The notes under the pieces are model-generated. The model searched no databases. It was not told the origin of the DNA and worked only from the letters and a program-made list of their open reading frames with translations. Source: Arcobacter sp. FWKO B (GTDB lineage Bacteria; Campylobacterota; Campylobacteria; Campylobacterales; Arcobacteraceae). From it: DNA of 64,000 bases. This document shows, in pieces, positions 1 through 64,000 of this stretch (the stretch's first letter is position 1; each line of letters starts with the position of its first letter). Where the stretch lies: assembly GCF_014844135.1 (NCBI RefSeq), contig NZ_CP041403.1:1612001-1676000 (forward strand), in the 5' to 3' direction. The translations under genes and the position numbers were made by a program.

Positions 1-1551
1 AGCTTTAAGTTGTGCAAGTTTTGCTATTATATCACTATTTACTTCTTCATCAACAACTATTACTGCTAATGCACCACTTTTGTTTCTACCTAGTCTAAAG
101 TCAGCTATATTTATATTATTGTCGCCTAAAAGTTTGCCTACTTCCCCAATAACACCTGGAACATCAGAGTTACTAAATAGTATCATATGACCACTTGGCT
201 CAATATCAAGGCTAAATCCATTTATCTCTACAATTCTTTGTACCTCTTCATCAAAGATAGTACCACTTACACTATAAACACCATTTTGTGTTGTAAGTTT
301 TATTGTAAGCTTATTTTTATAGCCACTTGTATTTGCTGTTTTAGTTGAACTTACTTCTATATCTCTTTCTTTTGCAACAAATAAAGCATTGATGTAGTTT
401 ATTTGTTCAGCTAAAGAGAGTTTTAATCCTCCAACAGTTGCAAATGTTTCAATTGAATCAAGATAATCAGCTATATCACCACTTGCTTCAATTTTAATTG
501 ACTTAATTGCACTTTTATCAGTTTGTGATAAAAGATATGCCATTTTTTGTGTAAGCTCTAAATATGGTTTCACAAATGATGGTATTTTTGTTTCATCTAT
601 TGGAAGATTTAGTGCATTTGGATAGCTAGCACCAAGAGCAGCTTCAATAGCATTTTCAGCAGCTTGTATAGCTATCTTTTCTTGAGATTCTAAAGTATTA
701 GCACCAAGATGAGCTGTTACAGTAACATTTGGTAGATCTAAAATTGGATGATTTGTTGCTGGCTCTTTTGAGAATACATCAATTCCTGCCATAGCAATTT
801 TACCACTTTTTAAACCCTCTACAAGTGCTTCTTCATTGTATAAGCCACCTCTAGCACAGTTGATAAGTACAACACCATCTTTCATTTTTGCTATTTTGTC
901 TGCATCTATCATATTTGTAGTTTCAGAGTTTTTAGGTGTATGAATAGTAATGATATCACAAGCTAATATATCATCAAAGTTTTTTGTATAAGTTACTCCA
1001 ACATCAGTAGCTTTTGAAGGGTTGATATATGGGTCATATGTAATTACATCCATACCAAATGCTTTTGATCTTATACCTACACGGCTACCGATATTTCCAA
1101 AACCAATGACACCAAGTTTTTTGCCATATAATTCTGTTCCATACCAGTCTTCTCTTTTCCAAATACGATCATTTTTAAGTTGATTGTGTGCATATGGAAA
1201 TTTTCTAGCACATGATAGCATATGTGCCATAGTTAATTCAACCGCAGCAATTGTATTTGCAGTTGGAACATTCATAGCTATAACACCTCTTTTGCTACAC
1301 TCATTTAAATCAACATTATCCACACCTACACCAGCACGAACAACTGCTTTTAATTTTTTAGCAGCGTCTAGGAATTTAGTGTCAACATCAGTTGAGCTTC
1401 TTGTGATACATACATCAGCATCTTTTATTACATCTAAAAGTGCTGTTTTATCAATATCAGCCGCATAAACATAGTTTATTTGACTATTAGTTTGAAGGAG
1501 TTTTAAGCCATTTTGATGAATATGGTCACAAACTACAATTGTATATAACAT
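1..1551 (-). CDS. serA: D-3-phosphoglycerate dehydrogenase, C-terminus cut by window edge
   Basis: SerA catalyses the first step of serine synthesis, oxidising 3-phosphoglycerate with NAD+. The frame opens at the ATG at 1551 (MLYTIVVCDH) and stays open to base 1, giving 517 codons. The family is usually about 525-530 residues, so only the last few are missing. The Rossmann motif GFGNIG lies at residues 150-155, followed by the active-site segments NCARGG and TAHLGA. The C-terminal part has the length expected for the intervening and ACT (serine-sensing) domains. It is first in line downstream of rpsA, 11 bp away, and probably shares its transcript. Confidence 0.95.
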   Translation of the reverse strand, partial: MLYTIVVCDHIHQNGLKLLQTNSQINYVYAADIDKTALLDVIKDADVCITRSSTDVDTKFLDAAKKLKAVVRAGVGVDNVDLNECSKRGVIAMNVPTANTIAAVELTMAHMLSCARKFPYAHNQLKNDRIWKREDWYGTELYGKKLGVIGFGNIGSRVGIRSKAFGMDVITYDPYINPSKATDVGVTYTKNFDDILACDIITIHTPKNSETTNMIDADKIAKMKDGVVLINCARGGLYNEEALVEGLKSGKIAMAGIDVFSKEPATNHPILDLPNVTVTAHLGANTLESQEKIAIQAAENAIEAALGASYPNALNLPIDETKIPSFVKPYLELTQKMAYLLSQTDKSAIKSIKIEASGDIADYLDSIETFATVGGLKLSLAEQINYINALFVAKERDIEVSSTKTANTSGYKNKLTIKLTTQNGVYSVSGTIFDEEVQRIVEINGFSLDIEPSGHMILFSNSDVPGVIGEVGKLLGDNNINIADFRLGRNKSGALAVIVVDEEVNSDIIAKLAQLKA

Positions 1552-1562
1552 ATTAGTTCCCC

Positions 1563-3239
1563 TTAGTTTTGAGTCATTTGATCTCTTAAAATATCGCCAA
1601 GAGTCATTCCAGAGTCATCATTAATTGTTTTTAAAGTTTCTCTTTGTTTAAGCATTTCAACTTTTTTTGCTGATAATCTTACTCTATTTTTTTTAGTATC
1701 AATATTTGTGATAGCAGCTTCTACCATATCTCCAGCTTTTAACTCTTCAACATTTAATTGTCCAACATCTTCTGTTCTGATTAGTCCATCTATACCATTT
1801 TCAAGAACTACAAAAATACCAAAATCTTTAATATCTTTGATTGGAGCTTTTACTATGTCATTAATATTGTATTTTTTTGCAAATTGTGCTGTTGGTGAAT
1901 CTGTAGTCTCTTTTACAGATATTGAAACATTCTCTTTTTCTGTATCAATTTTTATTATCTTAGCTTCAATTTTATCACCTTTTTTGAACATGTTTTTACA
2001 TTTTACGCTAACATCCCAACTTGCTTCTTCATTGTGTAATAAAGCATCGATTTCACCAATTGTTACGAATGCACCAAAATCAGTTATTGTTGCAATTGTA
2101 CCTTCTACAACATCACCAACTTTGTGCTCTTTTACAAATTTAGTAAATGGTTTTTCTTGAAGATTTTTAAGACTCACTCTTAATTTTCTTTTTACACTGT
2201 CAAGCTCAATTACTTCAACATTTATCTCATCACCGATTGTTAATACATCTTTTGGATTTTTGATATTTTTATTCCAGCTGATTTCAGAGATGTGTAAAAG
2301 TCCTTCTATATCATTTCCAAGGTCAACAAACGCCCCATAACTTTCGAAGTTGCTTACAGTTACAGTTATAGCATCGCCAACATCAAGTTCATCTTTAATC
2401 TCTTTCCATGGATCAGGAAGTGCTGCTTTAATAGATAATGAAAGGTGTTGTTTGTCTTTATCATAGTTAAGTACTTTTACTGTTACTTCATCACCCTCTT
2501 TATAGTATGCGGCAGGATTAACAGGACCTTTATAGCTTATTTCATTATAGTTTACTAGTCCATCCACACCATTTAGGTCTATAAACATTCCATAACTTGT
2601 AATTTTTTTAACAATACCGTTTAAAGTTGCATTATTATCTAAAATAGCACTTACTTTGTCTTCTTTGTCTTTTTTACTATCTTCAATTAGTTTTTTTCTT
2701 GAAATAATAATAGAACCTTGGTTTTTGTTTATTTTTATAACTTTTGCTTTTATTTTTTTGCCAACTGCACCATATGGTTTCATATAACTTTGAGCTGCTG
2801 GTAAGAAATATTCTAAACCATCTTTATCAACTACTGAAAAACCGCCTCTTTTTTTAGACTCAGTAATTTTACCCTCAACTGTTAAATCTTCAAAATTTTC
2901 ACCATATTTAGCTACAAATTCATCAAATTTTTGTCTTTGAAGTACATTTCTATAAGATATTGAAGGTCTTTCACCTCTATTACCCATCATCATCACTGGT
3001 AAAGTAGCACCAACATTAAATATAAGCTCACCTTTATCATTTGTGATCTCTTTTATATTTAAGATACCTTCAATTTTTTGACCAACATCAACTAAGACAT
3101 TATCACCATTTATCTCAACAATAACACCATCAACTATAGCATTATTTTCACTGTTCTCAAAAGATTCATTGAGCATTTGCTCAAAAGACATTTCCTGAAA
3201 ATCCATTTCTTGCTCAATATCTAATCTATCGATACCCAT
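1563..3239 (-). CDS. rpsA: 30S ribosomal protein S1
   Basis: S1 binds mRNA on the small ribosomal subunit and helps initiate translation. The 558-residue protein is a series of S1 (OB-fold) repeats. Typical repeat cores are visible, for example GMFIDLNGVDGLV, GAFVDLGNDIEGLLHISEIS, GAFVTIGEIDALLH and GIFVVLENGIDGL. Length and repeat number fit the six-repeat bacterial form. It follows ispH after a 156-bp gap that contains no other gene, so it probably has its own promoter there. The order rpsA-ispH-aroA-pheT-pheS is typical of Campylobacterota. Confidence 0.96.
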   Translation of the reverse strand: MGIDRLDIEQEMDFQEMSFEQMLNESFENSENNAIVDGVIVEINGDNVLVDVGQKIEGILNIKEITNDKGELIFNVGATLPVMMMGNRGERPSISYRNVLQRQKFDEFVAKYGENFEDLTVEGKITESKKRGGFSVVDKDGLEYFLPAAQSYMKPYGAVGKKIKAKVIKINKNQGSIIISRKKLIEDSKKDKEDKVSAILDNNATLNGIVKKITSYGMFIDLNGVDGLVNYNEISYKGPVNPAAYYKEGDEVTVKVLNYDKDKQHLSLSIKAALPDPWKEIKDELDVGDAITVTVSNFESYGAFVDLGNDIEGLLHISEISWNKNIKNPKDVLTIGDEINVEVIELDSVKRKLRVSLKNLQEKPFTKFVKEHKVGDVVEGTIATITDFGAFVTIGEIDALLHNEEASWDVSVKCKNMFKKGDKIEAKIIKIDTEKENVSISVKETTDSPTAQFAKKYNINDIVKAPIKDIKDFGIFVVLENGIDGLIRTEDVGQLNVEELKAGDMVEAAITNIDTKKNRVRLSAKKVEMLKQRETLKTINDDSGMTLGDILRDQMTQN

Positions 3240-3395
3240 TTCTAACCCTTTATTTACCGTTTATTTTATGTGGCTTATATTTTACCACAAAGTTTCTTAA
3301 AATAAGTCTTGAGTTGATGTTTGTGAGTTGTGAGGAGAGGATAATAGGAGAAATAAATAAAATGGGAGTGCTAAATCTTGTTAGTTTTTTTCTAA

Positions 3396-4220
3396 TTACA
3401 ATTCACGCAATTTATCAACACACTTTTGTATAACCCAATCTGGTGTACTTGCTCCAGCAGTTATGCCACAAAGTTTTTTGTTTTTAAACCAATTTGGATT
3501 TATTTCGCTTTCATCTTCTATCAGATAACTATCAAAACAGTTTGTTTTACAGATATCAAGAAGTTGTTTTGTATTTGATGAGTTTTTGCCACCAATTACT
3601 ATCATTATATCAGCTTCAAGGGAAAGCTCTCTTGCTGCTGCTTGATTTTCAAATGTAGCATCACAAATTGTATTAAATACTCTTACTTCTTTGTGTGTAA
3701 GCATAAGTTCATTTACAATTTTTAGATATTCATCTTTTTTTCTTGTAGTTTGTGCGACAGTTGCTATTTTGTCATTTTTGAATTTTATTGTTTTAAGTTC
3801 ATCTGAGTTTAAAACTACATATACATCATCTCCATAGCTTTTTACCCCCTTTACTTCAGGATGGCTACTATCTCCAAAAATCACAATACTATAACCTTCA
3901 GATGACATTTTTTTTACTATATTTTGTGGAGTAGTTACAAAGGGGCATGTTGCATTTATAACTTTAGCTTCTTTTTGTTTTAAGGTATGCAAATCATTTT
4001 TAGGTATACCATGGGTTCTTATTATAACTGTATCACCATTATTTACATCATCAATATTTTCATAAAGTCCAACATTGTTTTCATTTTTGAGCCTGTCTAT
4101 CTCTTTTTGGTTATGAATTAGTGGACCCATTGTAAAAGAGTTTTGGTGTTCACTAGCTATTTGAATAGCTCTTTTTACACCAAAACAAAAACCATATGAT
4201 GAAGCTAATTTTATTTCCAT
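3396..4220 (-). CDS. ispH: 4-hydroxy-3-methylbut-2-enyl diphosphate reductase
   Basis: IspH (LytB) is the last enzyme of the MEP isoprenoid pathway and makes IPP and DMAPP with an iron-sulfur cluster. The three conserved cluster cysteines are present: C12 (SYGFCFGVKRA), C92 (NATCPFV) and C186 (NTICDAT). The histidine motifs RTHGIP and DSSHPEV are also intact. At 274 residues it is the short form usual in Campylobacterota. It starts 3 bp after the aroA stop codon, so the two genes are translated from one transcript. Confidence 0.95.
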   Translation of the reverse strand: MEIKLASSYGFCFGVKRAIQIASEHQNSFTMGPLIHNQKEIDRLKNENNVGLYENIDDVNNGDTVIIRTHGIPKNDLHTLKQKEAKVINATCPFVTTPQNIVKKMSSEGYSIVIFGDSSHPEVKGVKSYGDDVYVVLNSDELKTIKFKNDKIATVAQTTRKKDEYLKIVNELMLTHKEVRVFNTICDATFENQAAARELSLEADIMIVIGGKNSSNTKQLLDICKTNCFDSYLIEDESEINPNWFKNKKLCGITAGASTPDWVIQKCVDKLREL

Positions 4221-4223
4221 TGA

Positions 4224-5501
4224 TTACCTTAGAGAGTTTAGTAGTTCCTCAAAGTTAGGAAATGAAGTCATAATACACTCAGTATCTTCTATTTCCATAC
4301 CACATAATAATCCCGCTATTGCAAAACTCATTGCAATTCTGTGATCCCCATGAGAGTCAATTACAGCACTTGAAAGTTTACCACCTGTGATTGTATATCC
4401 ATCTTCAAACTCACTACATGTGATTTTACATTTTTGCAAGTTTGTAATTACAGAGCTTATTCTATCACTCTCTTTTACTCGCAGTTCTTTTGCATTCTTT
4501 ACAGTACTTGTACCAGATGCTTGCGACATAGCAATAGATAATGCTGGTAATTCATCTATTAGCCAAGCTATATTTTCACTAACTTCAATACCATTTAGTT
4601 GATTGTGTGATATTTTTATATCACCAATTGGTTCATATACATTTGAATGTTCGATAAACTCTACGATTGCTCCCATTTTTTGTAAAACTTTGTAGGCTTC
4701 AATTCTTGTAGGATTTAGTGTAACGCTTTTGATAACAACTTTTGCATTTGGAATAATAGCTGCTGCAACTGCAAAGAAAAAACCACTTGATGGATCAGCT
4801 GGAACTGTTATATCAAGAGGTTTTAGAGTTCCTTTAAGTGGATGTATTTCTATATATCCATCATCATTTGTACTGATATTGGCACCCATACCATTTAACA
4901 TTCTTTCTGTATGATCACGACTTAGCTTTTCTTCTTTGTAATATGATACACCATCACCTTTTAAAGCAGCTAGAATAAGTGCAGATTTTACTTGTGCTGA
5001 ATCAATAGGAGAAACATATCTAAATGCTTTAAGTACACTACCTCTTATATGAAGTGGTGCTTTGTTACCAAATTCTCTACCATCTATCATAGCACCAATA
5101 CTCTTTAAAGGCTTTGTTACCCTTGCCATTGGACGGTTTCTTAAATATTTATCACCAGTTAAGACAAAAGAGCCCTCAAAAGATGCAAGAAGTCCACAAA
5201 AAAGTCTCATTCCTGTACCACTATTTCCACAATCTAAAATATTATCAGGCTCTTTTATTTGTGCGGGAGGAGTTAGTATAAAATCAGCTTTTCCTGTTTG
5301 TTCAACTGTTACACCAAAACTTTTTACTATATTTAAAGTATTTAGCGTATCTTCAGCCATTAAAAAATTTTTTATATGTGAAGGTTTATCACTAAATAAA
5401 CAAAACATTGCAGATCTATGTGAAATAGATTTATCACTTGCTATATCACTAATTTGTGTATCAAAAGGTTTTGAAAGTGGATTAACTATAATTTTTTTCA
5501 C
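4224..5501 (-). CDS. aroA: 3-phosphoshikimate 1-carboxyvinyltransferase (EPSP synthase)
   Basis: AroA joins shikimate-3-phosphate to PEP in the chorismate pathway, which feeds the aromatic amino acids and, in this organism, menaquinone through mqnA. The 425-residue protein has the substrate loop SDKSISHR near residue 23, the PEP-binding segment GNSGTGMRL near 92, the LSRDHTERM segment and the late [11 protein letters not shown] motif. Its start overlaps the end of pheT by 4 bp, so coupled translation is likely. Confidence 0.95.
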
Positions 5502-7819
5502 TGTCTTAGTCCTATATTAAGCTCTTTTGTTAATGTATTTAAGATATTATCCATAATCGTAACAATATCATCTTCTGCTAATGTTTTTTCACTAGATTGG
5601 ATATAAAATCTTATTGTAAGACTCTCATTTTCACCAAGTTTTGCATCAGTATATATATCTACAAGATTAAATTGTTGTAGTTCTTTTATATTTAGTGAAT
5701 TAATAATAGTTTTTATACTCTTATATTCAATAGTTTTAGGAACAACAAGGCTTAAATCTCTATGTAAACCTTGAAATTTTGAAATAGACTTAGCTTGTAC
5801 AAGTTCACTTTTTATTGTGTCAAAATCAATTTCAGCAATAAATGTGTCATTTAAATCAAACTCATTTGCAACTATTGGGTGAAGTTTATATATTTCTCCT
5901 ATAGATTTCCCTTCAACTATGATTTTGGCACTTTGATAAGGGTGAGCAAATTTGTGTGTTGGTACAAATTCTTCTAATTCAAAGTCACCTACTACAGAAG
6001 CAATTTTATTTGCAAATTCAAAAAATGTAATATTTTTTGGTTTTCCATGATTTAAAAATGTTTCACTCTCTTTAGTACCACTAAATAAAAATGAAATTTT
6101 TGATGACTCTTCTCTGGTGCTTGAAAAAACAGAACCTATTTCAAATATGGCAATTTTGTCAAATCCCATTTTTACATTGTGTGAAGCTGCAAGAATTAAG
6201 TTTAGTGCAATTGTAGTCCTAAATGAGTTTAGTTCATTTGTGATTGGATTTAATATATCTAGTTCTTCTTTAACTGTATCAAATCCATATTGAGCTAAAA
6301 GTTCTCTGGATGAAAATATATATGTTATAGTTTCGAAAAATCCAGCATTTATAGCATTTGATCTTAGTTGATTTAATTTTGTATACATAATAGAAGTTTC
6401 ATTTGTTCTATTTACTTCATCAATTGCTAATGGTTTTGCTTGTATATTATCTATCCCTATAATTCTTACTATTTCTTCTGTAACATCTGCAATGTTTCTT
6501 ATATCATGTCTAAAAGCAGGAACAGTTACATTTAGTGTATTTGAACCATGGTCTTTAAGCTCAAAACCAAGTGATTTTAGAATTTTTTCCATATCTATTT
6601 TAGATATTGATTGTCCTATTATTGAGCTAACTTTTTGAGAGCTCACATCAAGTGAAATTTTATTAGGCTCTACTAAAAAGCACTCGATTCCTTTAAATAC
6701 CTTTCCACCATTTTTTGAAAAAAGTGAAGCTATATTATTGATACCAAAATTAATATCTGGCTCACTTCCTCTTGAAGCTCTGTAAAAAGGGTCTTTTTTT
6801 GTTTCTATTTTTGTTTCATAAACTTGTTTTGAAATAAAGTCTGGATTAATATAACTAGCTTCTACTAAAATCTGAGTAGATTTAAAATCAAAAGAGCCTT
6901 TATCTATCCCTAAAGTAGAGAGTTTTTTATCTGAATATATACAATCAAAACCTTTTTCATCCTTTTTTAGAGTAAAAAGTGATATCCCATTTTTATCAAC
7001 TACCGCATCATTTACATCATAACAATTTAGTATAACTCCACTTTCATAAGTAGCATAATTTACTGCATTTACAATATCTAAAGTATTAAATTCATCCACA
7101 TATGCAAGTCTTAATTTATAAAGTAATGGAAGCTTGAAGTTTTCTGTATCAATCACTTTGTATAGGAGTGAAGTTTCAATTTTAGGGTCACAATTTACAT
7201 CAATTTTTTGTCCAATACTTAGTTCATGTTCATTAGTAAAAAACTCTTTAGGACTAATAGTTATATTGTAATATGCACTTAATTCTCTAGTGATTCCATA
7301 AATACTCAAACAATCACCTCTGTTTGGAGTAAGATCTATTTCAATTACTGTATCATTGAATGCATTTATATCTTTTAATTTAGTTCCTACAGTTAAGTTA
7401 CCAATAGATTCATCTAGTTCTAATATTCCATCATTTAGCTTTGGAAGACCAAGTTCAGTAGAAGAACAAATCATACCAGAACTTTTTACACCTCTAAGTT
7501 CAGCATCTTTTATTGTTAGTTCACCAATTTTTGCTCCAACTAGAGCAACTGGCACATACATATTAGCACCAACATTACTTGCACCACAAACTATTTGTAA
7601 TATCTCTTTACCAACATCTACTTGACATACACTTAGTTTTGTAGCATCAGGATGTTTTTCACATGACAATACTTTACCAATCACAACACTTTCTGGCATT
7701 TTATATGTAAAAGTACCACCAATTTCCAACCCAATTGATGTAAGAGTTTTACAGATCTCTTCTGTAGAATAACTTCTTATACTTATAAATTCATTTAACC
7801 ACTCTTTTGTAACTATCAT
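5498..7819 (-). CDS. pheT: phenylalanine--tRNA ligase beta subunit
   Basis: The beta subunit of the alpha2-beta2 PheRS carries editing and tRNA-binding functions. The 773-residue protein starts with an EMAP/OB tRNA-binding domain (about residues 38-150, including ICSSTELGL). The B3/B4 and B5 regions follow ([18 protein letters not shown] in B5), then a catalytic-like core and a C-terminal anticodon-binding FDX-ACB domain. It overlaps pheS by 4 bp, which suggests subunit production is balanced by translational coupling. Confidence 0.95.
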
Positions 7820-8853
7820 TTAAACTGTCCTAATAATCTTAAATCACTTTCAAATAGAGATCTTAAATCTCCAATTTTATGTATAAGCATTGCAAATCTT
7901 TCAACACCTAATCCAAAAGCATATCCACTTACATCCTCATATCCAACAGCTTTGAATACATTTTCATCAACAATTCCACACCCAAGTACTTCAAGCCATC
8001 CTGTGTGAGAACAAACACGACATCCATCACCACCACAGAATATACAGCTAATATCTACTTCAGCACTTGGTTCTGTAAATGGGAAAAAGCTAGGACGAAA
8101 TCTTACTTCAACATCACCAAACATATGTTGTAAAAACTCAGTTAAAACATGTTTTAAGTTTGCAAAAGAGATTTTATCACTACTATCAACTACAAGACCT
8201 TCTATTTGGTTGAACATAGGAGTATGAGTTAGGTCAAAGTCTCTTCTAAAAACTCTCCCAGGAGCAATCATCCTAATAGGTGGCTTTTGGTTTTGCATAG
8301 TTCTTATTTGAACAGGGCTTGTATGAGTTCTAAGTAGCATCATATCTTTACAATAAAATGTATCTTGCATATCTCTTGCAGGGTGATATTTTGGTAGGTT
8401 TAATGCTTCAAAGTTATGAAAATCATCTTCAACCATTGGTCCTATTTCAACTGCAAAGTTGAGGTTTTGGAAATATTTTATAATTCTATCCATAGTATAT
8501 GCTACAGGATGGTATGCTCCCACATTTGAAGTGCTTGCATTAAATCTTGTAACATCAATTTTTTCAGCTTTTAAGGTTTTTTCAAGTTCAGCATTAAAAA
8601 GTTCTGTTTTTTTTAGTTCTAAAGCTTTATTTAAAACTTCTTTTTGCTCATTTAAATTTTGTGCAAACTCTTTTTTTTGTTCATTTGGTATATCTTTTAA
8701 TCTAGCAAATTCTACTGTTAAGAACCCTTTTTTACCAAATAAATCAACTCTAATAGTTTCCAACTCTTCAATAGTCGTAGTCTTGTATATTTTATCTAAC
8801 CAGTTTTGCAACTTAATACTCCGTATGTTGTTAAAATGCGATATTGTATCCAA
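7816..8853 (-). CDS. pheS: phenylalanine--tRNA ligase alpha subunit
   Basis: The alpha subunit is the catalytic class II synthetase. The 345-residue protein has an N-terminal coiled coil (about residues 20-90), class II motif 2 around [20 protein letters not shown], and motif 3 as [12 protein letters not shown] near the end. The segment [13 protein letters not shown] gives four closely spaced cysteines of the kind often seen in this subunit. It is the first gene of the leftward pheST-aroA-ispH cluster and diverges from the HIT gene. Confidence 0.95.
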
Positions 8854-8890
8854 ATTTTTATTATACTTAGGTTATAATATTCGAAAATAG

Positions 8891-8960
8891 TGAATCAAGA
8901 GCCGTTAACCATAAGTCATCAGTTATTATAAAAAATAGAACTTATGATTAATGACTCACG
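8891..8960. repeat. degenerate inverted repeat between pheS and the HIT gene
   Basis: A left arm with ATAAGTCAT (about 8910-8920) faces a right arm with ACTTATGATTAATGACTCAC (8940-8960). Read on one strand, both arms contain near 7-base steps such as GTGAGTC, ATTAATC and ATAAGTT. It resembles the clearer heptamer repeats elsewhere in this window. It lies in the divergent promoter region, immediately before the ribosome-binding site of the HIT gene. Confidence 0.5.
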
Positions 8961-8977
8961 AACAAAAAGGAAGAATT

Positions 8978-9304
8978 ATGTGTATATTTTGTGCAATAGC
9001 CGAAGGTCAAATTCCTTCAAAAAAGATTTTAGAAAATGATAAATTTTTGGCATTTTATGATATCAATCCTCAAACAAAAGTTCATGCTCTAGTGATTCCA
9101 AAAGAGCATTCAAAAGATTTCAATGATGTCTCACCTGAAGTTATGGCTGAAATGACTACATTTATTCATGAAGTTGTAACTAAACTTGGTATAAAAGAGA
9201 GTGGTTACAGAATGATTACAAATATTGGAGTTGATGGTGGGCAAGAAGTTCCACATCTTCATTTTCATATCTTAGCAGGAGAAAAACTTGGAAAACTTGT
9301 CTAA
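8978..9304 (+). CDS. HIT family nucleotide-binding hydrolase
   Basis: HIT proteins hydrolyse nucleoside phosphoramidates and related nucleotides. The 108-residue product has the histidine triad PHLHFHILAG with H93, H95 and H97. It also has an N-terminal C2/C5 pair and an H at 44 (PKEH) that can bind zinc. I place the start at the ATG at 8978 because AAGGAAG lies just upstream; an earlier in-frame ATG at 8951 has no such site. The gene follows pheS in many Campylobacterota. Its end overlaps the aguA start by 17 bp. Confidence 0.9.
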   Translation: MCIFCAIAEGQIPSKKILENDKFLAFYDINPQTKVHALVIPKEHSKDFNDVSPEVMAEMTTFIHEVVTKLGIKESGYRMITNIGVDGGQEVPHLHFHILAGEKLGKLV

Positions 9305-10271
9305 AAAAAGGCTATTTGCAGAGTGGGAAGAGCAAGAGTTTGTTCAGTTGATGTTTCCACATTCAAACAGTGACTGGGGACAATATCTTGATGAATTAAT
9401 ACCTGTATTTGAAGATATTGCTATAAATATTGCTAAATATCAGCCTTGTATAGTGTGCTATATGGAAGATAATAGTGTCAAAAATATAAAAAATTTAGAA
9501 AATATTATACTTAAAAAAGTAGAATCAAATGATACTTGGTGTAGGGATTTTGGTGGTATTACAATAGAAAATGATGGCAAAATTGAAGTGCTTGATTATG
9601 TATTTAATGGTTGGGGAAATAAATTTGATGCTTCAAAAGATAATGAATTGACTAAAAAATTATTTCAAGATGTAAAAAGCTATGATTTTGTCCTTGAAGG
9701 TGGTAGTATAGACTCAAACGGTAATGGTGTTATTCTTACAACTACTGATTGTCTTTTGGAAGAGAATAGAAACCCAAGTTTCACAAAAGAGGAAATTACT
9801 CAAAGACTAAAAAATGATTTGGGTGCAAAAGAGATTATTTGGATAGAAAATGGCTATCTTGAAGGTGATGATACAGATTCTCACATCGATATGTTAGTAA
9901 GATTTACAGATGAGAATACTATAGTTTATCAATCATGTGATGATAAAGAAGATGTTCATTATGAGGCACTAAAAGCTATGGAAGATGAGGTAAAAAAACT
10001 CCCATTTAAAAGTGTAGCTTTGCCTTGGATTGGTGCAAAATATTATGATGATGAAAGACTTCCAGCTAGTTATGCAAACTTTTTGGTGATAAATGGTGCA
10101 GTGCTTGTTCCTACTTATCAAGATAAAAGTGATGAAAAAGCACTTGAAATTTTTACTAAGTTGTTTCCAAAACGCGATATAATTGGTATTGATTGTTCTA
10201 AGATAATAAGACAACATGGAAGTTTGCATTGTTGTACGATGCAATACCCAAAAACAACAAGATTGAAGTAA
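9288..10271 (+). CDS. aguA: agmatine deiminase (peptidylarginine deiminase family)
   Basis: AguA converts agmatine to N-carbamoylputrescine plus ammonia. The 327-residue protein has the family motifs WCRDFGG (residues 84-90), LEGGSID near 137, DSHIDML near 197 and the C-terminal catalytic cysteine region HGSLHCCTMQ. The start is a TTG at 9288 with AGGAG about 8 bp upstream, inside the end of the HIT gene; a second TTG at 9297 is possible. aguB follows directly, so the two form the putrescine branch from agmatine. Confidence 0.9.
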   Translation: MENLSKKRLFAEWEEQEFVQLMFPHSNSDWGQYLDELIPVFEDIAINIAKYQPCIVCYMEDNSVKNIKNLENIILKKVESNDTWCRDFGGITIENDGKIEVLDYVFNGWGNKFDASKDNELTKKLFQDVKSYDFVLEGGSIDSNGNGVILTTTDCLLEENRNPSFTKEEITQRLKNDLGAKEIIWIENGYLEGDDTDSHIDMLVRFTDENTIVYQSCDDKEDVHYEALKAMEDEVKKLPFKSVALPWIGAKYYDDERLPASYANFLVINGAVLVPTYQDKSDEKALEIFTKLFPKRDIIGIDCSKIIRQHGSLHCCTMQYPKTTRLK

Positions 10272-10303
10272 AATCTAATATCTAAAATCTAAAAAGTATA
10301 ATG
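10270..10303. repeat. heptamer repeat, single arm, aguA-aguB gap
   Basis: Right after the aguA stop codon the sequence steps in sevens: AAATCTA, ATATCTA, AAATCTA, AAAAGTA. The same AAATCTA/AAAAGTA words occur at 29.8 kb and 60.4 kb, where they form inverted pairs. No facing arm is visible here. Confidence 0.7.
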
Positions 10304-10320
10304 CAATACAAGGAGAATTT

Positions 10321-11214
10321 ATGGCTAATAACAATTCACGACTAAAAACCGCTCTGATTCAACAAAAATTCCATGGCTCTAAAGAGGCTACACTTATAGT
10401 AACTGCTTCTTTGGTATCAGAAGCTGCAAAAGGTGGGGCAAGGCTTGTGGTTTTGCAAGAGTTGCATCAAACAGAGTATTTTTGTCAAAGTGAGGATACT
10501 GAGTTCTGCTCATATGCAAATAGTTTTGAAGATGATGTGAAATACTGGTCAAGCGTAGCAAAAGAAAACAATGTGGTACTTGTAAGTTCACTATTTGAAG
10601 CACGAGCTCCAGGGCTTTATCACAATACGGCTGTGGTTTTTGAATGTGATGGAAGTGTAGCTGGAAAGTATAGAAAAATGCATATTCCAGATGACCCAGG
10701 ATTTTATGAGAAATTTTATTTCACCCCTGGGGATCTTGGATTTGAGCCTATAAGTACTAGTGTAGGAAAACTTGGGGTTTTGGTTTGTTGGGATCAGTGG
10801 TATCCTGAAGCTGCTAGACTTATGGCTTTAAGAGGTGCTGAAATACTAATATATCCCACTGCTATTGGGTGGTTTGATGGTGATGAGTCAGAAGAAAAAC
10901 AAAGACAACTTGATGCTTGGATTACTATCCAAAGATCTCACGCAGTAGCAAATGGACTACCTGTTATTTCAGTAAATCGTGTAGGATTTGAAAAAGATAG
11001 TAGTGGTGTACTTGATGGGATTAGATTTTGGGGTAATTCATTTGTTTGTGGACCTCAAGGTGAGTTTTTGGTTCATGCAAATAGTGAAGATGAAAAGGTA
11101 ATATTTGTAGAAATTGATAAACAAAGAACTACAGATGTAAGAAGAATATGGCCGTTTTTAAGGGATAGAAGAATAGAAAACTACTCTGGACTTACAAAAA
11201 GATACTTAGACTGA
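10321..11214 (+). CDS. aguB: N-carbamoylputrescine amidase
   Basis: AguB hydrolyses N-carbamoylputrescine to putrescine, CO2 and ammonia. The 297-residue protein is a nitrilase-superfamily enzyme with the expected triad: E47 (VVLQELHQ), K119 (YRKMHIPD) and C156 (GVLVCWDQWYPE). An AAGGAGAA site precedes the ATG. Together with aguA it supplies putrescine from agmatine. Its stop codon lies within a perfect palindrome shared with the converging GGDEF gene. Confidence 0.94.
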   Translation: MANNNSRLKTALIQQKFHGSKEATLIVTASLVSEAAKGGARLVVLQELHQTEYFCQSEDTEFCSYANSFEDDVKYWSSVAKENNVVLVSSLFEARAPGLYHNTAVVFECDGSVAGKYRKMHIPDDPGFYEKFYFTPGDLGFEPISTSVGKLGVLVCWDQWYPEAARLMALRGAEILIYPTAIGWFDGDESEEKQRQLDAWITIQRSHAVANGLPVISVNRVGFEKDSSGVLDGIRFWGNSFVCGPQGEFLVHANSEDEKVIFVEIDKQRTTDVRRIWPFLRDRRIENYSGLTKRYLD

Positions 11215-11231
11215 TGATGATTCATCAGTCT
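11208..11231. terminator. palindrome covering both converging stop codons
   Basis: AGACTGATGA (11208-11217), loop TGAT, then TCATCAGTCT (11222-11231) form a perfect 10-bp stem. The stop codon of aguB (11212-11214) and the stop codon of the converging GGDEF gene (11225-11227) both lie in the stem. No clear T-run follows on either strand, so termination is likely but not certain. Confidence 0.65.
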
Positions 11232-12754
11232 GTAATAACACAGTTTCTACCACTTTGTTTTGCTTTATAAAGGTTTATATCTGCTCTTTTTAGTAGAGTA
11301 TCTTTTGTATCGTGTTGATCTGGTATGGCAATTCCAAAACTACTTGTAACATGTCCAACTATTTTAAAATCATGTTCACTAATAGTTGTTCTAAGTTTTT
11401 GTGCTACTGTTGTTATATGTTCTTTCGATGTATCATTTATTAATATAGCAAATTCCTCACCACCCCATCTATATATTTGGTCATTATCCCTTAATGTATG
11501 TTTTACAACTTCAGCAAATTCAGCCAATACCATATCTCCAACATCATGTCCATATGTATCATTTATTTGCTTGAAGTAGTCTATGTCAAACATTATTAAA
11601 CTGTGGTTTATTGTATCAAAATTATCTATGATATGATTAAAGTCATAGTTAAATCTTGTTCTATTTAAAAGCTTTGTAAGTGGGTCTGTATATGCTTTGT
11701 GCATAAATAAAGCTTTTTGCTCATAAAATCTTTTTAATAAAAAGGCTAATATAAGTACTAACAAAATAATATTACTAGAAAAAAGCAGTATAAAGTATTT
11801 ATTCTTCTCATTTGTCAAAGCATTGTTTTGAGTATATGAAACTATATATGTATTGATTGTACCATCAAAATCATTAATTGGTAAAAAGGTGATAATATAT
11901 TGTTTGTTTGATAATTCAATTGATTTTGCAAAAGGTTGTTTTGAATATAAATGTTTGGTTATCTCTTGTTTTAATTTTGTATCTATTAAAATAAGATTTT
12001 CATTTGATAGATTATTATTTGAAAATTCTAGTTGAGCATCTTTTTCTTCATAAAAAAAATCACTTATTGTAGATGTTGTATAATACTCATCAATCAATGT
12101 TGAAAATACTTTACTATTAACATATTCTTTTGAAATAAGTAGTTTATATTCAAACGGAAAATTTTTATGAAGCTCATTTATAAATGTTTCAAATGAATTT
12201 GACAATTCTACTGTTCCTATAAATTCATTATTGTTAAATATAGGAAATACATTTCTAAACCCATTTACTATTTTTCCTTCTTCAAAACCAAATTGACTTG
12301 TTTTTGTTTGATTTGCTTTTAAAATTGTTGCTCTATCTTTAAATAGATTATCTCCATAATGTTCAATAGAGTGAAATCTGATAAAACTATTTCCCTCAAT
12401 ATCATGAAAATGGAGTTGTCTAAAACCATATCTTGATAGTCTCTCATAAGTAGGTTCTAAAATAGTATGGAGTTCATTTCTAATTTTTTGTTGAAGATTT
12501 ATATCTTTTGTGTTTATATGTTGAATTAAATTTTTGACTTCTTTTCTATTTAGAATTTCATCTATAAGAATAGTAGAAGTTGTTGAATAAAAACTTACTA
12601 CAGTGTTAAACTGTGTATTTAATCTTTGAATATACTGTTTTTCAATGTTATCAATATTTGTATTTTTATTATAATTAAGGATAAAAACTAATATACTTTC
12701 AACACATAAAATAAAAATAAAAAAATATACATAACTTGATTTTATTCTTTTCAC
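11225..12754 (-). CDS. membrane sensor diguanylate cyclase (GGDEF)
   Basis: The protein should make cyclic di-GMP. It has 509 residues: an N-terminal membrane helix (about 8-26), a periplasmic sensor region of nearly 300 residues resembling a Cache-type fold, a second helix (about 320-343), and a C-terminal GGDEF domain from about residue 350. The domain has DPLTKLLNR, DIDYFKQINDTYGHDVGD and the active-site loop RWGGEEF. No EAL domain is present, so it is a synthase only. I cannot tell the ligand. The gene is not in an operon. Confidence 0.9.
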   Translation of the reverse strand: MKRIKSSYVYFFIFILCVESILVFILNYNKNTNIDNIEKQYIQRLNTQFNTVVSFYSTTSTILIDEILNRKEVKNLIQHINTKDINLQQKIRNELHTILEPTYERLSRYGFRQLHFHDIEGNSFIRFHSIEHYGDNLFKDRATILKANQTKTSQFGFEEGKIVNGFRNVFPIFNNNEFIGTVELSNSFETFINELHKNFPFEYKLLISKEYVNSKVFSTLIDEYYTTSTISDFFYEEKDAQLEFSNNNLSNENLILIDTKLKQEITKHLYSKQPFAKSIELSNKQYIITFLPINDFDGTINTYIVSYTQNNALTNEKNKYFILLFSSNIILLVLILAFLLKRFYEQKALFMHKAYTDPLTKLLNRTRFNYDFNHIIDNFDTINHSLIMFDIDYFKQINDTYGHDVGDMVLAEFAEVVKHTLRDNDQIYRWGGEEFAILINDTSKEHITTVAQKLRTTISEHDFKIVGHVTSSFGIAIPDQHDTKDTLLKRADINLYKAKQSGRNCVITD

Positions 12755-12888
12755 TATACAACCTTTTAATAAAAAGAAAATTATATCATAATTAAATAAA
12801 TAATAAGTAATGTTAAAATATCATCATTTTTAGGAGTGTGTTTTTTATTTTTTTATGATATAATAAATCAAAAAACAAAGAGGTTTTG

Positions 12889-13644
12889 ATGAATTGGGAA
12901 GTAATTAAGCAAAACTTGATTGAATTTTTGCAAACAGAAGTAAAAAAAGCTGGCAAGAGTGGTGCAGTAGTTGGATTAAGTGGTGGTTTAGATAGTGCGG
13001 TAGTTGCAATATTATGCAAAGAAGCTTTTGGTGAGAATGTACACTGTGTTATGCTCCCATCACATTATTCTAGTGATAGTAGTGTAATAGATGCACAAGA
13101 ATTATGTCATAGGTTTGATATATCTTATGAGGTAGTAAGTGTAGCTCCGCTTATACAAGTATATGAGCCTTTAATGGATGGTGATAAGCTTAGAATAGGC
13201 AATTTTAGTGCAAGAGTGAGAATGGCGATACTTTATGATATATCTGCAAAACATAAAGCTTTAGTTGTTGGCACAAGCAATAGAAGTGAGATACTTTTAG
13301 GATATGGAACAATTTTTGGTGATACTGCTTGTGCAATAAATCCAGTTGGAAATATTTATAAGAGTGATGAGTTTGAATTTGCAAAGTTTCTTGGAGTTCC
13401 AGATTCTATTTTAGCTAAGCGTCCAAGTGCTGATTTATGGGAAGGTCAAGCTGATGAAGATGAATTGGGCTTTACATATAAAGAACTTGATATTGTATTA
13501 AAAGAGTTATTTGACAAGAATAGAACAAAAGAAGAGTTAATCAAAGATGGTTTTAGTAATGAAATTCTTGAATTTGTACTAAATAGATACCATTCAAATG
13601 CATTTAAAAGAGCAATGCCAGTTGTTGCTCAGCTTAATTTATAA
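12889..13644 (+). CDS. nadE: NAD+ synthase (ammonia-dependent)
   Basis: NadE amidates nicotinic acid adenine dinucleotide to NAD+. The 251-residue protein has the PP-loop ATP motif SGGLDS at residues 31-36 and the segments GTSNRSEILLGYGT and KRPSADLWEGQADEDELG typical of the small form without a glutaminase domain. I choose the ATG at 12889; a TTG one codon earlier is also in frame. It heads a rightward run nadE-DegT-lpxK. A TATAATA box near 12860 may be its promoter. Confidence 0.94.
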   Translation: MNWEVIKQNLIEFLQTEVKKAGKSGAVVGLSGGLDSAVVAILCKEAFGENVHCVMLPSHYSSDSSVIDAQELCHRFDISYEVVSVAPLIQVYEPLMDGDKLRIGNFSARVRMAILYDISAKHKALVVGTSNRSEILLGYGTIFGDTACAINPVGNIYKSDEFEFAKFLGVPDSILAKRPSADLWEGQADEDELGFTYKELDIVLKELFDKNRTKEELIKDGFSNEILEFVLNRYHSNAFKRAMPVVAQLNL

Positions 13645-13663
13645 AATAGTTGGAGTATATAAT

Positions 13664-14800
13664 ATGACAAAAGAGATACCGTTTTATAAGCCTTCAGTTG
13701 GCAAAGAAGAGATTGATCAGATAGATCAAGTGTTGGAGCTAGAAGCAGGTTCTAAAGTAGAAGAATTTGAGGTTGAAATAGCAAATTTTGTTGGAGCAGA
13801 TTATGCAATTGCTACATGTAATGGAACTGCTGCTATGCATCTTGCTCTTAGTGCTATGGATTTAAAAAGAGGAGATAAGATAGTTATGTCTGTTAATTCT
13901 TTTCCAAATGTTCCTGAAGTTGTAAGACATTTTGATGCAGAGCCAATTTTTATAGATATAGATCCAAATACTATGAATATTGATCTTAATAAATTTGATG
14001 AATATTTAGCAAAAAATAAATCAAAAAAACTTCGTGGCGCAATAATTTCATTTATTGCTGGACAAACTCCTGATTTAGATAAGTTATATGAAATTTCACA
14101 AAAACATAAAATTATATTAATTGAAGATGCAACAAATGCATTAGGCGTAACATTTAATGATGACACAATAGGTTCACTTAAAGCAGATATGACAATATTT
14201 TCAATGAACCCTTCAAATGGAAGAAGTTCTATAAGTAATGGTGGTGTTATAGTTACTAATAACGAAGAGTATGCTACAAGAGCAAAGCTTCTAAGAACTC
14301 ATGCTATAACAACTACTTTTGATGATTATGGTAATCTTGATTATATATATGATGTTGTAGATATAGGTTATAAATATGATATGAGTGAACTTGAAGCTGC
14401 ATTTTGCCTAGCACAACTTCAAAAAACTAATAAATTTATAAAAAGAAGAAAAGAAATAGCTGCAATTTATTTAAAAAGACTTGAGGGGATTAAACATATT
14501 ACTATTCCAACTCATAGTCCTGAGCATATTTTTACACAATTTATTGTAAAAGTAAGTAAAAACAGAGATGCTTTTGCAAGGGCACTTAAAGAAGAGGGCA
14601 TTTCTACAGGACTTAACTTTATACCATTGCATTTACTAAGTTATTATAAACAAAAATATAATTTAAAAATTACAACATATCTAAATGCACTTAATTCATA
14701 TCAGCAGATACTATCACTTCCTATGTACCCATCTTTAACAGATGATGAGGTAAATTATGTTTGTGATAAAGTGATAGGAATTGCTAGCAAATGGGTTTAA
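13664..14800 (+). CDS. DegT/DnrJ/EryC1-family PLP fold protein without the usual lysine
   Basis: This 378-residue protein has the fold of sugar aminotransferases (DegT family), with CNGTAAMHLAL near residue 52 and the PLP-ring aspartate in LIEDATNALG (D155). In active members the lysine that binds PLP follows a segment like FSFHPVK. Here the segment reads FSMNPSNGRSSISNGG, with asparagine 185 in the lysine position. The bases at 14205-14250 are clear and in frame. So it may not be a normal transaminase. It ends 10 bp inside lpxK and lies between nadE and lpxK, which hints at an envelope sugar role. I choose the ATG at 13664. Confidence 0.8.
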   Translation: MTKEIPFYKPSVGKEEIDQIDQVLELEAGSKVEEFEVEIANFVGADYAIATCNGTAAMHLALSAMDLKRGDKIVMSVNSFPNVPEVVRHFDAEPIFIDIDPNTMNIDLNKFDEYLAKNKSKKLRGAIISFIAGQTPDLDKLYEISQKHKIILIEDATNALGVTFNDDTIGSLKADMTIFSMNPSNGRSSISNGGVIVTNNEEYATRAKLLRTHAITTTFDDYGNLDYIYDVVDIGYKYDMSELEAAFCLAQLQKTNKFIKRRKEIAAIYLKRLEGIKHITIPTHSPEHIFTQFIVKVSKNRDAFARALKEEGISTGLNFIPLHLLSYYKQKYNLKITTYLNALNSYQQILSLPMYPSLTDDEVNYVCDKVIGIASKWV

Positions 14801-15753
14801 AACAAAAACTCGCACTTTGGGTAGAAGAGTATCTTTTCTACCCAACACCACTTCAGCAAATTATATCAGCATTATTACTCCCTTTTACATTGATATATTG
14901 TCTTATTAAATTTGTAAATAAGAGTTTAAAAAATCCAAAATATTATGGAATAAAAGTTGTTAGTATTGGAAACCTCTTAGTAGGTGGTACAGGTAAAACA
15001 CCTTTTACGATAGCTCTTACAAAGTATTTTCCAAATAGTGCAGTTGTTTTAAGAGGATATAAAAGAAAATCAAAAGGGCTAATAGTAGTTTCAAGAAATG
15101 GTGAGATTTTAGTAAATGTAGACAAAAGTGGTGATGAAGCAATGCTTTTGGCTCAAAAATGTACAGATGCTATAATTATAGTTAGTGAAGATAGAGTTAA
15201 AGGGATATTAAAAGCAAAAGAACTAGGTGCTAGTGTTGTGTTTTTAGATGATGGATATTCTAAAACAGATCTTTACAAGTTTGATATTTTACTTCGTCCA
15301 AAAAATGAACCAACAAATATATTTTGTCTTCCAAGTGGTGGATATAAAGAGCCAAAAATTGAGTATTTTAATGCAGATATTACAGCTATGGAAGATAAAG
15401 ATTTTCAAAGGACTGTATCATATAGTTATTATGATAGTGCTCAAGAGAAATTTACTACTATTGATGTATTACCAAAAGAGATTGTATTTGTTAGTGGTAT
15501 ATCAAAGCCAAAAAGGGTACTTGAGTTTTTGCCAAGTGATATAAAATATGAGTTCTTTGAAGATCACTATGACTTCACGCAAAAAGATATTGAAGATATT
15601 GTTGAAAAATATGGTACACAAAATCTTATAGTCACACAAAAAGATTTTGTAAAACTTAAAAGATTTGGAATTTCATTGTATATTATTGATTTAGAAATTA
15701 AGATAAATCAAGAGATAATTGATAAAGTTGGAGAGTATTTGGTTGATGGTTGA
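14791..15753 (+). CDS. lpxK: tetraacyldisaccharide 4'-kinase
   Basis: LpxK phosphorylates the lipid A disaccharide at the inner membrane. The 320-residue protein has an N-terminal membrane helix (about 24-44), the Walker A loop GGTGKTP near residue 65 and the segment VFLDDGYSKTDLYKFDILL. It overlaps the DegT gene by 10 bp. The last codons (LVDG and the stop) are made from the first copies of a GGTTGAT heptamer repeat that continues downstream, so the C-terminal end has been captured from repeat DNA. Confidence 0.92.
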   Translation: MGLKQKLALWVEEYLFYPTPLQQIISALLLPFTLIYCLIKFVNKSLKNPKYYGIKVVSIGNLLVGGTGKTPFTIALTKYFPNSAVVLRGYKRKSKGLIVVSRNGEILVNVDKSGDEAMLLAQKCTDAIIIVSEDRVKGILKAKELGASVVFLDDGYSKTDLYKFDILLRPKNEPTNIFCLPSGGYKEPKIEYFNADITAMEDKDFQRTVSYSYYDSAQEKFTTIDVLPKEIVFVSGISKPKRVLEFLPSDIKYEFFEDHYDFTQKDIEDIVEKYGTQNLIVTQKDFVKLKRFGISLYIIDLEIKINQEIIDKVGEYLVDG

Positions 15754-15806
15754 TGGTTGATGGGGAAAAATCCATTCACTATCAACCATCAACCATTCAC
15801 TATCCA
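15738..15806. repeat. inverted heptamer repeat after lpxK
   Basis: The left arm has three exact GGTTGAT copies (15741-15761). The right arm, after a short GGGGAAAAAT loop, holds the complementary words as AACCATC, AACCATT and CACTATC up to about 15806. The arms can pair into a long hairpin. It separates lpxK from the converging fbaA gene and may act as a bidirectional terminator. Confidence 0.75.
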
Positions 15807-15813
15807 CCACAAA

Positions 15814-16884
15814 CTAACACTTACCTATACAATTCAAATCACTAAATGCACCTTCAAGTCTTGCGATCATAGTTTTTTGCCCTTCTCTAAGCCATATTCT
15901 TGGGTCATAATATTTTTTGTTTGGTTTATCTTCACCTTCTGGGTTACCGATTTGTCCTTGTAGATACTCTTTGTATTTTGCTTCATAGCCTCTTACACCA
16001 TCCCAAAATGCCCATTGTGTATCAGTATCTATATTCATTTTGATTACACCATAGCTTATAGCTTCTTTGATCTCTTCTGGAGAACTTCCACTTCCCCCGT
16101 GAAATACAAAATTAACAGGTTTTGCATCGTTTAAACCAAATTTCTCATTAATAAATTTTTGTGAATTATCAAGAATTTTAGGCTCAAGTTTAACATTCCC
16201 AGGTTTATAAACACCATGAACATTACCAAAAGATGCTGCTATTGTGAAGTTTTGGCTTATTTTACTAAGTTCTTCATATGCGTAAGCTACTTCACTTGGT
16301 TGTGTATAAAGTAGTGCATTATCAACGCTTGTGTTATCAACCCCATCTTCTTCTCCACCAGTAATACCTAGTTCAATCTCAAGTAGTTGCCCAATTGCTG
16401 ACATTTTTTTCAAATATTCTTTACAAATTTCTATATTTTCTTCTAAAGGCTCTTCGCTAAGATCAAGCATATGTGAGCTAAAAAGAGGTTTTCCAGTTTC
16501 TTGAAAGTGTACAGTACTTGCATCAATTAAAGCATCTATCCATGGTAAAAGTTTTTTTGCAGCATGGTCAGTATGAAGTACAACAGGTACACCATAAGCT
16601 TTTGCTACTAAATGTATATGCTTTGCACCACTAATCGCTCCTAAAACTGCACCAGTTTTGCTATCAAGACCTTTACCAGCAAAATAAGCTGCACCACCGT
16701 TACTAAATTGTATAATAACAGGAGAATTTACATTTTTTGCAGCTTCAAGAACACTATTAATTGAATCTGTATTTACTATATTAACTGCTGGAATTGCAAA
16801 GTTATTTTCTTTTGCATAGTCAAATAGTTTTTTTGTTTCATCACCACTTAAAACACCAGCACTCAAAAAATCACATACTCCCAT
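15814..16884 (-). CDS. fbaA: class II fructose-bisphosphate aldolase
   Basis: This zinc-dependent enzyme splits and forms fructose-1,6-bisphosphate in glycolysis and gluconeogenesis. The 356-residue protein has the metal-binding HTDHA segment, NVHGVYKPG, VFHGGSGSS and the DTDTQWAFWDGVR segment that marks the class IIA form. It follows the PEB4 gene by 9 bp on the same strand. This peb4-fba order is known in Campylobacter. Confidence 0.96.
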   Translation of the reverse strand: MGVCDFLSAGVLSGDETKKLFDYAKENNFAIPAVNIVNTDSINSVLEAAKNVNSPVIIQFSNGGAAYFAGKGLDSKTGAVLGAISGAKHIHLVAKAYGVPVVLHTDHAAKKLLPWIDALIDASTVHFQETGKPLFSSHMLDLSEEPLEENIEICKEYLKKMSAIGQLLEIELGITGGEEDGVDNTSVDNALLYTQPSEVAYAYEELSKISQNFTIAASFGNVHGVYKPGNVKLEPKILDNSQKFINEKFGLNDAKPVNFVFHGGSGSSPEEIKEAISYGVIKMNIDTDTQWAFWDGVRGYEAKYKEYLQGQIGNPEGEDKPNKKYYDPRIWLREGQKTMIARLEGAFSDLNCIGKC

Positions 16885-16893
16885 AACTACCCC

Positions 16894-17700
16894 TTATTTA
16901 ATTTCTATTTTAGCTTTTTTTCTAAGATTATCAGCTAGTTGTTTGATTTCATTTCTAAATTTTTCTTCAACTAAAAGTTGTTTTACATCTTCTTTTACTT
17001 CATTTAAAGTTAGTGTTTTTGAAGGTTTTAAATTTTCAAGATAGATAACATGAAATCCAAATTGAGTTTGAACTGGTTCTTTTGAAATTTCTCCTGCTTT
17101 TAGACTACTAGCAGCTTTTGAAAATTCTGGTACCATTTGGTTAGCAAAAAACCATCCTAAATCACCACCATCTTGCCCATTAGGATCAAGTGATTTTGAT
17201 TTTGCAAGTTCAGCAAATTTAGCTTTTTTATCTTTTGCACTATTTAATTCTTTGATTATTTGAGAAGCTTCATCTTTAGTTTTTACTAGTATATGGCTAG
17301 CTTTTAATTCTGTTGGTACAACAAATTGATCAGGGTTGTTTTTGTGGAAAGTTAATATTTCTGCTTCACTTACAGTAATTTTTGAAAATTTTTCTTGCAT
17401 CCAAATTTCTAAAGCTAAATCTTGCTCTATTTTTTTCATTGCTTCAATATATTGTGGATTTGATTTAATACCACTTTTAATTGCTTCTTTTGATAATAGT
17501 TTTTTTTCTACAGCTTGGTTGATTACAGCTGTTTGAGTCTCTTTAGGTAAAGAAGAAAAATCAACTTGTGGGTTTCTAATAACCATTGCAATATCATCTG
17601 CATTTATGCTTTCACCATCAACAGTTGCAAAAACATTTGCTGTTGCAATATTATAGCTTAGTGCCAAAACACACAGGGAACTTAAGAACTTAGTTTTCAT
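16894..17700 (-). CDS. PEB4-type periplasmic peptidyl-prolyl isomerase (PpiC/SurA-like)
   Basis: It is a periplasmic chaperone/isomerase likely to help outer membrane proteins fold, as PEB4 (Cbf2) does in Campylobacter. The 268-residue protein has a signal peptide (about residues 1-21). A SurA-like helical N-domain follows, then a parvulin domain at about 130-230 with ASHILVKT, DPNGQDGGDLGWF and QTQFGFHVIYLE. Upstream lies an AT-rich promoter region shared with the divergent response regulator gene. It leads the fbaA transcript. Confidence 0.93.
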   Translation of the reverse strand: MKTKFLSSLCVLALSYNIATANVFATVDGESINADDIAMVIRNPQVDFSSLPKETQTAVINQAVEKKLLSKEAIKSGIKSNPQYIEAMKKIEQDLALEIWMQEKFSKITVSEAEILTFHKNNPDQFVVPTELKASHILVKTKDEASQIIKELNSAKDKKAKFAELAKSKSLDPNGQDGGDLGWFFANQMVPEFSKAASSLKAGEISKEPVQTQFGFHVIYLENLKPSKTLTLNEVKEDVKQLLVEEKFRNEIKQLADNLRKKAKIEIK

Positions 17701-17867
17701 AACAATATCCTTTGCTTGTTTAAATTAGTGCAATTATATCGAAAAATAGATAAATTACACTAAAATATATTAAATATTTAAAATTTTGCTTAAAAATACT
17801 TTAAATTTTCCAAAAATTATGGTACAATTCCGCAAAAATTAATCCAAACTTAAAAGAAGGACAGTTT

Positions 17868-18563
17868 ATGAGAATATTGATTGTTGAAGACGAGATTACA
17901 TTAAATAGAACACTTCAAGAAGGTTTACAAGATTTTGGATACCAAGTAGATACTGCAGAGAATTTTAAAGATGCTGAGTATTTTATAGAAATCAGAAACT
18001 ATGATTTGATTTTAACAGATTGGATGTTACCTGATGGTGATGGTATAGACTTAGCAAAAAGTGTAAAAACAAAAAGTGCAAGAACTTCTGTAGTTGTATT
18101 ATCAGCTAGAGATGATAAAGATAGCGAAATTGCTGCACTTAGAGCTGGTGCTGATGATTATATTAAAAAACCTTTTGATTTTGATATCTTACTTGCAAGA
18201 ATTGAAGCAAGATTAAGATTTGGTGGTACAAATGTTATAGAAATAGAAGATTTGATTATAAATCCAGATGAAGAAAAAATCATATATCAAGGTGAAGAAA
18301 TAGAGCTAAAAGGTAAGCCTTTTGAAGTTTTAACACACTTAGCAAGACATAGAGATCAAATCGTATCAAAAGAGCAATTACTTGATGCAATTTGGGAAGA
18401 GCCTGAACTTGTAACACCAAATGTTATAGAAGTTGCTATTAATCAAATTAGACAAAAAATGGATAAGCCATTAAATATTGCAACAATTGAGACAATTAGA
18501 AGAAGAGGGTATAGATTTTGTTACCCAAGTATAGAACCAGAAGAATTGGATTCAGATATATAA
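17868..18563 (+). CDS. OmpR-family response regulator
   Basis: The 231-residue protein has a receiver domain with phosphorylation site D51 (LILTDWMLPDGDG), the acidic pair ED at residues 7-8 and the lysine of YIKKPFD. A winged-helix DNA-binding domain follows (about 130-222, ending in TIRRRGYRFCYPS). The gene for its histidine kinase starts 3 bp downstream. AAGAAGGA precedes the ATG. The target genes cannot be told from the sequence. Confidence 0.94.
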   Translation: MRILIVEDEITLNRTLQEGLQDFGYQVDTAENFKDAEYFIEIRNYDLILTDWMLPDGDGIDLAKSVKTKSARTSVVVLSARDDKDSEIAALRAGADDYIKKPFDFDILLARIEARLRFGGTNVIEIEDLIINPDEEKIIYQGEEIELKGKPFEVLTHLARHRDQIVSKEQLLDAIWEEPELVTPNVIEVAINQIRQKMDKPLNIATIETIRRRGYRFCYPSIEPEELDSDI

Positions 18564-18566
18564 ATA

Positions 18567-19874
18567 ATGAAAACTATAAGCATTTATAAGGAGTTTTATA
18601 CAAAACTTATAATTGCGACTAGTCTATTTATTCTTACTTTATTTTTTATATTTTATGGCTTTACAAGAGCTACTATTTATGAAGAAATTAGAGATGAGAT
18701 GATGGAAGACGCCCAGTTAATTTACAGGGTGTCTTTTGATGTTGCTACAAATCAACCATCTTTTACCGTAATAACAAGCAGTAATGTATATGTAGATTTA
18801 GTTACTGTAAAAAATCTTACAACAACTCAGTTTAAAGAGTACAAAAAAGGGAATGAAACTTTTGTAGAGCTTTTATACCCTTTTAATTTAGCTGATCAAA
18901 CTTTTATAAAAATTGTAAAAAATACAACTTCTCATGAGAAAATGTTAAGCAGAATCTCCAATAATTTGATTTTTCTTATTGTTGGTGGAGCCATTATGAT
19001 TATACTTTATGCTTTGGCAATATCAAAAACTCTTTTACTCCCAATATTACAACTAACCAATAAACTATCAAAAATGAATGAAAATTTTTTAGTAGAGATA
19101 AATACAAAAACTTTGCCTATAGAATTTCACCCTTTAGCAAATTCTATTAATAACCTTACAAATAGAATCAAAACATTTGTTAAATATCAAAAAGAGCTTT
19201 TTATTGGCTCAGCACACGAACTAAAGACTCCACTAGCAGTAATGAAGCTAAAAAATGAGGTTACATTAAAGAAAAAAAGAGAATTAGAACAATATGAAGA
19301 TGTATTAAGACTGAATATTAACTCAATAAATGATATGAATAAAATGATAACATCTTTTTTAGATATTGGTAGACAAGAAGGGGCTCAGTTTGAAAAACCT
19401 ATTGAGCTTGATATGATAGATTTTTTGGATAGAAGAATAAAAGATTATAGACTTCTTACTACAGATAAAAATATTACCCTTGAGTTTGTAAAAAATTGTG
19501 ATACTTTTATAACAATAATCCAGCCAACTTTAGTGCTTCAAATAATCCAAAATTTTGTACAAAATGCTATAAAATTCTCTCCAAATAATAGCAAGATACA
19601 AGTAGTTGCAAAAAAGAAAAATGATACTTTGAAAATTAGTGTTATTGATGAAGGTAGTGGAATAGATGAGAGTGTGGACTTGTTTGCACCATTTAAAAGA
19701 ATTGGAAATAGTGCTGGTGCTGGGTTAGGACTTTTCTTAGCAAAAAGTGCTGCTGATGCACTAGGTGCTGTTATAGGATTGAGAAACAGAAAAGATGGTA
19801 TAAGTGGAACAGTAGCATTTGTTATACTTTACTCAAATCCAGCTTGTAAGGTTGGGGTTGGGCGTAAGACCTAG
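18567..19874 (+). CDS. sensor histidine kinase
   Basis: This is the partner of the preceding regulator. The 435-residue protein has membrane helices at about 12-33 and 133-155 around a short periplasmic domain of roughly 95 residues, then a linker and the kinase core. The H-box is FIGSAHELKTPLAV with H217, the N-box is NFVQNAIKF, and the glycine boxes are DEGSGI and GAGLGLFLAKS. The last ten or so residues (NPACKVGVGRKT) go beyond the usual end of the ATPase domain and look like read-through into neighbouring DNA. Confidence 0.93.
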   Translation: MKTISIYKEFYTKLIIATSLFILTLFFIFYGFTRATIYEEIRDEMMEDAQLIYRVSFDVATNQPSFTVITSSNVYVDLVTVKNLTTTQFKEYKKGNETFVELLYPFNLADQTFIKIVKNTTSHEKMLSRISNNLIFLIVGGAIMIILYALAISKTLLLPILQLTNKLSKMNENFLVEINTKTLPIEFHPLANSINNLTNRIKTFVKYQKELFIGSAHELKTPLAVMKLKNEVTLKKKRELEQYEDVLRLNINSINDMNKMITSFLDIGRQEGAQFEKPIELDMIDFLDRRIKDYRLLTTDKNITLEFVKNCDTFITIIQPTLVLQIIQNFVQNAIKFSPNNSKIQVVAKKKNDTLKISVIDEGSGIDESVDLFAPFKRIGNSAGAGLGLFLAKSAADALGAVIGLRNRKDGISGTVAFVILYSNPACKVGVGRKT

Positions 19875-19894
19875 ACTAGCGTTGGTTTATAAAA

Positions 19895-20326
19895 TCACAC
19901 AAATAGTTGTCTATGCTCAACCATTGTGCAGTGATTTTGCACTACTTGCATCCCTGTTTCAATCGCTCTTTGAGCAGCATTATTATTTACTATCCCTTTT
20001 TGAGTCCATATAGTTTTGACATCGCCTCTTTTGATAGCTTCATCTACAACAACTTCTACAAATTCTGGTTTTCTAAATATATTTACTAAATCTACATTAG
20101 AAGGTATATCTGCTAGAGTTCTGTATACTGTTTCACCTAAGATTGTATCTTCTTTAGGATAAACTGGAATAATTTTATAACCAGCACTTTGAAGGTATCT
20201 TGCAACACGATTGCTATCTTTGCTTTCATCTGGACTAAGTCCGATAATTGCAATAGTTTTTGTACTTTCGAGAATCTTTTTTATTTCATCTTTGTTCGAA
20301 TTTACAGTTGGAAATTCACATTCCAT
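19895..20326 (-). CDS. CoA-binding domain protein (YccU family)
   Basis: The 143-residue protein is a single Rossmann-like CoA-binding domain as in the succinyl-CoA synthetase alpha subunit. Visible are IAIIGLSPDESKDSNRVARYL, VYPKEDTILGETVYRTL and a C-terminal histidine/cysteine segment (NHCTMVEHRQL). The exact role of this family is not known. It converges with the histidine kinase gene and is followed upstream by a DHH phosphoesterase. Confidence 0.88.
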   Translation of the reverse strand: MECEFPTVNSNKDEIKKILESTKTIAIIGLSPDESKDSNRVARYLQSAGYKIIPVYPKEDTILGETVYRTLADIPSNVDLVNIFRKPEFVEVVVDEAIKRGDVKTIWTQKGIVNNNAAQRAIETGMQVVQNHCTMVEHRQLFV

Positions 20327-20349
20327 ATTTTCTCCTTATGACTGATAAT

Positions 20350-21393
20350 TTATCCTAGTAAATTTAACTTTTTTTGAAAAAAGTTTTTTACATCATCATA
20401 GTATATAGTTTCTTTAAAGTCTTCAAATTTACAACCAGCAGCATTTTTATGTCCACCACCATTTGCAAGTTTTGAAGCAAGCTTACTAACATCTAGGTTT
20501 CCTTTTGCTCTAAAAGAGGCAACCCCTCTTTTGCTTATATCTGCAAAAAAGTCAAAATCACTATTGTGTTTTAAGAACTCATTTGCTACTATAGATATTG
20601 AGCCTAAAGTATATGTTAAAAGACCTTTATGTGAGCCATAGTGTATGGTTAAATACTCTTTTTTCTCACCTAACATATTGACAAGTTTTGTAGCAACAAG
20701 ATTATCCAAAGTATCATCTTGATTTGTAATCTTAAGATAGTTTTTCTTTATAGTATGGAAGTCATTATCAAGTCTAATATGTCCATTTTCAAAAGGGATA
20801 TAATTTGAAGCTTCTTTTAGTAGGTAATGTCTAAAATTTCTACTCTCATCTGCAAATAAAAATTGGTTTATTTCATTACAATATTTCATCATATGCATAC
20901 AAACTTTGCCAAATTCAAAATTATATATCTCATTATCTAACCAAATATCAACCGCATTAACTGCATTTACTAAGGGTGCTAGCCATTTTTGAGTCTTTTC
21001 AGTAAAAATATAATGGGTATTAAAATAATCATATACAATTTTTGTTGCAGAACGACTAATATCAAGATAATACCACTCAAATTCATCGGCACATTTTTGT
21101 CCAGATATATGGTGATCTAGTAATTGTAATTTTATATTATTTGTATTTGATAGCTCTTTTATTTTATCATCAAGCCATTTTGCTTCATCATAATTTAGAT
21201 TTAAGTCACTAATTATTATTAATATATTTTCACCTTGAAGTTCTTCGATTTTATTAGCAACATAATCAAGAGATAGTTTTACTTCTAATCCATAGTTTGC
21301 ATTGATATATGTACCATGAGGGAAGAATTCTTTGGCAATAAGCTGGCAAGTATAGCCATCTAAATCTGTATGGGATATATGAAAATATTTCAT
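20350..21393 (-). CDS. DHH-family phosphoesterase
   Basis: DHH proteins are metal-dependent phosphodiesterases that often degrade short oligonucleotides or cyclic dinucleotides. In this 347-residue protein the N-terminal motif is SHTDLDGY, the second is IISDLNLN, the DHH motif is LLDHHISG, and the C-terminal DHHA1-type motif is GGGHKNAAG. These place it near the NrnB type. It overlaps the upstream Rrf2 gene by 4 bp (start at 21393, Rrf2 stop at 21390), so both are one unit. Confidence 0.9.
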   Translation of the reverse strand: MKYFHISHTDLDGYTCQLIAKEFFPHGTYINANYGLEVKLSLDYVANKIEELQGENILIIISDLNLNYDEAKWLDDKIKELSNTNNIKLQLLDHHISGQKCADEFEWYYLDISRSATKIVYDYFNTHYIFTEKTQKWLAPLVNAVNAVDIWLDNEIYNFEFGKVCMHMMKYCNEINQFLFADESRNFRHYLLKEASNYIPFENGHIRLDNDFHTIKKNYLKITNQDDTLDNLVATKLVNMLGEKKEYLTIHYGSHKGLLTYTLGSISIVANEFLKHNSDFDFFADISKRGVASFRAKGNLDVSKLASKLANGGGHKNAAGCKFEDFKETIYYDDVKNFFQKKLNLLG

Positions 21394-21791
21394 TCTACTA
21401 ATTCCTTTAGTGTTAAATCACTTAAAAAAAGATTTATTTTATTTTGAAGTTTATTAAGTGTTGGCCATAAACCACAACAAGCCCCTTTTTGACTTGGACA
21501 GCAGTTGATTGAAGGAGAACATTCAAAAACAGAAGGGATTTTTTCTTCAGCTATTGATGTTATTTCAAAAATTGTGATTAACTCGCTAGGTTTTGCCAAT
21601 ACAAATCCGCCATTAGCACCTTTGTATGAGTTTACAACATTGTGCTTTGAGAGATTTTGCATAATTTTTGCTAAAAATGATTTTGAAATTTCAAGTTCTT
21701 TTGCCAACTCATCTACATTTTTTGGCTGATTGCTTTTAGAAATTGCAATAAGAGCTAAAATAGCATATTCACTTTTTTTTGTAAGTAGCAT
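21390..21791 (-). CDS. Rrf2-family transcriptional regulator
   Basis: The 133-residue protein has an N-terminal winged helix (LLTKKSEYAILALIAISKS, then the recognition part SKSFLAKIMQNLSKHNVVNS). A cysteine-rich stretch follows at about 91-107 (CSPSINCC...GACCGL). Six cysteines there suggest an iron-sulfur or other redox sensor, as in IscR and NsrR. It overlaps the DHH gene and probably controls this two-gene unit; the operator was not found. Confidence 0.9.
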   Translation of the reverse strand: MLLTKKSEYAILALIAISKSNQPKNVDELAKELEISKSFLAKIMQNLSKHNVVNSYKGANGGFVLAKPSELITIFEITSIAEEKIPSVFECSPSINCCPSQKGACCGLWPTLNKLQNKINLFLSDLTLKELVE

Positions 21792-21898
21792 TACACTTCC
21801 ATTGATTTTTTCATTATTTTACTATAGGTTTGATGAATAGAAGATTAAATAGGACAGATAAAGTCTTAATTTTTAGGAGAGTTGAAGTTTTGTGGTTT

Positions 21899-21922
21899 CT
21901 TTGAAGAGTTGCCTCTTCAAAG
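21899..21922 (-). terminator. stem-loop just after rpsO
   Basis: CTTTGAAGAG (21899-21908), loop TTGC, CTCTTCAAAG (21913-21922) form a perfect 10-bp stem 3 bp past the rpsO stop codon. The leftward strand lacks a clear T-run after the stem, so this could be an mRNA 3'-end stabiliser rather than an intrinsic terminator. Confidence 0.6.
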
Positions 21923-21925
21923 AAT

Positions 21926-22198
21926 TTATTTTGCTCTGATACCTAATTCACTTACTAGTGTAGTAAATTTGTTGTAATCTTTAGCTTTTAGATAGTTAAG
22001 AAGTCTTTTTCTTTTTCCTACCATTTTTAAAAGACCTAGTCTTGATGAATGATCTTTGTGATTTGTTTTTAAGTGCTCAGTTAATACTGCAATTTGTTTT
22101 GATAAAAGTGCAATTTGAACCTCTGCAGAACCTGTATCTTTTTCATTTCTTTGATGTTTAGAAATAATGTTTGATTTTACTTCCTGATCTAAAGCCAT
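21926..22198 (-). CDS. rpsO: 30S ribosomal protein S15
   Basis: S15 binds the central domain of 16S rRNA. The 90-residue protein shows the family signature from TGSAEVQIALLSKQI through HSSRLGLLKMVGKRKRLLNYL. The ATG is preceded by GGAGGTCATC, a strong ribosome-binding site. It is a single gene with its own stem-loop at the end. Confidence 0.97.
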   Translation of the reverse strand: MALDQEVKSNIISKHQRNEKDTGSAEVQIALLSKQIAVLTEHLKTNHKDHSSRLGLLKMVGKRKRLLNYLKAKDYNKFTTLVSELGIRAK

Positions 22199-22272
22199 GA
22201 TGACCTCCTGATTGGTATATATTCATTTTTTAAATGAAAGCGGATTATACTAAAAATAAGCTTAATTTATGT

Positions 22273-22569
22273 TTAGTTTTTTTCCATTGTTTTTAGTTTT
22301 TTCTCTAATACAAATGTACCAAATGGAACTAGTGAAGCTATAAATGCTAACAAATTAAATTTATTACCCCAAGCATTTTCTTTTGCAGCTAAATATAAAT
22401 ATACAATAAACAATATAAACAATATACCATGTGCCATACCAATAATTTTTGTAAAAATAGGCATATCAGCAAAATACTTTAATGGCATTGCTATAAAAAG
22501 TAGCAATACATACGAAATACCCTCTAAAAATGAGACTACTCTAAAACTTGAAAAATGATTTTTAAACAT
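22273..22569 (-). CDS. DUF3817 small membrane protein
   Basis: This 98-residue protein has three predicted membrane helices (about 12-30, 38-58 and 70-90) and matches the DUF3817 pattern: VSFLEGISYVLLLFIAMPLKY, a central GMAHGILFI segment and a basic C-terminus. Function is unknown for this family. GGAGGGT lies before the ATG. It stands alone between ftsI and rpsO. Confidence 0.82.
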   Translation of the reverse strand: MFKNHFSSFRVVSFLEGISYVLLLFIAMPLKYFADMPIFTKIIGMAHGILFILFIVYLYLAAKENAWGNKFNLLAFIASLVPFGTFVLEKKLKTMEKN

Positions 22570-22643
22570 TTACCCTCCAATGAATTCTAAAAATATCTGA
22601 TAATTATAATCAAACAATGTTATATAAGTTTAAAGTAGAAAAA

Positions 22644-24500
22644 TTAATTTTTTGGATTTAGATAGCCAAGTTTAATAAGGGTTTGAACTGTATCTCTAAA
22701 AACTGGAACAGCTGCTTCAGACGCATAGAAGTGGTACCATGCAGTTCCTTTGGGTCTAAGTGTACTTACTCCTATTGTGTAACTATTACCAGAATAATCA
22801 TCAACAAAACCAAAAAATGAACTTATATACTCTTTTGCATATTTACCACTAGCATCAGGCATTCTTGCAGTTCCTGTTTTGCCTCCAATTTGAAGTCCCT
22901 CAATATAAGCTCTTCTACCAGTCCCTTTTTCAACAGTTTTTATTAGCAAATCTCTCATTTTATGTGCAGTTTGTGCTGATACTACTTGATCTTCTTCTTT
23001 TTTTGTATTTGTATATTTAACACCATTTTGGGTTGTAATTGATTTCATAACTTGCGGTATAATAATTTTGCCATCATTGCTAAAGACACTATATGCTTTT
23101 ATAAGTTGCATTACAGTTGCTGTCATACCATGTCCATATGATACTGTGGCTTTATATATATTATCATCACCTCTGCTTTCACCAGCACTTAGCCTTCCAA
23201 CACTTGGTACAATTCCAGATTTTTCAAATGGTAAGTCTATTCCTGTTGGTCTATTAAAACCAAATTTGACTAAGTCATTATAAAATTCTCTACCACTTAA
23301 TCTTTGGGCAATTTGTAGTGTCCCTATATTGCTGGAAAAAATCACAATATCTTCCAAAGTTAAAAGATTTTTATCAAATTGATGATCATCTGAAATTGTA
23401 AATTTATCTATTTTTATAGAGCCTTTTGGAAACTCTCCTTTAGAGTTTCTTCCCCCTTTATTGTATGCATTGAAAAGTTCATTTTTTTTGATACGGTTTT
23501 TGTCCATTACCATAGATATGGTTATTGGTTTCATAACAGAACCTGGCTCAAATGGAAACTCTATAGCTTTAATGTTTAGTTTTTCATAATCATCTGTTTG
23601 AATTTTATTTGGGTTGTATCTATTTGTTGTAGCTATTGTTAATATTTGTCCTGTTTTATTATCCATAACAACAGTTATAATTTCTTGTGATAAAAGTCTA
23701 GTTTGGTGTCTATCTAGTACCATTTCTATATGTTTTTGGAGCTTTAAAGGGATACTTAGCTCTGTAGTTGCACCATCAATTCGCTCTCTAATTACACTTT
23801 TTTTATTAAAAGATATATAAGATAATGCATCTCTTGAGCCTTTTAAAATACCATCTTTAAAATCATTTAAAAAATCATTATATGTATGCTCTATCCCCTT
23901 GCCACCATTTACTCTTCTTTTGTCATCTTCTATTGTTTTTGTGATGTATCCTAAAGCTGGAGTGAGTGATTGCTCATATGAGTATATTCTATCTTCACCT
24001 ATTTCATCTACATTTAATCCTATTAGAATTTTAGAGCCATTTACTGTTTGGGATTGAAAAACTCCAAGCCTTCTTAATTTAAAAGCTAGTTCTTTTAAGT
24101 CTTTTGCCGTTTTTGAATCAATATCATGGGATAATATTAAAGTTCCTTTTCTTTCATTGTGCGTTTGTAATCTTTGATAAATTGTTTGTTTGGGGATATT
24201 ACTGTATATGGAAAAAAGACTTACAAAGAGCTCTATTTTGTGTGGGTCTAAAAATCTTGTATCAATATATGCTTTGTATATCTTTTTTGAGGTAGCTAAT
24301 TTGAATCCATCAGCACTTATTATATCACCACGAACAGCAAGTTCACTTCTTGTTATCTCTTCTCTTGGTATTTTTCTTTTTTCATTATGGATAATAAAAA
24401 ATACAACTATACTAAATATTGTAACACTAACTAAAAAAATAAAATATAAAACTGCGGTTTTTTTGGTTTTTACAACATATGATTTATCTTCTTTTTTCAT
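22644..24500 (-). CDS. ftsI: peptidoglycan transpeptidase, PBP2/FtsI type
   Basis: This is the division-type class B penicillin-binding protein. The 618-residue protein has one N-terminal membrane helix (about 15-37), a dimerisation domain and a transpeptidase domain. The active-site motifs are SVMK in FEPGSVMKP, SSN in FSSNIGT and KTG in IGGKTGTARMP. It is divergent from ftsW, about 80 bp away, so the transpeptidase and its glycosyltransferase partner share a promoter region. FtsI is preferred over elongation-type PBP2 because of this pairing and the motif spacing. Confidence 0.9.
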   Translation of the reverse strand: MKKEDKSYVVKTKKTAVLYFIFLVSVTIFSIVVFFIIHNEKRKIPREEITRSELAVRGDIISADGFKLATSKKIYKAYIDTRFLDPHKIELFVSLFSIYSNIPKQTIYQRLQTHNERKGTLILSHDIDSKTAKDLKELAFKLRRLGVFQSQTVNGSKILIGLNVDEIGEDRIYSYEQSLTPALGYITKTIEDDKRRVNGGKGIEHTYNDFLNDFKDGILKGSRDALSYISFNKKSVIRERIDGATTELSIPLKLQKHIEMVLDRHQTRLLSQEIITVVMDNKTGQILTIATTNRYNPNKIQTDDYEKLNIKAIEFPFEPGSVMKPITISMVMDKNRIKKNELFNAYNKGGRNSKGEFPKGSIKIDKFTISDDHQFDKNLLTLEDIVIFSSNIGTLQIAQRLSGREFYNDLVKFGFNRPTGIDLPFEKSGIVPSVGRLSAGESRGDDNIYKATVSYGHGMTATVMQLIKAYSVFSNDGKIIIPQVMKSITTQNGVKYTNTKKEEDQVVSAQTAHKMRDLLIKTVEKGTGRRAYIEGLQIGGKTGTARMPDASGKYAKEYISSFFGFVDDYSGNSYTIGVSTLRPKGTAWYHFYASEAAVPVFRDTVQTLIKLGYLNPKN

Positions 24501-24579
24501 TTACTCTCTTAGTTTTTTAAGGAAATTTACATCTAAAGTTAATATTATATCTAAAGTCAGTTTATGATAAAATTTGCTC

Positions 24580-25824
24580 ATGAAAAACAAGCTATTATCA
24601 ATGATAAAAAACAATCAAACATCACACATTAAAAGTATGGAAACAAAGTCATATACGCAGCCTGATTATTTACTTTTTGTATTGGCAACTACGCTTATAA
24701 TCATCAGTATAGTGTTTTCCTATTCCTTATCAGTGTACACAGTATTAAATTATGATTACAATCAATTTCATTTTTTTATAAGACAGTTACTTGTTGGTTG
24801 TGTTTCTATTTCAATTATGTGGTTTTTAGCCCATATGCAACCAGATAAGATAATCAAAATTATTGGATTTAGTTTATTTTTTATTTTTTTAACGGTAATG
24901 TTATTAATGCCATTTTTGCCATCATTTTTAGTTACTGAAGCTGGAGGTGCAAATAGATGGATTAGATTACCAGGGTTTTCTTTATCTCCTGTTGAGTTTT
25001 TTAAAATAGGTTTTATATATTTTTTAGCTTGGTCTTTTCATAGAAGAATATTAGACAAGCCAAAAAAAATGAGTCTAAAAGATGAAACACTTCTTCTTTT
25101 ACCATATTTTGGTGTTTTTGGGCTTGTTGTTTTTTTAGTTGCTTTTTTGCAAAAAGATTTAGGTCAGATTGTTTTACTTGGGCTTATTTTATTTATTATG
25201 ATGATTTTTGCCAATAGAAGTTTTAAAATTTTTATGATTTTAGGTGCAATTGCAGGTGTTGTTATTACCGCTTTGATTCTTGTGGCACCACACCGTATAA
25301 ATAGGGTACAGAGTTGGTGGAGTATGGTTCAAGATGGTGTATTGATGTTTTTACCAAAATGGGCAGATGAATATCTTAGAGTAAAAGAGTTTCCAGAGCC
25401 ATATCAGGTAGGGCATTCATTAAATGCCATTGCAAATGGTGGATTTAGCGGAACAGGTATAAGTGAGGGATTTTTGAAACTTGGTTTTTTAAGTGAAGTT
25501 CATACAGACTTTGTTCTTGCTGGGATTACTGAAGAGGCTGGTTTTTTTGGTTTAATGATAGTCCTTTCTTTGATAATGTTGGTTGTTTGGAGAATTTTTA
25601 AAGTTAGTGCAAGGGTAAAAGACCCAATTTATCATCTTTTTACACTAGGTATTGGGCTTATGATTGTTATTGCATTTTTAATAAATGCGTATGGAATTTC
25701 AGGAATTATACCTATTAAAGGGATTGCTGTTCCATTTTTGAGTTATGGGGGAAGTGCCTTGCTTGCTATGTCTATTTGTATAGGGCTTGTTTTATCTATT
25801 AGTAAAGAAGTTGAAAATGAGTAA
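24580..25824 (+). CDS. ftsW: SEDS-family glycosyltransferase, FtsW
   Basis: FtsW polymerises lipid II at the septum. The protein (about 414 residues) has some ten membrane helices and the SEDS signatures AGGANRWIRLPGFSLSPVEFFKI, LQKDLGQIVLL, GITEEAGFFG and the C-terminal GIAVPFLSYGGSALLAM. I start it at the ATG at 24580; a TTG two codons earlier is in frame, and an ATG at 24640 is also possible. It overlaps the murG start by 8 bp. Confidence 0.92.
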   Translation: MKNKLLSMIKNNQTSHIKSMETKSYTQPDYLLFVLATTLIIISIVFSYSLSVYTVLNYDYNQFHFFIRQLLVGCVSISIMWFLAHMQPDKIIKIIGFSLFFIFLTVMLLMPFLPSFLVTEAGGANRWIRLPGFSLSPVEFFKIGFIYFLAWSFHRRILDKPKKMSLKDETLLLLPYFGVFGLVVFLVAFLQKDLGQIVLLGLILFIMMIFANRSFKIFMILGAIAGVVITALILVAPHRINRVQSWWSMVQDGVLMFLPKWADEYLRVKEFPEPYQVGHSLNAIANGGFSGTGISEGFLKLGFLSEVHTDFVLAGITEEAGFFGLMIVLSLIMLVVWRIFKVSARVKDPIYHLFTLGIGLMIVIAFLINAYGISGIIPIKGIAVPFLSYGGSALLAMSICIGLVLSISKEVENE

Positions 25825-26845
25825 TAAACAATATATTGTTGTATGTGGTGGTGGAACAGGTGGGCATTTAAAAGTTGCAAAAACTTTTATAGATGAGCTT
25901 GTAACTAGGGGTTTTAAAATAATATATATTGGTTCAGTTTCTGGACAAGACAAAATGTGGTTTGAGAATTATGACAATATAGATGTAAAAATATTTTTAC
26001 AAACAAAAGGGGTTGTGAATCAAGGCTTTTTTGGAAAATTTAAATCACTTTTTGCAATATTAAAGTTATCATTTTATGTAAGAAAACTTTTAAAAGAGTA
26101 TGATGTAAAAAGTGTATTAAGTGTAGGTGGCTTTAGTGCAGCACCAGCAGTTTTTGCTACATTTTTAAGTGGTACAAATCTTTTTATTCATGAACAAAAC
26201 TCAAAAATGGGAGCTTTAAATAAAATAAGTTCTATTTGGGCAAAAAAGCTATTTACCTCTTACAGCAAAAAGTTTTTTTTATGTGATTATCCTGTAGATG
26301 GTGCTTTTTTTAAGAGTGCTAGAATAAGAAAAGAGATTAAAAGTGTTATATTTCTAGGTGGTTCACAAGGTGCTAGAGCACTTAATAATTTTGCCTTATA
26401 TGTGGCAAAAGATTTGACAAATAGAGGTATAAAAATCATCCATCAATGTGGAAAGAATGACTTTAAAAAAGTTGAACAAGAATATCTCAATATGCAAATA
26501 GATGTGGAGTTATTTGATTTTAGCACAAACTTGGTTGATTATATATCAAAAGCTGATTTTGCAGTAAGTAGAGCAGGAGCTAGTACACTTTGGGAACTAT
26601 GTGCAAATAATCTGCCTACACTTTTCATCCCTTATCCTTATGCAGCAAGTGACCACCAATACCATAATGCACTTTTTCTTAAAGAGAAAAAATTGGGGTT
26701 TGTTTTAAGAGAAAAAGAACTTGATGCTAATAAGTTTCTTGAAATTTTGGATACTTGTGATGTTGAAGATTTGAGCAAAAGGCTTCAAGATAGCATTAAG
26801 ACTGATGGGGCTAGTAGAATTGTTGAGTTAATAGTTGATAGTTAA
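25817..26845 (+). CDS. murG: UDP-GlcNAc:lipid I N-acetylglucosaminyltransferase
   Basis: MurG makes lipid II, the substrate of FtsW. The 342-residue GT-B protein starts at the ATG at 25817 inside the ftsW end. It has the glycine-rich loop GGGTGGHLKVA near residue 9, the second donor-binding loop IFLGGSQGARALN, and the acceptor region SRAGASTLWELCANNLPTLFIPYPYAASDHQ. Its final residues (LIVDS) and stop codon are spelled by the start of a heptamer repeat. Confidence 0.94.
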   Translation: MSNKQYIVVCGGGTGGHLKVAKTFIDELVTRGFKIIYIGSVSGQDKMWFENYDNIDVKIFLQTKGVVNQGFFGKFKSLFAILKLSFYVRKLLKEYDVKSVLSVGGFSAAPAVFATFLSGTNLFIHEQNSKMGALNKISSIWAKKLFTSYSKKFFLCDYPVDGAFFKSARIRKEIKSVIFLGGSQGARALNNFALYVAKDLTNRGIKIIHQCGKNDFKKVEQEYLNMQIDVELFDFSTNLVDYISKADFAVSRAGASTLWELCANNLPTLFIPYPYAASDHQYHNALFLKEKKLGFVLREKELDANKFLEILDTCDVEDLSKRLQDSIKTDGASRIVELIVDS

Positions 26846-26899
26846 TGGTTGATAGATATTTCCTCTTTTCTATCAACTATAGACCATTAACTATCCAAA
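26828..26899. repeat. inverted heptamer repeat after murG
   Basis: The left arm reads GTTAATA, GTTGATA, GTTAATG, GTTGATA (from about 26828). The right arm (26869-26898) holds the complements CTATCAACTAT, AGACCATTAACTATC. Pairing works if one seven-base unit (CTATAGA) in the right arm bulges out, so the two arms differ by exactly one heptad. The element lies between the converging murG and uppP genes. Confidence 0.75.
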
Positions 26900-26904
26900 C
26901 TATT

Positions 26905-27672
26905 TTATACAAAAAACGCCAAAAGTAACAACCCAATAATAATCCTATAAATACCAAAAGCAACAAAAGTAAATCTTGATAAAAATTCAATAAAAAGTTT
27001 CATTGTAATGTAGGCAATGATAAAAGATGTAACAAAGCCAACAGCTAGCACAATCAAATTTGCACCGATAAATTCATCGTAATGTTTGACTAAATCATAA
27101 CCAGTAGTTGCACACATTACTGGTAATGCTAAAAGGAAAGAAAACTCTGCACTTGCTTTTCTATTTAATCCTACAAGCATAGCTCCTATGATACTTGCTC
27201 CTGCTCTACTTGCTCCTGGTATAAGAGCTAAAACTTGTGCTAATCCAATATAAAGTGCTTGTTTATAGCTTACTTTTTCTACATCAGATATTAAATGTTC
27301 CTCTTTTTTGTAATATTTTTCTACAATTAAAAATATGACACCACCTATAATAAAAGCATATGCTACAACTGTTGAATCAAATAGCTCTTTTATGGTACTA
27401 GCAAACAAAAATCCAACCAATCCAATAGGGATAAAGGCTAATACAATCTTCATCCAAAGATTGATTTTTTTAGGGGTAAATTTATCTTTATAGTTAAATA
27501 TAACAGCCCAAATAGCAGCAAATTGTATAATAATCATAAATGCACTTGTCATATTGTTTTCATCTATCCCCATCATATCAGCAGCTATTATCATATGCCC
27601 TGTAGATGATATAGGTAAAAACTCTGTAAAACCTTCAATAATTCCTAAAATAATAGCTTCAAAAATACTCAC
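26905..27672 (-). CDS. uppP: undecaprenyl-diphosphatase
   Basis: UppP (BacA) recycles undecaprenyl pyrophosphate to the monophosphate lipid carrier. The 255-residue membrane protein has the two active-site signatures LGIIEGFTEFLPISSTGH at residues 9-26 and LALIPGASRAGASI near 148, plus seven or eight membrane helices. It overlaps the flippase gene by 4 bp. It fits functionally with the neighbouring murG/ftsW. Confidence 0.95.
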   Translation of the reverse strand: MSIFEAIILGIIEGFTEFLPISSTGHMIIAADMMGIDENNMTSAFMIIIQFAAIWAVIFNYKDKFTPKKINLWMKIVLAFIPIGLVGFLFASTIKELFDSTVVAYAFIIGGVIFLIVEKYYKKEEHLISDVEKVSYKQALYIGLAQVLALIPGASRAGASIIGAMLVGLNRKASAEFSFLLALPVMCATTGYDLVKHYDEFIGANLIVLAVGFVTSFIIAYITMKLFIEFLSRFTFVAFGIYRIIIGLLLLAFFV

Positions 27673-28880
27673 AATATCCCCTTAGTTTTGTACAATAATA
27701 ATGCGTATGTTATCAAATGTCCTATTAAAAAGGCGTAAATGACATTTACAGCTTGATGTGATAGTATTATTTGTAGTATATAAAATGAGATTAAAAAAAC
27801 AACTATGCCTATAAACCGTATGGTAAAAGTTACTTTAAATCCATTTTGGCTTTTTAATAATGAAGATAAAAAACCATTTTGTATAACAAAGAAAAATACA
27901 AAAATAAGTGGCAAAAGTAGGGAGCTACTATTTTCATATTGAGTTCCAAATAGAGTTTCTATTCCATAAATAGCAAATAATATCGTTATAAATGCAGAAA
28001 CTATAGATACTATAATAGAATATTTGAATACCCATTGCCTTAAATTTCTAATTTCATCATAATTTTGTTCACTAAAGTTTTTTGATAGTTCTGGAAAAAT
28101 AAATTTAAAAATTGGAAAAACAAATAAAAGTAAAAAATAAAAATAAATAGATTTTACAACCACTTGAAAATCAGCCAAATCTGATAGTGTAAAATATTTA
28201 CTAAAAAATATAACTGCTATATAAATACTCATCATCCCTAGTGCAAACTCAGCTGAAGCAATAAGTGAGTTGTTGATAAATTCTTTTGTTTGTGAATTGA
28301 TTTGAATTTTTGAAAGTCTTGGCTCATTGACACCTTTTTGATGAAGTATATAGATACTCAAAACCAAAAAATTAAATATAGTTGCCATTATTAGTGATTC
28401 AAAGTGTGATATAAAAGTATTAAATACAAAAAACAGTACTATCAAAAATATTGCTTCAAAAATAGTAATCATATTTGTTTGTTTATAAAGTCTATAAATT
28501 CCTAATTGATTATAAAAATATGTAAAAATAGCCTGTGCAACCAAAAGTAAAGCAAAGTATATATAAGGTATGTCAATTTTTAGGAAATCTTTTGCAAAAG
28601 GGACTATAAAAATCAAAGAAATTATAGTAACTCCAAATAATGAATATCTAAAAAGATTTAATATGGTTTTATCATCTCCTGTTTGGTTGAAATATACCAC
28701 CATTGAAGATCTAGAACCTATAAATACAAGCAAAAAAAGTGAAATAATATCAATCATAGTAAAATATAGCCCCAAAGAGACTTTTTCTATGATATTTGCA
28801 AGATATATTTTAAATGTAAAATTTAGTGTAATTGCTATTAAAGTAAGTAATATACTACTTAGAAAATTTTTTTTCATCAA
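27669..28880 (-). CDS. Wzx/MATE-like polysaccharide flippase
   Basis: The 403-residue protein consists almost entirely of membrane helices (about 12) with the layout of oligosaccharide or lipid-linked sugar exporters of the MOP superfamily. No catalytic motif is expected in this family. The substrate is unknown; a role in O-antigen, capsule or lipid II export is possible. It lies between mqnA (26 bp overlap) and uppP, in a leftward run with no internal promoter evident. Confidence 0.78.
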   Translation of the reverse strand: MMKKNFLSSILLTLIAITLNFTFKIYLANIIEKVSLGLYFTMIDIISLFLLVFIGSRSSMVVYFNQTGDDKTILNLFRYSLFGVTIISLIFIVPFAKDFLKIDIPYIYFALLLVAQAIFTYFYNQLGIYRLYKQTNMITIFEAIFLIVLFFVFNTFISHFESLIMATIFNFLVLSIYILHQKGVNEPRLSKIQINSQTKEFINNSLIASAEFALGMMSIYIAVIFFSKYFTLSDLADFQVVVKSIYFYFLLLFVFPIFKFIFPELSKNFSEQNYDEIRNLRQWVFKYSIIVSIVSAFITILFAIYGIETLFGTQYENSSSLLLPLIFVFFFVIQNGFLSSLLKSQNGFKVTFTIRFIGIVVFLISFYILQIILSHQAVNVIYAFLIGHLITYALLLYKTKGIL

Positions 28881-29520
28881 TTTTTCTAAAAAAAAGTTTT
28901 AAAGATTTTTTTTCTTTTATTCCTATATTGTATTTGATTTGTTCTAAGTACTGCAATATCTGTTTTGGAGTCAATGAAGTTTTTTGTGCTTCATTTTTAA
29001 GGATATATTGAGGTATTTTGATTTTTGATGCCCCAAATCTTTTGGCAATTTTTTCAAAATATTTTTTGTGTTTGTTATAGCAAAATCTAGCAAATACAAA
29101 AGATAATCCATATTTTTCATACCAAATTTGAGCAAGGTCAAGGAATTCATCTTGGTTTTTATAGTAAATTTTTAAAGCTTTATCACCAATAGCAACTTTT
29201 CCTTGAATACCAAGTATATCAGCTAGGATATTTGATGTGTTTGATTCATTATCTATTTTGTTTGGCTCATTAACCAAAACAAGAACAGACCAAACAGCAT
29301 CCTTTGCAATGATACCAACATCTGTACATTTGCAGTTTTTTGATTTGATTGAGGATATAAAAGCTGCATCTGTTCTTTTATATTTAAAATCTTGGTTTAT
29401 TTTTGATGGATATGATTTTTTATAGTTGATTATCGATTTTTGTTGGGTACTTTGTATCTCTTTTTTTACAAATACATAAAAAGGCAAAAGGTTTAAATAG
29501 TCAATTTTTGATATTAGCAT
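28855..29520 (-). CDS. mqnA: chorismate dehydratase, short Campylobacterota form
   Basis: MqnA starts the futalosine route to menaquinone by dehydrating chorismate. The 221-residue protein opens with the family signature KIDYLNLLPFYVF and has RTDAAFISSI, DVGIIAKDAVWSVLVL and GDKALKIYY. It is shorter than many MqnA proteins (about 270-280 residues), as in Campylobacter and Helicobacter. The 3' end overlaps the flippase gene. Confidence 0.85.
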   Translation of the reverse strand: MLISKIDYLNLLPFYVFVKKEIQSTQQKSIINYKKSYPSKINQDFKYKRTDAAFISSIKSKNCKCTDVGIIAKDAVWSVLVLVNEPNKIDNESNTSNILADILGIQGKVAIGDKALKIYYKNQDEFLDLAQIWYEKYGLSFVFARFCYNKHKKYFEKIAKRFGASKIKIPQYILKNEAQKTSLTPKQILQYLEQIKYNIGIKEKKSLKLFFRKIDEKKFSK

Positions 29521-29591
29521 TGTAACCTCTAAATGAAATTTTGATATGATAACGAAAAGTTGCTAAATTTAGTAATTAGTAAGGACACATT

Positions 29592-29813
29592 ATGGTAAAA
29601 GTAGAATTTTTAGGACCTATTTCAAAAGAGCCAATGGAGCTTGATATAAAATCACTTGATGAATTAAGTGTTATTTTAAAAGATGATTTACAAGTATCAT
29701 CATGGCTTAACTCTTGTGCTGTTGCATTAAATGATAAAATAATCAATTCAAGAGATGTAGTGCTTCAAAGTGGGGATAAAATTTCGTTGTTGCCACCAGT
29801 TTGTGGAGGATGA
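29592..29813 (+). CDS. moaD: molybdopterin synthase small subunit (MoaD)
   Basis: MoaD is the ubiquitin-like sulfur carrier of molybdopterin synthase. The 73-residue protein ends in the required double glycine (LLPPVCGG), where the thiocarboxylate forms. Its partner moaE follows after a 135-bp gap occupied by a heptamer hairpin. AAGGACAC precedes the ATG. Confidence 0.93.
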   Translation: MVKVEFLGPISKEPMELDIKSLDELSVILKDDLQVSSWLNSCAVALNDKIINSRDVVLQSGDKISLLPPVCGG

Positions 29814-29820
29814 GGAATAG

Positions 29821-29943
29821 GTAAAAAGTAAAATCTAAAATCTAAAAAGTACGAAAGAAAATATATTTATTGAACACATGTTTATAATAGGATTTGTCTT
29901 TGTTTTAGATTTTACTTTTTAGATTTTAGATGTTAGATTGGAG
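29821..29943. repeat. inverted heptamer repeat between moaD and moaE
   Basis: The left arm (29821-29850) reads AAAAGTA, AAATCTA, AAATCTA, AAAAGTA. The right arm (29903-29940) is the reverse complement pattern TAGATTT, TACTTTT, TAGATTT, TAGATGT. The arms enclose a 50-bp AT-rich loop. A long imperfect hairpin can form inside what is otherwise a moaD-moaE operon. Confidence 0.8.
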
Positions 29944-29948
29944 TTAAC

Positions 29949-30392
29949 ATGGACGGTTTAGAAATATACAACGGTAGCTTAAATGTAGAAGTTATCACAA
30001 ATAAATGGTATCAGGATATGAAAGATAAAAACTATGGTGCTATTATCACTTTTGTGGGTGTGGTTAGGGATGAAGATGGGATAGGTGGGCTTAGCTTTGA
30101 TATATATGAGCCTATTTTGAAAAACTGGTTTGAAGCTTGGCAACAAAAGGCAAATGAGAAAAATGCCTATGTACTTATGGCTCACTCTTTAGGTGATGTA
30201 CCCAATCACACAAGCTCATATATAGCAGCAGTTTGTTCACCAAAAAGAAGAGTAGCACTGGAGATGATAGATGAGTTTGTAGAGGATTTCAAACAAAATG
30301 CACCTATTTGGAAATATGATTTAAAAGATAGCAAAAGAATATATGCTGATGATAGAAGCCATAAAATATCAGGGGCTGGACTTCTTGCATGA
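29949..30392 (+). CDS. moaE: molybdopterin synthase large subunit (MoaE)
   Basis: MoaE uses the MoaD thiocarboxylate to make molybdopterin from cyclic pyranopterin phosphate. The 147-residue protein shows the family layout with GAIITFVGVVRDE, VLMAHSLGDVPNH, SPKRRVALEMIDEFVEDFKQNAPIWKYD; the conserved lysine of APIWKYD is present. It overlaps the next gene by 4 bp (ATGA). moaA lies 29 kb away at 59.4 kb. Confidence 0.93.
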   Translation: MDGLEIYNGSLNVEVITNKWYQDMKDKNYGAIITFVGVVRDEDGIGGLSFDIYEPILKNWFEAWQQKANEKNAYVLMAHSLGDVPNHTSSYIAAVCSPKRRVALEMIDEFVEDFKQNAPIWKYDLKDSKRIYADDRSHKISGAGLLA

Positions 30393-31177
30393 AAAAACTA
30401 AGAATTGATTTACATAATCATACAACTCTTTGTAACCATGCTACTGGTACGATGGAAGGATATGTACTTGAGGCTATAAGTAAAGGGATTGATATTTTTG
30501 GTTTTAGTTGCCATGCACCTATGAATTTTGATATCAAATATCGTATGAGTTTAGAAGATATGAGTACTTATGAAGAAGAGATTTTTAGACTTCAAGACAA
30601 ATATAAAAACCAAATTCAAATTCTTTTTGCATATGAGGTTGATTATCTTCCTCCATATATAGAACCAAAAGTATTGAGCAAACCAGTTGATTATTTTATT
30701 GGTTCAGTTCATTTTATTAATTCTTGGGGTTTTGATAATCCAGAGTTTATTGGTGGATATGAGGGAAAAGATATAGATGTTATATGGGGTGAATACTTTG
30801 ATGCAATATCAGATATGGCAAAAACTAGACTATTTGATGTAGTAGGGCACCTTGATTTAATAAAAGTTTTTAAATATCTTCCTAAAAAAGCAGTTGGTAT
30901 AATAGCGTATGATGCATTAAAAGAGATACAAAAAGCAAATATGACTATAGAAATAAATCCAGCTGGACTTAGAAAACCAATAGAAGAGTTGTACCCTTCT
31001 AAAGAACTTTTAAAAATTGCGTATGATTTAAATATTCCTATTACATGTGGAAGTGATGCTCACAAAATTGAACAAATTGGCTATGGATATGAGCACGCAG
31101 TTGCACTTGCCAAAGAAGTAGGTTATAAAAATGTACAATATTTTATAAAAAGAGTGCCACAGGTGGTTATTTTTTAA
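30389..31177 (+). CDS. PHP-domain phosphatase, histidinol-phosphatase type
   Basis: The 262-residue protein belongs to the PHP family of metal-dependent phosphoesterases. It has RIDLHNHTTLCNHATG near the start, FSCHAP, FAYEVDYLPPY, GSVHFI, VVGHLDLIKVF and GSDAHKIEQIGYG, which carry the metal-binding histidines and aspartates. This pattern fits histidinol-phosphatase (HisK/HisJ) of histidine synthesis. The ATG overlaps the moaE stop codon, but a functional link to molybdopterin is not expected. Confidence 0.85.
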   Translation: MKKLRIDLHNHTTLCNHATGTMEGYVLEAISKGIDIFGFSCHAPMNFDIKYRMSLEDMSTYEEEIFRLQDKYKNQIQILFAYEVDYLPPYIEPKVLSKPVDYFIGSVHFINSWGFDNPEFIGGYEGKDIDVIWGEYFDAISDMAKTRLFDVVGHLDLIKVFKYLPKKAVGIIAYDALKEIQKANMTIEINPAGLRKPIEELYPSKELLKIAYDLNIPITCGSDAHKIEQIGYGYEHAVALAKEVGYKNVQYFIKRVPQVVIF

Positions 31178-31248
31178 CCACCTCTTTTACCAAAAATATT
31201 GTTTGATTTAGATACAATACAAATAGAATTTTAGCAAGGAGTTTCATA

Positions 31249-32676
31249 ATGGGAAAATTTGTAAATAGTGTTGAAGAGTTTTTTGAGTTTTGTAAAGAAA
31301 ACGAAGTTAAGTTTGTAGATTTTAGATTTACAGATATGAAAGGTATGTGGCATCATGTTACTTATAACATGAAAGCAGTTGGAGCTGATTTATTAACAAA
31401 TGGTATGCCTTTTGATGGTTCATCAATCGAAGCTTGGCAACCAATTAACAGATCTGATATGGTTTTAAAACCAGATGTTGAAACAGCATTTTTAGATCCA
31501 TTTACAGCTGATTCTACAATTATAGTAATTTGTGATGTTTATGATATCTATAAAAGTCAAATGTATGAAAAATGTCCAAGAAGTATTGCTAAAAAAACAT
31601 TGGAACATCTTGCAAATGCAGGTATTGGTGATGTTGCTTACTTTGGACCAGAAAATGAATTTTTTGTTTTTGAAGATGTTAAAGTAATTGATAGAGCAAA
31701 TGAGTCATACTACAGACTTGATACTGAAGATGGTGAATGGAATGATTCTAAAGATTATGAGCACGGAAATATGGGACATCGCCCAAGAACAAAGGGTGGA
31801 TATTTTCCAGTAGCACCAATTGATAATGGTGTAGATTTAAGAGCTGAGATGATGCAAGTATTAGAACAAGTTGGACTTGAAGTAATGTTAGGACATCATG
31901 AAGTTGCTCAAGGTCAGCACGAAATTGGTATCAAATTTGGTACTTTAGTTGAGGCAGCTGATAATGTACAAAAGCTTAAATATGTTATCAAAATGGTAGC
32001 ACACTTAAACGGTAAGTCAGTAACATTTATGCCAAAACCACTTTATGGTGACAATGGAAATGGTATGCATGTACACCAATCTATTTGGAAAGATGGTAAA
32101 AACTTATTCTACAAACAAGGTGAATACGGTAACTTATCTGATACTGCAAGACATTATATTGGTGGTATTTTTAAACACGCTAGAGCTGTTGCAGCATTTA
32201 CAAATGCAAGTACAAACTCTTATAAAAGATTGATTCCTGGATTTGAAGCTCCTTCAATCCTAACATACTCAAGCCAAAATAGATCTGCAAGTTGTAGAAT
32301 TCCTTATGGTGCAGGTGAAATGGCTACAAGAATCGAGATGAGATTCCCAGATAGTACAGCATGCCCATATTTAGCATTTGCTGCTATGCTTTTAGCTGGA
32401 CTTGATGGTATCAAAAACCAATATGAGCCAATAGGACCAATGGATGAGGATTTATTTGAATTAAGTCTTGATGAAATTAGAGAAAAAGGTATTCCACAAA
32501 TGCCACATACTTTAAGAGGTTCTTTAGAAGCACTTGTTAGAGATAATGATTTCTTAAAACCTGTAATGACAGATTTATTTATTGATACATACCAACATTA
32601 TAAGTTTGAAACTCAAGTATGGCCTTATGAAGCAAGACCTACACCATTTGAAGTAAAAACAATGTATTCATGCTAA
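31249..32676 (+). CDS. glnA: glutamine synthetase type I
   Basis: GlnA fixes ammonia into glutamine. The 475-residue protein has the catalytic signatures [35 protein letters not shown] and the NRSASCRIP segment. At the usual adenylylation site (NLYDLPPEE in enterics) it reads [10 protein letters not shown]: phenylalanine replaces the modified tyrosine. So it should not be switched off by adenylylation, as reported for Helicobacter pylori. A strong terminator follows. Confidence 0.97.
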
Positions 32677-32700
32677 AAAAGCCCCGAAAGGGGTTTTTTT
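32677..32700. terminator. intrinsic terminator between glnA and cyclophilin gene
   Basis: AAAAAGCCCCGAAAGGGG followed by seven T residues: a GC stem with a GAAA loop and A/T tails on both sides. It can work in both directions, for glnA (+) and for the converging isomerase gene (-). Confidence 0.93.
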
Positions 32701-33226
32701 ATTTTATATAAGCTTTTATAATTTTTTGAGTTTGTAAAGGTTTATCCCCGCCATTTCTTCCATTTGTTTGAGTATTTTCAATTTTTCTTACTATATCCAT
32801 ACCCTTAATAACATATCCAAAAATAGTGTGTCTACCATTTAGCCAATAAGTAGGTACAGTAGTTATAAAAAATTGACTACCATTTGTATTAGGACCTGAA
32901 TTAGCCATTGCAAGTATACCAGATTTGTCAAATACAGCATTTGGAGCAAATTCATCTTTAAAAGGCTCACCCCATATAGATTCACCACCTCTACCTGTTC
33001 CAGTAGGATCACCACCTTGTATCATAAAGTTTTTTATAACTCTATGAAATATAAGACCATCATAATATCCATTTTTTACATGTGTTAGAAAGTTCTCACT
33101 TGCAAGTGGTGCTAAGTCTTCTCTTATTTCTATTTCTATATCACCAGAATTTGTTTGTAACACTACAATTTTGTTACCAAAAACAAATGTTGATAAAAGT
33201 AAGAGTGAAAATAAAAGTCGTTTCAT
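32699..33226 (-). CDS. cyclophilin-type peptidyl-prolyl isomerase, exported
   Basis: The 175-residue protein has a short signal peptide (about residues 1-17, MKRLLFSLLLLSTFVFG) and a complete cyclophilin domain: GLIFHRVIKNFMIQGGDPTGTGRGG, ILAMANSGPNTNGSQFFITT and WLNGRHTIFGYV. Catalytic residues R and F of FHRV and FMIQGG are present. It should assist protein folding in the periplasm. Confidence 0.93.
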   Translation of the reverse strand: MKRLLFSLLLLSTFVFGNKIVVLQTNSGDIEIEIREDLAPLASENFLTHVKNGYYDGLIFHRVIKNFMIQGGDPTGTGRGGESIWGEPFKDEFAPNAVFDKSGILAMANSGPNTNGSQFFITTVPTYWLNGRHTIFGYVIKGMDIVRKIENTQTNGRNGGDKPLQTQKIIKAYIK

Positions 33227-33383
33227 ATGTCTCCTTTGTTAATTGATAAAATATTTTACCATATTGATACAAAAAATAAGGTTTATATATAAAAAATAAT
33301 AAGTTAAATTTATGAATATATTTATATAAAATTAAGGAAATAACCTATATAATCAAGTTACTTTAATCGCGGAGTAGTATAAT

Positions 33384-33905
33384 ATGAGAGATACTAAAGT
33401 TATGCCAACACAGCAAGAATTTGAGTTAAATAAAAATGATTTTATTGTATCAAAAACTAATTCAAAAGGAATAATAACTTATGGAAATAAGATATTTATT
33501 AAAATGTCTGGTTATGGTGAGTTGGAATTATTAAATAAAAACCACAATATGATACGACACACAGATATGCCAAAAATAGCTTTTAAAATAGCTTGGGATT
33601 TGATACAAAACAAAAAAGAGTTTTTTGGATTTGTCAAAAACTTAAGAAAAGATGGTGGATATTATTGGGTTTTTGCAAATATTACTCCTGATTTTGATAG
33701 TAGTGGAAATATAATAGGTTATACTAGCGTAAGAAGAAAAGCAAATCAACAAGCACTAAAGATAATAATTCCTTTATATCAAGAACTAATTAAAGCTGAA
33801 CAAAGTGGCGGAATGAAAGCTTCAATGGAAATATTGCAAAAACTTTTAGACGATAAAAATATGTCATATAATGAGTTGATTATTGCATTGCAAGGGAGTA
33901 AATGA
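33384..33905 (+). CDS. cetB: PAS sensor of a split energy-taxis receptor (CetB-like)
   Basis: The 173-residue cytoplasmic protein is one Aer-type PAS domain (about 15-115) with SKTNSKGIITYGNKIFIKMSGY, NHNMIRHTDMPKIAFKIAWDLI, FVKNLRKDGGYYWVFANITP. In Campylobacter, CetB holds FAD and signals to the membrane partner CetA. The next gene starts inside this stop codon (ATGA overlap) and encodes a chemoreceptor with no periplasmic sensor, so the pair is the split form of Aer. Confidence 0.85.
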   Translation: MRDTKVMPTQQEFELNKNDFIVSKTNSKGIITYGNKIFIKMSGYGELELLNKNHNMIRHTDMPKIAFKIAWDLIQNKKEFFGFVKNLRKDGGYYWVFANITPDFDSSGNIIGYTSVRRKANQQALKIIIPLYQELIKAEQSGGMKASMEILQKLLDDKNMSYNELIIALQGSK

Positions 33906-35425
33906 TGGAATGGTTATATAGTAGGGTTAATTCATTTAAACTTGTAAAAAATGGTATTTTATTGATACTGCTTGTGATGATTGTATCATATAGTATGATA
34001 ATGATGGTATTTGGAAATACTATTTCATCTACTACTATTAGTATATTGAGTTTGTCAATGATGATAATAGCAACAATATTGATACTAATAGGGTATAGTG
34101 CACTAAATAGATTTGCAAAAAAGACTATTGAAGTTGGTGAAATAGCACAAAAAGTTGCAGCTGGTTCTTTGTATCATAGGATTGTAAATATTGATGAAAC
34201 TGAAGAAATTGGAAAAGTTGCTTGGGCTTTAAATGATGTGTTAGACCAATTTGAAATTTTTAGTAGGGATATGGATAATAGTCTAAGACAAATAGCAATA
34301 GGTCGTAGTTATAGAAGAATGTTAAGTGATGGCTTAAATGGTGATTTTATAACTTTAAGTGAAAATATTAACAAAGCTTTAGAAAAAATTGCTGTTGCTC
34401 AGAGTAAAGATGAGTTTATTCAAAAAATGTTAAAGACTATAGATGAGTATACCCATGGGGATTTTAGAAACCAAATAGATGTAGGGGGAATGCAAGAGGA
34501 TTTAATAGGCTTAGCTAATGGTATAAATTCATTAGGTGTAGCATTATCAAATGTAAGTTTAATGAATCTTAAAAATGGACTTGCTTTACAACAAAACGCA
34601 AATATTTTGGAAGAAAAAGTAGTTGTACTTACAAACTCAGCAAACCATCAAGCATCAAGTCTTGAAGAAACTTCTGCTGCTTTAGAAAATATAACTTCAA
34701 ATATACAAAATAGTACAAAAGATACAATAAAAATGGCAGAGTTTGCAAAGGATATGACTCTTTCATCAAATGAAGGTGAAGAACTTGCGAAAAAAACAGC
34801 ACAATCAATGGATGATATAAATTCTAAAGTCAATGCTATTACTGAAGCAATATCTGTAATAGATCAAATAGCATTCCAAACAAATATCTTAAGCCTAAAT
34901 GCTGCTGTTGAAGCTGCAACTGCTGGTGAGGCTGGAAAAGGATTTGCTGTAGTTGCTGGAGAGGTTAGAAACTTGGCAAATAGAAGTGCAGAAGCTGCAA
35001 AAGAGATTAAAAAAATAGTAGAAACTGCAACTCATATGGCTCTTAATGGAAAAGGTATTAGTGCTGATATGATTAATGGTTTTAATAAATTAAATGAAAA
35101 TATAATCACTACTACAAAACTAATATCATCTGTGTCTCAATCTAGTAAAGAACAAGAACATGCTATATTGCAAATTTATGATGCTATTAATTCACTTGAA
35201 AAAGTAACAGCTGAAAGTGTTTCAATAGCCAATGATACAAATGTAATTGCAAAACAGACTCATCAAATTGCTGGTATTATTGTTGATGATGCTAACAAAA
35301 GTGAGTTTAAAGGGAAAGAAAAAATAGTTCTAAGAAAGAAAATAATCAATCCTGACTATACAGGACCTGAAAGAAGAGCTATAGAAAAAGATATAAAAGA
35401 AAATAAAATAAAAATAGAAAAATAA
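33902..35425 (+). CDS. cetA: methyl-accepting chemotaxis protein (CetA-like)
   Basis: The 507-residue protein has two close membrane helices (about 15-70) with almost no periplasmic loop, then HAMP-like segments and a signalling domain. Its tip region ([40 protein letters not shown]) is fully conserved. The lack of a periplasmic sensor fits CetA, which receives redox or energy signals from the PAS partner encoded just upstream. The last 40 residues are charged. Confidence 0.87.
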   Translation: MMEWLYSRVNSFKLVKNGILLILLVMIVSYSMIMMVFGNTISSTTISILSLSMMIIATILILIGYSALNRFAKKTIEVGEIAQKVAAGSLYHRIVNIDETEEIGKVAWALNDVLDQFEIFSRDMDNSLRQIAIGRSYRRMLSDGLNGDFITLSENINKALEKIAVAQSKDEFIQKMLKTIDEYTHGDFRNQIDVGGMQEDLIGLANGINSLGVALSNVSLMNLKNGLALQQNANILEEKVVVLTNSANHQASSLEETSAALENITSNIQNSTKDTIKMAEFAKDMTLSSNEGEELAKKTAQSMDDINSKVNAITEAISVIDQIAFQTNILSLNAAVEAATAGEAGKGFAVVAGEVRNLANRSAEAAKEIKKIVETATHMALNGKGISADMINGFNKLNENIITTTKLISSVSQSSKEQEHAILQIYDAINSLEKVTAESVSIANDTNVIAKQTHQIAGIIVDDANKSEFKGKEKIVLRKKIINPDYTGPERRAIEKDIKENKIKIEK

Positions 35426-35436
35426 ATCTCATCTAT

Positions 35437-35460
35437 CAATCTAGCATTTTAGCTAGATTG
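35437..35460. terminator. palindrome between cetA and a converging gene
   Basis: CAATCTAGC (35437-35445), loop ATTTTA, GCTAGATTG (35452-35460): a perfect 9-bp stem. The stop codon of the leftward gene (35449-35451) lies in the loop. No strong T-run follows on either side. Confidence 0.65.
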
Positions 35461-37047
35461 ATTAAAGCTTATATAAATCTTCAGATTTATGTGCTCAACA
35501 TCATTTTCTTTTACAAATCTAATAGGACTCTCCACTGTTACACTATAGTTTAAAGAGTTTATTTTTTCTATAAGTTCAAAAAACTCAGATGGTGTTTGTA
35601 TCTCTAAATTTAGTTCAAATAAGTTTTTAGAAAAACCATTTTCTAAATAAGTTTTTACATATATAAGCTGTGAATTTTCTGGCAATACTGGTTGTATTGT
35701 ATCTTGCATTAAAGTATATGAAAAACTTGTTTGTTTGTATTCTAAATTTTGTATAGGTTGTGAAGGAGCTACATATTTTGCAGAAGTGTTTTTGATGATA
35801 CCAGTATATATTGGTAAAATTGATTCTTCATCATCAAACCTAATAGATGAATCTTCATAATATTTAAGCATTTCTGATTTTAAAAGTTTTACAAACAAAT
35901 CTTTTTCTAAAAAATCACATACTAATATTGAACCATCAGAATTAACAATTAATTCTTTTAGTACAACATTATATGGTATAGTTGAAAACAACTCTTGTAT
36001 AAGTGATGATACGGTATTGTTTTGAGATATATGATTTGGGAGTATTATATTTTTAGTAATATCTGTTGTTTGAATAGTTTGTTCAGTTGATGTACTTTGA
36101 GGTATATTTACAGGAGTATTATAAAAATTATATATTAAATATAAAGTACCAATAGTTGCCATACTTGCTGCACTTATCCAGCCAATAGTTTCTAAATTTG
36201 CTGGTTTTTTTCTTGGTAGGATAAAGCTTTTTTTAGTAGTTTTACTATTGGCAAGTTCATACATATAGTTTTCAAGTGAAATATGGTGATATGATACATC
36301 CATCATAAACTCTTCTTTGAGTGCTTCAATTTTTGTTGTATCAAGCTGTTTTAGTGTATATAGTATATTGATTTTTTCAATAAAGCTTTTTCCATATTTT
36401 GTATAAAATTCTTCAAGTACACTTTTTAGTATCTCTTGCAATTCAAAAAAGTATATTTCATCAAATAAAACTTGTGCTTTTATTTCATCATCATAAAATT
36501 TTGAGTGTTTTATCTCTTCAAATGGAGTAAGTTCATTTATACTAGTGTATATTGATGTTGATATTTCATCTGTTATCATAATATAAACAATATTTGAAAT
36601 AATAAGTACCAAAACATTGTTTTTTGATGGATTATCAAGTAAATAGTGAGTAAGTATCTGATATGGTGAAAAAATATAATCAAGCCCTGATTTATCAAAA
36701 TAATGTTTTGTTTCAAATACTACATTCTTTGGTGTAACTACATTGTTTTTATTGTACAGTTTGACAAAATCATATTCTATGGGATTAAAGTTTGATAATT
36801 CAGCATCACTACAAATAAATTGTTCTTTTGTATTTAATAAAGTTGAAATATAGTTATGTTTATTCTCTTTTTGCAAAGCTTGAATTTTGAATAAAATATC
36901 TTTTGTCATTGTCTCATCATACACCAAAAAAGAGGCTTGGTCACTTTTGAGTATATTGTTGTTTTTAATAAGTTTATAATCAAGCTTCAACTGATTTGGT
37001 AATTTGATTATGTTTATATATATAGCTGAACTACTTTTCATCTTCAT
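35449..37047 (-). CDS. unknown bitopic membrane protein
   Basis: I do not recognise this 532-residue protein. It has a cytoplasmic N-terminal part of about 285 residues, a single membrane helix at about 288-308 (TIGWISAASMATIGTLYLIY) and a C-terminal periplasmic part of about 220 residues. The linker before the helix is basic (ILPRKKPAN). The layout resembles GspL or fused PilM-PilN proteins of type II secretion or type IV pili, but no actin-fold motif is clear, so this is only a guess. It overlaps the DUF374 gene by 17 bp and is probably expressed with miaB. Confidence 0.75.
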   Translation of the reverse strand: MKMKSSSAIYINIIKLPNQLKLDYKLIKNNNILKSDQASFLVYDETMTKDILFKIQALQKENKHNYISTLLNTKEQFICSDAELSNFNPIEYDFVKLYNKNNVVTPKNVVFETKHYFDKSGLDYIFSPYQILTHYLLDNPSKNNVLVLIISNIVYIMITDEISTSIYTSINELTPFEEIKHSKFYDDEIKAQVLFDEIYFFELQEILKSVLEEFYTKYGKSFIEKINILYTLKQLDTTKIEALKEEFMMDVSYHHISLENYMYELANSKTTKKSFILPRKKPANLETIGWISAASMATIGTLYLIYNFYNTPVNIPQSTSTEQTIQTTDITKNIILPNHISQNNTVSSLIQELFSTIPYNVVLKELIVNSDGSILVCDFLEKDLFVKLLKSEMLKYYEDSSIRFDDEESILPIYTGIIKNTSAKYVAPSQPIQNLEYKQTSFSYTLMQDTIQPVLPENSQLIYVKTYLENGFSKNLFELNLEIQTPSEFFELIEKINSLNYSVTVESPIRFVKENDVEHINLKIYISFNQSS

Positions 37048-37672
37048 CCTTCATAGTATGAATCATCATTTTGTTTTTTATAAGATCTTTTGCTTCTTGA
37101 AGTTCCAATGTACTTACATCAAGTGGCTCACTTATGAAAAAATCTATTGTACCAAAAGGTTTTGGTATAGTAAATTTATCCCAAGAGTTAAATTGCCAAT
37201 ATTTTGTAGGTATGACATTAAAAATGACTATTTTAGCTCCACTTTTTTGTGCAATTGCAACTATTCCATCAGCAACACTATGTCTAGGTCCTCTAGGACC
37301 ATCAGGTGTGATTGCTACATCATTTCCTTGTTTTAACTCTTTTATCGCACCTAAGAGGGCTTTTACTCCCCCTTTAGAGCTAGAACCTCTTATGCTATCT
37401 ATTCCTAAATATTCTACAGTTTTTGTTATTGTTTCACCATCTCTGTGATCACTTATTAAAGTTTTGATTGTTCCATTTTTTTTTATATGTTTATAGGTAA
37501 ATGGTTGCATTATTAAATCACCATGCCAAAAAGCAACTAAAATAGGTTCATTTGGAACTTGTTGTGGTGCATGAAATACTTTTTTATTTAGAAGGTACAG
37601 CACCCTTACAAATAATTGCAAGATAAAAGGCAAAATAACAGTATTAATAAAGTATTTTACTTTTTTTTTCAA
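37031..37672 (-). CDS. DUF374 lysophospholipid acyltransferase-like protein
   Basis: The 213-residue protein has one N-terminal membrane helix (about 8-28) and the DUF374 motifs [35 protein letters not shown] and [13 protein letters not shown]. The histidine/aspartate pair of the acyltransferase family appears as SDHRDG. It likely transfers acyl groups in lipid A or phospholipid metabolism. It overlaps miaB by 4 bp; the same neighbours occur in Helicobacter (HP0268-HP0270). Confidence 0.87.
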
Positions 37673-38967
37673 ATCACTTCACCTTTTAATGTAGTTCTTG
37701 AAGCACTTGTTATTTTAACATCAACTATTTGACCCAAAAGCTCTTCACTTCCCTTTACAAATACTTGTATATAATTATCACTAAAACCTGAAACTTCACC
37801 ACCAGCTTTAAGCTCTTCAAAAAGGACTTTTATAGTTTTACCTATATTTTTATGCATAAGCTCTTCTTGATGAATTTTGTGGAGTTCTATTACTTCTTCA
37901 AGTCTTTTTGATGCTTCTTCATCGCTTACTATACTCTCAAGAGTAAGGGCTGCTGTATTTGGACGAGGTGAATATTTGAAGTTAAATATTTGATCAAATT
38001 TTACTTTTTCTATCACATCAATTGTATCTAAAAAATCTTCATGTGTTTCAGTTGGAAAACCAACTATAATATCAGTGCTTATTCTAACTTCAGGAACAAG
38101 TTCTCTTATTTTTGTAGCACGATTTAAAAACCACTCCTTAGAATAGCCTCTTTTCATATCTTTTAGTACTTTTGTACTTCCACTTTGAAGTGGCATATGG
38201 ATAGATTTTGAAATCTTTGGATTAGTTGCAAATTCTGTTATAAATTCATCATCCATATGCAAAGGATGAGGTGAAGTAAATCTTATTCTTTCTAAACCTT
38301 CTATGTGACTAATATCTTTTAAAAGTTGAGTAAAGCTAGATTTTGGGCTTCCATCACTAAATCTTTTTCCATAGTTATTTACATTTTGCCCTAAGAGCAT
38401 AACTTCTTTTGCACCGCCATCTACAGCTTTTTGTACTTGAGAGATTATCATATCACTTGGTATTGATATCTCATCACCCCTTGTAAAAGGTACTATACAA
38501 TAAGTACACTCTTTATCACAGCCAATAGAGATATTTACACTTGTTTTATAAAGTGAGTGACCATTTGAGCCAAAGGTATAATTACTTTCGTCATAATTTA
38601 TATCAACTTCAACTGAGCCTTTTTTATCAACAATATCTTTTATTTTAGAAATGTTTCTTGCACCTAATACAAAGTCCACATAAGGAGCTTTTTTTATTAT
38701 CTCTTCACCTAAATGGCTTGCAGTACATCCACAAACTCCAATTTTAGCACTAGTTTTTTTTGATTTATTTATAGAACCTAGTTCTGAAAATAGCTTTTGT
38801 ACAGGTTTTTCTCTTACCGAACAAGTATTGATGATTATTAAGTCAGCTTCATTCATATCTTCAGTTTGAGTGTAGCCTTTGTGAGTTTTTAATTCACTCA
38901 AAAGATGCTCAGAATCAAGTGAATTCATCTGGCATCCAAGAGTTTGAATAAATAGTTTTTTGCTCAT
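37669..38967 (-). CDS. miaB: tRNA-2-methylthio-N6-dimethylallyladenosine synthase
   Basis: MiaB is a radical-SAM methylthiotransferase that modifies A37 of tRNAs reading UNN codons. The 432-residue protein has the N-terminal cluster cysteines ([22 protein letters not shown]) and the radical-SAM motif CDKECTYC near residue 150. A C-terminal TRAM domain follows. It lies between the HP0268-type gene (35 bp) and the DUF374 gene. Confidence 0.96.
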
Positions 38968-39002
38968 ACTTTAACTAATAAATTTAATATTTTACTTAAA
39001 AA

Positions 39003-39233
39003 TTAAATAATATGAAGTTCATAAATAAACTCATCATCTGCTAAGCCAAATTTTACTTCTCTAAAATAAGCATTGTAGCCATCATTTTCAAAGCTTTCAA
39101 CTACAGCCATCATATCTTTGTGAGAGTTATCTTTGTCAAAATAAAAGATTTTATCTCCACCTTCTTTTAGTTTTTCTAATTTAACTTTTTTTGGTTTTTC
39201 GCTTAGTTCTGTTCTAGCTAATAATATTTCCAT
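39003..39233 (-). CDS. HP0268-family small nuclease
   Basis: The 76-residue protein matches the HP0268 family of Campylobacterota in length and pattern (MEILLARTEL, KIFYFDKDNSHKDMM, GYNAYFREVKFGLADDEFIYELHII). HP0268 of H. pylori has reported nicking and ribonuclease activity. It precedes miaB as in H. pylori. Confidence 0.85.
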   Translation of the reverse strand: MEILLARTELSEKPKKVKLEKLKEGGDKIFYFDKDNSHKDMMAVVESFENDGYNAYFREVKFGLADDEFIYELHII

Positions 39234-39378
39234 TTGTTCCTCTGTATTTATAGTAATTTGGTGATATTATACATTAATTTGACTTTTATATAAATTAAGC
39301 TATAATATCAACCTACATCAATATAAAACAATCACACTGCTAAACAATTTGATGTTAAAACAATATGGAGAGATTATC

Positions 39379-40521
39379 GTGGATAAAATTATAGATATAA
39401 TAGATTCTATAGCTTATGAAAAAGGGCTAAAAGTAAGTGATGTTGAAGTAGCATTAAAAGATGCATTAATTAAGACTGCAAAAAAAATGATAAATCCTGA
39501 TTTATGTTTTGATGCTGAAATAGATAGACCAAGAAAGAGATTAAAATTATTTCAAAAAATTGAAGTAGTTCCAAATGATAGCAATTTATTAGAAAATGAA
39601 AATAAAAATTTTATATCACTTGATGAAGCAAAAAAAGTTGATAGTTCTTTAGATGTTGGTGATTTTTTAGAATATGATTTAGAGTTTGAACATTTAGGAA
39701 GAAATGCAGCTACTATATTGCACTCAAATTTAGAATATAATATACAAAGATATCTTGAAGAAAATTTACTTACAAAATATAAAGATAAAGTTGGCAAGAT
39801 AGTAAGTGGAAATATTACATATATTGATAAATCAGAAAATACTTACATAGAAATTGGTGAAGTAAAAGGTGTTCTTCCAAGAAAAAATAGAATAAAAGGG
39901 GAGCATTTTAAAGTTGGTGATGTTATAAAAGCAGTTGTAAAATCAGTAAATATTGATAAAGCAAAAGGGCTTATGGTTGAGATTTCAAGAACAACTCCTA
40001 AGTTTTTGGAAGCACTATTAAAGCTTGAAGTACCTGAGCTTAAAGATGAAAAAGTGATTATTGAAGCAAGTGCTAGAATACCTGGAGAAAGAGCTAAAAT
40101 AGCCCTTTCAACAACAGAAGCAAATGTAGATCCAATAGGTGCAGTTGTTGGGGTAAAAGGTGTTAGAATAAATGCTGTAAGTTCTCAGCTAAAAGGTGAG
40201 AATATTGATTGTGTTGAGTATTCAGCAGTTCCTGAAATATTTATTTCTCGTGCACTGTCTCCTGCTATTGTAAAATCTGTACAATATATCAAGCCACAAA
40301 ATTATAACGAAAAAGCAAAAGCAATAGTTACAATTACAGCTGATCAAAAAAGTAAAGCTATTGGGAAAAGCGGACTTAATATAAGACTTGCATCTATGCT
40401 TACAAAAACAGATATAGAAATAAATGAAATAGAAGCAGTTGCAAATGCTAATAATGACTCATCAAATATTAATGAAGAGAGAACAAAAGATACAACAAGC
40501 CTAGAGGCACTTTTTAAATAA
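39379..40521 (+). CDS. nusA: transcription termination/antitermination protein NusA
   Basis: NusA binds RNA polymerase and nascent RNA. The protein has an N-terminal domain (IIDIIDSIAYEKGLKVSDVEVALKDALIKTAKK), an S1 domain around residue 135 (GNITYIDKSENTYIEIGEVKGVLP) and two KH domains (DPIGAVVGVKGVRINAV; KAIGKSGLNIRLASML). I place the start at the GTG at 39379, preceded by GGAGAG. Longer frames back to 39352 add residues not typical of NusA. That makes 380 residues, without the enteric C-terminal acidic repeats. Confidence 0.95.
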   Translation: MDKIIDIIDSIAYEKGLKVSDVEVALKDALIKTAKKMINPDLCFDAEIDRPRKRLKLFQKIEVVPNDSNLLENENKNFISLDEAKKVDSSLDVGDFLEYDLEFEHLGRNAATILHSNLEYNIQRYLEENLLTKYKDKVGKIVSGNITYIDKSENTYIEIGEVKGVLPRKNRIKGEHFKVGDVIKAVVKSVNIDKAKGLMVEISRTTPKFLEALLKLEVPELKDEKVIIEASARIPGERAKIALSTTEANVDPIGAVVGVKGVRINAVSSQLKGENIDCVEYSAVPEIFISRALSPAIVKSVQYIKPQNYNEKAKAIVTITADQKSKAIGKSGLNIRLASMLTKTDIEINEIEAVANANNDSSNINEERTKDTTSLEALFK

Positions 40522-40523
40522 AA

Positions 40524-40601
40524 ACTCGTAAATGATAAATCGTAAGTCGCAAATTGTAAAAAATACAAATTACGACTTACTGCTTACAATCTCACTATCA
40601 C
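40524..40601. repeat. inverted heptamer repeat between nusA and cysS
   Basis: The left arm steps in sevens: CGTAAAT, GATAAAT, CGTAAGT, CGCAAAT. After a short A-rich loop the right arm (about 40564-40580) reads TACAAATTACGACTTAC, which is the reverse complement of the left arm with two mismatches in 17. It follows the nusA stop codon by a few bases and may end its transcript. Confidence 0.75.
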
Positions 40602-40617
40602 AAAAAAAGGGAATAGA

Positions 40618-42021
40618 ATGAAACCTTTATATATATATGATTCTGTAAAAAAACAAAAAGTTGAATTTATCCCAATGGATAAAAATGATGTGAAAATATA
40701 TATTTGTGGACCTACTGTATATGATGATGCACATTTAGGACACGCAAGAAGTGCAATAGCATTTGATTTGCTCCATCGTGTATTGCTTGCAAATGGTTAT
40801 AGCGTAACTATGGCAAAAAATATTACAGATATAGATGATAAAATCATAAAAAAAATGGATGATACTAAACAAACTCTAGAAAATATAACCTCATTATACA
40901 CAACTAGTTACAAAAATGATATGAATTCTCTTAATATTTTACCAAATACCATAGAACCATATGCTACAAAAAACATTGAGCCAATGATAGATATGATAAA
41001 TGAGTTATTAAAAAAAGATATAGCATATATTATTGATGATGGTGTTTATTTTGATGTTTCAAAAGATAGCTCATATGGAAGTTTGAGCTGTAAATGTGAA
41101 GATGATAGCCAAAATATAAGTAGAATAGAACAAAAACAAGACAAAAGAAATCAAAAAGACTTTGCATTATGGAAGTTTTCTAAAGATGGTGTAAAATATG
41201 AAGCACCTTTTGGTGAGGGACGACCAGGATGGCATATAGAGTGTAGTGCAATGATAGCAAAGCATCTTAGTGGGAATGGAGAGTATCATATAGATATTCA
41301 TTGTGGAGGGGCAGATTTGCTTTTTCCTCATCATGAAAATGAAGCTGCACAAACAAGATGTGCCACAAATAAAGAGCTTTCCAAATATTGGATGCATAAT
41401 GGTTTTGTTACTATAAATGGTGAAAAGATGAGTAAGTCTTTGGGTAATTCTTTTTTTGTAAAAGATGTACTTAAATCATATCATAGTGAAGTTATAAGAT
41501 TTTATATGATGAGTGTGCACTATAGAAATGACTTGTCATTTAATGAGATTGACTTATTATCATCTAAAAAAAGACTTGATAAAATCTATAGATTGAAAAA
41601 AAGAGTTTTATTATCATCTGATGATGAGGTAAAATATGAAGATTCATCTATCTATTTGTCTTTATTGGAAGCTTTAAATGATGATCTTAATATATCAGTT
41701 GCTCTTAGTATTGTTGATGAGTATATATCAAGTATAAATGATAGTTTAGATAAAAAAATTAAACCAAATAAACATGAAATAACCGCATCTTTTAAAATTA
41801 TATCAGATATATTAGGTATAGGTATAAGTGACGCGTATGAATATTTCCAATTTGGTGTAAGTGATGACGAAAAAGTAAAAATAGAAGAGTTGATATCTCA
41901 AAGAGCAGTTGCAAAAAAAGAAAAAGATTTTTCAAAGGCTGATACTATTAGAGAAGAACTAAAAAATATGTCCATATCTATAATGGATACACCAAATGGA
42001 ACAGTATGGGAGAAAGAATAA
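40618..42021 (+). CDS. cysS: cysteine--tRNA ligase
   Basis: The 467-residue class I synthetase has the zinc-binding cysteine and HIGH-type motif in CGPTVYDDAHLGHARSA. It also has the ECSAMI and HGGGADLLFPHHENE-type segments (here IHCGGADLLFPHHENEAAQ) and KMSKSLGN. An AAAGGGAATAG site precedes the ATG. Confidence 0.96.
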   Translation: MKPLYIYDSVKKQKVEFIPMDKNDVKIYICGPTVYDDAHLGHARSAIAFDLLHRVLLANGYSVTMAKNITDIDDKIIKKMDDTKQTLENITSLYTTSYKNDMNSLNILPNTIEPYATKNIEPMIDMINELLKKDIAYIIDDGVYFDVSKDSSYGSLSCKCEDDSQNISRIEQKQDKRNQKDFALWKFSKDGVKYEAPFGEGRPGWHIECSAMIAKHLSGNGEYHIDIHCGGADLLFPHHENEAAQTRCATNKELSKYWMHNGFVTINGEKMSKSLGNSFFVKDVLKSYHSEVIRFYMMSVHYRNDLSFNEIDLLSSKKRLDKIYRLKKRVLLSSDDEVKYEDSSIYLSLLEALNDDLNISVALSIVDEYISSINDSLDKKIKPNKHEITASFKIISDILGIGISDAYEYFQFGVSDDEKVKIEELISQRAVAKKEKDFSKADTIREELKNMSISIMDTPNGTVWEKE

Positions 42022-42114
42022 TTATCTTTTCTTGCATATTAATAATTACTTCTTTCACTTTTAATTTTTTAGGGTCAATTAGATATAATCAAGTAAAAAA
42101 TATGGTGGACTTTT

Positions 42115-43563
42115 ATGTATGGAATTGAATTATATTTATTGATTATCGCCTTTTTAATGTTATTAAGTGTAATATCTAGTAAACTTTCAGATAAATTTGG
42201 AGTACCAGTCCTTTTTATATTTCTTGGTCTTGGGATGTTAGCTGGTTCAGAAGGGATACTAGGTATACATTTTGACAATGCACAAATTGCACAAACTGTA
42301 GGTACCATAGCTTTAATATATATACTATTTGGTGGAGGAATGGATACTAAATGGCGTTTAATTAAACCTGTGTTAAAAGATGGATTAATTCTTGCGACAG
42401 TAGGTGTATTTCTTACTGCTATGTTTATGGCTATTTGTGTCTACTATATACTTGATTTTACATTTTTAGAAGCTTTATTAGTTGGTGCTGTTGTATCTTC
42501 TACAGATGCAGCTGCTGTATTTGCTATCCTTAGAGCAAAAGGTATTGCACTTAAAAAAGGATTATCTCCACTGTTAGAACTTGAATCAGGAAGTAATGAC
42601 CCTATGGCTATTTTCTTGACTATAGCTATTTTACAAATTATTTTACTACCTTATAGTAATACTATTGTAGATTGGTTATTAATGTTTTTTATGCAATTTT
42701 TTATTGGTTTAGTAGTTGGGATAGTTTTTGGGCTTATCCTTCCTAAAATATTAAATAAAATACATTTTAGTTTTTATGGTTTGTATCCTGTTTTTACTAT
42801 TGCATGGGTAATGCTTGTATTTGCTATCTCTCAAATACTTGATGGTAATGGTTTTTTGGCGGTTTATTTGGCTGGAATTGTTGCAAATACAAAAGATTTC
42901 GTATACAAAAAAAACTTAGTTGGTTTTCATGATGGTGTATCTTGGGTCATGCAAATAACTGTATTTTTAATCTTAGGATTGCTAGTATTTCCTTCACAAC
43001 TGCCAGGAGTGGCATTGAATGGATTAATAATTGCCTTATGTTTGATATTTATCGCAAGACCTGCTGGTGTTTTTATCAGTATGATTTTTAGCAAATTTTC
43101 TTTTAAAGAAAAAGCTTTTATTTCATGGGTTGGTTTAAGGGGTGCAGTACCAATAGTTTTGGCTACTTATCCATATGTAGAAGGCTTAGAAAATGCTTCT
43201 TTGATTTTTAATACAGTATTTTTTATGGTATTGTTTTCTATTTTAATTCAAGGTACAACTTTACCAAGAGTAGCAAGATTTCTTGGTGTAGAATTAGATA
43301 ATCAAGCAAAACAAGAACCAAAGTCCTCACCTTTGCTTTATAATACACTAAAACAACTATATATCGATAAAAATTCAAAAGTTATAGGTTTAAGTATCGC
43401 AGAACTTGAACTTGCACCATATTTTTTGATTTTACTTATAAAAAGGGGAGATAATTATATAAGACCAACTGGTTCTACTATTTTTGAAGAAAACGATATC
43501 TTGCTTATACAATGTGATAAATCAACACAATATAAAAAAGTATTAAAGAGGGTTTTTGCATAA
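42115..43563 (+). CDS. potassium or sodium/proton antiporter (CPA1, CvrA/NhaP2 type)
   Basis: The 482-residue protein has about 12 membrane helices of the CPA1 family. It has the ion-site segment SSTDAAAVFAIL near residue 125, LLELESGSNDPMAIFLT, and WVGLRGAVPIVLATYP. A cytoplasmic TrkA-C-like domain of about 80 residues closes the protein (IGLSIAELELAPYFLILLIKRGD, ENDILLIQC). This layout fits CvrA/NhaP2, which exports K+ (or Na+) in exchange for protons. It borders the decayed island at 43.6 kb. Confidence 0.9.
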   Translation: MYGIELYLLIIAFLMLLSVISSKLSDKFGVPVLFIFLGLGMLAGSEGILGIHFDNAQIAQTVGTIALIYILFGGGMDTKWRLIKPVLKDGLILATVGVFLTAMFMAICVYYILDFTFLEALLVGAVVSSTDAAAVFAILRAKGIALKKGLSPLLELESGSNDPMAIFLTIAILQIILLPYSNTIVDWLLMFFMQFFIGLVVGIVFGLILPKILNKIHFSFYGLYPVFTIAWVMLVFAISQILDGNGFLAVYLAGIVANTKDFVYKKNLVGFHDGVSWVMQITVFLILGLLVFPSQLPGVALNGLIIALCLIFIARPAGVFISMIFSKFSFKEKAFISWVGLRGAVPIVLATYPYVEGLENASLIFNTVFFMVLFSILIQGTTLPRVARFLGVELDNQAKQEPKSSPLLYNTLKQLYIDKNSKVIGLSIAELELAPYFLILLIKRGDNYIRPTGSTIFEENDILLIQCDKSTQYKKVLKRVFA

Positions 43564-43605
43564 CGCAAATACAAATCTTGCTGTCAAGTGAAATTAGTGA
43601 TATGC

Positions 43606-43627
43606 TATTGCCGATTATTTTTATGAT
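43606..43627. repeat. 22-bp direct repeat, left copy
   Basis: The 22 bases from TATTGCC to TTATGAT are identical to 45567-45588. The two copies enclose the integrase relic, the acetyltransferase pair and an IS30 scrap. They may be old attachment sites or an insertion duplication. No tRNA sequence is included in the repeat. Confidence 0.55.
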
Positions 43628-43729
43628 GGTAAAATTGCACAATGGATAGATGAATTTTTATTATACTATAAAAAAACTACTGTCGCACTTGAGTGTTGAA
43701 TGGGGGTTTTGCTATTATTTCATATAAGG

Positions 43730-43755
43730 CGACACCCAAAAACGACACCTAAAAA
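43730..43755. repeat. tandem 13-mer before the integrase relic
   Basis: CGACACCCAAAAA and CGACACCTAAAAA lie directly side by side. Short tandem sites like these beside a tyrosine integrase gene often serve as arm-type binding sites. The rest of 43564-43859 holds no intact gene. Confidence 0.5.
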
Positions 43756-43799
43756 AGGTTTAAAAGAACATGGAATTTGGAAATCTACAAAAGACTAAA

Positions 43800-44477
43800 T
43801 ACCCTCAATGAAAATTTTACAACGACAAAGCTAAAGTTTATGTTGCAGATTTTTCTTATATGAATAAAAGATTTAGAAAAGAGCTTGGATATGAAAAAGA
43901 TAGTTTTAGAACAAATCTTGAACGAGCTTTTAGAGAAAAAGAGAAATTTTTAAATGATGTCAAAAGCGGAATAGACTTTAAAAGACCTGACACGCTTGAT
44001 AACTTAGCAAAAGAATATTTTGAGTCTTGCAAAGCTACTGAAATTGAACAAGGACACAAAACAAAAGTATCATATTACAATAAACACTTTTCACCTAAAA
44101 TAGGTAATAAAAAATTTGACAATATACTACAAAGAGATATACAACCTATAATAGATGAATTTTACAAAACAAAAGTACCGTTTAAAAGCTCATACTATCA
44201 ACCAAAAACTTGCGAAAAACTAGTTGATGTTAGAAAAGCTTGGGATAGAATAAAAAAAGCAGCTGAACTTGAAAAGCACTTTACAATACATAACATAAGA
44301 CACTTACTTGGAAACATAGCAAGAAATAGAGCAAATCAACCACTTGATAGCATTGCAAAAATGCTAGGACATAGTACAACTGGAGCAACTGGTATTTATG
44401 CTGATTTAGCTAAGGAAAAAGCATTTGAGAGTTTAAATGAGACATGGAATATTCTTTTGAATAATAAAGTTAATTAA
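43800..44477 (+). pseudogene. tyrosine recombinase/integrase, degraded
   Basis: The open part (43860-44477, 205 residues) has an N-terminal core-binding-like region and a C-terminal catalytic piece with HNIRHLLGNIARNRA, the GHS of LGHSTTGATG and the nucleophile region GIYADLAKEKAF. Family members are usually near 380-400 residues. Two defects are visible. Upstream, the same frame continues through a TGA (KYPQ*KFYNDKAKVYVADFSY), and between about residues 115 and 125 the stretch holding the first catalytic arginine is lost. It is not an integron IntI. It probably brought the small island at 43.6-45.6 kb. Confidence 0.75.
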
Positions 44478-45039
44478 AGTATGGTTTAATCATTTTAATA
44501 CTTTCTGACTCTTTGTCACTCTCAATAGCTAAAAAAGAATTGTCTTTGTAAAAAGATAGTACCTTAGGATTATTTACAGAGTCTATAAGTGTAAATCTCC
44601 CTCCTAAGCTTCTATGAGAGCTGTCAATAACTTCTAAGGCATCAGCAAGCATATATTCACCGATTTTAAATCTCTCATATTTGTCTGACTTTCCAAGTTG
44701 TCCTATTAAAAAGCAAGGTATCGTTCTTACATCATCTTTGTAACCATCTAAGAGCTTGATGATGTCATTAGATATTCCATCTGTAAAAAATACACTTATC
44801 GCAATAGTATAATAAGCTGCTATCTCTTTTGTTTCATTGTCAAAATAAAGATAAGTTCGTGAGCGAAGATTTTGTTCAAAAGTTAAAGCTTTATTGTGTA
44901 AAAAATCTTGTAAATCCAAATTTTTGGAACAAGAAAAAGTTTCAAGTATTTGTTTAGTTTTTCTTTTAGATGGAGTATTAGATATTATTTCAGAGAGTTG
45001 AAAACAAGAAAAAGCTTCATCGAATTGCTTACGAGTCAT
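44470..45039 (-). CDS. GNAT-like N-acetyltransferase
   Basis: The 189-residue protein resembles GNAT-fold acetyltransferases, with YLYFDNETKEIAAYYTIAI, FLIGQLGKSDKYERFKIGEYMLADALEVI (acetyl-CoA loop region) and VNNPKVLSFYKDNSFLAI. The arrangement QLGKSDKYERFKIGEYML resembles toxins of the TacT/AtaT kind. A 56-residue basic protein is encoded just upstream. It overlaps the integrase relic by 8 bp at its 3' end. Toxin function is inference. Confidence 0.72.
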   Translation of the reverse strand: MTRKQFDEAFSCFQLSEIISNTPSKRKTKQILETFSCSKNLDLQDFLHNKALTFEQNLRSRTYLYFDNETKEIAAYYTIAISVFFTDGISNDIIKLLDGYKDDVRTIPCFLIGQLGKSDKYERFKIGEYMLADALEVIDSSHRSLGGRFTLIDSVNNPKVLSFYKDNSFLAIESDKESESIKMIKPYFN

Positions 45040-45054
45040 AAGTAATAATGAAGC

Positions 45055-45225
45055 TTAGAAAAGGTCATTAATAGATAATTTTCTATTACTTGTTCTTTGT
45101 AGTTTAGGTCTTTGTGTGGAGTCAAATTTTTTAACTCTATCCATATTACTTTTAGAGAACGCTTTACGAATGAACTTTTCATTTTCTTGTTTTAAAACCA
45201 TTGGTTCTAAAAATGCTTTAGTCAT
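45055..45225 (-). CDS. 56-residue basic protein, candidate antitoxin partner
   Basis: The frame from the ATG at 45225 to TAA at 45055 encodes MTKAFLEPMVL... ending in RKLSINDLF. A strong AGGAGAACAAG site lies directly before the ATG. The 56 residues are rich in lysine, arginine and phenylalanine. The gene ends 15 bp before the acetyltransferase start, so the two are an operon. Toxin-antitoxin order with the small gene first is common, but no known antitoxin fold is recognised. Confidence 0.6.
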   Translation of the reverse strand: MTKAFLEPMVLKQENEKFIRKAFSKSNMDRVKKFDSTQRPKLQRTSNRKLSINDLF

Positions 45226-45382
45226 CTTGTTCTCCTTTTTTATTTTATTTTAAAATTTTACAGAATATAAGCATAAATACAACTTAAGATAAAAAACTAT
45301 GAAGCTTTAACACCATAGTTGGCGACAAGGTAATCTTTCAACTCTACTGGGTCAATCAAAATATTTTTTTGAGATATGAAAA

Positions 45383-45458
45383 CCTAGAAAATCACTTGGA
45401 TATAAAACTCCATCTGAGGTTTTTTATGCTAAAGTAGCAAAAGTTTTAACAGCTTAAT
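45383..45458 (+). pseudogene. IS30-family transposase C-terminal scrap
   Basis: The bases read PRKSLGYKTPSEVF, the typical end of IS30-family transposases, followed after a one-base slip in a T-run by the pattern YAKVAKVLTA and a stop. Nothing else of the element was found, so this is a remnant of about 75 bp. Confidence 0.7.
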
Positions 45459-45566
45459 TTGGTGAAAATATGCATTTATCTCTTGAATGGGCGAGTTCTA
45501 GTATTAAAGAACTCGAAAAAAACCATAATATACTATTAGGAGTTTTTATACTTTTTCAGTTATTTA

Positions 45567-45588
45567 TATTGCCGATTATTTTTATGAT
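45567..45588. repeat. 22-bp direct repeat, right copy
   Basis: Identical to 43606-43627. It lies 27 bp before the 3' end of the tRNA-fMet gene. Confidence 0.55.
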
Positions 45589-45614
45589 TATTTCAAAATA
45601 TTTTTAGATTTTTT

Positions 45615-45691
<77 letters not shown>

Positions 45692-45700
45692 ATATGTCCG

Positions 45701-45775
45701 TGGATGGGGTAGAAGGATTCGAACCTTCGAATGACGGTACCAAAAACCGTTGCCTTACCGCTTGGCGATACCCCA
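45701..45775 (-). tRNA. tRNA-Gln (TTG)
   Basis: The minus strand starts TGGGGTATCGCCAAGCGG and ends CTACCCCATCCA. The anticodon TTG sits in CGGTTTTTGGTACCG, and the T-loop reads GGTTCGAATCC. It precedes tRNA-fMet by 9 bp in the same transcript. Confidence 0.95.
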
Positions 45776-45796
45776 GTATCTTTTTAAGTGGGTGGA

Positions 45797-45825
45797 ATTA
45801 TACACAATTTTTTTCAATTTGTCAA
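45797..45825 (-). promoter_or_regulatory. sigma70 promoter of the tRNA-Gln/fMet unit
   Basis: On the minus strand TTGACA (45825-45820), a 17-bp spacer and TATAAT (45802-45797) form a perfect consensus promoter 21 bp before the tRNA-Gln gene. Confidence 0.88.
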
Positions 45826-45922
45826 GTGCTTTTTTGAAAATTTTCCTAAATTTATGATTGTTTATGATATAATCATCAAAATTAAATACCAATTTATGGT
45901 TATGAAGTATAGGTGAAAAGAT

Positions 45923-46960
45923 ATGTCAGACGCAATACAAAGAGTAAAAGAAGCAATTGAAGAGATCAAAAAAGGCAAAATGGTTATTATGCTTGATGAT
46001 GAAGATAGAGAAAATGAGGGTGATTTAGTTTACGCTGCAGCTTTAAGTACGCCAGAACATGTAAATTTTATGGCAACACATGCAAAAGGGCTTATATGTG
46101 TAAGTGTAAGTAAACAAACAGCAACACGCCTTGAGCTTACTCCTATGGTAGCAAGTAATACATCTTGCCATGAGACTGCATTTACGGTCTCTGTTGATGC
46201 TACAAGTGCAAGTACTGGAATATCTGCAAAAGAAAGAGATGATACTATCAAAATACTTGCATCATCAATATCAAAACCAACTGAGCTTGTACGCCCTGGG
46301 CATATATTTCCCCTTATAGCAAAAGAGGGCGGGGTGCTTGTTCGTACTGGACATACTGAAGGATCTATTGATTTGTGTAAATTAGCTGGTTTTAGTGGTG
46401 AAGCAGTAATTTGTGAAATAATGAAAGATGATGGTACTATGGCAAGGCGAGATGATCTTGATATATTTGCACAAAAATATGATATGAAAATAGTTTATAT
46501 ATCAGATTTAGTTGAGTATAGACTTGCATTTGAAACACTTGTAAGTGAAATATCTAGTGAGAATATAGATTTTTTTGGTGCAAATGTATTAAAAAGGGTT
46601 TTTAAAGACCATTTAAATAATAATCATACTGTAATACAATTTGGTGAGATTCAAAAATGCTCACTTGCAAAGTTTCATAATATAGAAGATGATATTGAGT
46701 TGTTTTTAAATTATACTAAACTTCAATCTATACTAAAATCTATCAATTTTCTTCAGACAAAAGGTGGAATATTGGTTTTTATGCAAGATAGTAACAAAAA
46801 CAATGAAACAATGAGAGATTATGGTATAGGTGCCCAAATAGTAAGGGCTCTTGGCATTGAAGAAATTAAACTTATTACAAGTGGAGGAAGTAAACACTCT
46901 TTTGTAGGGATTAATGGCTTTAATCTAAAGATAAAAGAAGAGATACAACTAGAGTGCTAA
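45923..46960 (+). CDS. ribB: 3,4-dihydroxy-2-butanone 4-phosphate synthase with decayed GCH II domain
   Basis: The first 200 residues are a complete RibB domain making the four-carbon unit of riboflavin: MLDDEDRENEGDLVYAA, RPGHIFPLIAKEGGVLVRTGHTEGSIDLC. The following 140 residues align with GTP cyclohydrolase II but have lost its key parts: the zinc cysteines (SEC...RCDCG in active enzymes) are absent, and the RQEGR loop is MQDSNKNNE. So the C-terminal half is unlikely to open GTP. A similar state is known for H. pylori RibBA, where a separate RibA does the job. Confidence 0.92.
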   Translation: MSDAIQRVKEAIEEIKKGKMVIMLDDEDRENEGDLVYAAALSTPEHVNFMATHAKGLICVSVSKQTATRLELTPMVASNTSCHETAFTVSVDATSASTGISAKERDDTIKILASSISKPTELVRPGHIFPLIAKEGGVLVRTGHTEGSIDLCKLAGFSGEAVICEIMKDDGTMARRDDLDIFAQKYDMKIVYISDLVEYRLAFETLVSEISSENIDFFGANVLKRVFKDHLNNNHTVIQFGEIQKCSLAKFHNIEDDIELFLNYTKLQSILKSINFLQTKGGILVFMQDSNKNNETMRDYGIGAQIVRALGIEEIKLITSGGSKHSFVGINGFNLKIKEEIQLEC

Positions 46961-47000
46961 AATAGTATTTTCTATTGAGCAAGAACCAAAACATTGGGGA

Positions 47001-47189
47001 TGGTTTCTTATGGAACACCAGTCTATGACTGGTGAAGAAACTAAGACAAGCCCAGATGAATCTGGGGTTCCGATTGGAACGCCAGTGGGTGACTGGTGAA
47101 TTTTCAAAGACAAGCCCAGTCAGAGACTGGGGTTCCGACATATGGAACGCCAGATTGACTTAAAGAGAGTGCTTTGCACAAGATCTGGT
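47001..47189. repeat. palindrome cluster A; left copy of a 189-bp direct repeat
   Basis: It contains full elements at 47012-47071 and 47076-47136 and an extended half element at 47144-47189. Each full element opens with GGAACGCC and closes with GGGGTTCC. Arm 1 is CCAGTC..GACTGG (or CCAGT..ACTGG) and arm 2 is CCCAGTC..GACTGGG or CCCAGAT..ATCTGGG, with AAGACAAG before arm 2. The whole 189 bp recurs at 47754-47942 with about five differences. The half element is cut off 11 bp before the DUF2442 stop codon. Confidence 0.9.
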
Positions 47190-47200
47190 ACAAAAGTTTA

Positions 47201-47443
47201 CTATGCCACTTTTTTTATATCTAGTTCTAACATGCTTTCAATATTAAGGTGATAATCTAATTCTTCCCATTCAATACCAGTATTGTTGCATATAAATTTA
47301 TAATTTTTTAGTTGCTGTAAACTTGCATTGTGTAGTATTTTATACCAATTAATAGGTGTAGATATGACTCTACCGTCTTCTAATTTTACATGTAAGTATT
47401 CATCATCAAAATGAACTTCTTTACCCTTCACTAAACCATTCAT
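47201..47443 (-). CDS. DUF2442 protein
   Basis: The 80-residue protein matches DUF2442 (LVKGKEVHFDDEYLHVKLEDGRVISTPINWYKILHNAS...NYKFICNNTGIEWEELDYHLNIESML). DUF2442 genes regularly follow DUF4160 genes, as here, and the pair resembles a toxin-antitoxin module; its action is not proven. I choose the ATG at 47443, with AAAGGA upstream, which overlaps the DUF4160 gene by 23 bp. The pair lies between the two 189-bp repeats. Confidence 0.85.
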   Translation of the reverse strand: MNGLVKGKEVHFDDEYLHVKLEDGRVISTPINWYKILHNASLQQLKNYKFICNNTGIEWEELDYHLNIESMLELDIKKVA

Positions 47444-47654
47444 TCCAAATCCTTTCAAATTCTTTGGTATTTTCTTTTATAACTTCCAGTGCAAATTTTA
47501 AGTCTTTTGGTTTTAAATAATTTTGTACAACTTTAAAATCATCTAAATTTATTTTCGCAAAACCTTCACCATACGATACATGTATATGTTTTGGTTCATG
47601 CTCATTGGCATAAAAAAAGAACTTAAATCCATTTTTATTCAACAAAGTAGGCAC
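47421..47654 (-). CDS. DUF4160 protein
   Basis: The 77-residue protein shows the DUF4160 pattern: PTLLNKNGFKFFFYANEHEPKHIHVSYGEGFAKINLDDF, with the HxH pair, and an end ...ERIWNEWF. It starts with GTG at 47654 and has AAGG 7 bp upstream. Two broken copies of the same family occur at 49.6 and 51.3 kb. It is the first gene of the DUF4160/DUF2442 pair. Confidence 0.85.
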   Translation of the reverse strand: MPTLLNKNGFKFFFYANEHEPKHIHVSYGEGFAKINLDDFKVVQNYLKPKDLKFALEVIKENTKEFERIWNEWFSEG

Positions 47655-47679
47655 TACAAACCTTATCTAATTTTTTTGA

Positions 47680-47709
47680 ATTATATCATATTATATTTAG
47701 AAAAGTCAA
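47680..47709 (-). promoter_or_regulatory. promoter of the DUF4160/DUF2442 module
   Basis: TTGACT (47709-47704), 18-bp spacer, TATAAT (47685-47680) on the minus strand, 28 bp from the nearest palindrome. Confidence 0.75.
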
Positions 47710-47736
47710 TTTTGGATTTTTTATTATTGATTTTGT

Positions 47737-47980
47737 GGAACGCCAGATTTATCTGGTTTCTTATGGAACGCCAGTCTATGACTGGTGAAGAAACTAAGAC
47801 AAGCCCAGATGAATCTGGGGTTCCGATTGGAACGCCAGTCTATGACTGGTGAATTTTCAAAGACAAGCCCAGTCAGAGACTGGGGTTCCGACATATGGAA
47901 AGCCAGATTGACTTAAAGAGAGTGCTTTGCACAAGATCTGGTGGAAAGGCTAAGACAAGTCCAGATGAATCTGGGATTCC
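47737..47980. repeat. palindrome cluster B; right copy of the 189-bp direct repeat
   Basis: It holds a half element (47737-47757, CCAGATTTATCTGG), full elements at 47765-47824 and 47829-47889, and an extended full element at 47897-47980. The 189-bp repeat spans 47754-47942. In the extended element, arm 1 (CCAGAT..ATCTGG) encloses AGAGAGTGCTTTGCACAAG, which itself can fold as GTGC..GCAC. The rest of the gap to 48087 is AT-rich, with a weak stem-loop and a run of A at 48000-48035 that could end the leftward transcript. Confidence 0.9.
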
Positions 47981-48087
47981 AAAAGAAAAAAAGGCATAAA
48001 AAAACCACCAGTGGAAAATTACTGACAGTTATATGTATTTCATCATTAGAGAGATAAAATAAGTTATATTTAAGCCCATCAATTAGA

Positions 48088-48201
48088 TTAGAAGTGATTT
48101 GTTTTCTTTGTATCTGTAAACTTTTTTAATTTGTATGCGAAATAACACATAAACCCAACAGTCACTAGCAAAGTAGCATAAGCAATCATCGTATTCATCA
48201 T
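48088..48201 (-). CDS. 37-residue single-helix membrane protein (partner B, copy 1)
   Basis: The frame MMNTMIAYATLLVTVGFMCYFAYKL... (ATG 48201, stop 48088) has one membrane helix (about residues 5-22) and a basic tail with KKFTDTKKTNHF. The ATG overlaps the TGA of the upstream membrane gene (ATGA), which suggests coupled translation. The same two-gene arrangement occurs at 51.5-51.8 kb with a 26-residue partner. Function is unknown. Confidence 0.65.
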   Translation of the reverse strand: MMNTMIAYATLLVTVGFMCYFAYKLKKFTDTKKTNHF

Positions 48202-48424
48202 AAATCCTTTAGTCCCTCAATTTTATCTATAATATACCTTAATAATAATACTGAACTGTAAACACATATTACAACTAATACAAATGCAAATATAAGTAAC
48301 ATACCGTCAACTTTTGTATATACAGTAACTACCCATCCTGTTAATCCAAATATTAAACCTACAAAAATACCAAGAGCATACTTTGCCAAAGATATTTTTT
48401 TTTATCTACACCTAGCTTTCCCAT
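48198..48424 (-). pseudogene. two-helix small membrane protein (partner A, copy 1), frameshifted at a poly-A tract
   Basis: By comparison with the 75-residue copy at 51.6 kb, the gene should start at the ATG at 48424 (GKLGVDKKK) and continue as ISLAKYALGIFVGLIFGLTGWVV. A run of nine A (48394-48402 region, T on the plus strand) puts the two parts in different frames; ten A would join them. A shorter product could start at a TTG near 48389 (63 residues). This may be a true mutation, slippage-based phase variation or a sequencing error. Two membrane helices are predicted. Confidence 0.6.
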
Positions 48425-48456
48425 ATTTGTATCAGCCTATATATTTTTGATTTTTT

Positions 48457-48484
48457 ATTATAACATAAAATGTGTTAAAGTCAA
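48457..48484 (-). promoter_or_regulatory. promoter of membrane pair copy 1
   Basis: TTGACT (48484-48479), 16-bp spacer, TATAAT (48462-48457). The 65 bp at 48436-48500 are identical to 51849-51913 before copy 2. Confidence 0.8.
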
Positions 48485-48516
48485 TAAAATATGGTGATTG
48501 TTGGTTAGTGTTTTAC

Positions 48517-48634
48517 GGAACGCCAGTGGGTGACTGGTGAAAATGGAACGCCAGTCTGTGACTGGTGAATCTTCCAAGACAAGCCCAGTCAGAGACTGGG
48601 GTTCCAAAACACGGAACGCCAGATTTATCTGGTG
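48517..48634. repeat. palindrome cluster C
   Basis: It contains a half element (48517-48539), a full element (48545-48605) and a half element (48613-48634, CCAGATTTATCTGG) that ends one base before the stop codon of the RAYT gene. The half-plus-full unit 48517-48605 recurs at 51034-51122 with two differences in 89 bp. Confidence 0.9.
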
Positions 48635-48635
48635 C

Positions 48636-49169
48636 TTATGTTCTATCATATCTACAATAAACTCTTTCATCACTATCTGCCAATTTTGCTTTTATGGGAT
48701 TATAAAATATATATTTCAATACTTTTTCATATATTATTTCATCTCTTACTACTTTGTCGTAATATTCTCTTTGCCAAAAAGCACCTTGTCGGTTGAGAAG
48801 TTTATTGATTTTATTTGCACTTGTTCCTTTGATATATTTTATTATATTACTTAGATTATCTTTTGGTAGTATCATTATATGAATATGGTTTGGCATAATA
48901 CAAAAGGCTTCTAATTGGTATAATATATTGTCGTTTTGTAGTAAAATATCTTTCATATTTTCTAGAACTTTACCATAAAAATAGGCACCATTATTTGAAG
49001 AATCTAGATATTTGTCTATATCATACTGCTTTTGTTTATTATCTAGTATAGAGGAACTTATTTTCTTGACATACTCATCTACACTATCATAAGTCCTAAA
49101 AGTGATAAATATATAATGATTCTCTATTGATATGTGAGGTAGTTTTCTTTTGTAATAATCATATTGCAT
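48636..49169 (-). CDS. REP-associated tyrosine transposase (RAYT, IS200-like Y1 family)
   Basis: RAYTs are single-copy Y1 HUH nucleases that bind and cut REP hairpins as single strands. The 177-residue protein has the HUH-type motif MPNHIHIMI (H95, H97), a beta-strand start HYIFITFRTYDS and the diagnostic RAYT segment FWQREYYDKVVRDE, followed by VLKYIFYNPIKAKLA. The exact catalytic tyrosine is not assigned; it is likely in or just before the WQREYYD helix. The gene is surrounded by palindromes of one family, with a half element touching its stop codon. AAGGATACT precedes the ATG, but no strong promoter like those of the other modules is seen. Confidence 0.88.
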   Translation of the reverse strand: MQYDYYKRKLPHISIENHYIFITFRTYDSVDEYVKKISSSILDNKQKQYDIDKYLDSSNNGAYFYGKVLENMKDILLQNDNILYQLEAFCIMPNHIHIMILPKDNLSNIIKYIKGTSANKINKLLNRQGAFWQREYYDKVVRDEIIYEKVLKYIFYNPIKAKLADSDERVYCRYDRT

Positions 49170-49247
49170 AAGTATCCTTATAATAATATATATAATTATT
49201 ACATACTTTAATTGAATATATGATTAAGGATGATAATTCTTACACAA

Positions 49248-49327
49248 TGTCAGATTGACTCAAAGAGAGTGCTTTGCACAAGATCAGGTGGAAAGGCTAA
49301 GACAAGCCCAGATAAATCTGGGGTTCC
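49248..49327. repeat. extended palindrome D, degraded left end
   Basis: It has the extended arm 1 (CAGAT..ATCAG around AGAGAGTGCTTTGCACAAG), the spacer GGCTAAGACAAG and arm 2 CCCAGATAAATCTGGG, ending GGGGTTCC. The opening GGAACGCC is replaced by AATGTC. Confidence 0.85.
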
Positions 49328-49350
49328 ATAAAGGAAAAAATTGATAAAAA

Positions 49351-49593
49351 TCAAGATGCTTTTAGCTCATGACTCATTTTATAAGATATAATCCCATTTA
49401 AGGAAATATCCTCATCAATATCTTCAAAATGAACTCCTATACCATCACCTATAATTCTGTAGTTAGTAAGCTGTTCTTTTTTTGCATTTTGGATTTTTTT
49501 TGTATAGTTATATGGTATAGTCAAAATATCATTGCTTTTGAGATAAATATAAATCTTATCACCAAAATCAACTCTTGTAATTGAAGTATTCAT
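49351..49593 (-). CDS. DUF2442-like protein, second copy
   Basis: The 80-residue product shows the DUF2442 layout (ITRVDFGDKIYIYLKSNDILTIPYNYTKKIQNAKKEQLTNYRIIGDGIGVHFEDIDEDISLNGI). The ATG at 49593 overlaps the tail of a truncated DUF4160 frame. With its partner cut off, it is probably an orphan. Confidence 0.78.
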   Translation of the reverse strand: MNTSITRVDFGDKIYIYLKSNDILTIPYNYTKKIQNAKKEQLTNYRIIGDGIGVHFEDIDEDISLNGIISYKMSHELKAS

Positions 49594-49690
49594 TCCACGC
49601 TCCTATTAGTTTTTGTTGATGCTCTTTTATTATAGACAATACTTTTTTCTCATCACTTTTTGAGAGTTTATATCTATTGGTAACTTTAAA
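49568..49690 (-). pseudogene. DUF4160 C-terminal fragment fused to the end of a ParE gene
   Basis: The reading frame KFETFKVTNRYKLSKSDEKKVLSIIKEHQQKLIGAWNEYFNYKS is the C-terminal half of a DUF4160 protein. Upstream it runs straight into the 3' end of the ParE relic, so the N-terminal half and its promoter have been deleted. Confidence 0.75.
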
Positions 49691-49694
49691 TGTT

Positions 49695-49991
49695 TCAAAT
49701 TTTCTTCCTCTTCTTCCAATAATTAGGTTTTCTATTAAGTTGCATAACTGCCAAGATAATGAGTTGATTATTATGTATAAAATAAATTATGCCAAATGGA
49801 AATCGATTTGTTAAACATCTTCTAATATCCCCATCTAGTATTTGCCAAGCTTTTGGGAAGCTTATAATCCTTTGAATAGTTTTATATACTTCATCCGCAA
49901 AATCAAGTCCAAGCCCGCTTTGACACTCTTCATAGTAGTCCACCTAGAAATTAAGCTCTAGTTCTGCCTCAGGATGAAAAAAATATTTCAT
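49695..49991 (-). pseudogene. ParE/RelE-type toxin with an in-frame stop
   Basis: Reading from the ATG at 49991 gives MKYFFHPEAELELNF, then TAG, then VDYYEECQSGLGLDFADEVYKTIQRI and an end with LNRKPNYWKK. This aligns without gaps to ParE-family toxins (usual AELEFNEAIDYYEE), so the TAG at codon 16 interrupts an otherwise intact gene. A shorter product from GTG 49943 would lack the first strand and part of helix 1. The antitoxin gene upstream is intact, which fits a toxin silenced by mutation. Confidence 0.8.
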
Positions 49992-49994
49992 ATC

Positions 49995-50225
49995 TTATTT
50001 TAATCTATTTGATATTTTAGTAAACACTTCATCACCAGTAACTAATGTAATATTAGTTGCTAATACATCTTCTTTTCTTTGGTTTACTTCTTTAATCCAA
50101 AGATCATTTATTGAACTCTCTACAGGATTAAGGCTACTCAGTATTTTATCCACAATCTTCGTTTTCAACTCAAGAGGTAAGAAATCAATTTGTTCAAATA
50201 GTTTTTGTTGATTTACTGCAACCAT
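49995..50225 (-). CDS. addiction-module antitoxin (unstable antitoxin family)
   Basis: The 76-residue protein has the pattern of the addiction-module component family often paired with ParE: FEQIDFLPLELKTKIVDKILSSLNPVESSINDLWIKEVNQRKEDV...TGDEVFTKI. The toxin ATG lies 3 bp after this stop codon. The toxin is broken, so only the antitoxin half remains functional. Confidence 0.82.
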   Translation of the reverse strand: MVAVNQQKLFEQIDFLPLELKTKIVDKILSSLNPVESSINDLWIKEVNQRKEDVLATNITLVTGDEVFTKISNRLK

Positions 50226-50248
50226 AATTTACCTTTCATTTTTAATAA

Positions 50249-50277
50249 ATTATATCACACATAATAGTTAAAGTCAA
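50249..50277 (-). promoter_or_regulatory. promoter of the antitoxin/ParE module
   Basis: TTGACT (50277-50272), 17-bp spacer, TATAAT (50254-50249). The stretch from GTTAAAGTC to the palindrome at 50306 is the same as before membrane pair 2. Confidence 0.8.
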
Positions 50278-50305
50278 TAAAATATGGTGATTGGTGAATG
50301 TTTTT

Positions 50306-50389
50306 GGAACGCCAGTCTTTCTCACAGAGAGTGCTTTGCACAAGACTGGTGACTCTTTGAAGACAAGCCCAGTCGGAGACTGGGGTTCC
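50306..50389. repeat. extended palindrome E
   Basis: GGAACGCC, extended arm 1 CCAGTC..GACTGG with the inner GTGCTTTGCAC, spacer TTTGAAGACAAG, arm 2 CCCAGTCGGAGACTGGG, GTTCC. Its left border meets the promoter leader. Its right border cuts a terminator-like sequence (ACAGCTAGTATTA) that is whole at 51.47 kb. Confidence 0.9.
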
Positions 50390-50450
50390 GCCACCATTAT
50401 AATACTAGCTGTTGTATGTATTCTACCTTTGAAGATATAAACTAATGATA

Positions 50451-50699
50451 TTACCTGTAGTGATTTGTTATTGCTACTATTTCTATAGTATTCGTATCGG
50501 TATATATAAAAATTGCTCTATATTTTTTGTCTAGTCTAAAAGAGTAAATTAACCTATCTTTTGGTTCTAAAAGTTCAGTATTAAGAGATGGATAGAATGG
50601 ATCATTTTCAAAAAGTTTTTTTGCTTTTTCATATTTTTTCACAATATTATGAGTTTTGATATACTCATATATATCATCTCTTAAGTCTTTAATTTTCAT
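50451..50699 (-). CDS. RelE/ParE-family toxin
   Basis: The 82-residue protein has the RelE-fold pattern, with an N-terminal helix pair and the late strands LIYSFRLDKKYRAIFIYTDTNTIEIVAITNHY, where the basic residues of the toxic site usually lie. I choose the ATG at 50699: it overlaps the antitoxin stop codon in ATGAAAATTAA. An upstream ATG at 50726 gives nine more residues but lies inside the antitoxin gene. Confidence 0.78.
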   Translation of the reverse strand: MKIKDLRDDIYEYIKTHNIVKKYEKAKKLFENDPFYPSLNTELLEPKDRLIYSFRLDKKYRAIFIYTDTNTIEIVAITNHYR

Positions 50700-50928
50700 T
50701 GTAAATAGAACTTTTTTTAAGTCCATTTTCCAAATCAGCTAAAAAATCTTCACTATAACCAGCTTCTTTGAAGTCTAACATTATATCTTCAATATCATCT
50801 TTTTTAAACTTTTTAAAATACAACTCTTTTTCTATAATTTTATTTTTGATAATTTCAATCTCTTTTAAATTCATTTGAGATATAAGATGCAAAATATTAC
50901 GCATACTAACATCAACGGCTAATTGCAT
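50689..50928 (-). CDS. antitoxin partner of the RelE-type toxin
   Basis: The 79-residue protein (MQLAVDVSMRNILHLI...KKSSIYNEN) is largely helical and charged. Family not recognised with certainty. The ATG at 50928 has GGGGGCAAGGAT just before it. It overlaps the toxin by 11 bp; the 54-kb pair uses the same junction (ATGAAAATTAA). Confidence 0.72.
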   Translation of the reverse strand: MQLAVDVSMRNILHLISQMNLKEIEIIKNKIIEKELYFKKFKKDDIEDIMLDFKEAGYSEDFLADLENGLKKSSIYNEN

Positions 50929-50956
50929 ATCCTTGCCCCCTCTATTTATTTTTTTT

Positions 50957-50985
50957 ATTATATCAAACTCTTGGGTGGAAGTCAA
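50957..50985 (-). promoter_or_regulatory. promoter of the RelE module
   Basis: TTGACT (50985-50980), 17-bp spacer, TATAAT (50962-50957), 29 bp before the antitoxin ATG. Confidence 0.78.
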
Positions 50986-50992
50986 TAAAATA

Positions 50993-51030
50993 AAATCGTG
51001 AGTCGTAAGTCGATATTCGTGAGTAGTGGA
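50993..51030. repeat. heptamer repeat, single arm, inside the palindrome island
   Basis: CGTGAGT, CGTAAGT, CGATATT, CGTGAGT, AGTGGAT: seven-base steps between a module promoter and a palindrome. Two different repeat systems thus meet here. Confidence 0.7.
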
Positions 51031-51033
51031 TGG

Positions 51034-51122
51034 GGAACGCCAGTGGGTGACTGGTGAAAATGGAACGCCAGTCTGTGACTGGTGAATCTTCAAAGACAAG
51101 CCCAGTCGGAGACTGGGGTTCC
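51034..51122. repeat. palindrome cluster F
   Basis: A half element (51034-51056, CCAGTGGGTGACTGG) is followed by a full element (51062-51122). It is nearly identical to 48517-48605. The full element is followed by a copy of the porin terminator, just as cluster G is. Confidence 0.9.
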
Positions 51123-51124
51123 TT

Positions 51125-51222
51125 TGGGGATAAAAAAACCGTCGATTGGGAATGCAACCGATGGTTTGTAGGAAAGTTTACGAAATTCCTATTAGAATTT
51201 GAAAGCTATTTCTAGTCTACTT
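51125..51222 (-). pseudogene. relic of a duplicated porin 3' end with its terminator
   Basis: On the minus strand, SRLEIAFKF and a stop (about 51222-51193) match the end of the intact porin (TRLEVAFKF). A stem-loop related to the porin terminator follows at 51134-51168 (ACCGTCGATTGG..CCGATGGTTT), with A-run. The rest of this porin copy is gone, replaced by a DUF4160 fragment. Unlike the intact locus, this copy lacks a 30-bp hairpin insertion after GGTTTG. Confidence 0.75.
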
Positions 51223-51360
51223 TTTTAGTTTATGTTGATGCTCTTTTATTATATAAAATATCTTTTTCTCATCAATTTTTGAGAGTTTATATCTATTAGT
51301 CACTTTAAATGTTTCAAGCTCAACCATCATATAACCATCTACTCTAAGTATTGTTGGCAA
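51217..51360 (-). pseudogene. DUF4160 gene with internal deletion
   Basis: From a TTG at 51360 the frame reads PTILRVDGY, the usual DUF4160 start, then jumps to METFKVTNRYKLS-type sequence (VELETFKVTNRYKLSKIDEKK) and ends at HKLKK and TAG. The central part with the HxH strand is missing. The second half matches the fragment at 49.6 kb. The end joins the porin relic. Confidence 0.75.
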
Positions 51361-51455
51361 ATCAAAACTCCATAAACTTTAGTAGAAATGTTATATGATA
51401 TTTATATTGAAAGTAATAAAATTAATTGTGATTGGTTATTGGTAAGAAAATGTTG

Positions 51456-51481
51456 TAAAAAAACGCTAGTGTAATACTAGC
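51456..51481 (-). terminator. intrinsic terminator of membrane pair copy 2
   Basis: On the minus strand GCTAGT, loop ATTAC, ACTAGC and then GTTTTTTT. A second small hairpin (CCATCT..AGATGG, 51496-51513) lies between the gene and this terminator. The stretch 51361-51455 holds no gene. Confidence 0.85.
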
Positions 51482-51532
51482 TGTTGTATGCATTCCATCT
51501 CTGGATAGATGGAACGGTTAAGAAAGTATTAC

Positions 51533-51613
51533 TTAGATTTTAGAAGCTATATACGCCTCATAACTAAAAAATATAACTATAGCAACTATTAAAAAACCAA
51601 TAAGTATTTCCAT
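51533..51613 (-). CDS. 26-residue single-helix membrane protein (partner B, copy 2)
   Basis: MEILIGFLIVAIVIFFSYEA... ends at IASKI. It is one membrane helix with a short tail. The ATG overlaps the TAA of the upstream gene (TAATG), so translation is probably coupled. It corresponds to the 37-residue partner at 48.1 kb. Function is unknown. Confidence 0.62.
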   Translation of the reverse strand: MEILIGFLIVAIVIFFSYEAYIASKI

Positions 51614-51840
51614 TATAATTCCTCTAAAGAATTTATTTTTTCTAAAATTTTTTTATTTAAAAAATGTATTGATAAAACGAGTAATATCACGGCTAAAAAT
51701 GATAGAATAAATTTGAAAGAAGATATATTATCATAATTTGATGATAGCCAACCAACTAAACCAATAAGTGTTACAACGAATATACCTAACCAAACTTTTA
51801 AATAGTTTATCTTTTCCTTTATTAAATCAATTTTTGCCAT
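51613..51840 (-). CDS. 75-residue two-helix membrane protein (partner A, copy 2)
   Basis: The protein has a short amphipathic start (AKIDLIKEKINYLKVW), helix 1 (about 16-33, LGIFVVTLIGLVGWL), helix 2 (about 43-60) and an end with KINSLEEL. I know similar small hypothetical proteins in many bacteria, often in mobile or integron settings; none has a known role. Start ATG 51840 with TATAGGT upstream. It pairs with the 26-residue gene behind it. Confidence 0.75.
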   Translation of the reverse strand: MAKIDLIKEKINYLKVWLGIFVVTLIGLVGWLSSNYDNISSFKFILSFLAVILLVLSIHFLNKKILEKINSLEEL

Positions 51841-51869
51841 ACAACATACCTATATATTTTTGATTTTTT

Positions 51870-51897
51870 ATTATAACATAAAATGTGTTAAAGTCAA
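51870..51897 (-). promoter_or_regulatory. promoter of membrane pair copy 2
   Basis: TTGACT (51897-51892), 16-bp spacer, TATAAT (51875-51870); identical to the copy 1 promoter. Confidence 0.8.
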
Positions 51898-51925
51898 TAA
51901 AATATGGTGATTGGTGAATGTTTTT

Positions 51926-52131
51926 GGAACGCCAGATTTATCTGGTGAAAAAAGGCTAAGACAAGCCCAGATGAATCTGGGGTTCCGAAAGAATGGAACG
52001 CCAGTCTCTGACTGGTGATTTCTTGATTCTTTCCAAGACAAGCCCAGTCGGAGACTGGGGTTCCGACATGTGGAACGCCAGATTTATCTGGTGAAAAAGT
52101 TAAGACAAGCCCAGTCGGAGACTGGGGTTCC
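51926..52131. repeat. palindrome cluster G
   Basis: It has three full elements: 51926-51986 (both arms GAT/ATC type), 51995-52064 (both arms GTC/GAC, longer spacer) and 52072-52131 (arm 1 GAT/ATC, arm 2 GTC/GAC). They fill the space between the promoter of membrane pair 2 and the porin terminator. Confidence 0.92.
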
Positions 52132-52140
52132 TTTTGGGAT

Positions 52141-52178
52141 AAAAAAAACCGCCGATTGGGGAATCCAACCGACGGTTT
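52141..52178 (-). terminator. porin terminator
   Basis: On the minus strand AAACCGTCGGTTGG, a short loop, CCAATCGGCGGTTT and a T-run form a 14-bp stem. A single arm 2 hairpin is inserted just before it (52180-52209). Confidence 0.9.
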
Positions 52179-52179
52179 G

Positions 52180-52209
52180 ATAGACTTACCCAGTCAGAGA
52201 CTGGGTTTG
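52180..52209. mobile_element. single-arm hairpin insertion behind the porin gene
   Basis: The 30 bp include TAGACTTA and CCCAGTCAGAGACTGGG (52189-52205), that is, arm 2 with its AGAC flank. The related sequence at 51160-51175 lacks exactly these 30 bp, and TTTG stands on both sides of the insert. It therefore looks like a recent insertion of half an element, with a 4-bp repeat. Confidence 0.7.
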
Positions 52210-52232
52210 TAGGAAAGTTTTAACAAATCTTA

Positions 52233-53441
52233 TTAGAATTTGAAAGCAACTTCAAGTCTTGTATTGTTTGATTTGATTGGAGCAGCTTTTGAACCATCAA
52301 CTAACTCATCTTTTTGAGTACCATATCTTAAGTAAGCAGATAGGTTGCTAGCAAATTTATATGTTGCTTGTGCATAAGTTTCTTTATTTTTACCTTTTGC
52401 AGCTACATCAGCTTTTGCAGATACATGAGTAAGTGCAAGATTTAAGTTATCCATTACATTTACATCAGCTTTTAACATATATGCTTTGATATCTTTTAAA
52501 TTAGCATTTGTATGAACTCTCCATCCTTTGAACGCAGCAGATGCATCAGAATCAAACGCTACGATAGCACCATCTTTACCACCTTTTGCATATCCAGCAG
52601 CAAGATTTACTATATCAACTGAACCACTTAATACAGCTTTAGTAAGTTTTTGTTTTTTTAAGATAGCATCATCATTAGCATCTAAAGTTGAGTGTCCAAC
52701 ATTAAGCTTTGCAAGATCCATTAAATTGATATCTGCAGATACAGTTAACGCATCAGCACCTTTTTTTAGTGTTCCAGCATTGCTATCTTTTGCAAAATCA
52801 GCATACCAAATTTGTGCAGTTGCAACATCCATAATTGGAATAATAGCTGCTGCTACAGTGATGTTTTGTCCACCACCTAATAATGCATTAACATCGTTTA
52901 CTGCGTTTGTATCAGTATTAGCTACTGTAGCAACATTATGAGCTGTAAAATGCGCAGCAGCAAAAGTAGCAAAACCAGCGTTATATAATGCTAATGCACC
53001 AGTTCCACTATTTGTTTTGTTGATATGAGAAGTTCCCTCAGTCCATGGAGTATTGATAGCTTGTTTACCAGCGATAACTGTTAAGTTTTCAACACCAGTA
53101 TATACAAAGTTTGCTTCCATTAAATCTGTTGATGGATTAGTCTCATTTGTTTTTGTAGAATCTTTACCATTTAAACCTTGACCCCAAACAACACCTTGTA
53201 ATTTTACATTTACATCTTCAGTAGCTGGAATAGTTAAAGTCATAGCAGCTTTGTAGTTATGAGTTTCTTTACTAGCTGTATTTGATGGCTTAGAGTAATC
53301 TTGGTGATCCATTCTATATGTTACATAACCTGTAGCATCAACACCTTTGATAGCTTCTTCAAGTGGCTTAGCACTTGCAACTGAACTTAAACCTGCTACA
53401 GCAACTGCAGCAGCTAAACTAATTTTCGCGAATTTTTTCAT
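52233..53441 (-). CDS. major outer membrane porin (Campylobacter MOMP type)
   Basis: The 402-residue protein forms a beta-barrel channel. The start at 53441 gives a 24-residue signal peptide (MKKFAKISL...SSVASA) cleaved before KPLEEAIKGVDATGYVTYRMD, the usual MOMP N-terminus. It ends in TRLEVAFKF, the phenylalanine that marks outer membrane barrels. AGGAGAACAA precedes the ATG. Codon use looks like that of a highly expressed gene. Its position inside the toxin-antitoxin and palindrome island is unexpected, and a relic of a second copy lies at 51.2 kb. Confidence 0.9.
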   Translation of the reverse strand: MKKFAKISLAAAVAVAGLSSVASAKPLEEAIKGVDATGYVTYRMDHQDYSKPSNTASKETHNYKAAMTLTIPATEDVNVKLQGVVWGQGLNGKDSTKTNETNPSTDLMEANFVYTGVENLTVIAGKQAINTPWTEGTSHINKTNSGTGALALYNAGFATFAAAHFTAHNVATVANTDTNAVNDVNALLGGGQNITVAAAIIPIMDVATAQIWYADFAKDSNAGTLKKGADALTVSADINLMDLAKLNVGHSTLDANDDAILKKQKLTKAVLSGSVDIVNLAAGYAKGGKDGAIVAFDSDASAAFKGWRVHTNANLKDIKAYMLKADVNVMDNLNLALTHVSAKADVAAKGKNKETYAQATYKFASNLSAYLRYGTQKDELVDGSKAAPIKSNNTRLEVAFKF

Positions 53442-53718
53442 TTGTTCTCCTAAATTTCGAAATTTATCAAGTATGACAGGTCGCGCGAGTGAAAACCCCA
53501 CCACACTGTTAGTGTCATTTTATACTATAATTCTTTAAACAAATCTTAAATGTTGTCCTATTTTTGCCTATTTTTACATAAATATCACTTTTTTTATTAC
53601 ATTTGGGTAATTTTATTGAAAAGTAAAATCTAAAAGGTGAAACTTATAAGCTGAAAGAGTTGAATATTAGGGATTTAGTTTTTAGGTGAGAAAAAGAAGT
53701 TGGGGGGGATAGTCTTAT
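53442..53718. other. porin upstream region
   Basis: It contains the 5' leader of the porin gene, with a likely -10 box (TATAGT/TATAAA near 53518-53530, minus strand), an AT-rich stretch and a short heptamer-like piece (AAAAGTA, AAATCTA, AAAGGTG near 53620-53640). No gene is seen. Confidence 0.55.
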
Positions 53719-53903
53719 GGAACGCTAGTGGGTGAGTGGCTTCTTCTGGAACGCCAGTCTTTGACTGGTGATTTTTTTGAAGACAAGCCCAGATAAATCT
53801 GGGGTTCCAAACGGAACGCCATTGGGGTGAGTGGTTTCTTTTGGAACGCCAGTCTATGACTGGTGAAGAAATTAAGATAAGCCCAGTCGGAGACTGGGGT
53901 TCC
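53719..53903. repeat. palindrome cluster H
   Basis: Half elements with changed arms are at 53719-53740 and 53813-53836 (GGTGAGTGG). Full elements are at 53748-53808 and 53843-53903. The last ends 3 bp before the toxin stop codon. Confidence 0.88.
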
Positions 53904-53906
53904 TTG

Positions 53907-54185
53907 TTAAGCTTTCCAGAGGTTTTTTTTGAAAATACCTAGTATTAATATTTCGTTTTCTTTTATTTTGTATGGTATTACATATTTTTTATATATCATA
54001 TTTCTTAAGTTTTTGTATTTTGCTTTTTTGGATTTGCGGTACATGTAGGGGAAGTCTTTTAGTATTTGCATACTACTCATTAGCTCACTTTTAAAATTAT
54101 CTGCATTTGAAAAAGAATCTTTAGCTATATACATATAGATTTCAAAAAATTCTTTTTCAAATCTGTTTGAAAAATTAATTTTCAT
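53907..54185 (-). CDS. RelE/ParE-family toxin
   Basis: The 92-residue protein has the ParE-like layout: FSNRFEKEFFEIYMYIAKDSFSNADNF (helix 1 region), FPYMYRKSKKAKYKNLRNMIYKKYVIPYKIKENEILILGIF. The ATG at 54185 overlaps the antitoxin end by 11 bp. It is likely an mRNA interferase or gyrase poison; which one cannot be told. Confidence 0.82.
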   Translation of the reverse strand: MKINFSNRFEKEFFEIYMYIAKDSFSNADNFKSELMSSMQILKDFPYMYRKSKKAKYKNLRNMIYKKYVIPYKIKENEILILGIFKKNLWKA

Positions 54186-54399
54186 TTTTATACTTTTCGA
54201 TTTTTTGTTCTATGTTATCCCACATTGTATCAAAAGGAACTGCTGGAAGTGAGCCATCTTCTATTTCTTGGATTCTTTTTTCTAGCTCTAGTGTGATTGC
54301 ATCTTTTTGGATTTTGATTTTGTTTTTTGGCATCACTTCAAGTACATTCATAAATTTAGGTAAAAAATCATCTTCAATTTGAAGAGTAATTGTTTGCAT
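54175..54399 (-). CDS. antitoxin partner of the toxin
   Basis: The 74-residue protein (MQTITLQIEDDFLPKFMNVLEVMPKNKIKI...) has the start and length of small ParD-like antitoxins: a beta strand for DNA binding, then helices. It ends in EKYKNEN with the same ATGAAAATTAA junction as the pair at 50.7 kb. AAAGGATAAAC precedes the ATG. Confidence 0.8.
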   Translation of the reverse strand: MQTITLQIEDDFLPKFMNVLEVMPKNKIKIQKDAITLELEKRIQEIEDGSLPAVPFDTMWDNIEQKIEKYKNEN

Positions 54400-54426
54400 T
54401 GTTTATCCTTTGATTGTATGGGATGA

Positions 54427-54455
54427 ATTTTATCATAAGAGGGGTTTAATGTCAA
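54427..54455 (-). promoter_or_regulatory. promoter of the toxin-antitoxin pair
   Basis: TTGACA (54455-54450), 17-bp spacer, TAAAAT (54432-54427). The leader is nearly the same as that before mntA (55231-55285). Confidence 0.8.
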
Positions 54456-54476
54456 TAAGCTAATGGTTGTAACTGT

Positions 54477-54537
54477 GGAACGCCAGTCTGTGACTGGTGA
54501 ATTCTTTGAAGACAAGCCCAGATGAATCTGGGGTTCC
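54477..54537. repeat. palindrome I, single full element
   Basis: GGAACGCC, arm 1 CCAGTCTGTGACTGG, spacer TTTGAAGACAAG, arm 2 CCCAGATGAATCTGGG, GTTCC. It ends one base before the hepT stop codon (54539-54541). Confidence 0.92.
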
Positions 54538-54538
54538 G

Positions 54539-54891
54539 TTAATTAGCGATTAGTTTTTTTATATTCATTTCAAGTATATCTATTTGATGCCTTAGTACAT
54601 CTTCTATTATAGCTAAACTTACGCCATCATAATCATGAGCTATAAAAGTTCTTATACTATAAAAACCTTTTACTTGTGATTCATCAAATATTTCTAATAT
54701 TTTGAATCGCTCTTTTTTAGTTTGTCAAATTGTTCAGCTATTGCTACAAGATTCATAAGCAATGCAGCTCTTGCTTCTGCTCTATCTGCAAGTGCATGTG
54801 TTATAGTACCATGTCTTGAAATAACTGTCTTAATATCTTCTATTTTTTCAAGTATGCTGTGTACCCTTGATATGTCTTTTTGGCTATACAT
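54539..54891 (-). pseudogene. HepT-type toxin, split by a -1 shift at A AAA AAG
   Basis: Frame 1 (ATG 54891) encodes MYSQKDISRV...IAEQFDKLKK and stops after 65 residues (SDSKY). The -1 frame goes on as ERFKILEIFDESQVKGFYSIRTFIAHDYDGVSLAIIEDVL to 54539. That second part holds the whole HepT active motif RTFIAHDY (RX4HXY), in which the tyrosine is the residue modified by MntA. The switch point is CTA AAA AAG, a classic slippery site, with a stem-loop 3 bases later. So it is either a frameshift mutation, a sequencing error or programmed frameshifting. The ATG overlaps the mntA end by 8 bp. Confidence 0.78.
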
Positions 54892-55201
54892 AGATTGTTT
54901 TGTCCACTATAAACTTTTTGCCTACTGGACTAAGTCCTGATTTATCTGTAAAATCAACTTTTACACCAAATTCTTTTTGTAATTGATTTTTGATTTGATT
55001 TAACTTTTCTATTGCCCCAAAGCCTCCTCCATTATTTTGTACAAATTTTGGTGTGGCTTCTACTAATACATCTATATCACTATCTTGTGTTTGTTCATCC
55101 CTTGAATAAGAACCAAAAAGACCATATATATAAAAACCGTCTTTTTCATAGATAGACTTTAATTCTTTTAATTTCTCAATAACTTGAGTTTTATTTAACA
55201 T
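54884..55201 (-). CDS. MntA-type nucleotidyltransferase antitoxin
   Basis: MntA proteins AMPylate and so disarm HepT toxins. The 105-residue protein has the minimal nucleotidyltransferase motif GLFGSYSRDEQTQDSDIDVLVE (GSX10DXD) and a later aspartate in VKVDFTDKSGLS. It sits before hepT as in known modules. If HepT is dead, this antitoxin gene is an orphan. Confidence 0.88.
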   Translation of the reverse strand: MLNKTQVIEKLKELKSIYEKDGFYIYGLFGSYSRDEQTQDSDIDVLVEATPKFVQNNGGGFGAIEKLNQIKNQLQKEFGVKVDFTDKSGLSPVGKKFIVDKTIYV

Positions 55202-55230
55202 TTTAGCTTCTTTTTAAAATTGTTTTTTAA

Positions 55231-55259
55231 ATTTTATCATAAGAGGGGTTTAATGTCAA
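55231..55259 (-). promoter_or_regulatory. promoter of the MntA/HepT module
   Basis: TTGACA (55259-55254), 17-bp spacer, TAAAAT (55236-55231). Confidence 0.8.
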
Positions 55260-55281
55260 TAAGATAATGATTGTAACTGTT

Positions 55282-55461
55282 GGAACGCCAGTGGTGAGTG
55301 GTTTCTTTTGGAACGCCAGTCTTTCTCACAGAGAGTGCTTTGCACAAGACTGGTGAAGAAATTAAGACAAGCCCAGATAAATCTGGGGTTCCAAATAGGG
55401 AACGCCAGTGGGTGACTGGTGAAAAAGAAACTAAGACAAGCCCAGATAAATCTGGGGTTCC
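55282..55461. repeat. palindrome cluster J
   Basis: A changed half element (55282-55303), an extended full element (55310-55392, inner GTGCTTTGCAC) and a full element (55399-55461). It is the right edge of the island, 7 bp before the stop codon of the response regulator. Confidence 0.9.
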
Positions 55462-55468
55462 TTGGTTT

Positions 55469-56221
55469 TTAGTTTACGGGGCTCATTTTGTACCCGATAT
55501 TTGATAGGGTAGTTAAGATAGAGTGAGTTGTCTTTTTTCTTATATTTTTTGCTACAGTTCTTAGTGTATCTATAGAGATAGTTTTTCCATTTTTTTTAGT
55601 AAATGAGCTTTGAATATCTTCGTATGGGACTATTTTTGACATATTTTCAAGTAAAAGTTCTATTAAATGTATCTCTTGAGATGTAAGAGCTATCTCTTCT
55701 TCATCTTTTATAAAACATTTGCCAGTATACGAATATACTATGCCATCTTGAAGTAAGATAGTGTCTTTTGATGTAGGTGTTACTGACTCGGCTACTTTTT
55801 GTGTGTTTTTTGGTGGGTTTCTTTTTTCTTTGATTTTTTGAGCAACATCATCTAAGTATTCAAAAAATAAAGATTCTTTAAATGGTTTTATAAAATATTT
55901 ATCCACATCATATTCTATTGCATCTAGTAGGTAGTCTGTTTCTGCATAAGCTGTAGTTACTACTATTGTTTTGTCTTTGTCAAATGCTCTTACAAATCTA
56001 GCAAAATCAAGACCACTATCACCATCAGGAAGTCTAATATCTGTGATGATAAGATCAAAGTTATTGTACCCTAAATCAAACTTTTGTGCTGCTTCTTTGT
56101 AGGTAGTTACATGAGTTACATTAGCCCCAAGTCTTGTAAGTATACTTACGAAACTTTCCGCTATTACTCCATCATCTTCAATGTAAAGTATATTTAAATC
56201 TTTTATATTTGTATATAGCAT
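55469..56221 (-). CDS. response regulator with winged-helix output
   Basis: The 250-residue protein has a receiver domain with D61 (LIITDIRLPDGDSG) and the conserved lysine in YFIKPFK, a linker, and a C-terminal OmpR-type DNA-binding domain (TSQEIHLIELLLENMSKIVPYEDI...RTVAKNIRKKTTHSILTTLSNIGYKMSPV). It is the last gene after the chemoreceptor-cheW-cytochrome unit. No histidine kinase is nearby. Confidence 0.88.
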   Translation of the reverse strand: MLYTNIKDLNILYIEDDGVIAESFVSILTRLGANVTHVTTYKEAAQKFDLGYNNFDLIITDIRLPDGDSGLDFARFVRAFDKDKTIVVTTAYAETDYLLDAIEYDVDKYFIKPFKESLFFEYLDDVAQKIKEKRNPPKNTQKVAESVTPTSKDTILLQDGIVYSYTGKCFIKDEEEIALTSQEIHLIELLLENMSKIVPYEDIQSSFTKKNGKTISIDTLRTVAKNIRKKTTHSILTTLSNIGYKMSPVN

Positions 56222-56316
56222 GTTTCACTCTTTGTTTAGTATTTTATAAAGTTTATTTACAATTATTGCAATAAGTTGCTTAAAATCTTATTTAATGTAT
56301 ATTTTATAAATTTTTT

Positions 56317-56342
56317 AATAGTAAGGAGAACTCCTTACTATT
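56317..56342 (-). terminator. perfect stem-loop at the end of the chemoreceptor gene
   Basis: AATAGTAAGGAG (56317-56328), loop AA, CTCCTTACTATT (56331-56342): a 12-bp stem touching the stop codon. No clear T-run on the leftward strand. It separates the chemoreceptor from the response regulator. Confidence 0.6.
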
Positions 56343-58540
56343 TAGTTTCTTTTTTTGCAGATTTCACTTTTTAGTCTATTTAATATATTAAATAGTTTTA
56401 TTAGGTTTATTTCTACTTGTTTTGCAGCTTGGTCAAGTTCGCTGTTAGGAGCTTTATTTGCATTTGCATCTACAAATTTTTGGATACTTTGCGTAAAAGT
56501 ACTATTTTGAGCTTTTATATCTTTTATAAGATCTGAAGTAACATTGTACTTTTGAGATATATTATCTAGCCAAGTGTTAAGTCTATCAAATGATGGCACA
56601 CTAAATCTTTGGTATGAACCAATCTTTGAAAAGATTTGATCTTTTAGAGCAATTGCTTCTACTTTAAGTTTTGCTGTTTCATATACAAGTTCTATATCAC
56701 ATACATTTTCTCTAGCTTCTTTTAGGTAGCTTGCACGAGACGCTGCTTTTACTAGTGATTCTGAAAGAGTTGCTATTTGTGTAGACATATTTGATATATC
56801 TGTTGCAACACTTGCATTTTGTTGTGTAGCTGAGTCAAGTTTATTTACTGCGTCACTTATTTGATTCATAGCAAGTTCTTGCTCTTTACTTGCACTTGTA
56901 ACTTGTTGGATAATCTCTATTGTTGATTTGATTTGATTGTTTAGTTCATTGTAACCTAAAATCATATCTGAAGATATATTTTTACCTTCACTTGCTTTTT
57001 TACTAGCACTTTCTACTAAAGCTTTGATCTCTTTTGCTGCTTCAGCACTTCTTGAAGCAAGATTTCTAACTTCTCCAGCAACAACAGCAAATCCTTTTCC
57101 AGCCTCACCAGCTGTTGCAGCTTCAACAGCAGCATTTAAGCTTAGGATATTTGTTTGGAATGCAATTTGGTCTATTACTTCTATTGCATCATTGATTGCA
57201 ATTACTTGTTTGTTAATATCATCCATAGATGTAGCTGTAGTATTTGCAAGGTTTAGTCCATTTGTTGCCGCTTGGTTTACATTTTGAGCTAAGTTTGCCA
57301 TACTTACTGTACTTTCAGTAGTATGTTTGATATTTGAAGTAATCTCTTCAATAGCTGCTGCTGTTTCTTCTAATGAAGCAGCTTGAGTATTTGAAGATTG
57401 TGATAAATTTGATGAATTTTTTGATAGTCCGTGTGTATTGCTGTTTAGACTATCTCCTGCATTCATTACCATTGATAATAGTTCACTAGTATTATTTCCT
57501 ACAAGTTTGATAGTAGTAGTAACACTTCCTAAATCTCCATAAATTCCCTCATCTTCTAATTTGTAATCAAATTTTGATTCACTATATTGTCTTAGAGCAA
57601 AATTGATTTTGTTTAGATTTTTATTAGTATCTATTATCATAGAGTTTAGTTTATTTTTAAGCTCTTCTACATATGGGTTTGATGCAGATGATTTTACATT
57701 GTATACGAAGAATCCTTTTGCACATTTTTGAAGTACATCACTTGCTTCTTCTATTACTACTTTATCTTTTTCAAGTCCAGCTTGAACTTGATCCATATAT
57801 TTGTTAAATAGTGTAGTTACTTCACCTATTTCATCATTTGAAATAACTGGTAGTTTGATATCACTTCTGTTTGATTTTATAAGGTTTTCAAAACCATCTT
57901 TTAGTTTATCAATAGGTTTTGTTGCTCTAGTAATTGCCCAAAAAATAAGACCTATTGTAAGCCATCCTAGTATTGTAGAAGTTATAAAAATACTTAGTGC
58001 AATAGCATTTCTTTTGTTATCTGATTCTTCTAGTGAGAATGTTAAATCCATTACCCCTATAACATCACCTTCTGATTGGTTGGCGTGGCACATTAGACAC
58101 TCATTAGATGCAATCATTGGTCGTAACATTCTAATTAGGTGTCCGTTATCAGTATATTCTATAAGTTCTTCTTGTTTGCTATTTAATACTCTTAGTACAT
58201 CACTATCAGATGTCATTTTTTCACCTGGAGAGTATAGGTCAAGAAGTGGCTGAGACTTAGCAACATGTAAGTGGTGAATTCCATTTATTTCACTTGCATC
58301 TTCACCAGCTTTTGCTATAATAGAAGGATTACCTGTATTCATCGCATTTCTTAAGCTTTGAAAAATTGCACTGCTTAGCATATGTAAATTTTCAGTAGTT
58401 GTTTCTATTGAAGTTTGTTCAACTTTTTTGATAGTAGTATATATAATAGCTAAGCTACTAAGACTAATCAATGCCCACATTGCAAAAACAATTTTGTAGC
58501 TAATGCGAGAATTTAAAAAATCATAAATTTTTTTTAACAT
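56342..58540 (-). CDS. chemoreceptor with periplasmic c-type heme site
   Basis: The 732-residue receptor has helix 1 (about 15-36), a periplasmic domain of 140 residues with the heme-binding motif CLMCH (residues 148-152), helix 2 (about 177-202), a HAMP domain ([16 protein letters not shown]) and a signalling domain with the conserved tip. The periplasmic part resembles the DUF3365 heme-sensor type ([18 protein letters not shown]...[13 protein letters not shown]). A further domain of about 110 residues lies after the tip. It should sense redox state, NO or another heme ligand. It is in one unit with cheW and a cytochrome c. Confidence 0.88.
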
Positions 58541-58562
58541 AGGTATCCTTTAAACTATAATA

Positions 58563-59024
58563 TTAAGAGTCTTGTAACTCTTCCTTGCTGACAACACTTT
58601 CAACATCCATAATGACAAGCATTTGGTTGTTTTCAAGTCTAACATAACCTTTAAGATACTTAGAAGGTATGGCAGAGCCCATGTCGCTAACAGGGGCGAG
58701 ATGAGAAAGGTCAAGTTTTTGGACATCGTCAACTTTGTCCACAACAATACCAATCATTCTTTTGTCGTCAGTAATAACAGCAATAACAGCAGTGTGTTCG
58801 TTGTATTCAATAGCACCAGTGTTGAATTTGATTCTAACATCAAGGATAGGTACTACCTCACCTCTAAGATTGATAAGACCTTTAACCCATTTGCTAGTAT
58901 TAGGTAAAGTTGTAATAATATCAGGATAAGTTAGAATTTCTCTTATCTTAGGTAGCTCTATGGCATATTGCATATGCCCGAGCTTAAATGTCATATATTC
59001 AGAAGTTTGATTAATGGCAGCCAT
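58563..59024 (-). CDS. cheW: chemotaxis coupling protein CheW
   Basis: CheW links receptors to the CheA kinase. The 153-residue protein has the typical start YMTFKLGHMQYAIELPKIREIL, then WVKGLINLRGEVVPILDVRIKF and VDKVDDVQKL. It lies 1 bp after the cytochrome gene and 22 bp before the heme receptor gene, so it may be a dedicated coupler for that receptor. Confidence 0.93.
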   Translation of the reverse strand: MAAINQTSEYMTFKLGHMQYAIELPKIREILTYPDIITTLPNTSKWVKGLINLRGEVVPILDVRIKFNTGAIEYNEHTAVIAVITDDKRMIGIVVDKVDDVQKLDLSHLAPVSDMGSAIPSKYLKGYVRLENNQMLVIMDVESVVSKEELQDS

Positions 59025-59025
59025 A

Positions 59026-59319
59026 TTACTTCAATCCAGAAATATATGAAGCAACAGATTTTATATCAGCGTCACTTAATTTTGAAGTAATTGGTTTTTT
59101 AACAGCTAACATACCGTGAACATTTCTACTTCCATCTTTGTATCCGTTTAATGCTGTTACTATATCAGCCTCAGCCCAACCTGCAATAACATCACTTTTA
59201 CCAAGAGCTTTTTTCTCAGCATTAGCACCATGACATGAAGCACACTCAGCTTTATATAAATCACCGCTTGCAAAAGATAAACTAGCTACAGCTACACAAG
59301 ATAATAAAACTTTTTTCAT
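59026..59319 (-). CDS. small periplasmic cytochrome c (c553 type)
   Basis: The 97-residue protein has a signal peptide (MKKVLLSCVAVASLSFASG), one heme motif CASCH at residues 26-30, a methionine ligand candidate in HGMLAVKKP and the C-terminal helix ADIKSVASYISGL. It is the first gene of the unit with cheW and a heme receptor, which suggests it may donate electrons to or report on the same redox signal. That link is inference. Confidence 0.9.
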   Translation of the reverse strand: MKKVLLSCVAVASLSFASGDLYKAECASCHGANAEKKALGKSDVIAGWAEADIVTALNGYKDGSRNVHGMLAVKKPITSKLSDADIKSVASYISGLK

Positions 59320-59406
59320 AAGATTTCCTTTTTTTATTTTTTCATATTTTATTCACTTTAGACTAAAAAGTAGCTTAAATGTTATTTGATAGTGGTAAAA
59401 TAATTT

Positions 59407-60372
59407 TTAGCCACCAGTTTCATAAAATGCTCTAGATGAATCTGTGTTATCATTAGTTCCCCATTTGTTTTTTTCTGGTTTGTTTGCTAGTACTTTTTTT
59501 AGGGCTTCTATAGCACCATCTATATCGCCACTTCTTACCAAATCCCTTATACTCATAGCATCTTCAAAGTATAAACATGGGATTAAAAAACCTTCAGCAG
59601 TTAGCCTAATACGGTTACAACTAGCACAAAAGTCATCAAGATGTGGTTCAATTATACCAAATTCGTAACCATTTTCAGTTACAAAGTATTGTGCAGGTGA
59701 GCTTGTATCTCTTGGAATTTTTTCAAAATTATATTTTTGGGCGATTATATCTTGTATATCTTTACTTGTAAGTCCCTTTAAAGATGATGAAGCATGTGAG
59801 TTTTCCATAAACTCAATAAATCTTATTGCGAAACCTTCTTGATTTGCAAATTCTAGTAAGTTTAAAATTTCATTATCATTGATATCTTTCATAGGGACAG
59901 AATTTAGTTTTACTTTTAGTCCAACTTTTTTTGCTTCCATTATTCCATCAAGTACATCTTTTAGTACATCTTTTTGGGCAATTTTTGCAGCAACATCTGG
60001 TATAAGTGAATCAAGTGATACATTTATTCTTTTTAGTCCAGCTTCTTTTAGTCTTAAGGCTACATTTTTGAGTAAAAATCCATTTGTAGTAAGAGCCAAA
60101 TCAATATCTGGATTGTAATCATAAATCATTTTTATGAAATGGTCTAAATCTTCTCTTAGAAGTGGTTCCCCACCAGTTAGACGAACTTTTGTGATACCTT
60201 CATCAATGGAGGCTTTTACAAATTTGAATAAGTCCTCAAAGGATAGGATATTTTCTTTTGGTACCCATGAAAAAGGTTTTTCTGGCATACAATATTGACA
60301 TCTGAAATTGCATCTTTCTGTAACTGAGATACGAAGATAATCAACTTTTCTACCATGACCGTCTATTAACAT
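59407..60372 (-). CDS. moaA: GTP 3',8-cyclase
   Basis: MoaA starts molybdenum cofactor synthesis from GTP. The 321-residue radical-SAM protein has CNFRCQYC in the first 25 residues, [12 protein letters not shown], the second cluster [18 protein letters not shown] and the required C-terminal double glycine (YETGG). moaD and moaE are at 29.6-30.4 kb. Confidence 0.96.
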
Positions 60373-60383
60373 GTGAATCCTTC

Positions 60384-60486
60384 AGTCTAAAATCTAAAAA
60401 GTAAAATCTAAAATCTAAAAAGTTAAGATATATCGCAAAGCGATTCATTAATATAAACCTTTTAGATATTAGATTTTAGATATTAC
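60384..60486. repeat. inverted heptamer repeat between moaA and serS
   Basis: The left arm reads AAATCTA, AAAAGTA, AAATCTA, AAATCTA, AAAAGTT (60388-60424). The right arm reads TTTTAGA, TATTAGA, TTTTAGA, TATTA (60459-60485). Between them is a small hairpin (TCGCAAAGCGA). The same words occur at 10.3 and 29.8 kb. Confidence 0.8.
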
Positions 60487-60494
60487 CTAATGTT

Positions 60495-61739
60495 TTACAA
60501 ATATTTTTGTAAAACATTAGGTATTGTAATGCTTCCATCTGCTTGTTGGTAGTTTTCCATTATTGCTATAAGTGTTCTTCCTACTGCTAAGCTTGAGCCA
60601 TTTAATGTGTGAACTAGCTCATTTTTTGAACCATTTTTATATCTGATTTTTGCTCTTCTTGCTTGAAAATCAAATGTATTTGAAATGGAGCTTATTTCTC
60701 TATATTTTCCTTGAGCTGGTAGCCAAACTTCTAAATCTATTGTTTTTGCAGCTCCAAAACCTAAGTCACCAGTACATAACATAACCTTTTGGTGAGGTAA
60801 TTTTAAAGAGGTTAATAAATCACTTGCACAACTTACCATTTCTTCAAATACCTTATCGCTTTCTTCAGGTTTTGTTATACATACAAGCTCTACTTTATCA
60901 AATTGGTGTTGTCTTATCATACCTCTTGTATCTCTTCCTGCACTACCTGCTTCTTTTCTAAAGCATGGTGTATAAGAGGTAAGTTTAAGTGGTAGTTCAT
61001 CGCTACTTAGTATCTCATCTCTATAAAGATTTGTAAGACTTACTTCTGAAGTTGGGATTAGGTATAAATCTTCCCCTTCAATTTTAAATAAGTCATCTTC
61101 AAATTTAGGAAGTTGTCCAGTTCCTAGAAGTGAGGCACTATTTGCCATAAAAGGTACATTCCACTCAACAAAACCTCTTTGACGGTTGAAATCTAGCATA
61201 TAGTTTATTAGTGCTCTTTCTAATCTTGCTGCCATTGAACTAAGTGCTGTAAATCTACTTTTTGCAAGTTTTACACCTCTTTCAAAATCAAGCCAACCAT
61301 TAAGTTCACCTAAATCATAATGCTCTTTTGGTTGAAAATCAAAAACCTTTGGTGTAAGAATTTTTTCAATAACAATATTTTCATTTTCATCTGCACCATC
61401 AGGAACGCTGTCATCAGGAAGATTTGGGATATTTAGGAGTTTTGTTTCAAGTACCTCTTCTAAATCCCTAACTTTTGATTCTAAAAGTTGTTTTTGTGTT
61501 TTTAGCTCATCAATTTGGGCTTTTAGTTCATTTACATCTTTGCCTTCTTTTTTGTATGAGCCAAATTGAGATGAAAGTGCATTTTGGTTTGCTTGCATAT
61601 CTTCCATTTGAGTTCTTGTGGCTTTTGCTTCTTGACTTAGTGTTTTTAACTCTTGTAAAAGGGTAGTATCAACACCTTTTTTTGAGAGTTTGTGTGATAT
61701 GAGATCAAAATCTTTTTGTAACAGTTTTATATCTATCAT
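60495..61739 (-). CDS. serS: serine--tRNA ligase
   Basis: The 414-residue class II synthetase has a long N-terminal coiled-coil arm (about 30-105), motif 2 as [26 protein letters not shown] and motif 3 as [18 protein letters not shown]. Length is normal. The heptamer repeat separates it from moaA downstream. Confidence 0.97.
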
Positions 61740-61867
61740 TTTTTAATTTCTTCTTTTATGAAAATATTAGCCATTAACAAACCTCCATATTTAATTGATT
61801 TGCTATCTTAGCAAAATATTGATAAAATATTGTTTGACTTATGTCAATTCGCAAATAAAGGGACACA

Positions 61868-63142
61868 ATGAAAACATTTTTTAAAGTATGGGTACCTATT
61901 ATATTGGTTGTAGTTGTGGCATTTTATATAACTTCAAGATTTATTCAGCCTCCTGTAGAAAAAAAGCTTATTATTGCTAGTGGTGGAGAAAGAGGTCATT
62001 ATTATAAAATGGCAATGGAGTATAAAGCTTTGCTAGAGAGCGAAGGGGTGAAGGTAGAAATAGTAAAAACTGCTGGAAGTGAAGAAAATTTTAAACTTTT
62101 ACTTGAAAAAAAAGTTGATGTAGCATTTATTCAAAACGGAATAATACACAATGGTGAAAAAAAGAAGTTGTATTCTTTGGCAAATGTATTTTATGAGCCT
62201 TTATGGTTTTTTTATAAAGATAGTGGATTTGAAAGAAAGTATGAAGTTGAGTTTATCGGCTCTAAAATATCTTTGGGAGTTGAGGGAAGTGGTACTAAGT
62301 TTTTAAGTTCACTTATTTTAAATCTCAATGGATTGCACGAAGCAAATAGTGAGTTTTTATATTTATCAGCTGGAAAATCTAGAGATATGCTAATAAAAGG
62401 TGAAATAGATGGGATGTTTTTTATAGGACAAGCTGAGTCAAATATAGTAAGATCTCTTCTTGAAAATCCAGATATTAGACTTTTTTCATTTACAAGAGCT
62501 GAGGCATATGCTAGGAATTTGCCATTTTTAAAATCTCTTAGTTTATATGAAGGGACTTTGGATATGTATGCAAATCTTCCATATGATGATGTAACTCTTC
62601 TTGGTTCAACCGCAAGTTTGGTTACTCATAAGGATGTACCAAGTGAGCTTGTGAGACTTTTTGTAAAACAGTTACCAAAAGTTCATCAAAGTAGTGGATT
62701 GTTTGAAAAAACAGGTGAATTTCCTTCTATTACAAATCTAGAAACACAAGTGCATGATGAGGCATATATGTATTTTACATATGGAGATACATGGCTTGAA
62801 ATGATATTTCCTTATTGGGTAGCATCAAATATAGATAGGCTTAAAATTCTTTTGATTCCTCTTTTGACACTGATGTTACCACTTTTTAAAGGGGTTGTTC
62901 CTCTTTATGTTTGGACTGTAAGGTCAAAGATATACAAATGGTATGATAAAGTTAATGAACTTGATGATGAAATAGACAAAAAAACCAAAGATGAGCTAGA
63001 AGATATTATCAAAAAATTAGAAGATTTAAAAGTAGAAATACAAAATCATACAAAAGTACCACTATCATATATGGGAGAGTACTATAATCTACTTTTACAT
63101 ATAGATTTAGTTATCAAAAAAGCAGAACATCATTTACTTTGA
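61868..63142 (+). CDS. TAXI-family solute-binding protein with C-terminal membrane anchor
   Basis: The 424-residue protein has an N-terminal helix (about 7-25), a periplasmic TAXI-type binding domain (LIIASGGERGHYYKMAMEYKALLE...VKTAGSEENFKLLLEKKVDVAFIQNGI), a second helix (about 328-352) and a cytoplasmic charged tail. No TRAP permease gene is in the window, so it may act as a sensor or with distant partners. The 3' end overlaps the DUF502 gene. Confidence 0.85.
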   Translation: MKTFFKVWVPIILVVVVAFYITSRFIQPPVEKKLIIASGGERGHYYKMAMEYKALLESEGVKVEIVKTAGSEENFKLLLEKKVDVAFIQNGIIHNGEKKKLYSLANVFYEPLWFFYKDSGFERKYEVEFIGSKISLGVEGSGTKFLSSLILNLNGLHEANSEFLYLSAGKSRDMLIKGEIDGMFFIGQAESNIVRSLLENPDIRLFSFTRAEAYARNLPFLKSLSLYEGTLDMYANLPYDDVTLLGSTASLVTHKDVPSELVRLFVKQLPKVHQSSGLFEKTGEFPSITNLETQVHDEAYMYFTYGDTWLEMIFPYWVASNIDRLKILLIPLLTLMLPLFKGVVPLYVWTVRSKIYKWYDKVNELDDEIDKKTKDELEDIIKKLEDLKVEIQNHTKVPLSYMGEYYNLLLHIDLVIKKAEHHLL

Positions 63143-63159
63143 TGTTCTGTGATTTTTTT
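63124..63159 (+). terminator. terminator inside the overlapping gene ends
   Basis: AGAACATCA (63124-63132), loop TTTACTT, TGATGTTCT (63140-63148), then GTGATTTTTTTT. The stem covers the last codons of the TAXI gene (stop 63140-63142) and of the converging DUF502 gene (stop 63130-63132). Confidence 0.85.
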
Positions 63160-63747
63160 TGCAATTTCTTCTTTTTTGATATAGTCTGCACCCATGGATA
63201 TTATAAACTTAGATGCTTCTTCAAGGGTTAGTGTAGTAGGCAATATAAATTTTCTATCTACAATTACTGTATAACCACTTGTTGGGTTTGGTGATGTTGG
63301 TACAAAAAGCACTAAAGTGTTTTCATATTTATTTAGTACATATGCAGGTACCCAAACATTGTCTTTTGGGTATTCTACTAAAACAACCTCTTTTTTTGAA
63401 CCATCTCCATTTTGCATAAACATATCTGTAATCTTTTTTGATATGGAGTAGATAGTTCTTACTGCTGGGATTTTTTCTAGGGCATATTCGATCCATGATA
63501 GTATAAAAAATCTTCCAGTTTTTTCTATAAAATATCCTAAAATTATCAAAAACAGTAGAGCCACAACAATAACTATAGCTGTATACAAAGAACTATTTGT
63601 ATAAGTAGATAAGAAATCAAAAAAAGACAAACTCAAACTTTTGAGCCATAAAACTACTTGAATAACAACAAGTAAAGGGACAACAGATAGTGTTCCGATG
63701 AGTAAAAATCTACCCCATTCTTTCATGATTATAAACCTTTTTTTCAA
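63130..63747 (-). CDS. DUF502 membrane protein
   Basis: The 205-residue protein has two membrane helices (about 10-33 and 50-72) and the DUF502 pattern: RFFILSWIEYALEKIPAVRTIYSISKKITD and VLFVPTSPNPTSGYTVIVDR. Function is unknown. It converges with the TAXI gene with a 13-bp overlap. Confidence 0.9.
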   Translation of the reverse strand: MKKRFIIMKEWGRFLLIGTLSVVPLLVVIQVVLWLKSLSLSFFDFLSTYTNSSLYTAIVIVVALLFLIILGYFIEKTGRFFILSWIEYALEKIPAVRTIYSISKKITDMFMQNGDGSKKEVVLVEYPKDNVWVPAYVLNKYENTLVLFVPTSPNPTSGYTVIVDRKFILPTTLTLEEASKFIISMGADYIKKEEIAKKITEHQSK

Positions 63748-63772
63748 TTAATTTTAGGTATTATACCAAATA

Positions 63773-63806
63773 TTAGTTTATAGTCAATAGTTTATAATTG
63801 ATATTA
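63773..63806. repeat. heptamer repeat before trpS
   Basis: AGTTTAT, AGTCAAT, AGTTTAT, AATTGAT: four seven-base steps directly upstream of the trpS ribosome-binding site, single arm. Confidence 0.6.
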
Positions 63807-63818
63807 AAAAGGAAATAA

Positions 63819-64000
63819 ATGAGGATTTTATCGGGTATTCAGCCTTCTGGTACATTGCATATTGGAAACTATTTTGGAATGATTAAAAAAATGGTTGAGT
63901 CTCAAGATGATGGGGAGTTATTTGCTTTTATTGCTTCATATCATGCTTTAACATCACTAAAAGACTCAGAAGCATTAAAGTCAAATATTTTTGAAGCTGC
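63819..64000 (+). CDS. trpS: tryptophan--tRNA ligase, N-terminal part
   Basis: The frame from the ATG at 63819 reads RILSGIQPSGTLHIGNYFGMIKKM, which holds the class I HIGH motif as HIGN. It is cut by the window edge after about 60 codons. AAAAAGGAAATAA precedes the start. Confidence 0.93.
   Translation, partial: MRILSGIQPSGTLHIGNYFGMIKKMVESQDDGELFAFIASYHALTSLKDSEALKSNIFEA

Follow-up and report, generated by a model that had tools for sequence, protein, structure and literature searches.

A single-copy RAYT gene and dispersed GGAN-tagged hairpins as a probable REPtron in Arcobacter sp. FWKO B

RAYT or TnpAREP-type genes are known from many phyla and GTAG repeats from all proteobacterial divisions including epsilon (PMC6006769, PMC3733652), so the original prediction for this locus starts from a premise that holds only in part, namely that most descriptions of RAYTs come from gammaproteobacteria. 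Tags that we found in the open-access literature searched are GTAG, degenerating to GYAG, GTRG and GTGG; subclass 2.6 departs from the typical structure, and class 3 has CnGA. The E. coli TnpAREP tolerates no change to its GTAG tag (PMC8266576), which is touched by the W94-Q95...R104 region of the protein, with Q95 and H101 in the contact region (PMC6006769, PMC8266576).

We analyzed a window of 64,000 nucleotides from Arcobacter sp. FWKO B (the whole stretch of DNA under study, whose positions are used below) in which a RAYT-like gene lies among hairpin repeats. Because the gene has intact HUH, W and Tyr motifs and a TnpAREP-like predicted fold, and because hairpins flank it on both sides and the same architecture recurs at its homologues, we consider the locus very probably a REPtron, in which a domesticated HUH/Y1 transposase (RAYT/TnpAREP), present once on the chromosome, is accompanied by dispersed REP/REPIN hairpins. 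The features are as follows.

48636..49169, minus strand: predicted RAYT (TnpAREP-like HUH/Y1 protein), 177 aa, with HUH N94-H-I-H97, W132-Q133 and Tyr Y153 in YIFYNP
48613..48634, plus strand: solo REP of arm-1 type, GGAA followed by a CGCCAGA-TTTA-TCTGGTG hairpin, 1 nt off the RAYT stop; folds at -4.6 kcal/mol, z -3.0
48545..48605, plus strand: REPIN/BIME, with arm 1 at 48545-48565 (+), a linker, and arm 2 at 48585-48605 (-)
48517..48539, plus strand: extra arm-1 type REP with a TGGGTGA centre
about 49246..49327, plus strand: 'extended' element upstream of the RAYT, a degenerate arm 1 with a double-hairpin insertion, then arm 2 at 49308-49327
47011..55461, plus strand: REP cluster of 36 REPs, composites all in one orientation, between small toxin-antitoxin-type genes

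The 177-residue Y1 protein originally predicted here is encoded by an intact open reading frame with an ATG start and a TAA stop, and includes MPNHIHIMI and WQREYYDKVVRDE. Profile searches matched it to Pfam Y1_Tnp (E=2.1e-12) and to NCBIfam REP_Tyr_transpos (NF047646; E=2.8e-22, 79.2 bits, 0.8 bits short of the cut-off of 80), and placed it below the cut-off of the IS200 model NF033573 (38.8 bits, cut-off 55). It is the single Y1_Tnp match in the 2,243,170-bp (2.24-Mb) genome, chromosomal and in one copy, and plasmid matches to the protein are distant only, at <33% identity. All motifs of the Y1 core, HUH (NHIH, 94-97), W (W132) and Tyr (Y..NP, Y153), are present with a HUH-Tyr spacing of about 57 residues, and N94, H95, H97, D138, R142 and Y153 are invariant in a 24-sequence alignment. 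The catalytic tyrosine, assigned by comparison with the published RAYT motif table, is predicted to be Y153 in YIFYNP, and not to lie in the WQREYYD stretch quoted originally; WQREYYDKVVRDE (WQ..D..R) aligns with W94-Q95...R104 of E. coli TnpAREP, the tag-contact region. An AlphaFold model of the protein (mean pLDDT 92) had as its top PDB match 4er8, which is E. coli TnpAREP with bound REP hairpin (E 3.4e-7, TM about 0.5), and 4er8 was marginal (E 0.06) in a sequence-only comparison. Sequence, predicted fold and genomic setting together support a RAYT-like identity for this open reading frame.

The hairpin GGAACGCCAGATTTATCTGGTG at 48613-48634 stands one base from the RAYT stop codon (48636-48638). 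The adjacency noted originally thus holds, but this is not a half element: the hairpin is a complete REP by itself. Each arm of the family comprises a GGAA tag, a stem of about 7 bp and a loop of 3-4 nt. In the REPIN at 48545..48605, arm 2 on the minus strand is GGAACCCCAG..CTGG with the conserved 3' flank GCTTGTCTT; read on that strand, arm 2 has the form GGAACCCCAG..CTGGGCTTGTCTT and so repeats the arm-1 design, GGAAC[G/A]CCAG..CTGGTG. Because arm 2 is arm 1 in reverse complement, the two-armed element is, judged by its sequence, a REPIN/BIME: two inverted REPs joined by a short linker, with tags facing outward. The 61-nt composite folds at -19.8 kcal/mol, a value equalled by 0 of 200 shuffles. 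Composites are mostly 57-64 nt long, or 81-89 nt if extended or with an extra arm, and across 49 arm-2 copies the 3' flank GCTTGTCTT is near-invariant (46-49 of 49 per base), with conservation stopping beyond it. The extended element predicted upstream of the RAYT is also there, with arm 1 degenerate and its GGAA tag lost and arm 2 intact, although its extended arm is better described as a REP plus a separate 23-24 nt insertion, to which we return below.

Statements about the whole genome are based on searches with sequence patterns and on stretches sampled from it. Genome-wide there were 109 matches to GGAACNCCAG-N(2-30)-CTGG and 0 to a reversed-pattern control. Within the 8.5 kb round the RAYT (47011-55461) there are 36 of these copies vs 0.4 expected, a clustering whose P value is nominal since REPs multiply together, and about 73 lie beyond the cluster, dispersed over the genome. 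Among 399 Campylobacterales genomes the repeat is enriched in this one only, the other 398 having 0-9 matches, similar to reversed controls. Of 61 dispersed elements, 18 lie in convergent, 39 in co-directional and 4 in divergent gene gaps, and so mainly 3' of genes. The position of dnaA and the GC skew place the origin near 1.216 Mb, and relative to it 44 of the 61 agree with the direction of replication (Fisher p 0.0009). We do not claim a replication-strand bias of REPIN orientation, since orientation also tracks the direction of the flanking gene (in 30 of the 39 co-directional gaps), the subset of two-armed elements gives 7/12, and a single expansion may account for the uniform direction within the cluster.

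The genes of the cluster, almost all on the minus strand, include DUF4160/DhiT-like with DUF2442, Unstab_antitox with ParE-like, YoeB/HigB-like and MntA-like nucleotidyltransferase genes. Segments of 194 nt (at 47001/47754, 96%) and 93 nt (at 49606/51225, 91%) are duplicated within it, and REPs may act there as seeds of recombination and cassette-like duplication. About 3 kb from the cluster, at 43860-44477 (+), is a shortened-looking tyrosine recombinase (Phage_integrase C-terminal domain, 205 aa).

Searching the 399 Campylobacterales genomes yielded 20 RAYT homologues with 41-51% identity over nearly their full length. All 20 are outside the family of Arcobacter sp. FWKO B, and three further genomes of its genus lack a close homologue. 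GGAN-tagged hairpins surround 13 of the 20, so that close Campylobacterales homologues in other genera are indeed flanked by similar elements. These shared surroundings, together with the sequence and predicted fold of the protein, support the original view of the RAYT as the best candidate nuclease for the repeat family. Counting perfect hairpins with a 7-bp stem and 4-nt loop in 323 kb round the 20 homologues, we found 69 (138 flanks) and GGA on 49 flanks vs 1.5 expected from base composition, an enrichment whose P value is nominal and overstates independence, since the hairpins of any one genome are mutual copies. Of 90 homologue-associated hairpins, 83 have a TTTA or TTCA loop. Stems are common within a genome and different between genomes: GTACGAC (G318, G330), GTGCGAC (G317), GCAAGGT (G126), and GTGAGGT and ACGAGGT (G202), with dispersed copies numbering 66 in G317, 46 in G202, 26 in G126, 20 in G330 and 9 in G318, against 0 or 1 for the reversed control. 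GGA-tagged hairpins were absent from 280 kb sampled from four congeneric genomes without a close homologue. A further congener with no close RAYT homologue detected, G239, has five REP-like GGAA hairpins in five places, perhaps orphan REPs or remnants after RAYT loss. No recognisable REP was found near the remaining 7 of 20 homologues, one of which is on a 3.9-kb contig. A Mantel test of RAYT distance against REP stem distance showed weak co-variation, with r 0.22 (p 0.057) when the query was left out and r 0.29 (p 0.015) when it was included.

Together with the query, which branches at the base, the homologues form one branch of 21 Campylobacterales proteins (96/86). The combination of NHIH, WQ (WA in most members of the clade) and YIFYNP with the HUH-Tyr spacing of about 57 residues is an exact match to no single published subclass. 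Placement in published groups rests on such motifs, the tree having few references and one E. coli sequence on a long branch, and we therefore leave the protein unassigned to any of these subclasses. The canonical GT[AG]G is absent 5' of the hairpin, its place being taken by GGAA in Arcobacter sp. FWKO B and by GGAN across the clade. Around homologues with 30-35% identity, from Acidobacteria and other phyla, the hairpins carry GTAG tags, e.g. GTAGCGCCGGCGTCCCGCCGGC, and a few distant RAYTs sit among GTAC, GTAT, GGAC or GGAG hairpins of the same build. Thus the tag appears, from these sequences, to vary as G[T/G]AN on the wider branch and as GGAN in Campylobacterales. With GTAG hairpins at distant RAYTs and GGAN in Campylobacterales, the comparison therefore supports a RAYT/REP lineage whose tag would have shifted from GTAG to GGAN. 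In the protein, most members of the clade have A, S, V or E at the equivalent of E. coli Q95, with Q retained in the query, and the equivalent of H101 is mostly K or R. In the open-access literature searched, we found neither the GGAN tag nor a Campylobacterota RAYT lineage with a non-GTAG tag. TnpAREP recognition is understood around GTAG, and a GGAN clade spanning several genera offers a natural experiment on a shift in tag recognition, one that concerns the Q95- and H101-equivalent positions in a phylum outside the studied models.

The repeats might instead be miniature elements of another transposase (IS200/IS605 or an unrelated IS) with the RAYT merely among them, and the G239 hairpins without a detected RAYT and the seven homologues without a nearby REP would fit such an origin. 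We regard it as unlikely, given that a Y1_Tnp search of the genome returned the RAYT alone, that in other genera 13 of the 20 homologues have hairpins of this build beside them, and that none of the 398 other Campylobacterales genomes is enriched for the repeat. This last result, at least for relatives without a RAYT, also weighs against reading the hairpins as functional host sequences, such as terminators or mRNA stabilisers, whose abundance is independent of the RAYT. Although the elements fold well and lie mainly downstream of genes, their clustering round the RAYT and their two arms with outward tags leave this reading with very little probability. A search of Rfam for an RNA family matching the element gave sub-threshold miRNA noise only. 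A secondary host use of the hairpins would be compatible with the REPtron as well.

Small genes mostly on one strand with same-orientation hairpin repeats between them also recall an integron-like cassette array, in which small toxin-antitoxin genes would be mobilised by IntI at attC-like sites. However, the genome contains no integron integrase above cut-off (best 49.5 bits vs 265), the same repeats are dispersed genome-wide beside ordinary genes, and the hairpins have the build of REPs (tag, 7-bp stem, 3-4 nt loop), making this the most improbable of the three.

For a REPtron, a mode of action can be sketched by analogy with E. coli TnpAREP, and the action of the RAYT on the repeats is inferred in this way. 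The RAYT would recognise the hairpin in its folded form on one strand, with the 5' GGAN tag and the loop as contacts, and would cut single-stranded DNA with Y153 through a 5'-phosphotyrosine. REPINs may be moved or copied as single-stranded DNA when their hairpins are exposed in that form. As E. coli TnpAREP cleaves at CT, a candidate region for the cut is CTTGTCTT, which is conserved and adjoins arm 2 on its 3' side.

The extended arms carry a further element, present in the cluster as follows.

49259..49282, plus strand: 24-nt double-hairpin insertion CTCAAAGAGAGTGCTTTGCACAAG inside arm 1
50306..50349, plus strand: arm-1 REP with double-hairpin insertion (50321-50344), three-way-junction fold, z -3.9
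55310..55353, plus strand: arm-1 REP with double-hairpin insertion (55325-55348), three-way-junction fold

Degenerate copies of the insertion lie at 47165-47183 and 47918-47936. The predicted fold of extended arms is a three-way junction (z between -2.9 and -3.9), and we considered whether they are a RAYT-specific three-way-junction REP. The insertion core CTCA[C/A]AGAGAGTGC-n-GCACAAG has 14 copies in the Arcobacter sp. FWKO B genome and recurs in 33 other Campylobacterales genomes, 34 of 399 in all (reversed control 0). None of these 33 contains a close homologue of the Arcobacter RAYT, and we rejected the RAYT-specific reading on this ground. In 43 contexts the insertion has a length of 23 or 24 nt and mostly stands between TTT (T in 41, 37 and 41 of 43) and A (38/43), and these flanking bases were outside the search pattern for the core. 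Unexpanded arms, CCAGATTT^ATCTGG, provide the empty site in REPs, and in G307 a tandem copy next to a filled one provides another. A precorrin-methyltransferase-like gene (read from its sequence) in the sister genomes G351 and G369 has the arrangement CCAAACTTT-[24 nt]-AAAGAAGAA, adding LTESAEHK in frame, and its orthologues in the close relatives G375, G363 and G291 are without these residues, their sites being empty. In the IS transposase-like genes of G273, G285 and G018, removing 23 nt rejoins two halves of one reading frame. A 30-nt probe matched, among 72,556 plasmids, those of Arcobacter, Aliarcobacter, Campylobacter and Sulfurovum only, and among phages those of Campylobacter plus three weak Streptococcus phage matches. 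Other loci with the insertion are L251, L256, L258, L263, L264 and L284-L288.

From these contexts the insertion looks like a separate mini-element picked up by REPs. It is probably a tiny mobile element of Campylobacterota in its own right, a double hairpin of 23-24 nt that enters at TTT^A without visible target duplication, can stay in frame at 24 nt (LTESAEHK), breaks IS transposase genes at 23 nt, and has been carried along in copies by REPs of the Arcobacter sp. FWKO B genome. The open-access literature searched did not contain the insertion sequence. In the IS256-like gene of G057 (L253, about 430-480) there appears to be another palindromic insertion of different sequence, TGGGTCCCATAAAATTATATTTTATGGG, which lies upstream of the 23-nt one, and there may be further short insertions of hairpin type. 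Small hairpin insertions, some of them in frame in genes, are also known as the double-hairpin elements of fungal mitochondria and the Rickettsia palindromic elements. The present insertion differs from both in being only 23-24 nt long, in its occurrence in Campylobacterota and in its position at TTT^A; if confirmed, it would rank with the smallest mobile DNAs that have been proposed for bacteria.

Among described systems, the IS200/IS605 TnpA proteins (IS608, ISDra2) share with the Arcobacter RAYT the HUH/Y1 fold and, as predicted for the RAYT, hairpin substrates with a 5' tetranucleotide guide, but are marked by multiple near-identical copies and by the Tyr motif Y[IV]ENQ, in contrast to YIFYNP in a one-copy protein that scores below the IS200 cut-off. 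RAYT subclass 2.1 (Bertels group 1, prevalent in epsilonproteobacteria) belongs to the same superfamily and is found in the same bacterial order (250-265 aa matches), but its members are about 240-260 aa long, have NHYH and YIE.NP motifs and are reported without REPs (PMC6006769); in our tree, proteins of this type form a separate branch (100/100) from the Arcobacter RAYT clade. The closest likeness is to the GT[AG]G RAYT/TnpAREP proteins (subclasses 2.2, 2.4, 2.5, 2.7 and 2.8, PMC6006769; 4er8), with which the Arcobacter system shares a HUH, W and Tyr (Y..NP) core in one copy, the fold match to 4er8, and flanking REPs and REPINs that are also dispersed in the genome. It differs from these in its GGAN tag and in loops of TTTA/TTCA or T-N-T.
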